DNA from: Buttiauxella noackiae ATCC 51607
Lineage (GTDB): Bacteria > Pseudomonadota > Gammaproteobacteria > Enterobacterales > Enterobacteriaceae
Direction: 5' to 3'
DNA length: 64,000 nucleotides
NCBI RefSeq assembly: GCF_001654865.1
Contig: NZ_LXEO01000065.1
Coordinates: 1-64,000, forward strand
Made by a program: the position numbers and the translations under genes. Position 1 is the first letter of the stretch. Each line of letters starts with the position of its first letter. Under the pieces are notes generated by a model. That model had not been told where the DNA came from. It saw only the letters and a program-made list of their open reading frames with translations, and did no database searches. Positions 1-64,000 of the stretch are shown piece by piece.

Positions 1-10
1 AATACAAACA

Positions 11-37
11 AAAAGGCCTGCACATGGCAGGCCTTGT
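11..37 (-). terminator. Intrinsic terminator of the frd operon
   Basis: On the minus strand the stem AAGGCCTGC / GCAGGCCTT closes a short loop and is followed by a T-rich run. It lies just past the frdD stop codon, so it probably ends the frdABCD transcript. Confidence 0.85.
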
Positions 38-54
38 GGCTGGAATACTTAGCG

Positions 55-414
55 TTAGAGAGTGATGACACCAATAAAAGTCACTACAGTAAGGATGGCC
101 GCAAGACCGTAGAACACCCACTTGCCAGACGGCACATGAATTTTCAGGTCGTGCATTGCGTGATGGATACGGTGCAACCCACACCACAGCGGTAGGACAA
201 TCATCAGGAAGATGAACAGGCGGCCAATCAGGCTTTGTGAGAATGCCAGCACACGGTCATAGCCTAATGCATCGCCCGGGAAAAGCCCCAGCGGCAGCAT
301 AATGCCAACCAACAGCACGATCACAGGAGCAATGATTGCACCCCACATACCGCTTGCGCCAAACAGACCCCAGAATACTGGCTCGTCGGAGCGTTTTGGA
401 TTCGGATTAATCAT
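55..414 (-). CDS. frdD: Fumarate reductase membrane anchor subunit D
   Basis: A 119-residue inner-membrane protein that, with FrdC, anchors the FrdAB catalytic dimer and forms the menaquinol site used for anaerobic fumarate respiration. Three hydrophobic membrane segments are visible (for example the stretch beginning [16 protein letters not shown]). I chose the start [12 protein letters not shown] because a GGGGG ribosome-binding sequence sits just before it and the length then equals the E. coli protein; an upstream in-frame ATG would read back into frdC. It is the last gene of frdABCD, 10 bases after frdC, and is followed by a terminator. Confidence 0.97.
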
Positions 415-424
415 GACGTCCCCC

Positions 425-820
425 TTACCAGAACAGTGCAATAAACAGAATGACGACCGTGGCGACAACCGTCACCGCCCACAAGCCTTTAATCACTGGC
501 TCTGGCCCCATTTTGTCATCTTTGATGATGATATTGGCGGCCTTCGGTGCCAGTTCAAACCAGGTTTTCGTATGCAATAACGCAGCCGCTAACGTGATCA
601 GGTTGAGGATAACCACGATAGGGTTCTGGAGAAAACTGACAAACCCTGCCCAGCTTTCCGGGCCACTTTTCAAAGAGAAAAGACCGCACAGCAGCAAGAT
701 GCTGAACCAGACGGTAGGTACAGCGGTTCCTTCGCGAATCATATAAAAACGATAGAAACCCAGCTTTTTCCACCAGGTTGGGGTCATCGTCCGCACATAT
801 GGCTTACGTTTCGTAGTCAT
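425..820 (-). CDS. frdC: Fumarate reductase membrane anchor subunit C
   Basis: A 131-residue membrane subunit of fumarate reductase with three hydrophobic helices. It begins [32 protein letters not shown] in the manner of E. coli FrdC (same length), including the conserved E of MIREGTA that in the E. coli enzyme takes part in quinol oxidation. It docks FrdAB on the cytoplasmic face together with FrdD. It lies 10 bases after frdB and 10 before frdD, as expected for one transcript. Confidence 0.97.
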
Positions 821-830
821 TTTGCACTCC

Positions 831-1568
831 TTAGCGTGGTTTCAGGGTAGCAATCAAAAAGTCTTTCGAACTTTCGACTTTACCCTGCTGGATGGCAGCG
901 GCGGGATCGACGTGTTTCGGGCACACTTCGGAGCAGTAGCCCACGAAAGTACAGCTCCAGACGCCGTTCTGGCCGTTTAACTGCGCCATACGCTCTTTCT
1001 TGCCATGGTCGCGGTTATCCAGGTTGTAACGGTGAGCAAGCGTGATTGCAGCCGGGCCAATAAACTCAGGGTTTAAACCAAACTGCGGACATGCGGAATA
1101 ACACAGCCCACAGTTGATGCAGCCGGAGAACTGATGGTATTTCGCCATCTGAGCTGGAGTTTGGGTGTTTGGCCCCTGGTCTGGAGTACGCGTGTTGCCG
1201 ATGATGTACGGCTTAATCGCTTCCAGGCTTTCGATAAAGTGGGTCATATCGACCACCAAATCGCGCTCAATAGGGAAGTTTGCCAGCGCCTCAACCTTCA
1301 TACCCCTGGTGTATTCACGCAGGAAGGTTTTGCAGGCCAGTTTAGGCACGCGATTGACCATCATGCCGCAAGAGCCGCAGATAGCCATACGGCATGACCA
1401 GCGATAGCTCAGGTCTGGTGCCAGGTTGTCTTTGATATAACCCAGCGCATCCAGCAGTGAGGTTTGCTCATCATAAGGCACTTCATAGATTGCACTGTGT
1501 GGCTCGTTATCCGTTTCCGGGTTGTAGCGCACCACTTCAATCTTCAGAGTCTTCATCGTATCAGCCAT
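831..1568 (-). CDS. frdB: Fumarate reductase iron-sulfur subunit B
   Basis: A 245-residue electron-transfer subunit carrying electrons from menaquinol to FrdA. The N-terminal ferredoxin domain holds the 2Fe-2S cysteines ([10 protein letters not shown] plus a later Cys). The C-terminal domain has the two cysteine clusters for the 4Fe-4S and 3Fe-4S centres ([12 protein letters not shown] and CSEVCP). The start [11 protein letters not shown] matches the family; an upstream ATG would add 14 residues inside frdA. The frdA stop codon overlaps this start by 8 bases, which suggests translational coupling. Confidence 0.97.
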
Positions 1569-3354
1569 TCGACATCTCCTTCTTCTTGTCGGCTGCTTCT
1601 GATTCCGCACCGTAGACGCGTTTAGCCGGTGGCAACGTAGTGATTTTCACATCACTGTATTCCAGACGCGTAGTTCCATTGGCGTCACGGAAAGCGAGAG
1701 TATGTTTCAGGAAGTTCACGTCATCACGCTCGGTACAACCCTCGTCCAGACGCTGATGCGCGCCGCGCGACTCTTTACGAGCCATCGCCGAGTGCGCCAT
1801 ACATTCCGCAACATTCAGGCCGTGGCCCAACTCGATGGTGTAGAGCAAATCAGTATTAAACACGCTGGATGTGTCAGTAATACGCACACGTTTGAAGCGC
1901 TCTTGCAGCTCAGCCAGCTTATCAATGGTTTTCTGCATCAGTTCTGGTGTGCGGTAAATCCCGCAACCTTCTTCCATGGACAGACCCATTTCATCGCGAA
2001 TCTTCGACCAGTTTTCAGTGCCTTCCTGATTAACCAATTTCTTGAGACGCGTTTCGACATCAGCCGCTTGCGCGTTCAGGGCAGCATCGTTAGCCGGCAG
2101 TGCTTCATTCGCGCGCTTCATCGCGCTTTCGCCCGCCAGACGACCAAACACCACCAGTTCTGCAAGGGAGTTAGAACCCAGACGGTTCGCGCCATGCAGG
2201 CCAACGGAAGAACATTCACCCACAGCAAACAGCCCTTTGATACGGCTTTCACACTGGCTGTCAGTTTCGATGCCACCCATGGTGTAGTGCGCGGTAGGGC
2301 GAACTGGAATCGGCTCTTTTACCGGGTCAACGCCGACATACGCTTTCGACAGCTCGCAGATAAACGGCAGGCGCTCGAGAAGTTTCTTCTCACCCAGGTG
2401 ACGCAGATCGAGATAAACCACATCGCCACGTGGAGTCGGAACGGTACGGCCTGCACGCCATTCGTGCCAGAAGGCCTGAGAGACTTTGTCGCGCGGGCCG
2501 AGTTCCATGTATTTGTTGCGCGGCTCGCCCAGCGGTGTTTCGGGCCCCATTCCATAATCTTGCAGATAGCGATAGCCATCTTTGTTGACCAGAATACCGC
2601 CTTCACCACGGCAGCCTTCTGTCATCAGAATGCCGGAACCTGGCAAGCCAGTTGGGTGATATTGCACAAATTCCATATCACGTAGCGGTGCGCCGTGGCT
2701 CAACGCCATGCCCATACCATCACCGGTCACGATGCCGCCGTTGGTGTTATAGCGATAAACACGGCCTGCGCCGCCCGTCGCCATCACGACTGCATTGGCG
2801 CGAATCTGCACCAGCGTGCCTTCCATCATATTCATGGCGACCACGCCACGCGCTTCGCCGTCATCGACCAGAATATCGAGTACGAAATGCTCGTCAAAAC
2901 GCTGGATTTGCGGGAACTGTAAGGAGGTCTGGAACAGGGTGTGGAGCATATGGAAGCCGGTTTTATCTGCGGCAAACCAGGTACGCTCAATCTTCATGCC
3001 ACCAAAGCGACGAACGTTTACGGAACCGTCCGGACGGCGACTCCATGGGCAACCCCATTGTTCAAGCTGAGTCATTTCGGTAGGGCAGTGATGGACGAAG
3101 TAGTCGACCACATCCTGCTCGCACAACCAGTCGCCACCGGCCACGGTGTCATTGAAATGGTATTCGTAGCTGTCGTGATCCTGCGTGACGGCGGCAGAAC
3201 CCCCTTCGGCGGCCACGGTGTGGCTACGCATTGGGTAGACTTTGGAAATCAGAGCTATTTTGGCTTGTGGATTGGCTTGTGCCGCCGCTATGGCTGCTCG
3301 TAAGCCCGCTCCGCCAGCGCCTATTATGGCGAGATCGGCTTGAAAGGTTTGCAC
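1561..3354 (-). CDS. frdA: Fumarate reductase flavoprotein subunit A
   Basis: A 597-residue catalytic subunit that reduces fumarate to succinate during anaerobic growth. It shows the N-terminal dinucleotide fold ([10 protein letters not shown] from residue 12), the [10 protein letters not shown] segment with the histidine that covalently binds FAD (about residue 45), and the HPTGLPGSG substrate-domain motif. The family length is about 600, so it is intact. First gene of the minus-strand frdABCD operon, divergent from epmA. The C-terminal lysine/glutamate-rich tail differs slightly from E. coli. Confidence 0.98.
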
Positions 3355-3683
3355 GACATTCCTCCAGATTTTAGTTATTTCGCACAGCTAATTTAACCAA
3401 AGGTAGTTCACCAATACGGCGCCAGCTATTGCGAAAGGGTTATCCCTGCTCCTTTGTAGGTAGAGGATTATAGCCGCAGGCTTTTTAAGGAAATTTGACG
3501 TGTTCGATTTTTTTGCTGTTCAGTGCAGCAATTAATTAATAGTGGTGATGAGTTACGTCACGAAATACAGATTATTAATGTCAATTAGGGGCTGGAAACG
3601 GTGAAAATTTACTGCGCAAAATTTGTCTCCCTTATGCGATGCGGGTAGACTTCTCCGCCTTGTTTGAATACGGAGACTTCCCC
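3355..3683. other. Divergent frdA/epmA intergenic region
   Basis: About 330 bases without a supported gene. It holds the predicted frd promoter and, on the other side, the leader of epmA with a GGAGA ribosome-binding sequence before ATG 3684. The in-frame ATG at 3639 would extend EpmA by 15 residues not seen in the family. I see no RNA gene here. Confidence 0.6.
3467..3512 (-). promoter_or_regulatory. Predicted frd promoter with FNR-like site
   Basis: Reading the minus strand, ATCGAACACGTCAA (about 3497-3510) resembles the FNR consensus TTGAT-N4-ATCAA with mismatches. It is followed about 25 bases later by a perfect TATAAT (3467-3472). The spacing would place the FNR site near -42, the class II activation position expected for an anaerobically induced operon. 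No good -35 box is present, also expected for FNR dependence. This is inference from motif and position only. Confidence 0.55.
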
Positions 3684-4661
3684 ATGAGCGAAACGGCCAC
3701 CTGGCAGCCGAGCGCATCCATCCCCAACCTGTTGAAACGTGCAGCGATCATGACCATCATTCGGCGTTTTTTTGCCGATCGCGGCGTACTGGAGGTGGAA
3801 ACACCGTGCATGAGTCAGGCAACGGTTACGGATATCAATCTGTTCCCGTTTGAAACCCGTTTTGTTGGCCCAGGTCACGCTCAGGGCGTTAATCTGTACC
3901 TGATGACCAGCCCGGAATATCACATGAAACGCCTGCTGGCGGCGGGCATTGGCCCGGTATTCCAACTGTGTCGCAGTTTCCGTAACGAAGAGATGGGGCG
4001 CCATCATAATCCAGAGTTCACTATGCTGGAGTGGTACCGCCCTTGCTACGATATGTATCGTCTGATGAATGAAGTTGATGATTTACTGCAACAGGTTCTG
4101 GAAACTGATGCGGCAGAGTCTCTCTCTTATCAGCAGGCGTTCCTGCGCCACCTGGAGATTGACCCGCTTTCTGCGGATAAAACGCAGTTGCGTGAAGTGG
4201 CCAAAAAACTCGATTTAAGCAACATCGCCGATCAGGAAGAAGACCGCGATACCTTGCTGCAACTGCTGTTCAGCATGGGTGTTGAACCACATATTGGTAA
4301 AGACAAACCGACGTTTGTTTATCACTTCCCCGCAAGCCAGGCAGCCCTTGCACAAATCAGTACCGAAGATCACCGCGTCGCAGAGCGTTTCGAGGTTTAT
4401 TTCCGTGGTATTGAACTGGCGAATGGTTTCCACGAATTGACTGACGCCCGTGAGCAGCAGCAGCGTTTTGAGCAGGATAACCGTAAACGTGCCGCGCGCG
4501 GTTTGCCGCAGCAGCCGGTAGATGTGAATTTACTGGAAGCACTCAAGGCGGGATTGCCGGATTGTTCAGGTGTTGCACTAGGTGTGGATCGTTTGATTAT
4601 GTTAGCGCTGAAGGCTGAAAGCCTTGCTGATGTGCTGGCGTTCCCGGTAGACCGGGCTTAA
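3684..4661 (+). CDS. epmA: EF-P beta-lysyl ligase (EpmA, formerly PoxA/YjeA)
   Basis: A 325-residue paralogue of the catalytic domain of class II lysyl-tRNA synthetase. It activates (R)-beta-lysine and attaches it to a conserved lysine of elongation factor P, which lets ribosomes pass polyproline stretches. Class II motif 2 is visible ([19 protein letters not shown]), and motif 3 near the C-terminus ([12 protein letters not shown]). The tRNA anticodon-binding domain of true LysRS is absent, as in the family. In K-12 yjeM, yjeN and yjeO follow; here the convergent mscM follows directly. Confidence 0.97.
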
Positions 4662-4668
4662 GAAAATA

Positions 4669-4693
4669 GTGGATGAGCTTGCGCTTATCCACC
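4669..4693. repeat. REP-like palindrome
   Basis: GTGGAT and ATCCAC arms around an AGCTTGCGCTT centre, just after epmA. The same GTGGAT...ATCCACC theme recurs near 27980 and 60305, so it looks like a dispersed REP-type unit rather than a unique hairpin. Confidence 0.5.
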
Positions 4694-4713
4694 CTAAATG
4701 AAATAAAAAATAG

Positions 4714-4747
4714 AGCGGGTAAGCATTTAGCTTCACCCGCTTTTTTT
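4714..4747 (+). terminator. Terminator after epmA
   Basis: Stem AGCGGGT / ACCCGCT with a 14-base loop followed by seven T residues. The T run overlaps the mscM stop codon of the convergent gene. The sequence upstream is A-rich, so it may also act on the minus strand. Confidence 0.8.
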
Positions 4748-7700
4748 ACAAACTCCCCGGCGTCCTGCCTGCTTTCCCTGTCGAAGTCAGCGTCTTACTG
4801 CTACGTTGCCCGCCGAGACTATCCAGACGCATCTGGAATGGTGGGAACGGCAGCTCGATACCGTGTTCGCGGAAACCTTGCAGAATGAGCTGATGAATCT
4901 CGTGGCGCAGCGGCATACGGTGGTTCATCTCTGCGGCGTAGATACGCAGCTCAAAGATTTGAATGCCCGCCTGCAAGTCCACAAGGAACGCTTCTGGCGG
5001 TGGGTTATCAATTACCAACGAACAGCGCTGGGCCGCCTGCAACAACACCTTCGTGACTTCTTCGCTGTTTGCATCAGATGGGGCTGGAACAGTTAGCACC
5101 ACACGCGTTACTGAATCCGACAACGACCAGTTAATGAACTGCTCGGTGATAAACGCTTTATTTGGCACGATTATCTCTTTACGGTCCCAGTCGCTGATGG
5201 TGGTCGCGCGGGTGTTGATCTTGGTGACGCTGCCGGTGAGATCGCGGATAGTCACGGTGTCGCCAATACGAATCGGTTTTTCGAACAGAATAATCAGGCC
5301 GGAAATAAAGTTGGCGAAGATCTCCTGCAAACCAAAACCTAAACCGACACCAAGGGCTGCGACCAGCCACTGCAATTTCGACCACTCAATGCCAATCATC
5401 GAGAAGCCAACTAACGTACCGATCAGTAACAGCAGATATTTGGTTACGGTGGTAATGGCGTAGCCTGTGCCTGGCGCCAAATCCAGATGCTGTAGCAGTG
5501 CAAGTTCGAGTAGCGCAGGGAGGTTACGCACCAGTTGCATGGTGATAATCAGCACCAGAATGGCAATTAACACTGAACCCAGGGTTATCGGCTCGATGCT
5601 TTCCACGCCTTGTACTGTTGAGGTCACATCCCACAAGGTGATGTTCTCAAGGAAACCAAATGCAGAGTGGATTTCTGACCACAACACAATGACCGACAGC
5701 AGCGCAATCAGCATCAGAATCGAACGCACCAGACGCAGTGATTGCACGCTGATGGTATCCAGATCGATTTCAGGTTCTTCGATAGTTTCTGATGAGCCTT
5801 CATTACTGTGGCTATGTGCGGTTTCTTCTTCACCACGCGCACGCTGGGCCAGGATTTCAGCACGGCGATGTTTAGCGCGATCAAAGGCCAGACGGCGGCG
5901 CTGAATCAGCATCCAACGGCGGAAGATGTGGTACACAACGAGCAGTAAGAACCAGATAGCTACTGATGTTTCAAGCCTTGCCAGCAAGGCCTGGGCCGTT
6001 GCCAGGTAACCCACTGCCGCTGCCAGAATGGCGAGCAACGGGGCGGCAAGCAGCAGGTTCCACAAAATGGTGTTAGCGATGTTTTCGCTATTACCTTGTT
6101 TATCCAGATACAGCGGAATACCTGCGCGTTTCAGACTCAGGGTGACCAGTGCCATTGCACCGCAAATCAACATAAAGCACAGTCTTCCGAGCGAGCCGGA
6201 GAACTCTCGGTCGTTCAAATTATCAAACATAATCAATGCCATAATCAGGGGCACGATTAAGCCGATACTCATCAGGTAATAGCGCATGGCACGGGCAACT
6301 CGTTGCTGCGGCCAACCAAAATGCACGATGAACAAGCCATTTGGGCGGGCGAACGTGGCGCAAATCATCACGGCCCACAGCAGCGGAACCGTGGCGGTCA
6401 CTCCATCACCGATAGCCACCGCAAGGGGATATGGCCAGGCAGATTGCAGCCCGTAACCGAGCGTTGCCCAAAGAACGGGTAAAGGCAGAGCCACCAGAAT
6501 CGACCAGAAAACGGTACGCAAGGTCAAGCTGAAGTGATCCTGAGTAACCTTTCCGACCTTTGCACTAGAGCGTTCAAGGAACGCAGAAAAATGGCGGCGG
6601 GAGCTGACACTAAAGCCCACCAGTATCAATGCTCCGAACAAAGGCAGCAGCGTTTCTTTGCTGGTGAGCATCATGATGGTCGCACTGCCAAGCTGGCTGA
6701 ACGTATCCATCGACACCAGACGACGCAAATCCTGCACAATCTCTACCGGCCAGGTGATGCCCATTGGGCTGACATCTGAGGTCCAGAACAGGTAGCGGTG
6801 TGTTGCTTCGTTGACCTCTTTTAACGCATCTTCCAGTTGGCTATTCGCCACTTTCAGTTTGGTCAGTTCGAGAATCAGGTTATCGCCACCTTGCAGCAAG
6901 GAGTTGAGCAGTTCGCGTTGGGTGCGCAATTGCGCTTCCAGAATACGATTTTGCTCACTGGTCAGCTCCTGACCATCGTTCTGACGAATCTGGCGTAATT
7001 GCTGCTGTTTGTTCAGCAGGTCTTCATAATGCAGGCGCTGTACACGCAACTGGCCAAGTTCGGTATCCAGTTGCTGAGACTTTGGCATTTCAGGTAAACG
7101 GGCCACCTGAGCGCGTAAAGCTTCACCCAACACATTCGATACGCCAAGCCATTGTGACTGTTCACGTAGTGTGTTGAGTGCCTGACGCACTTGCAATGTC
7201 TGACTGGAGGCCTGGCGTTGCTGAGAAGCCACTAAATCCATTCGTTGAGCCTGTTGATTCAACGCCTGGGATAATTCGCGGTTATTTTTAAACTGATCAA
7301 CGATACCTGATGGCAGGTTAGCGCTGCTTTCTGCCAACAACTCGGTGCTTTCCAGCGCTTTTTCCGCTTCACGCTGACGCTGATTATTGAGCTGATTACG
7401 CAATGCCTGGAGATAAGCATCCAGTTGCGCGCTCTGTTTTTGGGCCAGCTCTGCCCGTAGCCGCGCGAGTTCCTGGCGGTTACTGGCAGACAACTGTGCC
7501 AGTTCCAGTTCATCGACCAGGGCTTTCAGGCGTGATGATTCAGCCTGTAAAGAGAGATTTTGTGCCTGCGCCAGCGGTGTACTGCTAGCAGGCTGGGTGC
7601 CCATCCGACGTTCCACCTCGTTTAGCTGGCGGCGTGCATCTGTTTGCTGTTGAGGCAGTTGGCTGAGCGAATCGGTGATTTCTCGGGTGCGTTCCTGCTC

Positions 7701-8084
7701 TTGTTGCGCAAGGCGGCTTTTATCCAGCAATTGGCTGCTAACTTGCAGGATTTCCTGATTTAACGCATCGGTGCTCATGGTTTCTGGCACTTTTGGCGGT
7801 TCATCGCGCAGATTATTTATCTGCCGACGTAAGGTGTCAGAGAGTTTGGGGAAGTTATCGATAACTTGCTGATATTGCGTGACACGCTCCAGCGAGATTT
7901 TACGTTCATCAAGCGCGTTGAGCGCGGCCTGAAGTGCTTCCACGGTTTCAGGGCTGCCAGGTTTGTCTTTTGCAGACTTAGCTTGTTCTAGTTCCTGGGA
8001 GATTTGTTTGGCGTCGGGGGCTGTGGCGGCATACGTCGGTAGACTAAGGCACCAGGCCATCAGAATTGTGATTATCAGGCGCAC
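4746..8084 (-). CDS. mscM: Miniconductance mechanosensitive channel MscM (YjeP)
   Basis: A 1112-residue MscS-superfamily channel (E. coli form about 1107) that opens under membrane tension to release solutes on osmotic downshock. It has a signal peptide (MRLIITILMAWCLSLPTYA), then a periplasmic region of several hundred residues rich in Gln/Leu/Arg heptads (coiled coil, roughly 20-460). Many transmembrane helices follow, then a C-terminal MscS pore and beta domain (GVGLGFGLQEIFANFISGLIILFEKPIRIGDTV). It lies 60 bases downstream of psd on the same strand; the pair is co-transcribed in E. coli. Confidence 0.96.
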   Translation of the reverse strand: MRLIITILMAWCLSLPTYAATAPDAKQISQELEQAKSAKDKPGSPETVEALQAALNALDERKISLERVTQYQQVIDNFPKLSDTLRRQINNLRDEPPKVPETMSTDALNQEILQVSSQLLDKSRLAQQEQERTREITDSLSQLPQQQTDARRQLNEVERRMGTQPASSTPLAQAQNLSLQAESSRLKALVDELELAQLSASNRQELARLRAELAQKQSAQLDAYLQALRNQLNNQRQREAEKALESTELLAESSANLPSGIVDQFKNNRELSQALNQQAQRMDLVASQQRQASSQTLQVRQALNTLREQSQWLGVSNVLGEALRAQVARLPEMPKSQQLDTELGQLRVQRLHYEDLLNKQQQLRQIRQNDGQELTSEQNRILEAQLRTQRELLNSLLQGGDNLILELTKLKVANSQLEDALKEVNEATHRYLFWTSDVSPMGITWPVEIVQDLRRLVSMDTFSQLGSATIMMLTSKETLLPLFGALILVGFSVSSRRHFSAFLERSSAKVGKVTQDHFSLTLRTVFWSILVALPLPVLWATLGYGLQSAWPYPLAVAIGDGVTATVPLLWAVMICATFARPNGLFIVHFGWPQQRVARAMRYYLMSIGLIVPLIMALIMFDNLNDREFSGSLGRLCFMLICGAMALVTLSLKRAGIPLYLDKQGNSENIANTILWNLLLAAPLLAILAAAVGYLATAQALLARLETSVAIWFLLLVVYHIFRRWMLIQRRRLAFDRAKHRRAEILAQRARGEEETAHSHSNEGSSETIEEPEIDLDTISVQSLRLVRSILMLIALLSVIVLWSEIHSAFGFLENITLWDVTSTVQGVESIEPITLGSVLIAILVLIITMQLVRNLPALLELALLQHLDLAPGTGYAITTVTKYLLLLIGTLVGFSMIGIEWSKLQWLVAALGVGLGFGLQEIFANFISGLIILFEKPIRIGDTVTIRDLTGSVTKINTRATTISDWDRKEIIVPNKAFITEQFINWSLSDSVTRVVLTVPAPSDANSEEVTKVLLQAAQRCSLVIDNPPPEAFLVDLQAGIQIFELRIYAAEMNHRMPLRHEIHQLILQGFREHGIELPFPPFQMRLDSLGGQRSSKTLTSTGKAGRTPGSL

Positions 8085-8104
8085 GTGAATACCTATAGGT
8101 GAAT

Positions 8105-8132
8105 CAGCCCTCGCAGCGATGTCGCGAGGGCT
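8105..8132 (-). other. Hairpin in the psd-mscM spacer
   Basis: Inverted repeat AGCCCTCGC / GCGAGGGCT with a 10-base loop between psd and mscM. No T run follows it on the minus strand, so it is more likely an mRNA-processing or attenuating hairpin than a full terminator. Confidence 0.5.
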
Positions 8133-8144
8133 GGGGTAGGAGCG

Positions 8145-9092
8145 TTAAACGTCTGGTTTGCTTTCCTGATCGGCAGCAACTTCCATTTCAGAAATCTCAC
8201 TCACTGGTACTTCCGGCTCGATCACCGGCTCGGTAGAGATTGCCAGAGGTTCACCAATTTTGGTTGCGGACAGGCTTTGCAGCTGTTCGGCCAGGTTCAC
8301 TTTACCTGGTGCGAACAAGTTGATTACTGTTGAACCGAGTTTAAAGCGACCCATTTCCTGGCCTTTCAGCAGCGCTACAGAACCTTCGTTGTCACCAGCA
8401 GGCCATGTCCAGCGCTTAATCACACCTTCACGCGGTGGGGTGATGGTGCCAGCCCATACGGTTTCGATGCTGCCAACAATGGTTGCACCCACCAGAATTT
8501 GCGCCATTGGGCCAAACTCGGTGTCGAACAGGCAAATTACGCGTTCGTTACGGGCAAACAGGTTCGGCACGTTTTGCGCGGTTAAATGGTTTACGGAGAA
8601 CAAGTCACCCGGTACGTAAATCATTTCACGCAAAATACCATTACACGGCATGTGAACACGGTGGTAATCACGTGGTGACAGATAAGTGGTAACGAAGCTG
8701 CCGTTACGGAACAAATCGGCCATCAAATAGTTACCGGCAAGCAGGGCTTCCAGACTGTAGTTATGACCTTTGGCCTGCAGAATTTTATCTTCTTCAATAG
8801 GGCCTAACTGGCTTACAACACCGTCTGCTGGCATCACCAGTACATTTGGGTCGGTATTAATTGGACGAACATCGTCACGTAGTGGGCGCACGAAGAATTC
8901 ATTGAAGGTGCGATAGCTGGCAGTATCCGGCTTCTGAGCTTCCTTCATGTCGACTTTGTAGTATTTGACGAACAGGTCGATAACCAGTTTGGTCAACCAG
9001 CCAGCTCGTTTGCTTGCACCCCAACCTGCCAGGCGAGTCAGCCATAGTTTAGGCAGGATGTACTGGAGCGAAAGTTTAAAGTTGTCTAACAA
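8145..9092 (-). CDS. psd: Phosphatidylserine decarboxylase proenzyme
   Basis: A 315-residue inner-membrane enzyme that makes phosphatidylethanolamine from phosphatidylserine. The LGST motif is at residues 252-255; in the family the chain cleaves itself between Gly253 and Ser254 and the serine becomes the pyruvoyl cofactor. His and Asp of the YHRVHMP region form part of the catalytic site. The acidic C-terminal tail differs in sequence and is a little shorter than in E. coli (322 residues). Transcribed toward mscM, downstream of rsgA. Confidence 0.97.
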
Positions 9093-9172
9093 GATAGCCT
9101 CCTGGCTAAGTACCCATATTTAGCGGGCATACACAAAAAGGAGCGCGATTTTAGCGATGCCCAGCTTAATTG

Positions 9173-10228
9173 TCAGCGGTCAGTATCGGAAAAGGTTTTA
9201 CGCGATTTTACCTCGGACATACTTTCCAGTATGCGATGGTAATTTTCGAAACGCGTTTCGGCGATTTCCCCACGTTCAACAGCTTCGCGCAGCGCACAGC
9301 CAGGATCGTTGGTGTGGCTGCAGTCACGGTATTTGCAACGCCCTAAATACTCGTGGAATTCAGTGAACCCTTGAGTGACTTGATCGGGTTCTAAGTGCCA
9401 TAAACCAAACTCACGAACGCCTGGAGAGTCAATTACATCACCGCCGCCCGGGAAGTGATACAAACGAGATGCAGTGGTTGTATGCTGACCCAGACCTGAG
9501 TTGTCAGAAACGTCATTAACCAGAATCTGGGCTTCTTTAAAACCAAGCAGGTTGTTCAGCAGGCTGGATTTCCCCACACCGGATTGCCCGGCAAAAATGC
9601 TGACGCGGCCGATCAGGGCTTCTTCAAGCTCTTTCAGACCTTCTACTTTGTGGCTGGAAACCATTAAGACGCGGTAGCCAATTTTGCGGTAGATATCCAT
9701 TTGTTCATTAACGAACGCAAGACCTTCTTCATCGAGCAGGTCGGTTTTATTCAGTACCAGCAGTGGTTCAACGTCCAGTGTTTCACACGCTACCAGATAA
9801 CGGTCAATAATGTTTAGTGACAGCTCGGGCAGAATGGCGGAAACCACAATGATTTGGTCGATATTGGCGGCAATCGGTTTTACGCCGTCATAGAAATCAG
9901 GGCGTGTCAGGACGGTAGTGCGCTCGTGCACCGCATCAACAATGCCTTTTATGGTTACGCCAGCCGCAGCTTCTTTGGCTGGACGCCAGACCACATTGTC
10001 GCCGGTTACCAGCGAACGGATGGTGCGGCGAATATTGCAGCGGTGAATGTCACCACCTGGTGATTCAACATCGGCATGTTGGCCGAAACGACTAATTACG
10101 CGACCATCGCGCGGTTCACCAAACTGAGAGTCGTCAGGATCGGCTTTCTCCACAGTCTGTTTAAGCCGACGCTGGTGGTTTGCTGAAACCCGGCGCTGCT
10201 GTCCTTTGGAGAGTTTATTTTTGCTCAA
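9173..10228 (-). CDS. rsgA: Small ribosomal subunit maturation GTPase RsgA
   Basis: A circularly permuted GTPase (351 residues) that checks late 30S subunit assembly. It shows an N-terminal OB-fold, the NKTDLL (G4) motif before the P-loop GQSGVGKSS (G1) as expected of the permuted order, and a C-terminal zinc-binding segment with Cys/His ([14 protein letters not shown]). I placed the start at a TTG (10228) that gives [13 protein letters not shown], matching the family N-terminus. An upstream ATG adds 32 residues unlike the family. Divergent from orn. Confidence 0.93.
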
Positions 10229-10341
10229 TCTTACTGGCTCCTGGTCGCCCGTGATGGGCAAAACCTCTATGATACACACTATTTTATACGAATTAACCCA
10301 TCGACAAAGGTGGGCTACGCACAAGAAGGGTGGAAAATAGC

Positions 10342-10887
10342 ATGAGTGGAAATGAAAACAATCTGATTTGGATTGATTTAGAAATGACCGGCCTGGACCC
10401 CGAGCGGGATCGCATAATTGAAATTGCCACTCTGGTTACCGATGCCAATTTGAATATCCTCGCCGAAGGGCCAACGATCGCGGTTCATCAGTCTGACGAA
10501 CAGCTGGCGTTGATGGATGACTGGAATGTGCGTACCCATACTGGCAGCGGGCTGGTAGAGCGCGTGAAGGCAAGCACCATGGATGACCGTGCGGCTGAAC
10601 TGGCGACACTTGAGTTCCTGAAAGAGTGGGTTCCCGCTAATAGTTCTCCAATCTGTGGTAACAGCATAGGCCAGGATCGCCGTTTCCTGTTTAAGTACAT
10701 GCCTGAGCTAGAAGAGTACTTCCACTATCGTTATCTGGATGTCAGCACTCTGAAAGAGCTGGCGCGCCGTTGGAAACCTGAAATTTTGGCTGATTTCAAA
10801 AAGCAGGGTACCCATCAGGCGATGGATGATATTCGTGAATCGGTGGCAGAGCTTGCCTTCTACCGCGAGAATTTTATCAAGTTATAA
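10342..10887 (+). CDS. orn: Oligoribonuclease
   Basis: A 181-residue DEDD-family 3'-5' exoribonuclease that degrades very short RNAs and dinucleotides such as pGpG, and is essential in E. coli. Exo motif I is WIDLEMTGL. Later acidic residues and the [10 protein letters not shown] motif (Exo III, with catalytic His and Asp) are present. The start [10 protein letters not shown] at 10342 matches the family length; the ATG at 10330 would add four residues. Divergent from rsgA and upstream of the tRNA-Gly cluster. Confidence 0.97.
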
Positions 10888-11032
10888 GAATTTGTTAGCC
10901 TCGGTTCTGTTTTTTTCACTCATCCGAAAAAGGCAGGATCGAGAGATTTTCCTGTTATTCGCTGGGAAAATAATCATTTTGTCGAATTAATCAGCATTCA
11001 AACAAAAATAGCAAAAAAAATCGTTTGAGGGC

Positions 11033-11060
11033 TTGCGACTAAAACGATTTCTCGTATAAT
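11033..11060 (+). promoter_or_regulatory. Promoter of the tRNA-Gly cluster
   Basis: TTGCGA, a 16-base spacer, then perfect TATAAT, followed by a GC-rich discriminator (GCGCCTCCC) typical of stable-RNA promoters under stringent control. The first tRNA begins 42 bases downstream of the -10 box. Confidence 0.8.
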
Positions 11061-11101
11061 GCGCCTCCCGTACCGATGCAGAATTTGCAGCGTTACACAG
11101 A

Positions 11102-11177
<76 letters not shown>

Positions 11178-11214
11178 AAATTTGATTAGGCTTTTTACAG
11201 CCAGCACCACCCAA

Positions 11215-11290
<76 letters not shown>

Positions 11291-11326
11291 AAATTTGATT
11301 GGCTTTTACAGCCACGCACCACCCAA

Positions 11327-11402
<76 letters not shown>

Positions 11403-11672
11403 AATTCTAATATCCAGTACAAATTATCCACAACGCTAACCAGCGTCGGTGGTGGTTTTTACGTTCGCGATAAATTCTTGTAAACAGACTTATCCACAGC
11501 CTTTGTCTATTCACTTAGATCGCTAACTATTTCTTAATTTTTATAAGAATATTTTAACTATTTGATTAATATCATTTTTTTAATATTTGAGAATGTTAAG
11601 CGGATCGCTTGCAGATTTTTTTTCGTTTGCAGGACAAGGTGTTCAAATTTTTATTCACATCCTGTGGACATA

Positions 11673-12812
11673 TCAAGCATCACGTTTTAGTCCCTTTTCA
11701 ATCACACGAACCAGACGCTGTTTCTGCGGGAGCTGGACTTCGGTAGCGTCCTCGCTTCGCTTGATTAATTGTTGCGCAATCGCCCAATCAATGTGCTCAT
11801 CAAGAAGTGGGTGCTCACATTTCCGTTGCTGCAACGTCTCCAGAATCGCTTCATCCCAGGGTGCATTTCCCAACGCCACCGCAATATTTCGCAGCCAACG
11901 TAAATGGCCAATTCGACGAATTGCCGAACCTTCTGTCACGCGCAGGAAATACTCTTCGCTCCAGGTGAACAGCTCAGCCAGCTCCGGCGCATGCAATTTG
12001 CTACGCGGGCTAAAGTCGTCTTCTGTGGTTAATTGTGAGAAACGGTTCCACGGGCAAATCAGCTGGCAGTCGTCGCAACCATAGATTCGGTTGCCGATAA
12101 GCGGCCTGAACTCTTCCGGGATTGCACCTTCAAGCTCAATAGTGAGATAAGAGATACAACGGCGGGCGTCAACGGTGTAGGGTTCCACAATCGCACCAGT
12201 CGGGCAGATAGTCATGCAGGCCACACAACGCCCACACTTTTCCTCAATGGGATTATCAATTGGCAGTGGTATATCGACTAACAGTTCGCCGAGGAAAAAG
12301 AACGATCCTGCTTCCTGGTTGAGGATTAGTGAGTGCTTACCTGTCCAGCCCAGCCCGGCTTTTTCCGCCAATGGGCGTTCAAGAATCGGCGCTGAATCCA
12401 CAAAAGGTCTAAAATTCAGCGTGGAACAATGGGACTGGATCATCTCGCCCAGTTTTTTGAGCCGATTACGTAGCAGTTTGTGATAATCACGCCCAAGCGC
12501 GTAACGGCTGATGTAACCGATTTTGGGATTTTTGAGCGTGGAAGCAAAAGCTGCATTCGCGGGGAGATAGTTCATCCGCACGCTAATGACGCGCAAAGTA
12601 CCGGGCAGCAATTCGTGTGGTCGGGCGCGCATCATGCCATGACGAGCCATCCAGTCCATCTCGCCATGATATTGTTTATCCAGCCACATCTGGAGCGCAG
12701 GCTCGCTGGCAGAGAGATCGGTATCGGTTATGCCAACTTGTTGGAAACCGAGTTCGATACCCCACTGTTTGATATTTTGCGCTAATTGATTGAGATCGAG
12801 GGGCTGTGACAT
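11673..12812 (-). CDS. queG: Epoxyqueuosine reductase QueG
   Basis: A 379-residue cobalamin-dependent iron-sulfur enzyme that reduces epoxyqueuosine to queuosine in tRNA wobble position 34, the last step of queuosine synthesis. Two ferredoxin-like cysteine clusters are visible (CGRCVACMTICP and CDDCQLICP). The start [12 protein letters not shown] is the family start; an upstream ATG would add 24 residues. Its ATG overlaps the ATG of the divergent nnr gene by two bases, so promoters of each gene must lie inside the other coding sequence. Confidence 0.96.
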   Translation of the reverse strand: MSQPLDLNQLAQNIKQWGIELGFQQVGITDTDLSASEPALQMWLDKQYHGEMDWMARHGMMRARPHELLPGTLRVISVRMNYLPANAAFASTLKNPKIGYISRYALGRDYHKLLRNRLKKLGEMIQSHCSTLNFRPFVDSAPILERPLAEKAGLGWTGKHSLILNQEAGSFFFLGELLVDIPLPIDNPIEEKCGRCVACMTICPTGAIVEPYTVDARRCISYLTIELEGAIPEEFRPLIGNRIYGCDDCQLICPWNRFSQLTTEDDFSPRSKLHAPELAELFTWSEEYFLRVTEGSAIRRIGHLRWLRNIAVALGNAPWDEAILETLQQRKCEHPLLDEHIDWAIAQQLIKRSEDATEVQLPQKQRLVRVIEKGLKRDA

Positions 12813-14337
12813 GACGGACCTGAGCCTAAAAATAACCGCCAAAAGTATACCACACTCAGTCTGGTCCGCAGACTGGTTGCGCACCGCTGAGAAACAGGCA
12901 GCGGATTACCTGGGATTAACGTTATACGAGTTAATGCAACGGGCAGGGGCAGCGGCGTTTAATGTTGCCCACGAACTCTACCCGCAAACTCAGCACTGGC
13001 TTGTGGCATGTGGGCATGGCAACAATGGTGGCGATGGTTATGTCGTCGCACGACTTGCGCAGGCTGCTGGTATTCGCGTCACGTTACTGGCGCTTGAAAG
13101 CGACAAACCTTTGCCTGAAGAAGCCGCTTACGCACGTGATGCCTGGCTGGGTGCTGCAGGCGTTATTCATGCACCAGAGCATGTCTGGCCTGACGATATC
13201 GATCTTGTGATTGACGGTGTGCTCGGCACAGGGATAAACAGCGCCCCACGCGATGCGGCCGCCCGGCTTATCGAAAAGTGTAATCAGCATTCGGCACCTG
13301 TTATTGCGCTGGATATTCCTTCCGGTTTACTCGCAGAAACTGGTGCAACACCAGGCGTTGTGATTAACGCTTCTCATACCATTACGTTTATTGCTCTCAA
13401 ACCTGGTTTACTGACCGGGAAAGCGCGCGATGTAGTGGGCAGACTGCATTTTAATGCGTTGGGTCTTGAAACCTGGTTGCAGGGGCAAACTGCGCCAATA
13501 AGCCGTGTGGATAGCGCGCAACTGACGGGCTGGTTGCCTCCGCGTAAACCTACGTCGCATAAAGGGACAAATGGGCGGCTGGTCATCATTGGTGGTGACC
13601 ACGGTACTGCCGGAGCGATTCGCATGACCGGTGAGGCTGCGCTACGCGCTGGAGCGGGTTTGGTCAAAGTTTTGACTCGTTCAGAAAACATTGCACCGCT
13701 TATTACCGCCCGACCAGAACTGATGGTTCAGGATCTCACGTCAAATTCACTTGATGAATATCTCGAATGGGCGGATGTGGTGGTTATCGGCCCCGGTCTT
13801 GGGCAGCAGGAATGGGGCAAAAAAGCCCTACAAAAAGTAGAGAACTGCCGTAAACCGATGCTGTGGGATGCCGATGCGCTCAACCTTCTGGCAATCAATC
13901 CCGATAAACGTCAGAATCGCGTTATTACGCCGCATCCTGGTGAAGCTGCCCGGCTGTTAAATTGCTCGGTATCACAAATTGAGAGTGACCGCTTACTTTC
14001 CGCAGACCGTCTTGTAAAACGTTATGGCGGAATTGTGGTCTTAAAAGGTGCCGGTACGGTTGTTGCCAGCCAAAGCGGCGAATGCTCACTCATTGATGTG
14101 GGAAATGCCGGGATGGGAAGTGGCGGTATGGGGGATGTGCTATCCGGGATCATCGGAGCATTGCTGGCACACAAGTTAACCCCGTATGATGCGGCATGCG
14201 CCGGATGTGTTGTACATGGCGCTGCTGCTGATGTACTGGCTCAGCGCTTCGGTACACGTGGCATGTTAGCAAGCGACTTATTCTCGACGATGTACCCTTT
14301 TGTTAACCCGGATTTGAATAGCAAAGAAAATGATTAA
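12811..14337 (+). CDS. nnr: Bifunctional NAD(P)H-hydrate repair enzyme Nnr
   Basis: A 508-residue two-domain enzyme. The N-terminal YjeF_N domain (about 1-215) is the NAD(P)HX epimerase, with a [16 protein letters not shown] nucleotide-binding motif. The C-terminal YjeF_C domain is the ADP-dependent (S)-NAD(P)HX dehydratase, with TSHKG, GPGLG and [16 protein letters not shown] motifs. Together they repair damaged, hydrated NAD(P)H. First gene of the superoperon; its end overlaps tsaE by 8 bases. I used the start at 12811 (MTDLSLK); the GTG/ATG at 12790 would lie inside queG. Confidence 0.95.
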
Positions 14338-14791
14338 TCGAGTTATCGCATTACCTGATGAAACTGCGACCTTAGAATTGGGTGCGCGTCTGGCAAAAGC
14401 CTGTATCGGTGCCACAGTGATTCATCTGTATGGTGACCTGGGTGCGGGCAAGACGACATTCAGCCGTGGTTTTGTGCAAGCGTTGGGCCATAAAGGCAAT
14501 GTTAAGAGCCCAACTTACACGTTGGTCGAACCGTATGAGCTCGGCGATTTGATGGTATATCACTTTGATCTCTATCGCCTTGCTGATCCAGAAGAACTCG
14601 AATTTATGGGAATTCGTGACTATTTTACCAATGACGCAATTAGTCTGGTGGAATGGCCGCAAAAAGGTCAGGGTGTGCTGCCGGAACCGGATGTCGAAAT
14701 CCACCTAAGTTACCAGGCCGAAGGGCGCGAGGCGTGCCTGAAAGCAGTTTCCTCATCTGGTGAGTCGTTACTGGCGCGGTTTGCCAAATAA
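14330..14791 (+). CDS. tsaE: tRNA t6A biosynthesis ATPase TsaE
   Basis: A 153-residue ATPase working with TsaB and TsaD to form threonylcarbamoyladenosine at A37 of ANN-decoding tRNAs. The P-loop is [13 protein letters not shown] at about residues 37-49, and the conserved [10 protein letters not shown] and HFDLYRL segments follow. Starts within nnr (8-base overlap) and precedes amiB by 13 bases. Confidence 0.97.
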
Positions 14792-14804
14792 CAAGGATGA
14801 CGGG

Positions 14805-16136
14805 ATGATCTTTCGCGTGAAAAGTTGGTTGATGGCGGCGTGCTTACTGTTGCTTACGGCACAGTCGGGTGCCGCGAGTTTAGCGGATATTCAGGTATCA
14901 AATGGTGATTCTCAGGCGCGGATCACCTTTAGTTTTATTGGTGATCCTGAATATGCTTTTTCTCAGGATGATAAGAAAAGCGTTGCTCTGGATATCAAAC
15001 AAACGGGTGTGATCAGAGGATTACCGCTGTTGTTCAGTGGCAATAACCTGGTGAAAAGCATTCGGTCAGGGCAACCAAAAGACAGCGATTCTTTACGCCT
15101 GGTGGTTGATCTCACTGAGCCTGGCAAAACTCGCGCTGTAAAACAGCAAAATGGTTCTAATTACACGGTAGTGTTTACCATTAACGCCGATGCTCCACCT
15201 CCGCCACCTCCTCCTCCGGTGGTGGCTAAACGTGTTGAAGCGCCGCCCGTTGTCCGTTCAACAGAACCTGCAAAAAATCCCTTTAATCCGCAGACCGTGA
15301 CTGGAGCCATCAGTTCGAATACGGCGATGCATCCTGCGCGAACTCAGCGCACCACAACTCAATCCGATACCGTGGTTGTGGCCATTGATGCAGGGCATGG
15401 TGGACAAGATCCGGGTGCGATTGGTCCTGGTGGTACAAAAGAGAAAAATGTCACTATTTCTATTGCCCGTAAGCTACGTTCCTTGCTCAATGATGACCCG
15501 ATGTTTAAAGGCGTGCTGACCCGTGATGGCGACTATTTCATTTCAGTGATGGGGCGCTCAGACGTAGCACGCAAGCAGAACGCTAATATTCTGGTTTCCA
15601 TTCATGCTGATGCTGCACCTAACCGCGATGCGACGGGAGCATCGGTATGGGTGTTGTCAAACCGTCGCGCAAATAGCGAAATGGCGGGCTGGCTCGAACA
15701 GCACGAGAAGCAATCCGAGTTGCTGGGTGGTGCGGGCGATGTACTGGCTAATAGCCAGGCCGATCCGTATCTGAGCCAGGCGGTGCTGGATTTGCAATTC
15801 GGCCATTCCCAGCGTGTCGGGTATGATGTGGCGACCAAAGTACTGGCTCAAATGCAACGCGTCGGTGCGTTACACAAGCGTCGCCCTGAGCATGCAAGCC
15901 TTGGCGTATTGCGCTCACCAGATATCCCTTCTGTGCTGGTGGAAACCGGGTTTATCAGTAACAACTCGGAAGAGCGTCTGCTTGATAGCGATGATTATCA
16001 GCAAAAAATTGCCCAGGCCATTTATCAAGGGTTGAGGGACTATTTCCAGACGCATCCGTTACAATCAGCACCTGGACCGGGGCAAACCGCACGTTCGCAA
16101 GGTGCGGGTCTCGATCAGGTCGCGATTACTCAATAA
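14805..16136 (+). CDS. amiB: N-acetylmuramoyl-L-alanine amidase AmiB
   Basis: A 443-residue periplasmic zinc amidase that splits septal peptidoglycan during daughter-cell separation and is activated by EnvC. It has a signal peptide ([25 protein letters not shown]), an AMIN domain (about 25-125), a Pro-rich linker with a run of nine prolines, and an Amidase_3 domain with zinc ligands in [11 protein letters not shown] and SIHADA and the catalytic glutamate in VETGFISN. Start placed after a GGATGACGGG region; an upstream ATG inside tsaE lacks a signal peptide. Confidence 0.96.
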
Positions 16137-16145
16137 GGAAATTTC

Positions 16146-18032
16146 ATGCCGATTCAGGTTCTGCCGCCGCAACTTGCCAACCAGATTGCTGCTGGCGAAG
16201 TGGTAGAGCGCCCCGCATCGGTGGTGAAGGAGCTGGTTGAGAACAGTCTGGATGCTGGTGCTACTCGTATTGATATTGATATCGAACGCGGTGGCGCCAG
16301 GCTCATTCGTATCCGCGACAACGGTTGTGGTATCAAAAAAGACGAGCTGGCGCTTGCGTTGGCGCGCCATGCCACCAGTAAAATTGCTTCACTTGATGAC
16401 CTTGAGGCGATTATTAGCCTTGGTTTTCGTGGCGAAGCGTTAGCGAGTATTAGCTCGGTTGCCCGTCTGACGTTAACGTCACGTACTGCCGATCAAAATG
16501 AGGCCTGGCAAGCCTATGCCGAAGGCCGAGAACAAGATGTGACGGTGAAACCCGCAGCGCATCCAGTCGGAACCACGCTTGAAGTGTTGGATCTGTTTTA
16601 CAACACGCCTGCCCGGCGCAAATTCATGCGCACTGAAAAAACCGAATTCAACCATATTGATGAGATTGTCAGACGTATTGCGCTGGCACGCTTTGATGTG
16701 TCGATCAATCTGACACATAACGGCAAAGTCATTCGGCAGTATCGTGCGGTCGCAGAAGGCGCGCCTCGTGAACGTCGGCTGGGGTCGATTTGTGGTACGG
16801 CTTTCCTCGAACAAGCGCTGGCCATTGAATGGCAGCATGGTGACCTGGCATTGCGCGGCTGGGTGGCTGAACCTACGGCGACGACTTCCGCACTGGCAGA
16901 GATTCAATATTGTTACGTCAATGGCCGCATGATGCGTGACCGTTTGATCAATCACGCCATTCGTCAGGCCTGTGAAGATAAGCTTGGAGCCGATCAGCAA
17001 CCGGCATTTGTGCTCTATCTGGAGATTGACCCGCATCAGGTGGATGTGAATGTGCATCCAGCCAAACACGAAGTGCGGTTCCACCAGTCTCGCCTGGTAC
17101 ATGATTTTATCTACCAGGGTGTACTGAGCGTATTGCAGCAGCAGACAGAAAACCGTTTGCCACTGGAAGAGGCTAACGAAGAACCGCAACAGAGTTGGCA
17201 GCCGGAAAACCGTGTGGCATCTGGCCGCAACCAGTTTTCAACACCTGCACCCACTTCTTCGGTTGTTCGCGAATCATCGTCTCGCAGTTCTTCGCCAAAT
17301 AGCGGCGAATATAGCGGCGGTGGTGTCAGCAAAAACACACCTTTATGGCCTCATGCGGCACCGGGTTTCCAGAAAAAAGAAGGGGCGTTGTATCGCGAAC
17401 TTCTGAATACGCAAGCCTCCCCGACGCCAAAAAATCGTGCCGCTGAACCTGAAACTGACGCAGCGTTAGACGCCCACGCACAAAGTTTTGGCCGTGTACT
17501 GACGGTGCTCGCACCAGACATGGCATTGCTGGAACGCGACGGAAAAATCATGCTGCTTTCATTAAGCGTGGCTGAACGCTGGTTGAAAATGGCTCAGTTA
17601 GTACCGGGTAGTGAAGGTGCGCGGGCACAACCATTGCTGATCCCTGTACGCCTGAAAGTGACGAAAGAAGAGCAGGACGTTCTGGTTAAATATCAGTCGC
17701 TTTTATTGGAAATGGGTATCGAATTTGTCGCAGAATCGCGTCAGATAACAATTCGCACCGTACCTTTACCTTTACGTAAACAAAATTTACAAATCTTGAT
17801 TCACGAACTGCCAGGATACCTGGCGCAACAGACAGAGGTGAGCGCAACTCAGATTGCTCAATGGTTTGCTCGTCAAATGGACGGCTTTCATGAACAATGG
17901 AATCAGGCACAGGCAATTGCCTTGCTGGCTGATGTAGAGCGCCTTTGTCCGCAGCTGGTGAAATCACCACCTGGCGGTTTGTTACAACCTGTTGATTTAC
18001 AATTGGCGATGAACGCCCTGAAACATGACTGA
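16146..18032 (+). CDS. mutL: DNA mismatch repair protein MutL
   Basis: A 628-residue GHKL ATPase that links MutS mismatch recognition to MutH cleavage and UvrD unwinding. N-terminal ATPase motifs are visible ([24 protein letters not shown], about residues 30-105). A Ser/Pro-rich linker (about 345-420) follows, then a C-terminal dimerisation domain. No DQHAAxERxxxE endonuclease motif is seen, as expected where MutH exists. It ends 8 bases inside miaA. Confidence 0.97.
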
Positions 18033-18972
18033 AGTTAAGCAAAGCCTGCCACAGGCAATTTTTCTGATGGGGCCGACGGCCTCAGGTAAGACAGCGTTAG
18101 CCATTAATTTGCGTAAAACGTTGCCGGTAGAGTTGATAAGCGTCGATTCGGCCCTTATCTATCAAGGAATGGATATTGGTACAGCGAAGCCTACGGCCGA
18201 AGAACTGGCTCAGGCTCCGCATCGGTTACTCGACATTCTCGACCCGGCACAGGCTTATTCCGCCGCAGATTTCCGGCGCGATGCGTTGGCTGAAATGGCA
18301 GATATTACTGCCGCCGGTCGTATCCCCTTGTTAGTTGGGGGAACGATGCTCTACTTCAAGGCATTGTTAGAAGGTTTGTCACCGTTGCCATCTGCCGATC
18401 CAGAAGTTCGGGAACGGATAGAAAAACAGGCTGCAGAGCAAGGATGGGAGACGTTGCATCGAGAGTTAGCACAGGTTGATCCTGTCGCCGCTGCACGTAT
18501 TCATCCAAATGATCCACAAAGGCTTTCCCGCGCACTGGAAGTTTTTTTCATTTCGGGTAAAACTTTAACGGAACTGACGAAAACGTCAGGAGAAGCTCTG
18601 CCTTACCAGGTGCATCAGTTCGCCATCGCCCCGGCGAGCCGTGAACTGCTCCATCAACGAATTGAGCAGCGTTTTCATCAGATGTTAGCTTCTGGATTTG
18701 AAGCTGAAGTACGGGCTCTTTTTGCCCGTGGTGATTTGCATACGGACATGCCTTCCATTCGTTGTGTGGGTTACCGGCAGATGTGGTCTTATCTGGCGGG
18801 TGAAATTCCACATGATGAAATGGTTTATCGTGGTATTTGCGCGACGAGACAATTGGCTAAGCGCCAGATGACCTGGTTAAGAGGCTGGGAAGGTGTTCAC
18901 TGGTTAGACAGTGAGAATCCGTCTCAATCTTATAACGATGTAGTACAGGTTGTTAGTGCGAAGCACCAATGA
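18025..18972 (+). CDS. miaA: tRNA dimethylallyltransferase MiaA
   Basis: A 315-residue enzyme that puts a dimethylallyl group on A37 of tRNAs reading UNN codons. The P-loop is [11 protein letters not shown] (about residues 13-23), followed by the [18 protein letters not shown] segment that binds substrate. Overlaps mutL by 8 bases and precedes hfq by 102 bases, a spacer that in E. coli contains hfq promoters. Confidence 0.97.
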
Positions 18973-19074
18973 ATGTGTACAATTGAATCGTTATGGTGCG
19001 CAGTATCTTACGCAGTTTTTCAGAGCCTCAGGGTTCTTGAGTTACAAACAACAAGCATATAAGGAAAAGATAGA

Positions 19075-19383
19075 ATGGCTAAGGGGCAATCATTACAAGA
19101 TCCGTTCTTGAACGCACTGCGTCGCGAACGTGTTCCAGTTTCTATTTATTTGGTGAATGGTATTAAGCTGCAAGGGCAGATTGAGTCTTTTGATCAGTTT
19201 GTGATCCTGTTGAAAAACACGGTCAGCCAGATGGTCTATAAGCACGCGATTTCAACTGTTGTTCCGTCACGTCCGGTATCTCATCACAGCAATAACACCG
19301 GTACTAGCGGTTCTGGCAGCTACCACCATGGTGGAAGTGCGCAAGGTTCTGCGCCACAACAAGATAACGAAGACGCTGAATAA
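19075..19383 (+). CDS. hfq: RNA chaperone Hfq
   Basis: A 102-residue hexameric Sm-like protein that pairs small RNAs with target mRNAs. The Sm1 motif ([27 protein letters not shown]) and Sm2 motif ([14 protein letters not shown]) occupy the first 70 residues. The disordered C-terminal tail rich in Ser, Gly, His and Gln is of usual enterobacterial length. A good AGGAAAAG ribosome-binding site precedes the start. Confidence 0.98.
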
Positions 19384-19403
19384 GGCGTAACGTTGTTTTT
19401 CCA

Positions 19404-19446
19404 AGCCGGGGAACCAGGGATGATGGGTTCCCCGCTGGTCTTTTTG
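19404..19446 (+). terminator. Attenuating terminator between hfq and hflX
   Basis: Strong stem GCCGGGGAACC / GGTTCCCCGCT followed by GGTCTTTTT. It sits 20 bases after hfq and just ahead of the hflX start, so it probably lowers transcription into hflX and hflKC. Confidence 0.8.
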
Positions 19447-19459
19447 AGAGGTTATACGC

Positions 19460-20740
19460 TTGTTTGACCGTTATGATGCCGGTGAGCAGGCGGTGCTGGT
19501 ACACATCTATTTTTCGCAAGACAAAGACATGGAAGATCTAGAGGAGTTTGAATCTCTGGTCTCTTCAGCCGGCGTCGAAGCATTGCAGGTGGTTACTGGT
19601 AGCCGTAAAGCTCCTCACCCGAAGTATTTTGTTGGTGAAGGTAAGGCAATTGAAATTGCCGATGCAGTGAAAGCCACTGGGGCATCGGTCGTTTTATTTG
19701 ATCATGCGTTGTCTCCAGCTCAGGAGCGTAACCTCGAAGCGCTGTGTGAATGTCGTGTCGTCGACAGAACCGGCCTGATTTTAGATATTTTTGCTCAACG
19801 TGCGCGTACCCATGAAGGTAAGTTGCAGGTTGAACTGGCTCAGTTACGTCACATGGCAACTCGCCTTGTGCGCGGCTGGACCCACCTTGAACGTCAGGGA
19901 GGGGGGATAGGTTCACGAGGCCCTGGGGAAACTCAGCTTGAAACCGACCGCCGTTTACTACGCAATCGGATTATGCAGATCCTTGGACGCTTAGAACGAG
20001 TCGAAAAACAGCGTGAACAAGGGCGAAGATCACGTGCCAAGGCTGATATCCCAACCGTATCTCTGGTGGGCTACACCAACGCCGGCAAATCTACCCTGTT
20101 TAATCAGATAACTGCGGCTGGTGTTTATGCTGCAGATAAGTTGTTTGCCACACTTGATCCAACATTACGTCGTATTAACGTCGCGGATGTTGGTGAAACC
20201 ATACTGGCAGATACAGTTGGTTTTATTCGTCACCTGCCACACGATTTAGTGGCGGCGTTTAAGGCAACCTTGCAGGAAACTCGTCAGGCGACACTGTTAT
20301 TACATGTCATTGATGCAAGCGACCTCAGGATTGAGGAAAACATTGCCGCGGTAGATGCCGTTCTCGAAGAGATTGAGGCTGATGAAATTCCAACGCTCTT
20401 GGTGATGAATAAGATAGATATGTTGGATGATTTCGTTCCACGTATCGACAGAGATGATGAAAATATGCCGATTCGGGTCTGGCTTTCTGCCCAGACCGGA
20501 GACGGCGTTCCACTGCTTTTCCAGGCTTTGGCAGAGCGTTTATCTGGTGAAATTGCACAGCATACGTTGTGCTTACCCCCCCAGGCAGGCCGACTGCGGA
20601 GCCGGTTTTATCAGCTTCAGGCAATAGAAAAAGAGTGGATGGAGGAAGACGGCAGTGTTGGCTTACAAATTCGTATGCCTATTGTTGACTGGCGTCGCCT
20701 CTGTAAACAAGAACCGGCACTCGCTGACTACATCGTTTAG
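19460..20740 (+). CDS. hflX: Ribosome-associated GTPase HflX
   Basis: A 426-residue Obg-like GTPase that binds the 50S subunit and splits stalled ribosomes after heat stress. An N-terminal HflX domain (about 1-160, with the GGGIGSRGPGETQLETDRR glycine-rich segment) precedes the G domain. G1 is GYTNAGKSTLFNQ, G3 is DTVGFI and G4 is NKID. The start codon is TTG at 19460, with GAGAGG upstream and the family N-terminus LFDRYDAGEQ. Confidence 0.95.
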   Translation: MFDRYDAGEQAVLVHIYFSQDKDMEDLEEFESLVSSAGVEALQVVTGSRKAPHPKYFVGEGKAIEIADAVKATGASVVLFDHALSPAQERNLEALCECRVVDRTGLILDIFAQRARTHEGKLQVELAQLRHMATRLVRGWTHLERQGGGIGSRGPGETQLETDRRLLRNRIMQILGRLERVEKQREQGRRSRAKADIPTVSLVGYTNAGKSTLFNQITAAGVYAADKLFATLDPTLRRINVADVGETILADTVGFIRHLPHDLVAAFKATLQETRQATLLLHVIDASDLRIEENIAAVDAVLEEIEADEIPTLLVMNKIDMLDDFVPRIDRDDENMPIRVWLSAQTGDGVPLLFQALAERLSGEIAQHTLCLPPQAGRLRSRFYQLQAIEKEWMEEDGSVGLQIRMPIVDWRRLCKQEPALADYIV

Positions 20741-20770
20741 CAAGTCAAGGGAATGTCCTGAAGACTTTTT

Positions 20771-20782
20771 CCCCTTCGGGGG
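20771..20782 (+). other. Small UUCG hairpin before hflK
   Basis: CCCC-TTCG-GGGG hairpin with an unusually stable UUCG loop, preceded by five T residues, in the 74-base spacer between hflX and hflK. Probably an RNA-stability or processing element; there is no T run after it. Confidence 0.45.
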
Positions 20783-20814
20783 ATATCACCGCACAACAAA
20801 TATGGAGCATAAAC

Positions 20815-22077
20815 ATGGCGTGGAATCAGCCCGGTAATAACGGACAGGACCGCGACCCGTGGGGAAGCAGCAAACCTGGCGGCGACTCTGGGGGTAACAA
20901 AGGAGGGCGGGATCAGGGGCCACCTGATCTGGATGATATCTTCCGAAAATTAAGTAAGAAACTTGGTGGTCTGGGCGGCGGTAAAGGCGGCGGTTCCGGT
21001 TCCGGTGGTGGTTCTTCGCAACTTCCACGTCCTCATATTGGTGGCCGCATGGTTGGCATCGTTGCCGCCGTGGCTGTCGTAATTTGGGCAGCAACTGGGT
21101 TCTATACCATTAAAGAAGCTGAACGTGGTGTTGTGACTCGTTTTGGTCAATTCAGCCATTTGGTTGAGCCGGGTCTGAACTGGAAACCGACATTCATTGA
21201 TAGTGTCAGAGCGGTAAACGTTGAGGCAGTACGTGAATTGGCGGCTTCTGGTGTGATGCTGACTTCCGACGAGAACGTTGTTCGCGTCGAAATGAACGTT
21301 CAGTATCGCGTTACCGATCCGCGTCGATATCTGTTTAGCGTGACCAGCGCAGACGATAGCCTGCGTCAGGCAACCGACAGCGCACTGCGTGGTGTTATTG
21401 GTAAATACACCATGGATAAGATCCTCACCGAGGGTCGTACCATTATTCGTAACGATACCCAGCGCGAACTGGAAGAAACCATTCGTCCATACAACATGGG
21501 TATCACTTTGCTGGACGTCAACTTCCAGGCTGCTCGCCCGCCGGAAGAGGTGAAAGCTGCATTTGATGATGCGATTTCTGCGCGTGAGAACGAACAGCAA
21601 TACATCCGTGAAGCAGAAGCGTATACCAACGAAGTTCAGCCGCGTGCTAACGGTCAGGCGCAGCGTATTCTCGAAGAAGCTCGCGCTTATAAAACACAGA
21701 CTGTGTTAGAAGCTCAGGGTGAAGTTGCTCGTTTTGCCAGATTGTTGCCGGAATACAAGGCTGCGCCGGAAATTACCCGTGAGCGTCTGTATATCGAAAC
21801 TATGGAAAAAGTGCTTAGCCATACCCGTAAAGTTCTGGTTAACGACAAAGGTGGCAACCTGATGGTGCTTCCTCTGGATCAGATGCTTAAAGGTGGTTCA
21901 CAGCCTGCGGCGAAGAGCGATACGAGTGGTGCGAACAACTTGTTGCGTCTGCCACCTGCATCCAGCTCAAGCAGCGGCAGCGCCAGCACACCGTCCTCGT
22001 CAAGCCGGGGCGATATCATGGATCAGCGCCGTGCCGACGCACAGCGCACTGATAACCAGCGCGTAGGGAGTGAATAA
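20815..22077 (+). CDS. hflK: FtsH regulator HflK
   Basis: A 420-residue SPFH protein that, with HflC, forms the large periplasmic cage around the FtsH AAA protease and modulates it. It has a Gly-rich cytoplasmic N-terminus (about 1-75), one transmembrane helix (about 79-97, IVAAVAVVIWAATGFYTI), then an SPFH/band-7 domain. A long Ala/Glu/Arg helix and a Ser-rich C-terminus follow. Two bases separate it from hflC. Useful reference for the divergent SPFH genes at 56173-60165. Confidence 0.97.
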   Translation: MAWNQPGNNGQDRDPWGSSKPGGDSGGNKGGRDQGPPDLDDIFRKLSKKLGGLGGGKGGGSGSGGGSSQLPRPHIGGRMVGIVAAVAVVIWAATGFYTIKEAERGVVTRFGQFSHLVEPGLNWKPTFIDSVRAVNVEAVRELAASGVMLTSDENVVRVEMNVQYRVTDPRRYLFSVTSADDSLRQATDSALRGVIGKYTMDKILTEGRTIIRNDTQRELEETIRPYNMGITLLDVNFQAARPPEEVKAAFDDAISARENEQQYIREAEAYTNEVQPRANGQAQRILEEARAYKTQTVLEAQGEVARFARLLPEYKAAPEITRERLYIETMEKVLSHTRKVLVNDKGGNLMVLPLDQMLKGGSQPAAKSDTSGANNLLRLPPASSSSSGSASTPSSSSRGDIMDQRRADAQRTDNQRVGSE

Positions 22078-22079
22078 CG

Positions 22080-23084
22080 ATGCGTAAGTCAGTCATTGCT
22101 TTAATTATCATCGTGCTGGTAGTGCTGTTTACCTCGGTCTTCGTGGTACAGGAAGGTGAGCGCGGAATTACGTTACGTTTCGGTAAAGTGTTGCGTGATG
22201 ATGAAAACAAGCCGGTGGTCTACGAGCCAGGTCTGCATTTCAAAGTACCGTTTATCGAGTCGGTTAAAACCCTTGATGCACGTATTCAGACTATGGATAA
22301 CCAGGCCGATCGCTTTGTAACCAAAGAGAAGAAAGACCTGATCGTCGATTCCTATATCAAATGGCGTATCAGTGATTTCAGCCGCTACTACCTGGCAACA
22401 GGTGGTGGTGACGTTTCTCAAGCTGAAGTGCTGTTAAAGCGTAAGTTCAGTGACCGTCTGCGTTCTGAAATTGGTCGTCTTGATGTGAAAGACATTGTGA
22501 CCGATTCTCGTGGCCGTCTGACTCTGGACGTTCGTGATGCGCTGAACTCTGGTTCTGCAGGTACAGACGATGAAGTGTCTACACCTGCTGCTGACGATGC
22601 GATTGCATCAGCTGCTGCTCGTGTAACGGCGGAAACCAAAGGTAAAGTGCCAGTGGTTAACCCGAACAGTATGGCAGCGCTGGGTATTGAAGTGGTCGAT
22701 GTGCGTATCAAGCAAATCAACCTGCCAGCTGAAGTTTCTGAGGCTATCTACAACCGTATGCGCGCAGAGCGTGAAGCGGTTGCTCGTCGCCACCGTTCAC
22801 AAGGTCAGGAAGAGGCTGAGAAGCTGCGTGCTACCGCCGACTACGAAGTGACTCGTACTCTGGCAGAAGCCGAGCGTATGGGCCGAATCAGCCGTGGTGA
22901 AGGCGATGCAGAAGCTGCCAAACTGTTTGCTGACGCATTCAGCCAGGATCCAGATTTCTATGCCTTCATTCGTAGCCTGCGTGCTTACGAGGCGAGCTTC
23001 AATTCTGGTCAGGACGTTATGGTGTTAAGCCCGGATAGCGATTTCTTCCGCTATATGAAAACACCAGCGAACAGTTCACGTTAA
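22080..23084 (+). CDS. hflC: FtsH regulator HflC
   Basis: A 334-residue partner of HflK with an N-terminal membrane anchor (residues 4-24, SVIALIIIVLVVLFTSVFVVQ). The SPFH domain and a charged coiled-coil helix (RMRAEREAVARRHRSQGQEEAEKLRA) follow. It acts in the inner membrane with the bulk of the chain in the periplasm. Followed by a strong terminator. Confidence 0.97.
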   Translation: MRKSVIALIIIVLVVLFTSVFVVQEGERGITLRFGKVLRDDENKPVVYEPGLHFKVPFIESVKTLDARIQTMDNQADRFVTKEKKDLIVDSYIKWRISDFSRYYLATGGGDVSQAEVLLKRKFSDRLRSEIGRLDVKDIVTDSRGRLTLDVRDALNSGSAGTDDEVSTPAADDAIASAAARVTAETKGKVPVVNPNSMAALGIEVVDVRIKQINLPAEVSEAIYNRMRAEREAVARRHRSQGQEEAEKLRATADYEVTRTLAEAERMGRISRGEGDAEAAKLFADAFSQDPDFYAFIRSLRAYEASFNSGQDVMVLSPDSDFFRYMKTPANSSR

Positions 23085-23104
23085 TATTCGCAAGCGTTTT
23101 ATCA

Positions 23105-23132
23105 AGAGCCGGTCTGACCGGCTCTTTTTTTA
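23105..23132 (+). terminator. Terminator after hflC
   Basis: Perfect 8-base stem AGAGCCGG / CCGGCTCT with loop TCTGA and a run of seven T. It probably ends the nnr-hflC superoperon. Confidence 0.92.
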
Positions 23133-23150
23133 TGGGTGTTAGAGGAAATT

Positions 23151-23348
23151 ATGAATTCGACAATCTGGATGGCATTAGCACTGGTATTAGTGCTCGAAGG
23201 ACTCGGACCGATGCTTTATCCGCGTATGTGGCGTCGTATGATTGCCGCTTTAATCCAATTACCCGACAACACGCTACGTCGTTTTGGCGGTGGACTAGTG
23301 GTTGCAGGTGTTGTTGTCTACTACATGTTGAGTCGAAGCGGCGGCTAA
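23151..23348 (+). CDS. yjeT: Small DUF2065 membrane protein YjeT
   Basis: A 65-residue inner-membrane protein of unknown function, with an N-terminal hydrophobic helix (IWMALALVLVLEGLGPMLYP), a basic loop, and a second helix (GGGLVVAGVVVYYML). I used MNSTIWMALA as start, with GAGGAAATT upstream, because this gives the conserved family N-terminus. Located between the hflC terminator and purA, as in E. coli. Confidence 0.9.
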   Translation: MNSTIWMALALVLVLEGLGPMLYPRMWRRMIAALIQLPDNTLRRFGGGLVVAGVVVYYMLSRSGG

Positions 23349-23428
23349 GCCACATTGAGGTAGATGATTACCATTTTGTATACTAAAAGGGCTGATCATC
23401 GAGGAAACCGATGGTAGAATCCTTTTTT

Positions 23429-23444
23429 AAGCAAACGGTGATTT
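23429..23444 (+). promoter_or_regulatory. Possible PurR operator before purA
   Basis: AAGCAAACGGTGATTT shares the GCAAACG core of the PurR consensus (ANGCAAACGNTTNCNT) and lies 7 bases before the purA start codon, where PurR sites are known in E. coli. The second half matches poorly, so this is tentative. Confidence 0.5.
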
Positions 23445-23447
23445 TGA

Positions 23448-24749
<1,302 letters not shown>

Positions 24750-24758
24750 TGATGTGAT

Positions 24759-24785
24759 GGGGTGTGCTTAGCGCACCCCAACTGT
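24759..24785 (+). terminator. Terminator after purA
   Basis: Nine-pair stem GGGGTGTGC / GCGCACCCC with TTA loop, followed by AACTGTTTT. It is separated from purA by nine bases. Confidence 0.75.
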
Positions 24786-24864
24786 TTTATCCTGCCGTTT
24801 TATCTACCTTCCCCGTTAAATAAATTAGCTGGCAACCATATGGCTGGTTTATCATCAATATATC

Positions 24865-24986
24865 TACCCGTCATACTTCAAGCTGTGGAGGTGTTGGCTG
24901 CACTCACAAACCCCAGTCACTTACTGAAGTAAGCTCTTGGGAATTTGCTCCCTTGCCGCCTATCCATAACTTGAATTATTTAGGGT
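24865..24986. repeat. ERIC (IRU) element, near full length
   Basis: A palindromic intergenic repeat of about 122 bases. Its ends are TACCCGTCATACTTCAAG and CTTGAATTATTTAGGGTA, and its core (CCCCAGTCACTTACTGAAG, then TAAGCTCTTGGGAAT) matches the known ERIC/IRU consensus. It lies in the purA-nsrR spacer and could form a long hairpin in nsrR leader RNA. Confidence 0.85.
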
Positions 24987-25037
24987 ATTGAGTATTCGCT
25001 TATGAAAAGCGTTTCCCCTCCCACCTAAGAGGTTGAT

Positions 25038-25463
25038 GTGCAGTTAACGAGTTTTACTGATTACGGTTTACGTGCTTTGATTTATATGGCGTCTTTGCCA
25101 GAAGGCAAAATGACGAGCATTTCTGAGGTAACAGAAGTGTACGGAGTATCACGTAACCACATGGTGAAAATCATCAATCAACTCAGTCGCGCGGGCTATG
25201 TGACAGCAGTGCGCGGCAAAAACGGTGGTATTCGCCTCGGCAAACCTGCGCAAACAATCCGTGTGGGTGATGTGGTGCGCGAGCTGGAACCGCTATCTTT
25301 GGTGAACTGTAGCAGTGAGTTTTGTCATATTACCCCCGCATGTCGCCTCAAACAGGCACTGGCTCAGGCGGTGCAAAGCTTTCTAACAGAGCTGGATAAG
25401 CACACGCTGGCCGATTTGGTGGACCAAAACCAACCGCTCTACAAATTATTGCTGGTGGAATAA
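25038..25463 (+). CDS. nsrR: Nitric oxide-sensing repressor NsrR
   Basis: A 141-residue Rrf2-family repressor whose iron-sulfur cluster is destroyed by nitric oxide, releasing genes for NO defence. An N-terminal winged helix covers about residues 1-70, and the three cluster cysteines lie at 91, 96 and 102 ([12 protein letters not shown]). The start codon is GTG, with AAGAGG upstream. A clear NsrR target site lies before ytfE in this same window. Followed after 39 bases by rnr. Confidence 0.97.
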
Positions 25464-25502
25464 ATCACGATTTCCTCAGCAAATGACAACGGAGGAACCG
25501 CA

Positions 25503-27971
25503 ATGTCAAAAGATCCTTTTCAGGAACGAGAAGCCGAAAAATACGAAAACCCGATCCCAAGCCGGGAGTTTATTCTCGCCCATCTCTCTAAACGTGAAAA
25601 ACCAGCCAATCGTGACGAACTGGCTGAAGAACTGAATATTACTGGTGAAGAACAACTTGAAGCGCTACGTCGCCGTCTGCGAGCCATGGAACGCGATGGA
25701 CAGTTGGTCTTTACCCGTCGCCAGTGCTACGCCCTTCCAGAACGTCTTGATTTGCTAAAAGGCAAAGTCATTGGCCACCGCGATGGCTTTGGTTTCCTGC
25801 GTGTAGAAGGTCGTAAAGACGATCTCTACCTTTCATCTGAACAGATGAAAATGTGTATGCATGGCGATATCGTGCTGGCGCAGCCGCTGGGTGCCGACCG
25901 TAAAGGCCGTCGCGAAGCGCGTATTGTGCGTGTGCTGGAGCCAAGAACCGGGCAAATTGTGGGTCGCTATTTTACCGATGCTGGTATCAGTTTCGTAGTG
26001 CCAGACGACAGCCGTCTAAGCTTCGATATCCTTATCCCGCCGGAAGGTGTGATGGGCGCGCGTATGGGCTTTGTGGTGGTCGTTGAACTGACCCAGCGCC
26101 CAACTCGCCGCACCAAGGCTGTGGGTAAAATTGTCGAGCTGCTTGGCGACAACATGGGCACCGGCATGGCCGTCGATATGGCGCTGCGCACCCATGAAAT
26201 CCCATACATCTGGCCACCAGAAGTTGAAGCTCAGGTTGCTTCCCTGAAGGAACAAGTGCCGGAAGAGGCCAAAGTCGGCCGCGTAGATTTGCGTGACCTG
26301 CCACTCATGACCATCGATGGCGAAGATGCGCGTGACTTTGATGACGCCGTATTCTGTGAGAAAAAACGTGGTGGGGGCTGGCGCTTGTGGGTTGCGATTG
26401 CTGACGTAAGTTATTACGTTCGCCCGCCAACCGCACTGGATAAAGAAGCGCGTAACCGCGGCACGTCAGTTTACTTCCCGTCGCAGGTTATCCCGATGCT
26501 GCCGGAAGTTCTGTCCAACGGCCTGTGCTCGCTCAATCCACAGGTTGACCGTCTGTGTATGGTCTGTGAAATGACTATCTCGGCAACGGGTCGCCTGACA
26601 GGTTCTAAATTCTACGAAGCGGTAATGAGCTCCCATGCACGTCTGACCTACACCAAAGTGTGGCACATGTTGCAGGGCGATCAGGAACTGCGTGAGCAGT
26701 ATGCACCGCTGGTTAAGCACATCGAAGAGCTGCACAACCTGTATAAAGTGCTGGATGTTTCCCGCGCCGAGCGTGGTGGTATCTCGTTCGAAAGTGAAGA
26801 AGCGAAGTTTATCTTCAACGCGGAACGCCGCATTGAGCGCGTTGAGCAAACTGTGCGTAACGATGCGCACAAGCTAATCGAAGAGTGCATGATCCTCGCG
26901 AACATTGCAGCCGCTCGTTTTGTTGAAAAGCATAACGAACCGTCGCTGTTCCGCGATCATGACCGCCCAAGTAACGACGCGATCACCGCGTTCCGTTCTG
27001 TGCTGGCAGAGTTGGGTCTGGAATTGCCGGGCGGGCAGAAGCCTGAACCGCGTGATTACGCAGAACTGCTGAACTCGATTGCCGATCGTCCGGATCATGA
27101 AATGCTGCAAACTATGTTGCTGCGTTCTATGAAACAGGCGGTTTACGACCCAGAAAACCGTGGTCACTTCGGTCTTGCGCTGCAATCTTATGCGCACTTT
27201 ACTTCGCCTATTCGCCGTTACCCTGACTTGCTGTTACACCGTGCAATTAAGTATCTGCTGGCGAAAGAGCAGGGCCATAAGGGCAACAGCACCGAGTCTG
27301 GCGGCTGGCACTACGACATGGAAGAGATGCTGCAACTTGGTCAGCACTGTTCTATGGCTGAACGCCGTGCCGATGAAGCTACACGCGACGTTGCCGACTG
27401 GCTGAAATGCGACTTTATGCAGGATCAGGTCGGTAATACCTTTACAGGCATTATTGCAAGCGTCACCGGTTTTGGCTTCTTTGTACGCCTGACCGATCTG
27501 TTTATCGACGGTCTGGTGCACGTTTCAACGCTTGATAACGACTACTACCGCTTTGACCAGGTTGGGCAACGCCTGATTGGTGAATCTGGTGGTCAGACTT
27601 ATCGCCTGGGCGACCGTGTAGAAGTGCGCGTTGAAGCCGTCCACATGGATGAGCGCAAGATTGATTTTGCTCTGCTCTCAAGTACTCGAGCACCTCGCGG
27701 TGCGGGTAAAACTGAGAAAGACAAAGCGAAAAAAGGCGCTAATGGTAACGGACCAAAACGTCGCCAGAGCGGTAAACGCACCAACTTCGAGCCAGATAGC
27801 ACTTTCCGTAAAGAGAAAGGGCCAGCTAAACCGAAGAAAGCGAAAGCCGACAAAAAAATCGAGAAAAACGCTGAACCGAAGGCGAAGAAACCAAAAACGC
27901 CATCGGACAAAACTCGTAAAATAGCGGCAGCCACGAAAGCTAAACGGGCAGCGAAAAAGCAACCGAGCTAG
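25503..27971 (+). CDS. rnr: Ribonuclease R
   Basis: An 822-residue 3'-5' exoribonuclease that degrades structured RNA, with roles in quality control and cold shock. Order of domains: N-terminal helix-turn-helix, two cold-shock domains, catalytic RNB domain ([13 protein letters not shown] with catalytic aspartates near residue 275), S1 domain (about 640-725). A Lys/Arg-rich C-terminal tail (about 735-822, dozens of Lys) probably binds RNA. Part of the nsrR-rnr-rlmB run. Confidence 0.97.
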
Positions 27972-27977
27972 CCTTGA

Positions 27978-28053
27978 AAGGGTGGATGGTACTTTGTTAT
28001 CCACCCTGAAACTGCTTTTTGTAAGTCGGATTAGCGTAAGCGACATCCGACAT
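27978..28053. repeat. Pair of REP-like palindromes after rnr
   Basis: First unit: GGGTGGAT / ATCCACCC arms (27979-28004), also able to act as a terminator-like hairpin. Second unit: AGTCGGAT and ATCCGACA arms around TAGCGTAAGCGAC (28023-28052), a typical enterobacterial REP form. Both fall in the 132-base rnr-rlmB spacer. Confidence 0.65.
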
Positions 28054-28103
28054 TTACGAGCAAATTAACACTGGTGCATCAGCACCTGAAATGAGTAACA
28101 GTA

Positions 28104-28835
28104 ATGAGTGAAATGATTTACGGCATTCACGCCGTCCAGGCGCTACTTGATAACGCCCCTCAGCGTTTTCGGGAAGTCTTTATTCTTAAAGGCCGTGAAG
28201 ACAAACGTCTGATGCCTTTAATTCATGCGCTGGAAGCCCAGGGTGTGCCGGTTCAAATGGCAAACCGCCAATGGCTGGATGAAAAATCTGAAGGCGCCGT
28301 GCACCAGGGCATTATTGCTCGCGTGAAGCCGGGTCGTCAGTATCAGGAAAATGATCTTCCGGACTTGCTTGCAAGCCTGGAACAGCCATTCTTGCTGATT
28401 CTGGATGGCGTTACCGACCCTCACAACCTCGGTGCCTGCCTGCGTAGCGCAGATGCTGCCGGTGTGCATGCGGTTATCGTACCGAAAGACAGGTCTGCAC
28501 AACTGAATGCGACTGCCAAGAAAGTGGCCTGTGGTGCCGCTGAGCATGTTCCGCTTATCAGTGTGACCAACCTGGCTCGAACTATGCGTTTATTGCAGGA
28601 CTCGAACGTTTGGATCGTCGGTACTGCAGGTGAAGCAGACCACACTTTGTTCCAGAGCAAAATGACTGGCCCGATGGCGCTGGTGATGGGCGCTGAAGGT
28701 GAAGGTATGCGTCGACTGACACGTGAGCATTGCGATGAGCTAATTAGCATCCCAATGGCTGGAACCGTTTCTTCCCTCAACGTCTCCGTTGCTACCGGTA
28801 TTTGCCTGTTCGAAGCTGTGCGTCAACGCAGTTAA
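28104..28835 (+). CDS. rlmB: 23S rRNA Gm2251 2'-O-methyltransferase RlmB
   Basis: A 243-residue SpoU-family methyltransferase that modifies G2251 in the peptidyl-transferase P loop of 23S rRNA. It has an N-terminal substrate-binding domain (about 1-75) and a SPOUT knot domain with [23 protein letters not shown] and [15 protein letters not shown] motifs. In K-12 it is followed by yjfI; here aidB comes next. Confidence 0.97.
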
Positions 28836-28843
28836 ATCCTTGT

Positions 28844-28866
28844 GGGGTGCTTTCGCACCCCGCTTT
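28844..28866 (+). terminator. Terminator after rlmB
   Basis: GGGGTGC-TTTC-GCACCCC hairpin eight bases after the rlmB stop, followed by GCTTTGT. The T run is weak, so termination may be partial. Confidence 0.65.
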
Positions 28867-28937
28867 GTGATCCCCCTCCATGCATAAGCGCTGTCACCGT
28901 CCATACTAATGGCATTGCCATTACAGGAGGGAACACG

Positions 28938-30572
28938 ATGCGCTGGCAAACTCATACCGTTTTCAACCAACCAATACCCCTCAACAACAGTAACCTTTTT
29001 CTTTCTGATATCTCGTTAACCGAGGCTGTAGCTCGTGAAGGGGCTGGCTGGGATGCGGAACTTCTGGCAAGTATCGGCCAACAACTGGGTTCGGCTGAAT
29101 CGCTGGAACTCGGCCGCCTGGCGAATGCCAATCCACCTGAATTACTTCGCTATGATTCCAGCGGTGAGCGACTCGATGATGTGCGTTTTTACCCTGCCTG
29201 GCATTTACTGATGCAGGGGTTGTGTGCCAATCGGGTTCATAATTTGCCGTGGCAGGAAGATGCGAGGCAGGGCTCATTTGTGGCAAGAGCCGCGCGCTTT
29301 GTTCAGCACGCGCAGGTGGAAGCGGGCACGTTATGCCCCATCACTATGACATTTGGTGCCATTCCTCTCTTGCTTAAGTATCTACCCAAAGAGTTTCAGC
29401 CGTGGCTAAAGCCGCTACTCAGCGATCGTTACGATGCGCACCTCTCACCTGGCGCTCAAAAACGTGGCCTGTTGATTGGCATGGGGATGACCGAGAAACA
29501 GGGCGGGTCGGATGTGCTCAGCAACACCACACGGGCTGAGGCCATCGACAAACGTGGCCCGGGTGAAATGTATCGCATAGTCGGCCACAAATGGTTTTTC
29601 TCCGTTCCACAAAGCGACGCGCATTTGATTCTGGCGCAGGCGAAAGGCGGTCTTTCTTGTTTCTTCCTGCCACGGTTTTTACCTGATGGGCAGCGTAACC
29701 AGGTTCGTTTTGAACGATTGAAAGACAAGCTCGGGAATCGTTCAAATGCGAGCAGTGAGGTTGAGTTTTGCGATGCTACGGCGTGGCTTATCGGTGAAGA
29801 GGGGGAAGGTGTTCGTTCGATTTTGAAAATGGGTGGCTATACCCGCTTTGATTGCGCGCTTGGCAGTCATGGCCTGATGCGCCGTGCGCTCTCTGTCGCG
29901 TTATATCACGCACACCAACGTCAGGCATTCGGCAAAACGCTGATCGACCTCCCGATTATGCGCCAGGTTCTTGGGCGTATGGCTTTGCAACTTGAAGGGC
30001 AAACGGCGTTTCTTTTTCGTCTGGCCCGCGCCTGGGAATCACCCGGTAATCCGCATGAGTTGGCTTATAGCCGTCTGTTTACGCCTGCTGCCAAGTTCAG
30101 CATCTGCAAAGCAGGAATCCCATTTGTTGCGGAAGCGATGGAAGTGCTTGGGGGAGCTGGTTATTGCGAAGAGAGCGAGTTGCCACGTATTTACCGTGAA
30201 ATGCCGGTGAATAGTATCTGGGAAGGGTCGGGCAATATCATGAGCCTTGATGTGTTACGTGTTCTGGCCAAACAGCCCGGTGCGATGGAGATGTTGCATG
30301 CGGAGTTTGACGAAGTTAAAGGGCAAAATCGGCATTTCGATCGTAGCTGGCGGCAGTTGCAACAGCGACTTCATAAGCCACAAGAGGAATGGGGCAGGGA
30401 AGTTGCTCGAATGCTGGCTCTTCTGGCGACAGGTACCCAGGTTTTACAGCATCTCTCTCCACCTTCAGGTGAAGCCTGGTGCCGTATGATGCTGGACTCT
30501 CGAGGGGAAAGTGTTTTACCGAATCAGGTACTTATTGATGTCCTGCTCAGAGCGACAGGGCGCGCAGGATAG
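28938..30572 (+). CDS. aidB: Acyl-CoA dehydrogenase-like DNA alkylation protein AidB
   Basis: A 544-residue flavoprotein of the acyl-CoA dehydrogenase fold. It binds DNA and is induced in the Ada adaptive response to alkylation; its exact reaction is unsettled. Visible are the FAD-binding segments TEKQGGSDV and HKWFFSVPQSDAH, and the C-terminal EVLGGAGYCEESELPR and INSIWEGSGNI-type motif. I chose ATG 28938 after AGGAGGG; an upstream ATG would give 32 unconserved residues beginning just after rlmB. In K-12 six genes lie between rlmB and aidB and are missing here. Confidence 0.95.
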   Translation: MRWQTHTVFNQPIPLNNSNLFLSDISLTEAVAREGAGWDAELLASIGQQLGSAESLELGRLANANPPELLRYDSSGERLDDVRFYPAWHLLMQGLCANRVHNLPWQEDARQGSFVARAARFVQHAQVEAGTLCPITMTFGAIPLLLKYLPKEFQPWLKPLLSDRYDAHLSPGAQKRGLLIGMGMTEKQGGSDVLSNTTRAEAIDKRGPGEMYRIVGHKWFFSVPQSDAHLILAQAKGGLSCFFLPRFLPDGQRNQVRFERLKDKLGNRSNASSEVEFCDATAWLIGEEGEGVRSILKMGGYTRFDCALGSHGLMRRALSVALYHAHQRQAFGKTLIDLPIMRQVLGRMALQLEGQTAFLFRLARAWESPGNPHELAYSRLFTPAAKFSICKAGIPFVAEAMEVLGGAGYCEESELPRIYREMPVNSIWEGSGNIMSLDVLRVLAKQPGAMEMLHAEFDEVKGQNRHFDRSWRQLQQRLHKPQEEWGREVARMLALLATGTQVLQHLSPPSGEAWCRMMLDSRGESVLPNQVLIDVLLRATGRAG

Positions 30573-30579
30573 AACAAAA

Positions 30580-30618
30580 AGCCAGCGCCATAAGGGGGGA
30601 TATTAATGGCCGCTGGCT
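30580..30618. terminator. Bidirectional terminator between aidB and yjfN
   Basis: Arms AGCCAGCGCCAT / ATGGCCGCTGGCT enclose a G-rich loop between the convergent genes. On the minus strand TTTTTGTTC follows, which suits the end of yjfN. On the plus strand the tail (AATTTATG) is weaker. Confidence 0.7.
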
Positions 30619-30621
30619 AAT

Positions 30622-30897
30622 TTATGCATAAATAATGGCTTGAACACGCCAGCCTTCAGCAAGCTGGTTTTCCTGCATTTTAACGATGCGATAGTATGAT
30701 GCTCCATGTTCGTCAGCCTTCAGAGCGATGACTTTTTCCACATCTTGCACGCTACCGGCAATACCATTTACTGAAATCATGCCGATTTCATTCAAGCCTG
30801 TCACACAATCTGCGGCAACATCTTCTGCCGATTGTGCCGACGTGGTGATTAGCCCTACAGACAGCAGTAATGAGGTTAAGGCAAGCGATCGTTTCAT
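30622..30897 (-). CDS. yjfN: Small periplasmic DUF1471 (YhcN-family) protein YjfN
   Basis: A 91-residue secreted protein. It has a signal peptide (MKRSLALTSLLLSVGLITTSAQSA) followed by the DUF1471/YdgH fold of about 65 residues (GMISVNGIAGSVQDVEKVIALKADEHGASYYRIV, ending WRVQAIIY). E. coli YjfN has been reported as a stimulator of the periplasmic protease DegP. Ribosome-binding AGGAG precedes the start. Same strand as bsmA, 154 bases apart. Confidence 0.9.
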   Translation of the reverse strand: MKRSLALTSLLLSVGLITTSAQSAEDVAADCVTGLNEIGMISVNGIAGSVQDVEKVIALKADEHGASYYRIVKMQENQLAEGWRVQAIIYA

Positions 30898-31051
30898 AAT
30901 TTACTCCTTTAATACTTACCCTAAATCAGCAGGGCATTCCTTCGCGTGGATGAACTCCAGACCTGTCCGTTGGCTGAGGTTCATTGTGCATAACAAACGA
31001 TCAGTTGACGCAAAGCTATGTAAATATGCATAAATTAAACACAGCGCTAAA

Positions 31052-31354
31052 TTACTTGCGGTACAAAATGGCCTGGGCATACCACTGACCTGGCACTACC
31101 GTCTCATCGTTTAACAAAATGACGTAGTAATCCGCTTTGGCTGCAACAGCTTTCTCTTCTAACGCTCTTTCTGCGTCCATTGGAGAGCCGTGCTCAAGTG
31201 CTGTCACTGTCCCTATTTTGGTCAAACCCTGCGTTTGATAACGCTGGATTTCCTGAGGGACTCCGGTTGCAGGCGGCGCTGGTTCTGGTGTCCCTTGTAG
31301 CACGCTACAGGCACTGAGCGTGGTCGCAAGCAACACAGCTAATAGCAATCGCAT
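31052..31354 (-). CDS. bsmA: Biofilm/peroxide resistance lipoprotein BsmA (YjfO)
   Basis: A 100-residue DUF1471 lipoprotein with lipobox LSAC (Cys at about residue 16) after a hydrophobic signal. A Pro-rich linker and a DUF1471 domain ending WYAQAILYRK follow. E. coli BsmA is linked to biofilm stress tolerance. I used MRLLLAVLLA as start; an ATG nine codons upstream would put charged residues before the signal sequence. Confidence 0.9.
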   Translation of the reverse strand: MRLLLAVLLATTLSACSVLQGTPEPAPPATGVPQEIQRYQTQGLTKIGTVTALEHGSPMDAERALEEKAVAAKADYYVILLNDETVVPGQWYAQAILYRK

Positions 31355-31575
31355 GATCGTTTCTCGTCTCTTAATAGCCATATTGTAGCCCCGGTTTTTA
31401 TCTGAGAAGAGGGAATGTTCCCATTTTGTTAGCTTCCCCGCGCTTTTTAATCACTTTCGAATGAAAATCGCTAAGCAGATCTCATAGTGAAGAATAATCA
31501 CAACCCATCAATGACTTGCCATCCATAGGACGCTGACATACAAAGGATATATCACACCGACACAGGGCTAATATC

Positions 31576-32301
31576 ATGATTGAAATATATACTGAACAGC
31601 TTGCGGGGATTGAAGTTCTCCACGCTGTACCTGCCGGAAAAAAAGAAAGCAAACTCCCGGTGGTGTTTTTCTATCATGGTTTTACATCATCAAAATTAGT
31701 TTACAGTTACTTTGCGGTCGCTCTTGCCCAGGCTGGAATTCGCGTGATTATGCCCGATGCCGATCAACACGGTGCGCGATTTAATGGTGATGACACCGCG
31801 CGGCTGTATCAATTCTGGTCGATTCTTAAACACAATATTGATGAGTTTTCGCCGCTTTATCAGGCTTTATTTGAACACTATCCCGTAGATGAGCGACGAG
31901 TTGCTGTGGGCGGTGCTTCAATGGGAGGTATGACGGCTCTTGGTATTATGGCGCGGTATCCGCAAGTATGCTGTGTGGCGTCTTTGATGGGGTCAGGATA
32001 TTTTATGTCGCTTGGACATTCGTTATTCCCACCAAGGACTGAGGAACTTGAATCGCTAAATGCACTTGCTGGTTACGACATTAACCATCAGTTGGAAAAC
32101 ATCGGTAATCGGCCACTTTTGCTATGGCATGGCGAGGAAGATGATGTGGTCCCGGCAGCAGAAACCTGGCGTTTGCAACAAGCCCTTATCGAGAAGGGAC
32201 TGGATAAACAGATGATCTGCTTGCGCGAAGCGGGCGTAAAACACCGTATTACCCCAACGGCGCTTGAGGCGACCAGCCGATTTTTTAGCGAGCATCTCTG
32301 A
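31576..32301 (+). CDS. yjfP: Alpha/beta-hydrolase esterase YjfP
   Basis: A 241-residue cytosolic hydrolase with carboxylesterase activity in the E. coli homologue (249 residues). It shows an N-terminal HGF oxyanion segment (FFYHGFTSSK), the nucleophile elbow GGASMGGMTAL with serine near residue 117, an acid in the WHGEEDDVV region and a catalytic His near the C-terminus (VKHRIT). Its TGA stop is immediately followed by the reverse-strand ulaR stop with no bases between. Confidence 0.94.
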   Translation: MIEIYTEQLAGIEVLHAVPAGKKESKLPVVFFYHGFTSSKLVYSYFAVALAQAGIRVIMPDADQHGARFNGDDTARLYQFWSILKHNIDEFSPLYQALFEHYPVDERRVAVGGASMGGMTALGIMARYPQVCCVASLMGSGYFMSLGHSLFPPRTEELESLNALAGYDINHQLENIGNRPLLLWHGEEDDVVPAAETWRLQQALIEKGLDKQMICLREAGVKHRITPTALEATSRFFSEHL

Positions 32302-33057
32302 TTACACCAGAACGACCTGCACGCCCTGAGCTTCAAGCTTTTTGACGACTTCAGGGTCTGCTTGCTTACCTGTGATCACTAAATCAATTTGCTCTGCCCG
32401 GCTAAAGAGCATTCCCGCGCGCTGGCCGACCTTCGAGCTGTCGACTAACACCGCCAGTTTGCCCACTACGCCCAGCATTTTTTGTTCAGCCATCGCCGTC
32501 AGCATATCGGTTTTATACAGCCCTTCAGCCGTTAAACCTTTTCCACTGGTAAACATCCAGTGCCCGGCATACAGCGACGTTTCGTTTTCTTGCGGCCCAA
32601 GAGTAATCGAATGGCTTTTATTATATTGCCCACCCATGATCACAACGCTCTCATGATCCTGATCGATAAGGTAATTCGCCAGCGGAAGATAGTTAGTAAT
32701 GATCTGCACGGGTTTTCCACAGATCTGCTGACCCAGCAAAAAAGCCGTCGATCCGCAGTTGATCACCACACTTTCGCCTTGTTTTACAAGGGCGGCAGCG
32801 GCACAGGCAATACGGCTTTTCTCATCGTGATTCTGCGCCAGATGAATATTCATTGGCGTCCAGCGCAGAGGCTGCTGGCTAATGGCTTCAGCTCCGTTAC
32901 GAACTTTTTTCAGCCTGCCGCTTTCATCCAGTTTATTGATATCGCGACGTGCGGTAGCAGGGGAAATCGCCAGCCGTTCCATCACTTGTTCGACAGTAAC
33001 AAACCCTGTTTGTTGGAGTAGATCGAGCAGGATCTGGTGGCGCTGTGCTTCTGTCAT
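32302..33057 (-). CDS. ulaR: L-ascorbate utilisation repressor UlaR
   Basis: A 251-residue DeoR-family repressor of ulaG and ulaABCDEF; L-ascorbate-6-phosphate is the inducer in E. coli. It has an N-terminal helix-turn-helix ([37 protein letters not shown]) and a C-terminal sugar-phosphate sensor domain ([13 protein letters not shown]). Downstream of ulaG on the same strand, ending exactly against yjfP. Confidence 0.96.
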
Positions 33058-33116
33058 GCATATTCCAGATTAGAGATGATTTTTAAAGATGATATTTGAA
33101 AAAGTGAGAAATACCT

Positions 33117-33146
33117 AAAAGAAAAGCCGGACATCAGCCCGGCTTT
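33117..33146 (-). terminator. Terminator after ulaG
   Basis: On the minus strand AAAGCCGG-GCTGATGT-CCGGCTTTTCTTTT forms a strong stem with a T-rich tail just past ulaG, separating it from ulaR. Confidence 0.85.
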
Positions 33147-33150
33147 AACC

Positions 33151-34215
33151 TTACAGGAAGGACTTAAACGGTAAGTCCGGTTCCAGCGTAAAACAATCAT
33201 CAAACCCGCGTGGATAGTGATACTCGAACAGATCTTTATCCAACGGCCAGGTAAATTTGCCGCCAACCTGCCAGATAAACGGCTTAAAGCCATATTTCAG
33301 ACGATCTTTCTTCATATTCCACAGCACGCGGATCTCTTGCGGATCTGCCTGGAAATTTGACCAGATATCATGGTGGAAAGGGATCACGACTTTGGTATTG
33401 AGTGATTCCGCCATCCGCAAAATATCGGCACTGGTCATTTTATCGGTAATACCGCGAGGGTTTTCACCATAAGATCCTAGTGCGACATCGATCTGGTGGT
33501 CATTCCCATGCTTCGCGTAGTAGTTGGAATAGTGAGAATCACCGCTGTGGTAAAGATTGCCGCCAGGCGTTTTGAACAGATAGTTCACCGCGCGCTTGTC
33601 CATGCCGTCGGGCAACACGCCCGCCGCGTATTCATCAGCCGGTAGCGTGATAAGCGCGGTTCTGTCGAAAGCATCAAGCGCATGAATTTCAATGTCTTTT
33701 ATTTTCACCACATCGCCGGGTTTCATCACAATGCAGCGTTCACGCGGCACGCCCCAGCCAATCCATAAATCAACACAAGTCTGCGGCCCGATAAATGGCA
33801 CATCATCCGCACAGTTTTGCATCACGGCGGCGGCCACATTGACGTCGATATGATCATTGTGATCATGCGTTGAAAGGACGGCATCAATATTGCGAATAGC
33901 GAAAGGATCGAGCACAAACGGCGTGGTGCGCAGGTTAGGCTGTAATTTTTCCACGCCCGCCATACGCTGCATTTGGTGACCTTTTTTCATCAGCGGATTA
34001 CCGTGGCTCTGTTTGCCCGTACCGCACCAAAAATCAACACAGATATTGGCACTACCCTGCGATTTCAACCAAATGCCCGTACAGCCCAACCACCACATTG
34101 CAAAGGTTCCAGAGGCGACAACTTCCTGCTCAATTTCCTCGTTCAGCCAGCTTCCCCACTCCGGAAAGGTGTTCAATATCCAGGATTCACGGGTAATCGT
34201 TTCTACCTTACTCAT
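33151..34215 (-). CDS. ulaG: L-ascorbate-6-phosphate lactonase UlaG
   Basis: A 354-residue cytosolic metallo-beta-lactamase-fold enzyme (Mn2+-dependent in E. coli) that opens the lactone ring of L-ascorbate-6-phosphate, the first step after PTS uptake. The metal-binding [11 protein letters not shown] motif (about residues 107-117), further His/Asp (YHSGDSHYS) and HHDIWSNF near the end are visible. I used [12 protein letters not shown], the family start; the upstream ATG adds MERREL. Divergent from ulaABCDEF. Confidence 0.97.
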
Positions 34216-35985
<1,770 letters not shown>

Positions 35986-35997
35986 GGAATTGAGATT

Positions 35998-36303
35998 ATG
36001 ACCGTACGCATTCTCGCTGTTTGTGGCTGTGGGCAAGGCAGTTCCATGATCATGAAAATGAAAGTGGATCAGTTTCTTACGCAAGAAGGGGTCAACCATA
36101 GCGTCAATAGCTGCGCTGTAGGCGAATACAAAAGCGAGCTGAGCGGTGCCGACATCATTGTTGCTTCCACTCACGTCGCCAGCGAAATCACAGTCTCGGG
36201 CAATAAATATGTCGTGGGGGTTCGCAACATGCTTTCTGCGGCGGATTTTGGCCCAAAACTGATGGATGTGATCCGCGAACATTTCCCGAAGGACATCAAG
36301 TAA
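35998..36303 (+). CDS. ulaB: Ascorbate-specific PTS IIB component UlaB
   Basis: A 101-residue cytosolic phosphotransfer protein. The phosphorylated cysteine lies in the N-terminal loop [14 protein letters not shown] (about residues 8-10). It passes phosphate from UlaC to ascorbate during transport by UlaA. Twelve bases after ulaA and nine before ulaC. Confidence 0.97.
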
Positions 36304-36312
36304 GGAACGCCA

Positions 36313-36783
36313 ATGAAACTACGTGACTCACTGGTTCAAAACCACTCCATACGTTTACAGGCAGAAGCAAACACCTGGCAGGAGGCAGTAAAGCTAGGCG
36401 TTGACCTGCTGGTGGATGCGAATGTCGTTGAGCCTCGCTACTACCAGGCCATTCTGGATGGCGTTGCGAAATTTGGCCCTTACTTTGTGCTGGCTCCGGG
36501 CCTTGCGATGCCGCATGGCCGCCCGGAAGAAGGGGTTAAAAGCACCGGCTTTTCACTGGTCACGCTGAAAACGCCGCTGGTGTTTAACCATGATGATAAC
36601 GACCCGGTGGACATCCTCATCACCATGGCGGCAGTAGATGCCACGACCCACCAGGAAGTCGGCATCATGCAGATCGTCAATCTGTTTGAAGATGAAGAGA
36701 ATTTTGACCGTTTACGCGCCTGCCGTACCGAGCAGGAAGTGCTGGATTTAATTGACCACGCTACGGCGTCGGCGACTGCTTAA
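36313..36783 (+). CDS. ulaC: Ascorbate-specific PTS IIA component UlaC
   Basis: A 156-residue EIIA of the mannitol/fructose type that accepts phosphate from HPr. The active-site histidine is in [13 protein letters not shown] (about residue 68). Two residues longer than E. coli UlaC, the excess being at the C-terminus. Confidence 0.96.
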
Positions 36784-36793
36784 GGAGCTTTTT

Positions 36794-37450
36794 ATGTCTC
36801 ATTCATTACCGATGCTACAAGTTGCGCTGGATAACCAGACAATGTCAGATGCCTATAAAACGACGCGCCTGATAGCGGAAGAAGTCGACATTATTGAAGT
36901 TGGCACCATTCTTTGTGTCGGCGAAGGCGTGCGTGCGGTGCGCGATCTTAAAGCGCTTTACCCGCATAAAATCGTGCTGGCCGATGCCAAAATCGCCGAT
37001 GCCGGGAAAATCCTCTCGCGCATGTGTTTTGAAGCCAACGCTGATTGGGTCACGGTGATTTGCTGTGCCGATATCAACACCACCAAAGGTGCGTTAGAAG
37101 TCGCCCGTGAATTTAAAGGTGATGTGCAAATCGAACTGACGGGTTTTTGGACGTGGGAACAGGCGCAAGAGTGGCGTGCGGCAGGTATCGCACAAGTGGT
37201 TTACCACCGTAGCCGTGATGCTCAGGCCGCAGGGGTCGCGTGGAGTGAAGCGGATATTACGGCGATTAAACGCCTGGCGGATATGGGCTTTAAAGTCACT
37301 GTAACCGGCGGCCTGGCGCTTGAAGATTTACCGCTGTTTAAAGGTATCCCGATTCATGTGTTTATTGCCGGACGAAGCATTCGTGATGCGGCTTCTCCGG
37401 TTGAAGCGGCGCGCGAGTTCAAACGTTCCATTGCCCAGCTTTGGGGCTAA
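36794..37450 (+). CDS. ulaD: 3-keto-L-gulonate-6-phosphate decarboxylase UlaD
   Basis: A 218-residue TIM-barrel enzyme of the orotidine-phosphate decarboxylase suprafamily. It decarboxylates 3-keto-L-gulonate-6-P to L-xylulose-5-P using Mg2+. The conserved catalytic segment [10 protein letters not shown] (about 63-72) and phosphate-binding TVTGGLAL and IAGRSIRDA are present. I used ATG 36794 with AAGGAG upstream. Two residues longer than E. coli at the N-terminus. Confidence 0.96.
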
Positions 37451-37459
37451 GGACTGCTC

Positions 37460-38326
37460 ATGTTACATAAGCAAGTTCCACTGGGTATTTACGAAAAAGC
37501 GCTCCCCACCGGGGAGTGCTGGCTGGAACGGTTGCTGCTCGCGGGTGGTCTGGGTTTCGATTTTGTTGAGATGTCGATCGATGAGACGGATGAGCGCCTG
37601 GCGCGTCTGGACTGGAGCCGCGAGCAGCGCATGGCATTGGTACAAGCCGTTGCGGATTCCGGCGTTCGCGTTCCTTCAATCTGTCTGAGCGCCCATCGCC
37701 GTTTCCCGTTAGGCAGTGAAGATGACGATGTTCGTAATCAAGGCCTGGAAATCATGCGTAAAGCGATTGAGTTTGCGCAAGATGTGGGTGTCCGCGTGAT
37801 TCAACTGGCGGGGTACGATGTCTATTACCAGCAAGCCAATGACGCAACACGCTGCCGGTTTCGCGAGGGCTTAACCGCCGCAGTCGAAATGGCGAGTCGC
37901 GCCCAAGTGACTTTGGCGATGGAAATCATGGATTACCCGCTTATGAACTCCATCAGCAAAGCGATGGGCTATGCCACTTACCTCAATAACCCTTGGTTCC
38001 AGCTCTATCCGGACATCGGCAATTTATCCGCATGGGACAATGACGTGCAGATGGAACTCGAAGCAGGGCGCGGGCATATCGTGGCCGTACACGTAAAAGA
38101 CACGCTGCCGGGTGTCTTTAAGAATGTGCCATTTGGCAAAGGCGTGGTGGAATTTGAACGCTGCTTTGAGGCATTAAAACGCAGCGGTTATCGCGGCCCC
38201 TATTTAATTGAAATGTGGAGCGAAAAGGCTGCCGATCCGGTAGAAGAAGTTATCGCTGCTCGCGACTGGGTGCTTGCGCGCATGGCAACAGCGGGGCTAC
38301 TGGAGGCGGATCATGCAGCAGCTTAA
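37460..38326 (+). CDS. ulaE: L-xylulose-5-phosphate 3-epimerase UlaE
   Basis: A 288-residue TIM-barrel epimerase converting L-xylulose-5-P to L-ribulose-5-P. Metal-binding acids are visible in [15 protein letters not shown] and HVKDTLPG, with a late EMWSEKA. The C-terminal end overlaps ulaF by 14 bases, suggesting coupled translation. Confidence 0.96.
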
Positions 38327-38999
38327 ACAGCGGGTGTTTGAGGCAAATATGGCACTCCCGCGGCATGGCCTGGTGACGTTTACCTGGGGAAACGTCAGCG
38401 GTATCGATCGCGAACGCCAGTGCATGGTGATCAAGCCAAGCGGCGTGGCCTATGAGCAAATGTCTGCCAGCGATATGGTGGTGGTAGATATGAACGGCGT
38501 GGTGATTGAAGGGAATTATCGCCCTTCTTCCGATACTGCGACGCATCTCGCACTTTATAAAAAGTACCCGGAACTGGGTGGCGTGGTGCATACGCATTCG
38601 ACTCACGCCACCGCCTGGGCACAGGCCGGGCTAAGTATTCCCGCACTCGGCACGACACATGCTGATTACTTTTTTGGTGATATTTGCTGTACCCGTGCAT
38701 TAACCTGCGATGAAGTGCAGGGCGAATATGAGCTGAATACTGGCAAAGTGATCGTCGAAACGTTGGGTGGTAGTAATCCTCTGCATACGCCAGGCATCGT
38801 GGTTTACCAACACGGCCCGTTTGCGTGGGGGAAAACTCCTGAGGATGCGGTGCATAACGCGGTTGTTATGGAAGAAGTTGCCCGCATGGCATGGATTGCT
38901 CGCGGTATTAATCCGCTTTTACAACCCATTGACGCATACCTGATGAATAAGCATTTCCAGCGTAAGCATGGCCCGGATGCCTACTACGGGCAGCGCTGA
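38313..38999 (+). CDS. ulaF: L-ribulose-5-phosphate 4-epimerase UlaF
   Basis: A 228-residue class II aldolase-family zinc epimerase that yields D-xylulose-5-P, joining ascorbate breakdown to the pentose phosphate pathway. Zinc-binding His residues are in [13 protein letters not shown] (about residues 95-97) and a later QHGPFAWG. I used [13 protein letters not shown] at 38313, with GGAGGC upstream; the ORF could extend upstream into ulaE but that is unlike the family. Confidence 0.96.
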
Positions 39000-39016
39000 T
39001 AAGTTTCCGTGCCCAT

Positions 39017-39040
39017 AAAAAAGCCCCCGCAAGCGGGGGC
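39017..39040 (-). terminator. Terminator of yjfY (possibly also ulaF)
   Basis: GCCCCCGC / GCGGGGGC stem with a two-base loop. Reading the minus strand it is followed by TTTTTT, so it terminates yjfY. On the plus strand there is no T run after it. Confidence 0.85.
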
Positions 39041-39118
39041 AAGTCAAACGTTGGCTTTCTATGTCGTTGTGGTATTCCTGGTGTTAACGCCTTTACTTCA
39101 TTACCTCATTGCATTCTG

Positions 39119-39394
39119 CTACCGGTAGATGTCAGCACTTACACGCATATTGCCGTTACTACCGGGCTCTCTCATCAAAATTGTGTGGTAATACTTTGCA
39201 TTGTGCTGATCTGCATCCTCATGGATAGCAACTTCAGCTTCCTGTTCTGTCGCGAAGTTGTGGTTGATATAAATAACCCCAAGGCTCATCACATCATCCA
39301 TATTTTGTGCCTGGCGACCATCAATCTTGATCGCTGCAGCTGCATTTGAACTAAGCAAAAGCGCCGCCAGAAAGGCAAAAACTGTAATTTTCAT
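39119..39394 (-). CDS. yjfY: Small periplasmic DUF1471 protein YjfY
   Basis: A 91-residue secreted protein. It has a signal peptide (MKITVFAFLAALLLSSNAAAA) and a DUF1471 domain (DDVMSLGVIYINHNF ... MRVSADIYR). Third member of this family in the window besides yjfN and bsmA; function unknown. The start uses GGAG seven bases upstream; a GTG four codons earlier in frame is less likely. Confidence 0.88.
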   Translation of the reverse strand: MKITVFAFLAALLLSSNAAAAIKIDGRQAQNMDDVMSLGVIYINHNFATEQEAEVAIHEDADQHNAKYYHTILMREPGSNGNMRVSADIYR

Positions 39395-39623
39395 AATCCG
39401 CTCCACTACAACTTAATGTGTCAGCTGCGGTCGTCGCTCCTGTTAATAAATAGTGGCGGCCTATGACAATAAGTGTAAACCCTTAAGGTTGGATAAAAAG
39501 CGACCATTTCTGATGGTGTTGGTCAAAAATTTTAAGTGATCCAGGCCAAAGTCATAGATTTCACTGAGTTAGCGCTTGTTAGAAATTTAGCCTTCATGCA
39601 AAAGAATTAATTTCTATATAACC

Positions 39624-39652
39624 TTGAGTTTGCTGGGCTCCGCTTGTATGAT
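39624..39652 (+). promoter_or_regulatory. rpsF operon promoter
   Basis: TTGAGT, 17-base spacer, TATGAT, with a TG before the -10 separated by no extra base (CTTGTATGAT). The spacing is ideal, and the box lies about 100 bases before rpsF. Confidence 0.65.
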
Positions 39653-39693
39653 TACGCGTCAATTTTTCAGCCGCCTTTATAAACACGTTCCTT

Positions 39694-40149
<456 letters not shown>

Positions 40150-40155
40150 TTTCCA

Positions 40156-40705
<550 letters not shown>

Positions 40706-40732
40706 TCGGCCACTGTCCATTAATGACTTTGA

Positions 40733-41197
<465 letters not shown>

Positions 41198-41222
41198 TTT
41201 ACGCTGATGTAGTTACGTTAAG

Positions 41223-41247
41223 ACGCCGGCCTAGTGCCGGCGTTTTG
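41223..41247 (+). terminator. Terminator after rplI
   Basis: ACGCCGGC / GCCGGCGT stem with a CTAGT loop followed by TTTT, 26 bases after the rplI stop. Confidence 0.85.
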
Positions 41248-41251
41248 CATT

Positions 41252-41330
41252 TACTCGTCATACTTCAAGCAGCAGAGGAGTTGGTTGCATTCTTTCACCG
41301 CCTACCTGCAACTAGAATTATTTACAGTAA
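41252..41330. repeat. ERIC (IRU) element, internally deleted
   Basis: Begins TACTCGTCATACTTCAAGCA and ends CCTGCAACTAGAATTATTTA, the two termini of an ERIC unit. It is only about 79 bases because the central AGTCACTTAC...GTAAGCTCC part is lost. The ends still pair. Placed between rplI and ytfB, where K-12 carries ytfA remnants. Confidence 0.7.
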
Positions 41331-41343
41331 ATAGAATTAAGTG

Positions 41344-41940
41344 CTAACGAGCACGCACAAAACTACCATCAGGCTGTCTTGTAAATAGCACCTGCTGATC
41401 GTTACCAATATCAATTGTCAGTCCCGTCACCACACCATTCGCATTCTGGCGAATCTGCACCATCTGCCCGGTTTGCAAAGTACTCAGCGGTTTGTTGCTG
41501 CCTTCTACCTGCGCCATCGAATAAACATCAGCGGGCGGTAAATTATGATCGCGGAACAGCTGCGCCATGGTTTGCCCTGACTCGACGCGGTACGAACGCC
41601 ATTGCTGGTCAATATCGTTATTCTCATGCGGCACAGGAGCTTGCGTTTCTGCCTGTGGTTGTTCTTCCACACGTGACGGTTCGACGGGGGCAGCGTTCTC
41701 TGGCGGGTTGACTAAGTGGGCACGAATTGGGGATTGCGACTCAATGGAAAGCTGCGCATCGCGCGTAACTGGCTGAATAGGGGCATCAGGTGTCGGCCAC
41801 AGGAAACCGAGGACAATCACGATTGCCGCAATAATAATGCCACGGCGGTGCATCACCGGAAGTGGATCCATCAACCGGAAATTATCGGGTGCATGCCAAA
41901 TCCGCGCAAGCCAGGGTTTAACAGCGAATCGCATCGGCAA
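41344..41940 (-). CDS. ytfB: Cell-division-associated protein YtfB (OapA/LysM-like)
   Basis: A 198-residue inner-membrane protein. It has a cytoplasmic N-terminus, one transmembrane helix (about residues 33-48, RGIIIAAIVIVLGFLWP), a Pro/Glu-rich periplasmic linker, and a C-terminal opacity-associated A/LysM-like domain (SYRVESGQTMAQLFRDHNLPPADVYSMA). The E. coli homologue (about 212 residues) localises to the septum and its overproduction makes filaments. The linker is shorter here. Confidence 0.92.
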   Translation of the reverse strand: MPMRFAVKPWLARIWHAPDNFRLMDPLPVMHRRGIIIAAIVIVLGFLWPTPDAPIQPVTRDAQLSIESQSPIRAHLVNPPENAAPVEPSRVEEQPQAETQAPVPHENNDIDQQWRSYRVESGQTMAQLFRDHNLPPADVYSMAQVEGSNKPLSTLQTGQMVQIRQNANGVVTGLTIDIGNDQQVLFTRQPDGSFVRAR

Positions 41941-42178
41941 TACTCCTCATTTCCACACAACGTGCTCTGTACATTTACCCACTCCATTATAGAACGCTAA
42001 CTGTTTGATGCGCTGAATAATCCTGCGTTACGTGATTCTCAACCGCAATTTCACGCTCACTTAAAGCATTGTTCCTGTTTCGCCTGCATTTGTCACCTTT
42101 GCCGCTTTTGCATTTTACCCGTCAGGTTGACGCTGCTATGCTGCGGGCTTGCTTTTAAATACCATTAAAGGAAATCCC

Positions 42179-42799
42179 ATGACGACCCCTTCTTTTGACA
42201 GCGTCGAAGCGCAAGCAAGTTACGGTATTGGTTTACAAGTAGGTCAACAACTGAGTGAATCTGGTCTGCAAGGCCTGCTGCCAGAAGCACTGGTAGCTGG
42301 TCTGCGTGATGCGCTGGAAGGGAATGCCCCGGCAGTTCCGGTTGATGTGGTTCATCGCGCACTGCGTGAAGTTCACGAGCGTGCCGACGCCGTTCGCCAG
42401 GAACGCCAGAAAGAACTGGCTGTTGAAGGCGTGAAATTCCTCGAAGAAAACCTTAAGAAAGACGGCGTGAGCAGCACCGAATCTGGCCTGCAATTCCGCG
42501 TTCTGACTCAAGGCACTGGTCCAATTCCAGCGCGTAAAGATCACGTTCGTGTACATTACACCGGTAAACTGGTTGATGGCACCGTGTTCGACAGCTCCGT
42601 ACAGCGTGGCGAACCAGCTGAATTCCCGGTAAGCGGCGTTATCGCTGGCTGGATTGAAGCTCTGACGCTGATGCCAGTTGGCTCAAAGTGGGAACTGACT
42701 ATTCCTCATAACCTGGCTTACGGTGAGCGTGGCGCTGGTGCGTCAATTCCTCCGTACAGCACTCTGGTTTTTGAAGTTGAACTGCTGGAAATTCTGTAA
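42179..42799 (+). CDS. fklB: FKBP-type peptidyl-prolyl isomerase FklB
   Basis: A 206-residue prolyl isomerase (FKBP22). It has an N-terminal helical dimerisation domain (about 1-85) and a C-terminal FKBP domain ([47 protein letters not shown]). No signal peptide, so cytosolic. I used ATG 42179 (AAAGGAAAT upstream) rather than one ten codons earlier. Confidence 0.96.
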
Positions 42800-42809
42800 G
42801 CGTTCAAGG

Positions 42810-42833
42810 GCCCCGCTCCGGCGGGGTTTTTAT
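42810..42833 (+). terminator. Terminator after fklB
   Basis: GCCCCGC / GCGGGGT stem with a TCCG loop followed by TTTTTATTT. Confidence 0.88.
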
Positions 42834-43013
42834 TTGGTAGTTAACAAAATTAGCGTGATTTTATCTGGTAAATGCTACCTTCCTGAGTGTTTCTGTGGGG
42901 CTGCTCACTTTATGGCCGTGATTTTGCACTCAAAACAAACATTAAATTAACAAATAATTTCTTTCTTAGTATTCAACCTGCCAATTCTTCCCTACTATCT
43001 TTGAGTTCCCCGG

Positions 43014-43082
43014 AACAACAACATCACATCCTCACTATTTTAATTTTTATAAAGGCCGGTAGAGCCTGAACACAACAGACAG
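43014..43082 (+). promoter_or_regulatory. CA-rich cycA leader, candidate GcvB sRNA target
   Basis: Two C/A-rich stretches precede cycA: AACAACAACATCACATCC (43014-43031) and AACACAACAGACAG (43069-43082). Both can pair with the G/U-rich R1 region of the small RNA GcvB, which represses cycA in E. coli. The second stretch lies close to the ribosome-binding site. GcvB itself is not in this window. Confidence 0.5.
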
Positions 43083-43100
43083 GTACAGGAAAAATACAAC

Positions 43101-44513
43101 ATGGTAGATCAGATAAAGGTTTCTGACGTTGCTGAAGAACCGTCAGAACAATCTCTGCGGCGTAATTTAACCAACCGCCATATTCAGCTTATTGCCATCG
43201 GTGGCGCCATCGGAACTGGCCTGTTTATGGGCTCCGGTAAGACGATTAGCCTCGCGGGTCCATCCATCATCTTCGTATATATGATTATCGGCTTTATGCT
43301 GTTTTTCGTGATGCGTGCGATGGGCGAACTGCTGCTTTCTAATCTCGAATACAAATCTTTTAGCGACTTTGCGGCAGACTTACTGGGTCCATGGGCGGGG
43401 TATTTTACCGGCTGGACTTATTGGTTCTGCTGGGTAGTAACCGGCATGGCGGACGTTGTCGCGATAACTGCCTACGCGCAGTTCTGGTTCCCAGGATTAT
43501 CCGACTGGGTGGCGTCGCTTGCCGTGATCATCTTGCTGCTGAGCCTTAATCTCGCCACCGTGAAAATGTTCGGTGAAATGGAATTCTGGTTTGCGATGAT
43601 TAAAATTGTCGCCATCGTTGCGCTGATCGTTATCGGCCTGGTGATGATTTTGACCAACTTCCATTCCCCGTCTGGCGTAGAGGCTTCCATCAACAACTTG
43701 TGGAATGACGGTGGATGGTTCCCGAAAGGCATCAGCGGTTTCTTCGCAGGCTTCCAGATAGCGGTATTTGCGTTTGTGGGTATTGAGCTTGTGGGAACGA
43801 CGGCTGCAGAAACCAAAGATCCGGAAAAATCTCTGCCACGCGCCATTAACTCGATTCCGATCCGCATCATCATGTTCTATGTGTTCGCATTGATCGTCAT
43901 TATGTCCGTAACGCCATGGCGTTCCGTAGTGCCCGATAAAAGCCCGTTCGTTGAATTGTTCGTGCTGGTGGGCCTGCCCGCGGCTGCGAGTATCATCAAC
44001 TTTGTGGTGCTGACTTCTGCGGCTTCTTCTGCCAACAGCGGAGTGTTCTCAACCAGCCGTATGCTATTTGGACTGGCGCAAGATGGTATGGCGCCAAAAG
44101 CATTCGCCAAACTCTCTAAGCGAGCTGTTCCGGCGAAGGGTTTGACCTTCTCCTGTATCTGCCTGCTGGGTGGCGTGGTGATGCTCTATGTGAACCCTAA
44201 CGTGATCGCAGCATTCACCATGATAACTACCGTGTCTGCGATTCTGTTTATGTTCGTCTGGACGATTATTTTGTGCTCGTATCTGGTATATCGCAAACAG
44301 CGCCCACATTTGCATGAGAAATCTATCTACAAAATGCCGCTTGGTAAGCTGATGTGCTGGGTGTGTATGGCGTTCTTCGTGTTTGTGATTGTGCTGCTGA
44401 CGCTGGAACAAGATACCCGCCAGGCGCTGATCGTGACGCCGTTGTGGTTTGTATTGTTGGGTGTGTGCTGGATGTTTATCGGCAAGAAACGCATCGCGGA
44501 AATGCGTAAGTAA
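43101..44513 (+). CDS. cycA: D-serine/D-alanine/glycine:H+ symporter CycA
   Basis: A 470-residue amino-acid permease of the APC family with about 12 hydrophobic segments, importing glycine, D-alanine, D-serine and D-cycloserine. The family signature GGAIGTGLFMGSGKTISLAGPS (residues 34 onward, in helix 1) is clear. Same length as E. coli. Ends before a long palindrome shared with convergent ytfE. Confidence 0.97.
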   Translation: MVDQIKVSDVAEEPSEQSLRRNLTNRHIQLIAIGGAIGTGLFMGSGKTISLAGPSIIFVYMIIGFMLFFVMRAMGELLLSNLEYKSFSDFAADLLGPWAGYFTGWTYWFCWVVTGMADVVAITAYAQFWFPGLSDWVASLAVIILLLSLNLATVKMFGEMEFWFAMIKIVAIVALIVIGLVMILTNFHSPSGVEASINNLWNDGGWFPKGISGFFAGFQIAVFAFVGIELVGTTAAETKDPEKSLPRAINSIPIRIIMFYVFALIVIMSVTPWRSVVPDKSPFVELFVLVGLPAAASIINFVVLTSAASSANSGVFSTSRMLFGLAQDGMAPKAFAKLSKRAVPAKGLTFSCICLLGGVVMLYVNPNVIAAFTMITTVSAILFMFVWTIILCSYLVYRKQRPHLHEKSIYKMPLGKLMCWVCMAFFVFVIVLLTLEQDTRQALIVTPLWFVLLGVCWMFIGKKRIAEMRK

Positions 44514-44517
44514 TTTT

Positions 44518-44545
44518 AAGCGCCTCCTCCATGGAGGAGGCGCTT
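44518..44545. terminator. Palindrome between cycA and ytfE
   Basis: A perfect 28-base palindrome (AAGCGCCTCCTCC / GGAGGAGGCGCTT around AT) between convergent genes. It is probably a bidirectional terminator, although T runs are poor on both sides. Confidence 0.65.
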
Positions 44546-44553
44546 AATTACGG

Positions 44554-45216
44554 TTATTCGCCAGCCAAAGCGCGTGGGAACAACACATTATTCTCAAGAC
44601 TGATGTGTTCCATCAGATCGTCAATCAGCTCATTAATCCCGTTATACATCGCTTTCCAGGTGGTGCAAGCTTCCGGCGGTGGCGTAACATTATTGGTGGT
44701 GTGTTTGATCACATCGACCAGTTCGCCCGCATCGTCATGCTCACTTTCCATCACACTGATAGGACCATTTGCCTGAGAACCCATACCCTGCTTAATCATT
44801 GGGAACAGGATTTGCTCTTCTTTCATCATGTGGCTGCCCAGCTCTTGATGCAGCATAGTCAGATATTTCGCTAAACCTTTTGGCACATTTGGTTTATCCG
44901 CATGTACGCGCTCAACTTTCGTTGCCTGAAGGATCAGTTCTGGCAGCTGTTCGCGGTGGCGGTCGTGATAACGCACGATGATGTGGTCGATAATTTCGGC
45001 CAGCGGCACGGTACGCCACTCTTTCTCGATTGGCTCTTCAGCAAGCTTTGCGAGCTCAGCTTCAATCGCGTCCAAATCCAACTCTTTACGCGTTGCGGCA
45101 CGTACAAGCGTCTGCTTCCCGCCGCAGCAGTAATCGAGATCCAATTTACGGAACAGCGCAGATGCGCGTGGAATAGTTAAAGCCAGTTCACCTAAAGGTT
45201 GGTCGCGAAAAGCCAT
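44554..45216 (-). CDS. ytfE: Di-iron RIC protein YtfE (repair of iron centres)
   Basis: A 220-residue di-iron protein that restores iron-sulfur clusters damaged by nitric oxide or peroxide. It has an N-terminal ScdA_N domain with [10 protein letters not shown] (Cys pair near residue 30) and a C-terminal hemerythrin-like domain with His/Glu iron ligands ([50 protein letters not shown]). Family start [11 protein letters not shown]; an upstream ATG overlaps the NsrR site. Controlled by NsrR, see next entry. Confidence 0.97.
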
Positions 45217-45243
45217 GAGCAAATACCTCGTTGTCGATAATAT

Positions 45244-45266
45244 AAGATGCATATTAAATGCATCTT
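45244..45266 (-). promoter_or_regulatory. NsrR operator of ytfE
   Basis: Arms AAGATGCATAT and AAATGCATCTT around one central base make the 11-1-11 palindrome recognised by NsrR, almost identical to the consensus. It ends 28 bases upstream of the ytfE start, a position suited to repression. The nsrR gene is at 25038 in this window. Confidence 0.88.
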
Positions 45267-45300
45267 TAAGTCGGCGCTATGACTATTTCGAGGTAAGGCG

Positions 45301-46281
45301 CTATTTGTCCGTCACAACAACCACCTCAGCTAGCGTACTTTTCTGCGGTTTGGTCAGAACGGCCATCACCACGCCGATGACAAGACAAACAATGCCCAGT
45401 AATGTCAGCAATGGCGGCCAGCTATGGCGCAGCATAAAGGTGTAAGCCAGTCCTGCCAGCGTTTCAAAGACAATCAGCGGGCCGACAATAACAGTCGGTA
45501 AACGCTGGCTGGCAATGTTCCAGCACAAAGCACCGAGCCATGAACAGAACAGAGCAATGGCGAGCATCAGCGCCAAAAACACTTCCGGGCGCGGGCCAAA
45601 GGGCAGGGTAAAGTCACTGTTGGTACGTGACATCCACAGGCAAACGGCAATATAACCCAGCAGTGAAAACGGCAGGATCGCGAGCCCTTGTGCCGTGGCC
45701 CACATCAGCGGATTCTTATCGGGGTTTTCACGTAGCCACCTGGCATTACGCAGCGCATACCATGCCCAACAGGCAACCGAGATAAACGCCAGCCCGATGC
45801 CACTGATATATCGCCACCAGCTGAAATCAAGCTGCCCGGTGCGTAATTCAGCGGTATTCACCATCACCAGGCCCAGGGCGATAATCACCAGCGCAGGGGC
45901 CAGCCTGCGCCACGGGAGTTTACCGTCGCGTTTGCTGTAAAGCAGATTGGCGAAGACCGGGATCACCACAGGAAGAGTGCCGATAATCATGGTCGAAATC
46001 GGTGCCCCTGTGCGCTGAATCGCGCTGGCCAGGCAGACGTAATAAATGAGATTGCCGACGGTGGAAAGCTTGAGTGCGGTAAACCAGTCCGCACGGCACA
46101 ACTGGCGCAGACGCTGGCGCCCAAACCATGCCAGCGGGAGCGCAATCAGTCCCAAAGCCAGATAGCGTCCGGTCGACTGCATTGCAGCAGGGTAATCAGG
46201 GACAATTAGCGGGCCGACGAAAATCAGCCCCCACATCAGCCCCGCGAGCAGGGCGTACAACACACCAGTTAACATCTTCAT
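45301..46281 (-). CDS. ytfF: DMT-family transporter YtfF
   Basis: A 326-residue inner-membrane protein with ten predicted helices and two EamA repeats (LYALLAGLMWGLIFVGPLIVP at the N-terminus). The substrate is not established. The sequence closely follows E. coli YtfF (321 residues) except at the C-terminal tail. The AraC-type regulator immediately upstream on the same strand may control it. Confidence 0.93.
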   Translation of the reverse strand: MKMLTGVLYALLAGLMWGLIFVGPLIVPDYPAAMQSTGRYLALGLIALPLAWFGRQRLRQLCRADWFTALKLSTVGNLIYYVCLASAIQRTGAPISTMIIGTLPVVIPVFANLLYSKRDGKLPWRRLAPALVIIALGLVMVNTAELRTGQLDFSWWRYISGIGLAFISVACWAWYALRNARWLRENPDKNPLMWATAQGLAILPFSLLGYIAVCLWMSRTNSDFTLPFGPRPEVFLALMLAIALFCSWLGALCWNIASQRLPTVIVGPLIVFETLAGLAYTFMLRHSWPPLLTLLGIVCLVIGVVMAVLTKPQKSTLAEVVVVTDK

Positions 46282-46349
46282 CTTCCGTTTATTGCTTTGG
46301 ATTGAGTGTAGGCATGGCGTGAGGGGAAATATTGTACCAGCTTGCGGTT

Positions 46350-47198
46350 TTACTCTTTAAACGCCAGGGCGACTTGTTTCTGGTAGCGCACGGGCGTGAT
46401 GCCATAGCGTTGGGAAAAAGCACGCGTCAGATGTGCCTGATCGGTTAAGCCGCTGGCTGCGGCAACTTGAGCAGCCAGCATACCATTCGTCAGTAATCGC
46501 TTAGCGTGCCAAAGACGAATTGCCATGAGCATCTGGTGGGGGGTGACGTGGAAGTGCGCTTTGAACGTGCGTTGAAAGTGATAAGGGCTAAGCGAAACTA
46601 CGGCCGCGAGCTCATCAAGCGTCACCGGCTGCATATAGTTATCGTGCAGATAGTCCCGAATTTGTTCAAAGCGGTGTGCCGACTCTTTCGGCCCGGACGG
46701 TAAGTGGCGAGCGTATGGTTGGAAAGTTTCGATGAGATTCAGTAACAGGCTCTGCTGTGCCAGAGCATCATTCTCGCTCCATAAGCCATTAATCAATTGT
46801 GAAATATGACCTGCCCGCAGCGGGTCGTGTTTGACCACATCACTAAATGACCAGTTACGTGAGCCGGTAACTGACTCGAGGATCTCCGGTTCAAGATAAA
46901 TCATGCGGTACTGCCAACCATCTTCGGTTGCTGCTTCGCCGGTATGGAGCTCGTCGGGGTTCATCAACACTATCGAATCTGTAGCTGCGACATGCTGAAC
47001 ACCACGATAACGGAAACGCTCAGCGCCCCAGGTTACCGTGCCAATGCCAAAAGCTTCATGGGTATGCGGTTCAAAGGCGTAACGCGAAATATGAGCGTGA
47101 TAAAGCTCAACACCGGGCAATTGCGGCAGATGCCGAAATTGGGCTTTGTCTTTTTCATCGTTGAATTGGTCAGGTACGCCTTGCACGTTAATCTCCAT
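46350..47198 (-). CDS. AraC-family transcriptional regulator (not in K-12 at this site)
   Basis: A 282-residue protein. The N-terminal cupin sensor domain (about 25-165, with HISRYAFEPHTHEAFGIGTVTWGAERFRYRG) is of the AraC-binding type. A C-terminal AraC/XylS DNA-binding domain with two helix-turn-helix units follows (VTLDELAAVVSLSPYHFQRTFKAHFHVTPHQ and AAQVAAASGLTDQAHLTRAFSQRYGITPVRYQK). It lies 68 bases upstream of ytfF on the same strand, so it may regulate that exporter. AraC-EamA pairs of this kind are common. Ligand unknown; I do not recognise a named gene. Confidence 0.85.
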   Translation of the reverse strand: MEINVQGVPDQFNDEKDKAQFRHLPQLPGVELYHAHISRYAFEPHTHEAFGIGTVTWGAERFRYRGVQHVAATDSIVLMNPDELHTGEAATEDGWQYRMIYLEPEILESVTGSRNWSFSDVVKHDPLRAGHISQLINGLWSENDALAQQSLLLNLIETFQPYARHLPSGPKESAHRFEQIRDYLHDNYMQPVTLDELAAVVSLSPYHFQRTFKAHFHVTPHQMLMAIRLWHAKRLLTNGMLAAQVAAASGLTDQAHLTRAFSQRYGITPVRYQKQVALAFKE

Positions 47199-47249
47199 CT
47201 GGACACCCCATCAGTATAGGGGCGTCCATGTTTAACGGAAAGTTAACAT

Positions 47250-48098
47250 TTACAGCACGGCACGCAGGCTTTCTGCAAGCGTAGTGGTTGGACGACCAAT
47301 CAGCGCGCTCAACTGACGGCTGTCATCAAACAAGCCACCTTTGGATGCGCCAACATCAGAATTTGCCAACAGCTCCGCCAGGCCTTCAGGTAAACCCGCA
47401 CCTAACAATGCTGCTTTAAAATCAGCTTCTGGCAGATTTTGATAAACCACGGTTTTACCGCTCTGTTTAGTCAGTTCAGCAGCCAGTTCGGACAGCGTCC
47501 AGCCGTGGTCGCCCGCTAATTCGTAAACTTTGCCCGCCTGGTTTTCCAGAGTCATCACTTTTGCGGCGGCTGCCGCATAATCCGCGCGCGTTGCAGAAGC
47601 GATTTTTCCCTCGCCTGCGCTACCAATAAACACGCCGTGTTGCAGTGCTGGTGGCACGCTGGCGAGATAGTTTTCGGTATACCAGCCGTTGCGTAGCAGC
47701 ACAAATGGAATGCCTGATTCTTTCAGCATTTTTTCAGTAGCGATGTGTTCATCAGCCAGACCCAGCGGGGAAGAATCAACATGCAACAGGCTGGTGTAAG
47801 CAATCAGCTCCACACCCGCTTCTTTAGCAGCTTCAATTACGTTGCGATGCTGAACCGCACGTTGTCCGACTTCACTTGAAGAGATAAGCAGCAGTTTTTC
47901 AACGCCCGCCAGCGCCTGCACTAGCGCCGCTTTATCTTCATAGCTGGCAGCACGCACCTGAACACCACGCTCAGCAAATGATTGAATTTTTGCCGGGTTA
48001 CGCACGATGGCAACCAATTGGTTAGCTGCAACGGTATTCAGTAAATCTTCAACAACGAGTTGGCCTAGTTGGCCGGAAGCTCCGGTAATCGCGATCAT
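47250..48098 (-). CDS. qorB: NAD(P)H:quinone oxidoreductase QorB (YtfG)
   Basis: A 282-residue SDR/NmrA-like enzyme that reduces quinones with NADPH in the E. coli homologue (286 residues). The N-terminal nucleotide-binding motif is AITGASGQLGQLVVEDLL (residues 3-20). Several helices follow, with no membrane segment. Divergent from the redox-type regulator ytfH with 90 bases between; an inverted repeat in that gap is a likely shared operator. Confidence 0.94.
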   Translation of the reverse strand: MIAITGASGQLGQLVVEDLLNTVAANQLVAIVRNPAKIQSFAERGVQVRAASYEDKAALVQALAGVEKLLLISSSEVGQRAVQHRNVIEAAKEAGVELIAYTSLLHVDSSPLGLADEHIATEKMLKESGIPFVLLRNGWYTENYLASVPPALQHGVFIGSAGEGKIASATRADYAAAAAKVMTLENQAGKVYELAGDHGWTLSELAAELTKQSGKTVVYQNLPEADFKAALLGAGLPEGLAELLANSDVGASKGGLFDDSRQLSALIGRPTTTLAESLRAVL

Positions 48099-48148
48099 GG
48101 TAAATCTCCTGTGGATTTCTGGTTAAGTTGTGTCAAAATATCACTATC

Positions 48149-48165
48149 ACTAACTTTTAGTAAGT
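48149..48165. promoter_or_regulatory. Likely YtfH operator in the qorB-ytfH gap
   Basis: Inverted repeat ACTAAC-TTTTA-GTAAGT (5 of 6 positions symmetrical) lies midway between the divergent starts. HxlR/YodB-type regulators commonly bind ACTTAC-N5-GTAAGT-like sites next to their own genes. Tentative. Confidence 0.55.
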
Positions 48166-48188
48166 ACGCACAAAAAGGTAAGTATGAA

Positions 48189-48581
48189 ATGAGTGTAGTT
48201 GAAACCCGTCCACTGTCCTTAACTGAGCAAATGCGTGATGGTAATTTATTCGCCGAGCAGTGCCCGTCGCGCGATGTGTTAAAACACGTCACCAGCCGCT
48301 GGGGCGTGTTAATTCTGGTGGCCTTGCAGAGTGGGACTCATCGTTTCAGCGACCTGCGCCGTAAGATGGGTGGGGTGAGTGAAAAAATGCTCGCCCAAAC
48401 GCTGCAATGGCTGGAAGCAGATGGCTTTGTGAATCGAATATCCTACCCGGTTGTGCCGCCGCATGTGGAATACAGCCTGACGCCGCTGGGCGAAGAAGTG
48501 GCCGTGAAAGTTGCTGCGTTAGCCGACTGGATAGAAGAGAATTTGCCAAGGGTTATGGCGTCCCGAAAACGGGACGCCTGA
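48189..48581 (+). CDS. ytfH: HxlR-family winged-helix regulator YtfH
   Basis: A 130-residue transcription factor. The HxlR domain covers most of it, with CPSRDVLKHVTSRWGVLILVAL (Cys 26 and its surroundings, a possible redox switch as in QorR/YodB) and the winged helix FSDLRRKMGGVSEKMLAQTLQWLEADGFV. I used MSVVETRPLSLTEQ at 48189; extension upstream would run through the operator and into qorB. Four residues longer than E. coli at the N-terminus. Confidence 0.93.
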   Translation: MSVVETRPLSLTEQMRDGNLFAEQCPSRDVLKHVTSRWGVLILVALQSGTHRFSDLRRKMGGVSEKMLAQTLQWLEADGFVNRISYPVVPPHVEYSLTPLGEEVAVKVAALADWIEENLPRVMASRKRDA

Positions 48582-48585
48582 GAAA

Positions 48586-50517
48586 TTACTTACTCAAATC
48601 AAGCTGATAAATCGCAAAACCGATTTCGTCGCTGCCGACATTTTTCATCGGATATTGGCCTTTTTCTTTGATAAATGCCGCCGCTTTTTCACCCGGTGAG
48701 GTTTCAAAGCGAATATCTAACGGCTGATTGCTGTGAATCGGAGCCAGGCGCCAGTTGTTATCAGCAGCCGGGTGGATCTCTTTGCTTGCCGTAATCCAGT
48801 TCGCCAGAACCGAACGGTTTTCATCTGGAGACGCGAAAGCGATATGGTTATCGCCTGTACCTGCAAACTTGCCGCCGTAAGCGCGATAGTTATTGGTCGC
48901 TACCAGGAAAGTCGCGTTAGGGTCGATTGGCTTGCCTTTAAACGTCAGCCCTTTGATTCGCTCGGCATTCGGGTTCACTATCTGGCATTCGCCGTCGTAA
49001 CGTGCAGGTTGTGACACATCAATCTGGTAATCCACGCCGTCGATAACATCAAAGTTATAGGTGCGGAAACCGTCCCAGTTAATCAGCGACTGCGGTTTAG
49101 TGCTGTTCACATCAATCTGATTAAACTGCCCGGCGGAACATTCCAGCCACTCTTTAACCTCTTTGCCAGTGGCTTTCACCACCACCAGCGTATTAGGGTA
49201 AAGATACAAATCTGCGGCGTTACGGAACGTTAACTGGCCTTTTTCCACTTCCACAAAACTGGCCGGGTCATTCTTACGCCCGCCAACTTTAAATGGCGCA
49301 GCAGCGGAAAGTACCGGCAAGTTTGCAAGGTCCGGGTCGCCCTGAATGTATTTCTCAACGTAGGCGAGCTGGGCGTTATTCACTACCTGCACCGTCGGGT
49401 CATCCTGAACCAACGCAAGGTAGCTATACATGTTGTCTGATGATTTGCCGATTGGCTTACTGACGAACTCGCGCGTGGCATCGTGATCGTGCTTCATCAC
49501 TTCCACCAGTTTGGCATCTTCTGGCACCAGTGCTTTCTTCGCCACGCTGTCATAAATTGGGCGCGCTTCCGCTTTGCTGCTGGTCACTTTCCATGCGCCG
49601 CTATCGTTGTTCAACACTAAATCAACCACGCCCAGGTGGTCGCCCCACATACCAGGCATCACCGCTGGAATACCGTTCAGCGTGCCTTTCTCAAGATCGA
49701 CACCTTTGATATTGGCAAAGTCTTTGCCCGGGAACACGGCGTGGGCGTGGCCAAAGAGAATCGCATCCACGCCGGGTACTTCGCTGAGGTAATAAACTGA
49801 GTTTTCAGCCATCGCATGATACGGGTCGCTGGACAGGCCAGAGTGGGCGATAACGACCACTAAATCTGCCCCGTTTTTACGCATCTCAGGCACGTAATGA
49901 CGGGCAGTTTCGGTAATATCTTTCACCGTAACTTTGCCTTCGAGATTGGTTTTATCCCACGTCATAATTTGCGGAGGAACAAAACCGATATAGCCGATGC
50001 GCAGCGTCTGCTCTTTGCCATCTTTATCTTTAACGGCAGTTTCTTTAATCACATAAGGCGTGAATAGCGGTTTATTGGTTTTGGCATCAATGATATTGGC
50101 ATTCACATAAGGGAATTTCGCGCCCGATAGCGCCATATGCAGGTAATCGAGGCCATAATTAAATTCGTGATTGCCCAGGTTTCCCACCGCATAATCCAGC
50201 GTATTGAGCGCTTTATAAACCGGGTGAATATCGCCTTTTTTCAGGCCTTTTGCCGCCATGTAATCCCCGAGCGGACTGCCCTGAATCAGGTCACCGTTAT
50301 CGACCAGTACACTGTTTAACGTTTCACCACGCGCGGCGTTGATTAAACTTGCCGTACGCACCAGTCCAAATTTTTCCGTAGAGGTATCTTTGTAGTAATC
50401 GAAATCCATCATATTGCTGTGGAGATCGCTGGTTTCCAGGATACGGAGGTCAACGGTTGCCGCATGAGCGCTGGTAGCAACCAGCATGGCAAGCATCGTT
50501 GCGCTAAACTTGATCAT
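48586..50517 (-). CDS. cpdB: Periplasmic 2',3'-cyclic-nucleotide phosphodiesterase/3'-nucleotidase
   Basis: A 643-residue periplasmic enzyme that salvages nucleosides from 2',3'-cyclic nucleotides and 3'-nucleotides. It has a signal peptide ([19 protein letters not shown]), a metallophosphatase domain ([46 protein letters not shown]) and a C-terminal 5'-nucleotidase domain with [11 protein letters not shown]. Divergent from cysQ; convergent with ytfH with four bases between. Confidence 0.97.
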
Positions 50518-50705
50518 GATAAAAGGTCCTTTTTAGAGGTAGGCCGCAAAAGGCTATGTATATAAACGTTGTTGCTTACATTTTTGTGAAGTGTGCCAGA
50601 AATGAGAAGCGTTAAACCGGAATCGCTTCACAGATAGCGCATAAAGACGCAATGAGATATAAGTAAAACAATAGGTTATTTGCATGACACAACATGAGGT
50701 GGAGA

Positions 50706-51452
50706 ATGTTAGATAAAATTTGCCAACTGGCTCGGGAGGCTGGAGCTGCCATCATGCAGGTGTATGAAGGGCAAAAGCCGCTAGAGGCGACCCAAAAATC
50801 CGATGACTCGCCGGTCACAGCGGCCGACCTTGCCGCACATGGCATTATCCTGCAAGGGCTGCAAACACTGACGCCGGACATTCCGGTGCTTTCAGAAGAA
50901 GACCCGCAGTCCTGGGAGACGCGTCAAAGCTGGGGGCGTTACTGGCTGGTCGATCCGCTGGATGGCACCAAAGAGTTCCTGAAACGTAACGGGGAGTTCA
51001 CCGTTAATATCGCACTTATCGAAAATGGTAAAGCGGTGCTGGGCGTCGTGTATGCGCCAGTGCTGAACGTGATGTACAGCGCGGCAGAAGGTAAAGCCTG
51101 GAAAGAGGAGTGCGGCGTACGTAACCAAATCCACGTGCACGATGCCCGTCCACCGCTGGTGGTGATAAGCCGCTCTCATGCTAACAACGATCCGGAACTC
51201 AAAGAGTACCTGCAGCAGATGGGGGAGCATCAGACTACCGCTATTGGCTCATCATTGAAATTCTGTCTGGTGGCAGAAGGGCAGGCACAGCTTTACCCGC
51301 GTTTCGGGCCAACCAATATCTGGGATACCGCAGCAGGCCACGCCGTTGCGTCAGCGGCTGGTGCGCACGTGCATGACTGGCAGGGTAAGCCTCTCGACTA
51401 TACCCCACGCGAATCATTCCTGAATCCAGGTTTTCGGGTCTCTATTTACTGA
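50706..51452 (+). CDS. cysQ: 3'(2'),5'-bisphosphate nucleotidase CysQ
   Basis: A 248-residue lithium-sensitive phosphatase of the inositol monophosphatase family that removes 3'-phosphoadenosine 5'-phosphate formed during sulfate assimilation. Metal-binding motifs SEEDP (about 62), DPLDGTKEF (about 85-93) and WDTAAGHAV are present. Start [13 protein letters not shown] has GGTGGAG before it; an ATG four codons upstream is an alternative. Its end overlaps the convergent ytfJ end by 11 bases. Confidence 0.96.
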
Positions 51453-51999
51453 GCAACTCTTGCAGCAGGCGCATGACCTGCTGCACCTCTTCTTGTGTCA
51501 AACCACCATCTTTCGCAAACTGCACTCGACCTTCTTTATCCAGCACTACAATCGCCGAGCTGCCACTCTCCAGCTGCCATGACTTTTGTGCAACACCGTT
51601 GCTATCAACGATAATTTGCGACCATGGATACTGGGTTTTATTGCTCTCAAGACTGCTACGCACAAACATTCCTGTGCCAATAATCGCATCATCGGTATTG
51701 ACGATGGTTGTCGTCTGGTAGCGGTCATGTGGGAATTTAGAGGCTTTAATCGCTTCGATTATCCCGGCATTTTTCTCTTTTGCACTGGTGCGCCCGGCCA
51801 TAAGTTGCAGCACTCGCACTTTTCCAGGTAACTGCGCGCTATTCCAGCTTTTATAGCTAAACTTATCTTTATCGAGCATCAGCTCACCTTTATCCGTAAT
51901 ACCGATAGGTGAGACTCGGTGATTTTTCTCAAAAGTATGGGCCGATGCCGCAAGGGGTAACAACAGCAAGGCAAGCGCAAGGGTAGTACGTAGGGACAT
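51442..51999 (-). CDS. ytfJ: Periplasmic thioredoxin-fold protein YtfJ
   Basis: A 185-residue protein with a signal peptide ([20 protein letters not shown]) and a thioredoxin-like fold but no CxxC motif. The only recognised family is YtfJ/HI_0045; the role is unknown. AAGGAGTC precedes the ATG. Convergent overlap with cysQ. Confidence 0.92.
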
Positions 52000-52322
52000 G
52001 ATGACTCCTTATTATATGCAGGTGATCGGACCACTTATTATGACGTTTTAATCATATGTGCTGAATAGCCATCTGTCCCGCAACAACGATGCCAGTTTGC
52101 GGGTGACCGCACATATCCCTGTAATTTGAAGGCTTAAACTAAGTTTTGTTTACATTTGCAAAGATTATTCTGAGAAATTGTAATCAAACCGTAAATAAGA
52201 TTGTGCAAACTAGGTGCCAGTTTGTATATGGGCTATAGTTTCCAGGCACCAAATTTTTCGCCTCGTTTTGTCGGACCAAATGTGGAACCGCAGGGGTGTT
52301 AACACTGCAGGAGAGAAGAAGA
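52000..52322. other. ytfJ/ytfK divergent intergenic region
   Basis: About 320 bases without a gene. A possible -10 box TATAGT (52234-52239) lies about 85 bases before ytfK, with no clear -35. I see no RNA gene or repeat. Confidence 0.5.
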
Positions 52323-52529
52323 ATGAAAATTTTCCAACGGTACAACCCGCTTCAGGTGGCGAAGTACGTGAAAATCCTGTTCCGTGGACGGTTGTACATC
52401 AAGGACGTTGGCGCTTTTGAATTTGATAAGGGCAAAATTCTTATCCCAAAAGTGAAAGATAAGCAGCATTTATCCGTTATGTCTGAAGTAAACCGCCAGG
52501 TTATTCGTATGCAGGCGGAAATGGCTTAA
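52323..52529 (+). CDS. ytfK: Small DUF1107 protein YtfK
   Basis: A 68-residue cytosolic basic protein. The E. coli homologue stimulates (p)ppGpp accumulation by SpoT under phosphate or fatty-acid starvation. The sequence [22 protein letters not shown] is almost unchanged. I used ATG 52323 with GGAGAGAAG upstream; an earlier GTG would add nine residues containing the ribosome-binding site. An ERIC element starts one base after its stop. Confidence 0.95.
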
Positions 52530-52530
52530 A

Positions 52531-52652
52531 TACCCATCATATTTCAAGCCGCAGGTGCGTTGGTTCGCCCCTTACTCCACTCACATAAAGGATGATGTTT
52601 CTGGAGATTAGTGGTCTTTGCCTCGTTACTGTTACTTGAATTATTTAGGGCA
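52531..52652. repeat. ERIC (IRU) element, diverged centre
   Basis: Starts TACCCATCATATTTCAAGCC and ends ACTTGAATTATTTAGGGCA like the copy at 24865 and is of the same length (about 122 bases). Its middle has drifted strongly. It abuts the ytfK stop codon and so lies in the ytfK 3' untranslated RNA. Confidence 0.72.
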
Positions 52653-52663
52653 TTAAAGCGAAG

Positions 52664-52691
52664 TAAAAAAAACGGCACCTGAGGGTGCCGT
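52664..52691 (-). terminator. Terminator after paeA
   Basis: On the minus strand ACGGCACC-CTCA-GGTGCCGT is followed by a run of eight or nine T residues, just beyond the paeA stop. Confidence 0.92.
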
Positions 52692-52713
52692 TAGTGTTTC
52701 TGACGTTTGAGAA

Positions 52714-54051
52714 CTACGCTGCCGATTGTTCTTCTGAATCTGGCAGTTTTGGCGTCAACGGTGTCGGCTTATTGTCGATACGTGTTACCAGCAACTGGTC
52801 GATGCGGTAGTTATCGATATCCACCACTTCGAACTTATACCCGGAGAACTTCACCGAATCGGTACGTTTCGGGATTTTTCGCAGCATAAACATCATAAAG
52901 CCGCCGATGGTTTCGTAATTGCCAGACTGCGGGAACTCGTCGATATCCAGCACGCGCATCACGTCGTCAATCGGCGTTCCGCCCTCAACCAGCCACGAGT
53001 TTTCGTCACGCGCGACAATCTGCTCTTCCATGCCCTGGCCGACCAGGTCACCCATCAACGTGGTCATTACGTCGTTCAGCGTGATGATACCCACCACCAA
53101 CGCATACTCGTTCATGATAACCGCGAAGTCTTCACCGGCGGTTTTGAAGCTTTCCAGCGCTTCGGAGAGCGTCAGTGTATCCGGCACAATCAGTGTATTA
53201 CGCAGATGGACACCGCTGTTGAGTGCCATGCTCTGGTTGCCCAGCACGCGGTTCAGTAGCTCTTTGGAATCCACGTAGCCAACGATGTGGTCGATATCAC
53301 CATTACACACCAGGAATTTGGAGTGTGGGTGCTCGGCAATTTTGTTCTTCAGACTCTGTTCGTCTTCGTGCAAATCAAACCAGATAACGTTTTCGCGCGA
53401 TGTCATGGATGACGGCACAGTACGTGATTCCAGTTCAAACACGTTCTCAATCAGCTCATGTTCTTGCTTACGCAGCACCCCAGCCAGTGCACCAGCTTCA
53501 AACACGGCGTAGACATCATCAGAGGTGATGTCGTCATTACGCACCATCGGCAGTTTGAAAATGCGGAAAATGACGTTTGCCAGGCCGTTAAAGAACCACA
53601 CCAGCGGGCGGAAGATAAACAGACAGAAGCGCATCGGGTTGATGATTCGCAATGCAACAGATTCAGGCGAAATCATACCGATGCGTTTCGGAGTGAGGTC
53701 TGCAAACAGAATGAACAAGCTGGTGACCAGCGTAAAGGAGATGATAAAGCTCAGTTGGTCAGCCATTTCTGGTGAGAAGAAACGCTCCAGAAGTACTTTA
53801 AATGCCGGGGAAAACGCCGCGTCGCCGACGATACCGCCGAGAATTGCCACCGCGTTCAGGCCAATCTGCACCACGGTAAAGAACATGCCAGGACTTTCCT
53901 GCATTTTCAGTACGCGTTGCGCGTTAAGGTTGCCATCATCAGCCAGCAGCTTGAGTTTGATTTTGCGGGAAGCAGCCAGTGAGATCTCCGAAATTGAGAA
54001 GAATGCACTGACGGAAATAAGAAGAAGTATTAATAAAATACTGTTTAACAT
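52714..54051 (-). CDS. paeA: Polyamine exporter PaeA (YtfL), UPF0053/CorC family
   Basis: A 445-residue inner-membrane protein. It has an N-terminal DUF21 domain with about four helices (ILLILLLISVSAFFSISEISLAASRKIK), two CBS domains (about 205-330), and a C-terminal CorC/HlyC transporter-associated domain (about 345-430). E. coli YtfL was renamed PaeA for its role in cadaverine/putrescine export in stationary phase. K-12 has msrA next; here the SPFH-ATPase block intervenes. Confidence 0.94.
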   Translation of the reverse strand: MLNSILLILLLISVSAFFSISEISLAASRKIKLKLLADDGNLNAQRVLKMQESPGMFFTVVQIGLNAVAILGGIVGDAAFSPAFKVLLERFFSPEMADQLSFIISFTLVTSLFILFADLTPKRIGMISPESVALRIINPMRFCLFIFRPLVWFFNGLANVIFRIFKLPMVRNDDITSDDVYAVFEAGALAGVLRKQEHELIENVFELESRTVPSSMTSRENVIWFDLHEDEQSLKNKIAEHPHSKFLVCNGDIDHIVGYVDSKELLNRVLGNQSMALNSGVHLRNTLIVPDTLTLSEALESFKTAGEDFAVIMNEYALVVGIITLNDVMTTLMGDLVGQGMEEQIVARDENSWLVEGGTPIDDVMRVLDIDEFPQSGNYETIGGFMMFMLRKIPKRTDSVKFSGYKFEVVDIDNYRIDQLLVTRIDNKPTPLTPKLPDSEEQSAA

Positions 54052-54230
54052 AGTTTATCCGGCTTAGAGCCAGAGCCTCGGAAGGGTAGTTGAAAATCTA
54101 AGGGTTGATACGTTTTGACTGCCAGTCCGTGGAGGTTGGGCCAGCAATTTCAACGGGTAGTATAGCGTAAGGGTGTATGGGGCTGCCAGAGGGCATAATT
54201 TGGACGATAAATTGAGGCGTCAAAAATTCT

Positions 54231-54266
54231 TGTAGGGCGGGTAAGCGCAACTTCACCCACCCTACA
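54231..54266. repeat. REP-like palindrome at the downstream edge of the accessory operon
   Basis: TGTAGGGCGGGT / ACCCACCCTACA arms around AAGCGCAACTTC, 11 bases after the ATPase stop codon on the + side. It may also shield or end the operon transcript. No T run follows. Confidence 0.65.
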
Positions 54267-54277
54267 ATGGTGATTAA

Positions 54278-56176
54278 TCACCCACCCAGTTTTTCTTCAA
54301 ACCTTAACAAACGCCCGGCATTGCCCAGAACGAGCAGTGTACTTAGGTTATGCAACAGGGCGGCGACCACCGCACCTGAGGCTCCTAGCCAGCCAAATGC
54401 GGCGGCGACGACAATCACCAGCGTCCAGCCCAGCCCAATAAACACATTCATCTGTAAGGTGCGGCGGCACAGGCGGCTTAAGCGTACGCAGGTTCCCAGG
54501 CGGCGTAAGTCCCCGCCAATTAATACAATATCCGCTGATGCCATGGCGATATCCGAGTCACCTGCACCCATCGCAACGCCAACCACACCCGCTTTAATTG
54601 CCAGGGAGTCGTTGATCCCATCGCCGACGACCATTGGCCGGAAGCCATTGTCGATTTGCACGCTGACCTGCTGGAGTTTGTCTGCGGGTAATGCCCCCGC
54701 TATAACGTCTTTAATCCCTACGTTCTTCGCGATGCGTTGTGCCACAGCTTCGCGGTCGCCAGTCAGTAAGAGTTGATGGTTAAGCCCAAGATCACGCAGT
54801 TCCGCCATTGCACTGGCAGCTTCGTCGCGTAAGCTATCGGCCAGTAAAATCCAGCCACGGAAACGCCCCGCCAGCACCAGCCCAACTATCGGGCCATCAT
54901 GTGGTGGTTCTTCCGGTAAATCCGCAACCTGAGTTTTGAGTAGTTCATATCGACCAAGAAACGCGTCACCCGCAGCGGTGGTTGCCGATACGCCCAGCCC
55001 CTGGTGTTCATGGACATTTTCAAGCTGCGGCCATGTGCTTTGAGGGGCGATATTGACCAGCGCCCGGCTTACCGGGTGGTTACTGGTGGCTCCAAGGCTC
55101 GCCGCCAGTGCAGACAGAACTTCAGGCGACTCACCTGCTTCAGGAATCAGCTCATGAAGTTGCAGCTTGCCGTGTGTTAGCGTGCCGGTTTTATCAATAA
55201 TCACTGCATTCAGTTCGGCTAATTCTTCGAGGAAGGCTGCACCACGAATCAAAATACCGTGACGTGCGGCAACAGTTAGCCCAGCAATAGAAGTTGCCGG
55301 CGCGGAGAGCACCAGTGCACAAGGGCAGGCCGCTACCAATACCGCTAACATGGCCTGGTCGTTTTGCGTCAAAAACCAGGTGCTGGCGGCAATCAATAAA
55401 ACCAGCAACAGATAACGCGCAGCGTGACGTTCAAGCAGGCGGGTAATCGGTGGGCTGGCTTGCTCGGCACTTTGCATCAATGCCACTACGCGCCCGAGCG
55501 TTGAGGTTTCACCGATGTGCGTCACTTCAATTCGCAACCGCCCATCAAGATTGATTGCACCACCGTAAACATTCATGCCGGGCTTTACTTCCAGCGGAAC
55601 GGACTCACCGGTGATCGGTGCGGTATCCAGACTCGCCGCTCCTTCCAGCACTCGCCCGTCAGCAGGTAGCCGGTCGCCTGCGCGCACTTCGACAATGTCA
55701 CCAGCTACCAGTTCATGGTTGTCAATTTCGTGCAGATTGCCATCTACGTCAAAGCGTCGCGCCCGGCTGTGGGTCAATTTGCTGAGCGCTTCAATAGCCT
55801 CTTGCGAGCCAATCATACTGCGTTCTTCAAGGATATGGCCGACGATCATAATCAGCGGCAGTAATGCGGCAGTGAGTAAATCCCCGGTCGCCCATGAGCC
55901 AATCAGCGCCAGCGCAACCAGTTGATCGGTGATGCCATGCAAGCTTGGGTAGCGCAGGCTGTAAAAGGCGTGGCGCAATACTGGAATGCCGACCATCAGC
56001 GATGCGGCACCCAGTAAAATATCGGCCACCGCGACTTGATCGGGTGCCAGGCCACGCCATAGCAAACCAAGAATTAATGTGCCGCTGGCGACCAGTGCCA
56101 GTATCAACTGGCGGGTAATCTGCCGTTGTTCCTGATGGCTCAGTGCGCCGCCGGGGTTAACAGTGTGGGTACTCAT
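54278..56176 (-). CDS. P1B-type metal-transporting ATPase, HMA-less, SPFH-linked
   Basis: A 632-residue P-type ATPase. Visible motifs: TGES (189-192, actuator), CPC (284-286, membrane metal site), DKTGT (328-332; Asp328 phosphorylated), HP (367-368, P1B nucleotide domain), TGD (472-474) and GDGIND (518-523). There is no N-terminal heavy-metal-associated domain and no CxxC. The last helix carries HNLST (609-613) where Zn/Cd pumps such as ZntA have a DxGAT-type motif and Cu pumps have MxxSS; this resembles CtpC-like pumps, so metal choice is open. Last gene of the operon; its start overlaps the preceding gene by four bases. Confidence 0.88.
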   Translation of the reverse strand: MSTHTVNPGGALSHQEQRQITRQLILALVASGTLILGLLWRGLAPDQVAVADILLGAASLMVGIPVLRHAFYSLRYPSLHGITDQLVALALIGSWATGDLLTAALLPLIMIVGHILEERSMIGSQEAIEALSKLTHSRARRFDVDGNLHEIDNHELVAGDIVEVRAGDRLPADGRVLEGAASLDTAPITGESVPLEVKPGMNVYGGAINLDGRLRIEVTHIGETSTLGRVVALMQSAEQASPPITRLLERHAARYLLLVLLIAASTWFLTQNDQAMLAVLVAACPCALVLSAPATSIAGLTVAARHGILIRGAAFLEELAELNAVIIDKTGTLTHGKLQLHELIPEAGESPEVLSALAASLGATSNHPVSRALVNIAPQSTWPQLENVHEHQGLGVSATTAAGDAFLGRYELLKTQVADLPEEPPHDGPIVGLVLAGRFRGWILLADSLRDEAASAMAELRDLGLNHQLLLTGDREAVAQRIAKNVGIKDVIAGALPADKLQQVSVQIDNGFRPMVVGDGINDSLAIKAGVVGVAMGAGDSDIAMASADIVLIGGDLRRLGTCVRLSRLCRRTLQMNVFIGLGWTLVIVVAAAFGWLGASGAVVAALLHNLSTLLVLGNAGRLLRFEEKLGG

Positions 56177-57225
56177 GGTTTCGAAGGTTCCTTTTGCCCG
56201 GCCGCTTGCAGGATCAAATTCGCATCATCTTTTGGAGAGACGGTAATGACGGATTCAGCCTGTGCCAGAATTGCCGCAATGCGCTCGCGATAAACCCGAG
56301 CTAACAGGTCAGGGTCGTTATGGCTGTTGGCCAGACGTGCCACCATCGCCGTGTCGGACTGCGCTTTCGCCACGCGTTCACGTGCCTGTGCCTGAGCAGT
56401 CTGGCGTGTCTGGTCAGCAAGTTGGGTGGATTTCTGGCGAATTAAAGAAGCATCGGTATTTGCGGTAGCAATCGCCTGTGACGCTTGCTGGCTGGCAGTT
56501 AATACCGCATTAAATGCGGTGACTGTGGTTTCCGGCAAGGTGGACTGCACGGTAACACGCTCAAGCGTTATCCCCAGATCGCTGCCTGATTGCGCAAGGC
56601 GTTGTAAATTTTGCTCAACGTTATGCTGAACATCAGCACGCAGGCGCTCGCGCTGCTCGGCGACATTTAAATCGCCGCTGACCATTTCCGGGCGGGCGAC
56701 AAGAATAGTATCGAGATCGCGCGCGGCGCATACCGCAACGGCTGCACGTTCAACCAGCCGGTCGAGAGCCGGAATCACATGTTCGCCCTGCAATACATAC
56801 GCCATTGGCGTGACAACACGGTAAAACACGCTGATATCTAACTGCACCACGCCTGAATCTCCAGTTAGCAGGTAACCGGAACCTGCCAGTGCATCGCTGC
56901 TGTTATCACCACGCGCATCGGCATGTTGTGCATCGAACGAGCGTAATAGCGCCGTAACGTGGTGTTCGATCACGCGGTCAGGTGCTGGCACCATCACCAC
57001 ATCGTTAATCGGCTTCGGCCAGGTGAGCAATAAACCCGGTTCGGCAATTCGTTGCTGTGCGCCGAAGTGCAGTACCACGGCGCGGCTGTCTGCGGGTATC
57101 TGGCGAATATTTGAAAACAACCAGGACGCTGCTGCCAGTAGTGTCAGCGCATACAGTGCGTAAAAGGCGAGGCGTATTGACTGCGTCCACGGGCCTGCAG
57201 GTTTATTTTTTTGATGCTCACTCAT
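56173..57225 (-). CDS. HflK-like SPFH membrane protein (third of three)
   Basis: A 350-residue protein. One transmembrane helix (about residues 18-38, IRLAFYALYALTLLAAASWLF) is followed by an SPFH/band-7 domain (about 42-230: SRAVVLHFGAQQRIAEPGLLLTWPKPI) and an Ala/Gln/Arg-rich helical region (about 240-325). Overall layout is like HflK/HflC, with little direct identity to HflK at 20815. Overlaps the previous gene by 8 bases and the ATPase by 4. Probably a structural partner of the two other SPFH proteins, by analogy with HflKC rings around FtsH. Confidence 0.82.
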   Translation of the reverse strand: MSEHQKNKPAGPWTQSIRLAFYALYALTLLAAASWLFSNIRQIPADSRAVVLHFGAQQRIAEPGLLLTWPKPINDVVMVPAPDRVIEHHVTALLRSFDAQHADARGDNSSDALAGSGYLLTGDSGVVQLDISVFYRVVTPMAYVLQGEHVIPALDRLVERAAVAVCAARDLDTILVARPEMVSGDLNVAEQRERLRADVQHNVEQNLQRLAQSGSDLGITLERVTVQSTLPETTVTAFNAVLTASQQASQAIATANTDASLIRQKSTQLADQTRQTAQAQARERVAKAQSDTAMVARLANSHNDPDLLARVYRERIAAILAQAESVITVSPKDDANLILQAAGQKEPSKP

Positions 57226-58201
57226 GAGTTTTATCCAGCTTTGGCCCTTCTACCAGCAGACGGAACGGTGCGGCATCAGTGCGTAACACCAGACGGGTGC
57301 TGGAATTAACCACGCCGCTGAGCGCATCAAGCTGGCGTAACAGGCTGTATAGCTGAGGTGAACTGGCGTACGCCTTGCCATAAATTTCGGCGGCTTGCGC
57401 CTGAGATTGCGCTTCGATATCGGCAGCCTGGACCTGTGCTTGTGCTTCCACAATGCGGGCATCACGCTCGGCTGCCGAGCGGATTTCCGCTGCTGCGCGT
57501 TTGCCTTCAGCGGTGCGTTCGGTCGCAATGGTTTCGCGCTCGGCACGCATCCGGTCGACTGTAGCGTTAAGCGTTACCGCGGGCAGGGTCAGGCGTTCGG
57601 TTCCAACCTGCACCAACCGAATGCCATAGCTTTCCAATAAGGGCTGGCTGATTTGCGCCTGCAGATGCGATTCAAACTGGTTTAACTGCACTTGTTTGCT
57701 ATCGGTATTCACCAGTTGAGAGAGCGTAAAGCCACTTGCGGTGGTTTCGAGTGCCGAGCCGAGATAAGCACGAATTTGCCGTGCCGCTTCATCGGGCTGG
57801 TTTTGTACCGCGCGCATAAAGCGCTGCACATGTTCAGGGGTACTATCAACCTGCCAGACCGCATATGACTGCACAATGATGCGCAGCCCGTCGCGCGTGC
57901 CTACATCCTGCAAGCCGCTCGAAGTCGTTCGCAGGCGCAGATCTACGGCGGTCGACATTTCAAAAGGTGCGGGCAGGCGCCAAGCAAGACCCGGATTGAG
58001 CAGCACGCGTACCGGATTACCGAACCGGGTAATAATCAGCGATTCGCCAGAGCGAACCTGCACAAGGCTTGCGGCGGCGGCAAGAATGAGCACCAGCACA
58101 CCTGCGCCAACAATGCGCTTCCAGGCTTTAGTGACAGGAGCGTCAGAATGGTGGCTGTGGTGGCAACCGCTGCTGCAACCATGATGATGTGAATGGCTCA
58201 A
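57218..58201 (-). CDS. HflC-like SPFH protein with His/Cys-rich N-terminus (second of three)
   Basis: A 327-residue protein. The first 18 residues contain eight His and two Cys (His 3, 5, 6, 7, 14, 15, 17, 18; Cys 9, 13), a likely metal-binding tail. One transmembrane helix follows (about 31-49, GAGVLVLILAAAASLVQV), then an SPFH domain (RSGESLIITRFGNPVRVLLNPGLAWRLP) and a charged helix typical of HflC (DRMRAERETIATERTAEGKRAAAEIRSAAERDARI, about 215-265). Start and stop overlap both neighbours (4 and 8 bases). Confidence 0.83.
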   Translation of the reverse strand: MSHSHHHGCSSGCHHSHHSDAPVTKAWKRIVGAGVLVLILAAAASLVQVRSGESLIITRFGNPVRVLLNPGLAWRLPAPFEMSTAVDLRLRTTSSGLQDVGTRDGLRIIVQSYAVWQVDSTPEHVQRFMRAVQNQPDEAARQIRAYLGSALETTASGFTLSQLVNTDSKQVQLNQFESHLQAQISQPLLESYGIRLVQVGTERLTLPAVTLNATVDRMRAERETIATERTAEGKRAAAEIRSAAERDARIVEAQAQVQAADIEAQSQAQAAEIYGKAYASSPQLYSLLRQLDALSGVVNSSTRLVLRTDAAPFRLLVEGPKLDKTHE

Positions 58202-60165
58202 CGGGAAGACTCCTGTGTCGGTTTGGAAGGTGCATCGTTACGTGCTGCCTGGCTTAATGAGGGAAACTCGCGCAGGTCGATAGTGGGCTGCGAGGTCGCG
58301 CCAATACGGTGGTCGATAATTAACAACGGGCTTTTGCCTAAAGTTTGATGCAACTGGCTAAACCATAATTCATCGACAAACACCTGGCCGGATTGCGCTA
58401 CCGCTTGTTTCTGCGCGGCAAAACGCACCGCCGTTGACTGCGCTTTGCTGGTCACATCGGTGGCGTTCATTTGTGCCTGGTTCTGGCGCGTGGTAGCGGT
58501 AGTTTGCGCGCTGGCGGCCAGCTCTGCCGCATGTCCACGTTCGCGAGAAACGAGCGCCTGAGCCGAAATTTGCGCGGCCTGTACGCCATGGAAGGCATCG
58601 GCAGCCCCTGCCGGAGGGTGGATAGCTTCGACGACGGTCGAGAGCAGCTCTACACCACTATGTAAGTTGTCGAGTTTTTGCTGCACCGCCTGTTTAATCT
58701 GGCTTGCTAATTCGATGCGCTGTTCCCCCAGAAGCTGCTCAAGTGTCAGTGAGGAAAACTGATGCACCAGTACCTGGTTTGCGGCGCTGCGAATCAGCTC
58801 TGGCAAATTGGCGCTGTTATAGGTTGCCGCCAGTGCTGCGTTATCGGTTAACCCAACGCGCCACATAAAACGCACGTCGCTATTAATAATTTGCAGACCC
58901 TGTTGGTTTCCGCTTTGGCTGGCAATAATCTGAGCTTTATCAAAGCTATGAATTGCATCCCAGAGACGATCGGCGCTTTGAGGTGCGTTTCCTTCCGCAT
59001 TCGCCAGCGGTTCTGAAGGAGCATCAGCTTCTTCTCCGGCTGCTAATTCATGAACCTGACCATTTTCCGCCAGTATCACCTGGCCAAATGGCCACGGCAG
59101 CCCGTAATGCAGGCCTGATGGCAACACGGCAACCGGTTTGCCAAAGCGTTCATAAATACCGCGTTGGGTTGGGGAAACCTGCTGCATTCCGGTCAATAGC
59201 CAACCGCAAAACAGCATGACTGCCAACACAGGTAAAAATGCCCGACGCAAAACCGTGAATGCCCAAAGCTGGCGTAAATCAATGCCAAAATGTTGGTGCA
59301 GCTCGCGCTGTAAAAAAAGTAGCGGGCGCGGCGGCCAGACAAGCTGTGCTGCCAGTTGGCTTTGAGCAAGGAACCTGGGTTCGCTGTCTTCTTCGCCCGG
59401 TGGAGTGAATAGTGAGAACAGGCCGCGCAGCAAAAACTCAATGGCGACCAACCCCACAAGGATCGCTGGCAGATTGACCAACACTGAGAGGTTTATTGTC
59501 GGGAATATCAGTGCTGGCAAAGAGAGAAATTGTACCGCGAGAGTCAGGCGTAATATCGGCGCAATGAATTTGGCTTCCGGCCAGGCTTCATTTGAGGTTG
59601 CTACCAGATGGCGCTCAGCAACCAGTGTGATAAACATCGCCAATGCAATAATACCGACCGCCACCCAGCGCAGGCTGCCGTCTTCCAGCGGAACGTAATG
59701 GGTTCCCCATCCTGCCTGCACGATGAATAACACGAATCCCGCCATCGAGGCCAGCCAGACACCATCACTCTTAAGTAACGCATTGATGCGTTCAACGTTG
59801 ATGGGAATGAGTGCGCCAAGTCGTTGATAAATGGTTGGAGGTGGCTCTGCTTCAAGGGGCGTGGTTTCGGGTTTTAGTGCAGGGGAGAATTTTTCTGCCC
59901 GCCACTGGCAAATTCGCTGTGCATTAAATACGGTGGTAGCGAGCAAGATGAGCAAGGCGGCCTGGCTGCTTAACAAGGCCGTCCAGCGTGAAGATGGCTC
60001 AATAATGCTGACAATCAGCGCCACCACAATCATCAAAAAAATTAGCGCACTTAATCCGAAGACTAATCTTGCAGTAAGCATCGACTGCGATGACGCTAAA
60101 GAGTAACGAGCCTGAGAAGTTAACGGTGAAGATTCCGTTGGTTCAGAAAATTGGGAGGGCTGCAT
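58198..60165 (-). CDS. Large polytopic SPFH protein (first of three)
   Basis: A 655-residue protein, first gene of the operon. The N-terminal half is a membrane domain with about six helices (near 30-55, 61-80, 136-152, 164-183, 201-222 and 226-250). A seventh follows near 311-327 (FLPVLAVMLFCGWLLTG) and leads directly into an SPFH domain (VSPTQRGIYERFGKPVAVLPSGLHYGLPWPFGQV). A long Ala/Gln/Thr helix (about 525-590) and a C-terminal PLLIIDHR segment follow. HflK-family proteins normally have one helix, so the fused membrane domain is unusual. Confidence 0.82.
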   Translation of the reverse strand: MQPSQFSEPTESSPLTSQARYSLASSQSMLTARLVFGLSALIFLMIVVALIVSIIEPSSRWTALLSSQAALLILLATTVFNAQRICQWRAEKFSPALKPETTPLEAEPPPTIYQRLGALIPINVERINALLKSDGVWLASMAGFVLFIVQAGWGTHYVPLEDGSLRWVAVGIIALAMFITLVAERHLVATSNEAWPEAKFIAPILRLTLAVQFLSLPALIFPTINLSVLVNLPAILVGLVAIEFLLRGLFSLFTPPGEEDSEPRFLAQSQLAAQLVWPPRPLLFLQRELHQHFGIDLRQLWAFTVLRRAFLPVLAVMLFCGWLLTGMQQVSPTQRGIYERFGKPVAVLPSGLHYGLPWPFGQVILAENGQVHELAAGEEADAPSEPLANAEGNAPQSADRLWDAIHSFDKAQIIASQSGNQQGLQIINSDVRFMWRVGLTDNAALAATYNSANLPELIRSAANQVLVHQFSSLTLEQLLGEQRIELASQIKQAVQQKLDNLHSGVELLSTVVEAIHPPAGAADAFHGVQAAQISAQALVSRERGHAAELAASAQTTATTRQNQAQMNATDVTSKAQSTAVRFAAQKQAVAQSGQVFVDELWFSQLHQTLGKSPLLIIDHRIGATSQPTIDLREFPSLSQAARNDAPSKPTQESSR

Positions 60166-60212
60166 GGAGTCATTACATTCGGGCGCACAATATCTGCGTC
60201 ATTGGGTTTATT

Positions 60213-60227
60213 TGTTACCATATAACA
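60213..60227 (-). promoter_or_regulatory. Inverted repeat upstream of the SPFH-ATPase operon
   Basis: On the minus strand TGTTATATGGTAACA, an inverted repeat TGTTA-N5-TAACA, lies 47 bases before the first start codon. It agrees at 11 of 13 defined positions with the Zur-type word TGTTATAnTATnACA. A possible -10 (TATGTT) overlaps it, with TTTACG 18 bases upstream, which would fit repression. Similarity judged by eye. Confidence 0.45.
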
Positions 60228-60301
60228 TATCACAGGCGTGATTTAACCGTAAACGCAGCGTGGGTAACCGTTTGTACAAATGGGGCGTGGAACGTGGTTT
60301 T

Positions 60302-60380
60302 GTCGGGTGGATAAGCACAAGTGTCATCCACCCTTTATGCGAGTTTTATCGAATGGCGCTGACGCTTATCCGACCTACTA
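60302..60380. repeat. Pair of REP-like palindromes (BIME-like) before msrA
   Basis: First unit GGGTGGAT / ATCCACCC (60305-60333), second unit GGCGCTGACGC with TTATCCGACCTA (60354-60378) in opposite orientation. It separates msrA (3' end) from the accessory operon promoter and forms the upstream edge of that block. Confidence 0.6.
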
Positions 60381-60386
60381 AGGGAT

Positions 60387-61025
60387 TTAGCCTTGCGGCG
60401 GCAGACACACACCAATCCCACCGATGCCACAATATCCATATGGATTTTTGTGCAGATACTGCTGGTGGTCATCCTCGGCATAATAGAATGGGCCGGCGTT
60501 GGCGATTTCAGTCGTGATATGACGGTCGTCTCCGGCGAGCGTCATTGCTTCCTGGAAGCGTGCAAAGCTTGCACGCGCGGCGGCATCCTGCTCTGGTGTG
60601 AGTGGGTAAATTGCGGAACGATATTGTGTGCCAACATCGCCACCCTGGCGCATTCCCTGGGCCGGGTCGTGATTTTCCCAGAATACTTGCAACAATTGCT
60701 CGTAACTCACTACTTGGGGGTCGTAAACCACGCGCACCGCTTCTGTATGCCCGGTCATTCCGCTACACACTTCGCGATAAGTTGGGTTAGGCGTAAAGCC
60801 CCCGGCATAACCTGCGGCGGTGCTGTAAACCCCTGGAATTCTCCAGAACATGCGTTCAACGCCCCAGAAACAACCCATCGCAAAATAAGCGATTTCCATC
60901 CCTTCTGGTACATTTGTCATGGAGTGCTCGTTTACCGCATGCAAAGTGGCGATCGGCATCGGGGTATTGCGACCAGGCAACGCTTCTGACTGTGTCACGG
61001 GATGGGTTTTCTCAAATAATTTCAT
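60387..61025 (-). CDS. msrA: Peptide methionine sulfoxide reductase MsrA
   Basis: A 212-residue enzyme that reduces methionine-S-sulfoxide in proteins. The catalytic Cys is in [11 protein letters not shown] (about residue 52). The resolving cysteines are in the C-terminal [15 protein letters not shown], as in E. coli MsrA. I used [10 protein letters not shown] at 61025; an ATG 26 codons upstream gives an unconserved extension. Divergent from tamA. Confidence 0.96.
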
Positions 61026-61235
61026 CAGTCGTGCTCTCCCGATGTTGGCTAAATTTAACAACAACCGCCGTGCGGTTGTAACGAGGCGTGTTATTGCAGA
61101 CAATAACTCCTCTGTATGAGACTACAGTACATATAAGAATTATTTGGGTTATTGTGCAGTTTTCAACCCCAATTGTTGGGGTTTTGTTAAAGCGTTTCCT
61201 TCCAGGGGTGGGAACAAGGATATTCAGGAGAAAAC

Positions 61236-62969
61236 GTGCCACGATTTCGTATTATTTGCTCGGCTTGCCTATGCATGGTAAGCACGTGGGCCAGCGCTGC
61301 CAACGTGCGTTTACAGGTGGAAGGGCTAAGCGGTGAACTGCAAAAAAACGTTCGCGCTCAGCTTTCAACTATCCAGAGTGATGAAGTTACGCCCGACAGG
61401 CGTTTCCGTGCGCGTGTGGATGACGCTATACGAAATGGTTTGAAAGCGCTCGGCTATTACGAGCCAACCATTGATTTTGACCTGCGGCCACCACCAGCCA
61501 AAGGACGCCAGGTTTTGATTGCCAAAGTCGATCCCGGCCCGCCAGTATTGATAGGCGGTACCGACGTGATTCTGCGCGGCGGTGCGCGTGACGATAAAGA
61601 CTACATCGCGTTGCTCAGTGAGCGCCCGAAGATTGGCACTATCCTCAATCACCACGATTACGACAGCTTCAAAAAAGATCTTTCCAACATTGCGGTGCGA
61701 AAGGGCTATTTCGACAGTGAATTCCTCAAAAGCCAGCTAGGCGTTTCGCTTGAGCGCCGCCAGGCGTTCTGGGACATCGATTACAACAGTGGCGAGCGTT
61801 ATCGTTTTGGCGCCGTGACTTTCGAAGGCTCACAAATTCGCGAAGAGTATCTGCAAAACCTTGTGCCTTTTAAACAGGGTGATTACTACCAGTCGAAAGA
61901 CCTTGCGGAACTGAACCGCCGTTTATCTGCGACAGGTTGGTTTAATTCGGTGGTAGTTGCGCCGGAATTCGACAAGTCTCGCGAAACTAAAGTATTGCCG
62001 TTGCATGGTGTTGTGTCACCACGTACGGAAAACACCATCGAAACCGGTGTGGGTTATTCCACCGATGTGGGGCCGCGCGTAAAAGCGACGTGGAAAAAGC
62101 CGTGGATGAACTCTTACGGCCACAGCCTGACCAGTAGCGCCAGTATTTCAGCGCCTGAGCAAATTCTTGATTTCAGCTATAAAATGCCGCTGCTTAAAAA
62201 CCCGCTGGAACAATATTATTTGGTACAGGGCGGTTTCAAACGCACAGACCTGAACGACACTAAATCTGACTCCAGCACCCTCGCAGTCTCACGATACTGG
62301 GATTTATCCAGCGGTTGGCAGCACGCCATTAACCTACGCTGGAGCCTCGATCACTTTACCCAGGCTGACGTAACTAACACCACGATGCTGCTTTACCCAG
62401 GACTTAGCCTCAACCGTACTCGCTCGCGTGGCGGCCTGATGCCGACCTGGGGCGATTCACAGCGCTATTCCATTGACTGGTCTGATACCACCTGGGGTTC
62501 TGATGTCGACTTCGGGGTATTCCAGGCGCAGCAGGTCTGGATTCGAACGTTGCAGGAAAAGCACCGTTTTGTCGTGCGTGGCAATGTGGGTTGGATTGAA
62601 ACCAATAACTTCGACAAAGTGCCGCCAGATTTGCGCTTCTTTGCCGGTGGCGACCGCAGTATTCGCGGCTATTCCTACAAATCCATCTCTCCTGAAAACG
62701 ATAAAGGCGAACTGACCGGTGCGTCAAAAATGCTTACCGGATCGCTGGAGTATCAATACAACGTTACCGGGAAATGGTGGGGGGCGGTTTTCGTCGACTC
62801 TGGCGAAGCGGTCAACGATATCAAACAGAGTAACTATAAAACGGGTGCGGGCTTTGGCGTGCGTTGGCAGTCACCGGTTGGGCCAATCAAACTCGATTTA
62901 GCGGTCCCGGTGGCTGATAAAGATGAGCACGGTTTACAGTTTTACATCGGTCTGGGGCCTGAACTATGA
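61236..62969 (+). CDS. tamA: Outer-membrane translocation and assembly factor TamA
   Basis: A 577-residue Omp85-family protein. It has a signal peptide ([21 protein letters not shown]), three POTRA domains (about 22-265), and a 16-strand barrel whose lid-lock motif and final strand ([12 protein letters not shown]) are visible. It works with the inner-membrane-spanning TamB in outer-membrane protein and lipid homeostasis. The start codon is GTG at 61236 with CAGGAG upstream. Its TGA overlaps the tamB ATG (ATGA). Confidence 0.96.
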
Positions 62970-64000
62970 GTCGTTGGAAGAAAATAAGCCTCGCGGTGTT
63001 GGTTTTTGTCGCGCTGCTGATTGGCGCGGTGGGTTTTCTGGTAGGCACCACTACCGGTCTGCACCTCTTATTTAATGCCGCAAACCGCTGGGTGCCGGGG
63101 CTGGATATTGCCAGCGTCACCGGCGGCTGGCGTAATCTGACTATCAAAGGCTTGCGCTATCAACAGCCGGGCGTGGACGTAACGGCGGGTGAAGTTAATC
63201 TCGCGGTGAAATTAGGTTGCCTGCGTGATAGCAGCTTGTGCGTGAATAATCTCTCGCTTAAAGACGTCGACGTCGTTGTTGATAGCAAGAAAATGCCACC
63301 GGCAGCGAAGGTTGAGGAAGAGGACACTGGCCCGCTCAATCTCACCACGCCATACCCGATTACGTTAAGCCGCGTGGCGCTTAATAATGTCAATATCAAA
63401 ATCGATAACACCACCGTTTCGGTGATGGAATTTACCTCCGGCCTGAACTGGCAAGAGCGCAATCTGACGGTTACCCCAACCAATCTCGAAGGTCTGCTGA
63501 TTGCGCTGCCAAAAGTTGCCAAAGTCGCGCAGGAAGAGGTGGTTGAGCCAAAGATCCAGAACCCACAGCCAGAAGAGCTGCCGCTGGGCGAAACGCTCAA
63601 ACAGTTGTTTGAAAAACCTGTTTTGCCAGAAATGACCGATGTGCATTTGCCGCTGAACCTGAATATTCAGGAGTTCCGTGGGGCGAACTTACGCCTGACG
63701 GGTGACACTGATTTATTGGTCAGCAGCCTGTTGCTAAAAGTCAGCAGCATTGACGGCTCTCTTAAGCTTGATGCGCTGGATGTTGATTCCTCGCAAGGGC
63801 TGGTTAATGCCACCGGCAGCGCGGAATTACGCGACAAGTGGCCGGTGGATTTAACTTTAAACACCACGCTGAATATTGACCCAATCAAAGGCGAAAAGGT
63901 GAAGATGAAGATTGGTGGGGAGCTGCGGGATGTGCTGAAAGTGGGCATGAATCTCTCAGGCCCGGTTGATCTTGAACTCACTGCGCAAACTCAGCTTGCT
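62966..64000 (+). CDS. tamB: Translocation and assembly module protein TamB (5' part)
   Basis: The first 345 codons, open to the window edge. It has an N-terminal signal anchor ([27 protein letters not shown]) followed by beta-rich AsmA/TamB repeats. The E. coli protein has about 1259 residues and forms a hydrophobic groove across the periplasm, probably for phospholipid transport. Translation appears coupled to tamA by the ATGA overlap. Confidence 0.96.

Follow-up and report, generated by a model that had tools for sequence, protein, structure and literature searches.

A conserved operon of three HflKC-like SPFH proteins and an HmtA-type metal ATPase suggests a scaffolded zinc-uptake pump

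Why should three different SPFH proteins be encoded together with a metal-transporting P-type ATPase? The question is raised by a locus of Buttiauxella noackiae ATCC 51607 that lies in the 64,000-nucleotide stretch analysed here (the window; contig NZ_LXEO01000065.1, positions 1 to 64,000). Four overlapping minus-strand open reading frames of 655, 327, 350 and 632 residues follow one another with overlaps of 4, 8 and 4 bases, and the sequence-only reading of this arrangement, as three SPFH genes and a metal P-type ATPase on one strand, is confirmed by the reading frames, Pfam and NCBIfam. The features are as follows.

60213..60227, minus strand: Zur-type operator TGTTATATGGTAACA, upstream of K1, agreeing with TGTTATANNATAACA at 12/13 positions
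58198..60165, minus strand: K1, HflK-like SPFH protein of 655 residues with an added N-terminal six-helix membrane domain (AlphaFold model); Band_7 8.1e-25, residues 329-546
59413..60096, minus strand: K1 six-helix membrane domain, residues 24-251, predicted fold like the CDF membrane domain, without the CDF metal ligands
57218..58201, minus strand: C, HflC-like SPFH protein of 327 residues, TTG start; Band_7 6.8e-29
58136..58201, minus strand: His/Cys-rich N-terminal tail of C, MSHSHHHGCSSGCHHSHHSDAP, presumably cytosolic
56173..57225, minus strand: K2, second HflK-like SPFH protein, 350 residues; Band_7 1.1e-18
54278..56176, minus strand: P1B-type metal ATPase, 632 residues, HmtA-like; TIGR01525, 505 bits; Pfam E1-E2_ATPase and hydrolase
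55319..55327, minus strand: ATPase CPC metal motif, C284-P285-C286, invariant in 39/39 aligned orthologues
54338..54352, minus strand: ATPase HNLST motif of the last membrane helix (H609, N610, T613), invariant in 39/39 aligned orthologues

Pfam finds six Band_7 matches in the genome: K1, C and K2, one outside the window, which we take to be QmcA, and two elsewhere in the window. Those two (plus strand, 21106-21621 and 22143-22808) fit the earlier assignment of a canonical hflKC pair there. In the tree K1 and K2 form sister clades on the HflK side and C lies on a long branch on the HflC side; all 200 bootstrap trees (100%) recover each of the three as a single clade. Structural comparison agrees: the best solved relative of C is HflC (7vhp), the predicted models of K1 and K2 both match HflK/C assemblies, that of K2 matching HflK of the HflK/C-FtsH assembly with a Foldseek value of 8.7e-14, and the significant named matches in a viral fold library are all SPFH or Band-7 proteins. 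The trio shares with HflK and HflC, the proteins of the FtsH cage and its nearest solved relatives, the Band_7 domain, the coiled-coil region and an N-terminal membrane helix. It differs from them in comprising three proteins with a metal ATPase as partner gene, in the six extra membrane helices of K1 and the His-rich tail of C, and in its scores, which stay below the NCBIfam equivalog cut-offs (TIGR01933/TIGR01932; C 102.2 bits against 134.4, K2 97.1 and K1 69.8 against 159.4). K1, C and K2 probably derive from HflK and HflC.

The four genes are inherited as a unit. We examined 86 loci, comprising 80 kept out of 498 relatives and 6 of 10 plasmid records, from Enterobacterales, Pseudomonas, Marinomonas, Rhizobium, Burkholderia and Paraburkholderia, and in all 86 the order is K1-C-K2-ATPase on one strand. 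The blemishes are a C gene interrupted in two loci (L038 and L054) and a short ATPase reading frame in a third (L095). The sequence-only reading, which proposed a diverged SPFH set dedicated to the ATPase, would have been undermined had the genes been found apart; orthologues of C and of the ATPase instead occur in the identical 10 genomes out of 398 sampled across the phylum, in support of the proposal, and all ten plasmid records with the ATPase also contain K1 and C. A chance neighbourhood is ruled out by this linkage. The operon has no match in E. coli by megablast, and msrA and paeA adjoin without an intervening gene in the single E. coli record examined.

The His-rich tail is likewise a property of the unit. 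Of 87 rows, 84 have a tail with at least five histidines on C and 86 have one on either C or the ATPase; because two loci carry it solely on the ATPase, it has moved within the unit. Both this tail and the linkage bear on the idea that the trio is an alternative HflKC cage which, under zinc starvation, modulates the zinc protease FtsH, the ATPase being just a co-regulated neighbour. Such a role would suit the grouping with HflK and HflC and the HflK/C-FtsH assemblies among the best solved relatives, and two P. aeruginosa papers raise an FtsH link for the corresponding genes PA2437-2439. We nevertheless regard it as unlikely, given that C and the ATPase were not found apart in the genomes and loci examined, that the metal tail is placed on an SPFH protein or on the ATPase itself, that the equivalog cut-offs are not reached, and that the genome has a canonical hflKC pair as well.

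Two further ideas were set aside. A defence function was rejected, PADLOC returning no match for any of the four proteins, and a wider association of SPFH trios with P1B ATPases was not built on. A locus in Aquibium does read HflK-HflC-HflK, then a PPIase, then a long metal ATPase, but among 249 genomes of the order of genome G254 no close relative of its C was found, the 86 proteins that match at 1e-45 having a best identity of 38% and being taken for canonical HflC; its second HflK has, besides itself, no plasmid relative above 60%.

The ATPase scores 505 bits against the NCBIfam model for heavy-metal P-type ATPases, TIGR01525 (cut-off 346), and the P1B signatures D328KTGT and H367P are, like C284-P-C286, invariant in all 39 aligned orthologues, as are N577, W584 and T585 of an N577-x6-W584-T585 motif in the penultimate membrane helix. 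The CPC, DKTGT and HP motifs and the TIGR01525 match are common to ATPases of the ZntA/CopA type, from which the window ATPase differs in that Pfam finds no HMA domain on it, the N terminus included. Where it has T585 and H609, ZntA (4umv) has Lys and Asp, presumably the ion ligands of that pump. The nearest solved chain, 7qbz, a P-type ATPase annotated for Cd, reads HEGST in place of HNLST.

The metal context can be approached through the promoter. The operator is separated from the start codon of K1 by 47 nucleotides, with its far edge 62 nucleotides upstream, and resembles TGTTATANNATAACA, the Zur-box consensus. Only eight sites with at most one mismatch to this consensus occur in the 4.8 Mb genome; the K1 operator is among them, and of the seven others four are located at zinT, znuA/znuC, the gene for L31 type B and a second zinc-type ABC transporter (ABC-3 family). 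Across the operon promoters 73 of 87 score at least 10/13, against 3.2% of 4,350 single-base shuffles, and four more reach the score once the start codon is shifted; among the promoters scored, a box of at least 10/13 is absent from six plasmid loci, Marinomonas L108, Sodalis L049, L092 and L105. In 32 of the 86 loci, all of them from Pseudomonas, the neighbourhood includes a gene of the ZigA family, whose tested representative is the zinc chaperone ZigA. The box and its company in this genome thus support zinc starvation as the metal context. Copper-chaperone or bufferin-type genes adjoin some loci, and in Paraburkholderia the unit has a PCu(A)C copper-chaperone gene next to it. Copper as the sole metal was nevertheless rejected, the regulator signal being Zur.

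The sequence-only reading knew of no functional description of these genes, and here it was wrong. By gene order and annotation, the window operon corresponds to the P. aeruginosa hmtA locus (PA2439-PA2434), whose ATPase is a reported Zn/Cu importer and whose SPFH trio has been deleted (PMC13086221). PA2439-PA2438-PA2437-PA2436-PA2435-PA2434 shares with the window the order HflK-family, HflC, HflC-family, ATPase, a Zur-type promoter and the P1B ATPase. It differs in having PA2436 between the SPFH genes and the ATPase, whereas in the window, from an enterobacterial host, no gene separates K2 from the ATPase. A gene of 150-161 residues occupies the place of PA2436 in four loci of a Pseudomonas-like genus: L124, L160, L163 and, from Pseudomonas sp. 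30_B, L056 (150 residues).

Papers including PMC4542158 attribute the identification of HmtA as a Zn/Cu P1B importer to Lewinson 2009, and a review states that its overexpression raises cellular Zn and Cu. PA2434-PA2439 are reported to rise 5.6 to 14.4-fold in a znuA mutant (PMC4542158), and a proteome study of P. aeruginosa gives higher PA2434-PA2439 protein levels on Zn depletion, with p values of 0.052 and 0.121 for HmtA and above 0.05 for most of the neighbours' increases. Zur with Zn shifts the PA2439 promoter in vitro according to PMC8531726; a review's statement that Zur bound every uptake promoter except that of hmtA conflicts with this primary text. The same paper finds hmtA mRNA low and not repressed by added Zn, its authors suggesting mainly Cu import.

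These reports bear on the direction of transport. Were the ATPase an exporter that fills the cage's periplasmic chamber with zinc or copper to supply metalloenzymes, it would conform to the usual efflux role of P-type metal ATPases described in a review, and to several solved P1B relatives that are named exporters or efflux ATPases; the His-rich cytosolic tail could bring metal to such a pump, and the PCu(A)C neighbour in Paraburkholderia would be in keeping with it. Induction by zinc starvation and the Zur box fit uptake, however, as does the gain in cell Zn and Cu reported on HmtA overexpression, and we consider export quite improbable.

What of the SPFH trio itself? In 2026 it was named PaFlo5-7 (PMC13086221; PaFlo5-PaFlo6-PaFlo7, PA14_33070/33080/33110), likewise three SPFH proteins in one predicted operon, which were described as occurring in a few species of different classes, probably through horizontal spread. 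Its deletion left growth in LB, a rich medium, unchanged and gave no strong phenotype according to the abstract, zinc limitation being absent from the outline of the assays. The present analysis differs in linking the trio to an ATPase and to Zur-controlled uptake; in the main text of that paper "atpase" and "copper" do not occur and "zinc" occurs once. Three zinc-starvation papers, PMC4542158 among them, name HflK/HflC-type genes beside HmtA or FtsH, in passages that give them no transport role, and the literature searched yielded no paper containing both "SPFH" and "HmtA".

The six-helix domain of K1 is predicted to resemble the membrane fold of CDF zinc transporters, a resemblance from the AlphaFold model that we treat as a lead only. 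The D/H metal ligands of CDF proteins sit in helices 2 and 5. Unlike the CDF transporters YiiP and ZnT, the K1 domain has no position in these helices at which half or more of 28 rows carry D, E or H, and it gives no sequence-profile match to CDF (hhalign probability 0.3%); Cys is found at position 218 in 21 of the 28 rows. With these sequence tests negative, CDF membership of K1 was rejected and the fold match alone retained.

SPFH proteins are generally known to organise membrane domains, and the trio might simply be a chaperone scaffold that stabilises the ATPase or places it in a lipid domain, with neither chamber nor metal hand-over. Neighbouring genes could be read in this way: a cfaB-family gene lies near the unit in 51 of 86 loci and a cardiolipin-synthase-family gene in 54, one member of each family having been tested by HMM. 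These lipid neighbours are confined, however, to loci titled Pseudomonas, where they may reflect plain synteny, and a direct role in metal handling is favoured by the His-rich tail on C, so that we find this reading somewhat unlikely.

We conclude that the operon probably encodes a zinc-starvation-induced, HmtA-type uptake ATPase working with a dedicated HflKC-derived scaffold that may cage or cluster it, as the sequence-only reading proposed. Zinc-loaded Zur, acting at the box found here, would repress the four genes. Under zinc shortage the three SPFH proteins would form a hetero-oligomeric scaffold in the inner membrane, with its SPFH domains in the periplasm if the topology of the HflK/C family applies, and the ATPase would sit in or against it, as we infer from the strict co-inheritance. 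An SPFH precedent is the solved structure of stomatin with aquaporin 1. The ATPase would then move zinc, and perhaps copper too, between periplasm and cytoplasm, import being the direction reported for HmtA. The tails of the many copies of C, and sometimes of the ATPase, may provide metal-binding arms, arranged as a ring in the cytosol, which accept the ion or pass it on, the ATPase itself having no HMA domain that was found. It is doubtful that the trio goes further and forms a periplasmic chamber that turns an export-type P1B pump inward, with the CDF-fold domain of K1 as vestibule or lid and the tails of C trapping the ion on the cytosolic side; such a caged importer, if real, would be to our knowledge the first case in bacteria of an SPFH scaffold that serves a single active transporter. 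Since the import assays, as a review describes them, name overexpressed HmtA alone, the scaffold may be dispensable for direction.

Returning to the scaffolded uptake ATPase, the literature searched divides into two bodies of work that each cover half of one system, one treating HmtA as a P1B pump of unusual inward direction, the other treating PaFlo5-7 as scaffolds to which no task is assigned. As a conserved unit, the operon provides a client for the SPFH trio and three partners for the pump, and by joining them makes both questions, the role of accessory SPFH proteins and the basis of P1B import, testable in one operon. It suggests a scaffolded zinc-uptake pump, the scaffold part of which has gone unexplained.

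The sequence-only reading had proposed an SPFH trio with a P1B ATPase on one strand, additional to canonical hflKC, and this arrangement is borne out. Four overlapping minus-strand genes lie between paeA (52714-54051) and msrA (60387-61103), and two further Band_7 genes within the window are consistent with canonical hflK and hflC. The elements are as follows:

58198-60165, minus strand: K1, HflK-like Band_7/SPFH protein, 655 aa
57218-58201, minus strand: C, HflC-like Band_7/SPFH protein, 327 aa
56173-57225, minus strand: K2, second HflK-like Band_7/SPFH protein, 350 aa
54278-56176, minus strand: fourth gene, P1B metal ATPase, 632 aa
60213-60227: Zur-type 15-base palindrome TGTTATATGGTAACA, separated by 47 nt from the start codon of K1

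K1, C and K2 all score below the NCBI HflK/HflC equivalog cut-offs; their identities to Buttiauxella gaviniae are 93%, 98% and 98%, respectively. A tree of 49 SPFH rows resolves each as one clade; K1 and K2 form a sister pair on the HflK side, with C on that of HflC. This deep placement is unsure, since the tree program flags long branches that join one another, including C with an outgroup. The single E. coli record inspected has paeA directly next to msrA, with no intervening gene. Two Buttiauxella loci (L035:14242-14538 and L039:14236-14532) carry a small ORF between operon and paeA, from a family present in 4/86 loci, which from its first residues looks like a RelE/ParE-type toxin.

The sequence-only reading treated the four genes as one system, and in the loci surveyed they occur together. 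Across 398 genomes of the phylum, C (E 1e-50) and the ATPase (E 1e-110) each occur in ten, the identical ten, which include the window's own genome. A one-genome-per-species scan with a 10-row C alignment found 498 relatives; the 80 best of these all show the order K1-C-K2-ATPase on one strand, and so do 6/6 plasmid loci. C is interrupted in L038 and L054, and the ATPase ORF is shortened in L095; in the Buttiauxella agrestis record (L008/L038) a stop codon falls within C and the other three genes are open. On plasmids, the ATPase is found in ten records (E no higher than 1e-80), and the same ten have K1, and C at 64-67% identity. The plasmid search with C returned three further records, Aquibium and Methylophaga relatives (27-29%) and a Rhizobium sp. 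NXC24 fragment (covering 17%). Spread is patchy, at 5/149 genomes of the family (E below 1e-100) and 13/25 genomes of one Pseudomonas-like genus. Plasmids carry it in Klebsiella aerogenes, Burkholderia ubonensis, Paraburkholderia sprentiae and Rhizobium, those of the first two being conjugative by typing. We conclude that the four-gene unit is real, conserved and mobile.

An Aquibium oceanicum plasmid (L031:8358-17047) carries a further SPFH trio, HflK-HflC-HflK, ahead of genes for a peptidylprolyl isomerase and a long P-type ATPase of the heavy-metal type; PCu(A)C and SCO genes come next, and the cluster may be an independent analogue for copper. Shortly past the operon in Pseudomonas (L078:14241-15089, L085:15133-15921) are genes for an MNIO bufferin maturase (BufB) and a DUF2063/HvfC-like protein, families found near the operon in 9/86 and 8/86 loci. 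Genes for cfaB and cardiolipin synthase are often close by in Pseudomonas (e.g. L055, L107), and a CDP-alcohol phosphatidyltransferase family lies upstream in 18 loci; this lipid-gene neighbourhood may be plain synteny.

The palindrome TGTTATATGGTAACA fits the Zur consensus at 12/13 positions, and Zur would repress the operon through it. In a first scan, 73/87 operon promoters scored at least 10/13; the control rates were 3.2% (4,350 shuffled promoters) and 3.4% (1,720 windows placed at random in these loci). Among the 14 promoters that fell short, those of L072, L078, L107 and L112 show an 11/13 site once the start codon is shifted downstream; none of at least 10/13 was found in ten loci, namely the six plasmid loci, L049, L108 and, by the first scan only, L092 and L105. 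Three Rhizobium-type loci (L028, L034, L125) share a perfect palindrome, GATACGTAATAACGTATC, near the K1 start, possibly the site of another regulator. With at most one mismatch, the window's own genome has eight matching places (12 strand-hits, against three for a reversed-pattern control). One belongs to the operon; others lie at zinT, in the znuA-znuC interval, ahead of L31 type B, and ahead of an ABC-3 transporter whose ATPase is nearest the AztA (zinc) model, at 203 bits where the cut-off is 220. Two more lie near ppiB and arcA, neither of which is, to our knowledge, a Zur target. The eighth, on contig C7 of this genome (L131:1336-1626), is a perfect Zur-type palindrome preceding the gene of a protein of 84 aa that looks secreted, has a C-terminus rich in Cys and matches nothing in Pfam or NCBIfam; a further gene on that stretch resembles a ParA ATPase from its first residues.

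The N-terminus of C is MSHSHHHGCSSGCHHSHHSDAP. Counting from mechanically set start codons, which extend some tails upstream, at least five His precede the first membrane helix in C in 84 of 87 rows, in the ATPase in 27, and in at least one of them in 86. The sole exception is L038, whose interrupted C was scored by its second half only; L027 (Klebsiella plasmid) and L049 (Sodalis) have the tail on the ATPase only. K1 and K2 tails hold 0-3 His, apart from one row each with six. SPFH domains of HflK/C-type proteins are described as periplasm-facing (PMC2636767), which by analogy would place the tail of C in the cytosol. In the window's operon the SPFH proteins may assemble and cage the ATPase, with hand-over of metal, and transport would be inward.

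Across 39 rows the ATPase shows no variation in its CPC, DKTGT and HP motifs, nor at N577, W584, T585, H609, N610 and T613 of the last two helices. When it is aligned with ZntA, T585 lies opposite Lys and H609 opposite Asp. No HMA domain was found on the operon ATPase; its closest solved chain is 7qbz, a Cd-annotated P-type ATPase.

By gene order, the counterpart is the P. aeruginosa hmtA locus, PA2439-PA2434. Four loci (L124:12142-12594, L160:18155-18607, L163:17335-17820, L056:12092-12544) have a gene of 150-161 aa between K2 and ATPase, in the place of PA2436; in the first three it has no Pfam match. Table 2 of PMC4542158 lists upregulation in a znuA mutant for PA2434 (6.5-fold), PA2435 HmtA (5.6), PA2437 (14.4), PA2438 (10.6) and PA2439 (9.0), together with a weak Zur site. 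Under zinc depletion, HmtA and PA2437-2439 proteins are reported higher (PMC11761036), the text calling PA2438 (one method) and PA2439 significant and the table giving p values of 0.011/0.053 for PA2438, 0.184/0.065 for PA2439 and 0.052/0.121 for HmtA. A zinc-starvation study reports PA2437-2439 up and discusses FtsH (PMC9431628). Zur is reported to shift the PA2439 promoter, hmtA mRNA showing no zinc repression (PMC8531726). HmtA overexpression is said to raise cell Zn and Cu, and import to need confirmation (PMC10393844). The trio has been named PaFlo5-7 and deleted, with LB growth unchanged (PMC13086221, April 2026), the Figure 1 legend terming genes besides SPFH and nfeD unrelated.

In the literature searched, mostly outside subscription papers, we found no paper containing both 'SPFH' and 'HmtA', none combining SPFH, P-type ATPase, HflK and operon, and no assigned role for the SPFH half of the unit. 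The locus itself is already known, and the joined system of SPFH trio and ATPase is, as far as we searched, new. We conclude that this four-gene unit is very probably part of zinc acquisition.
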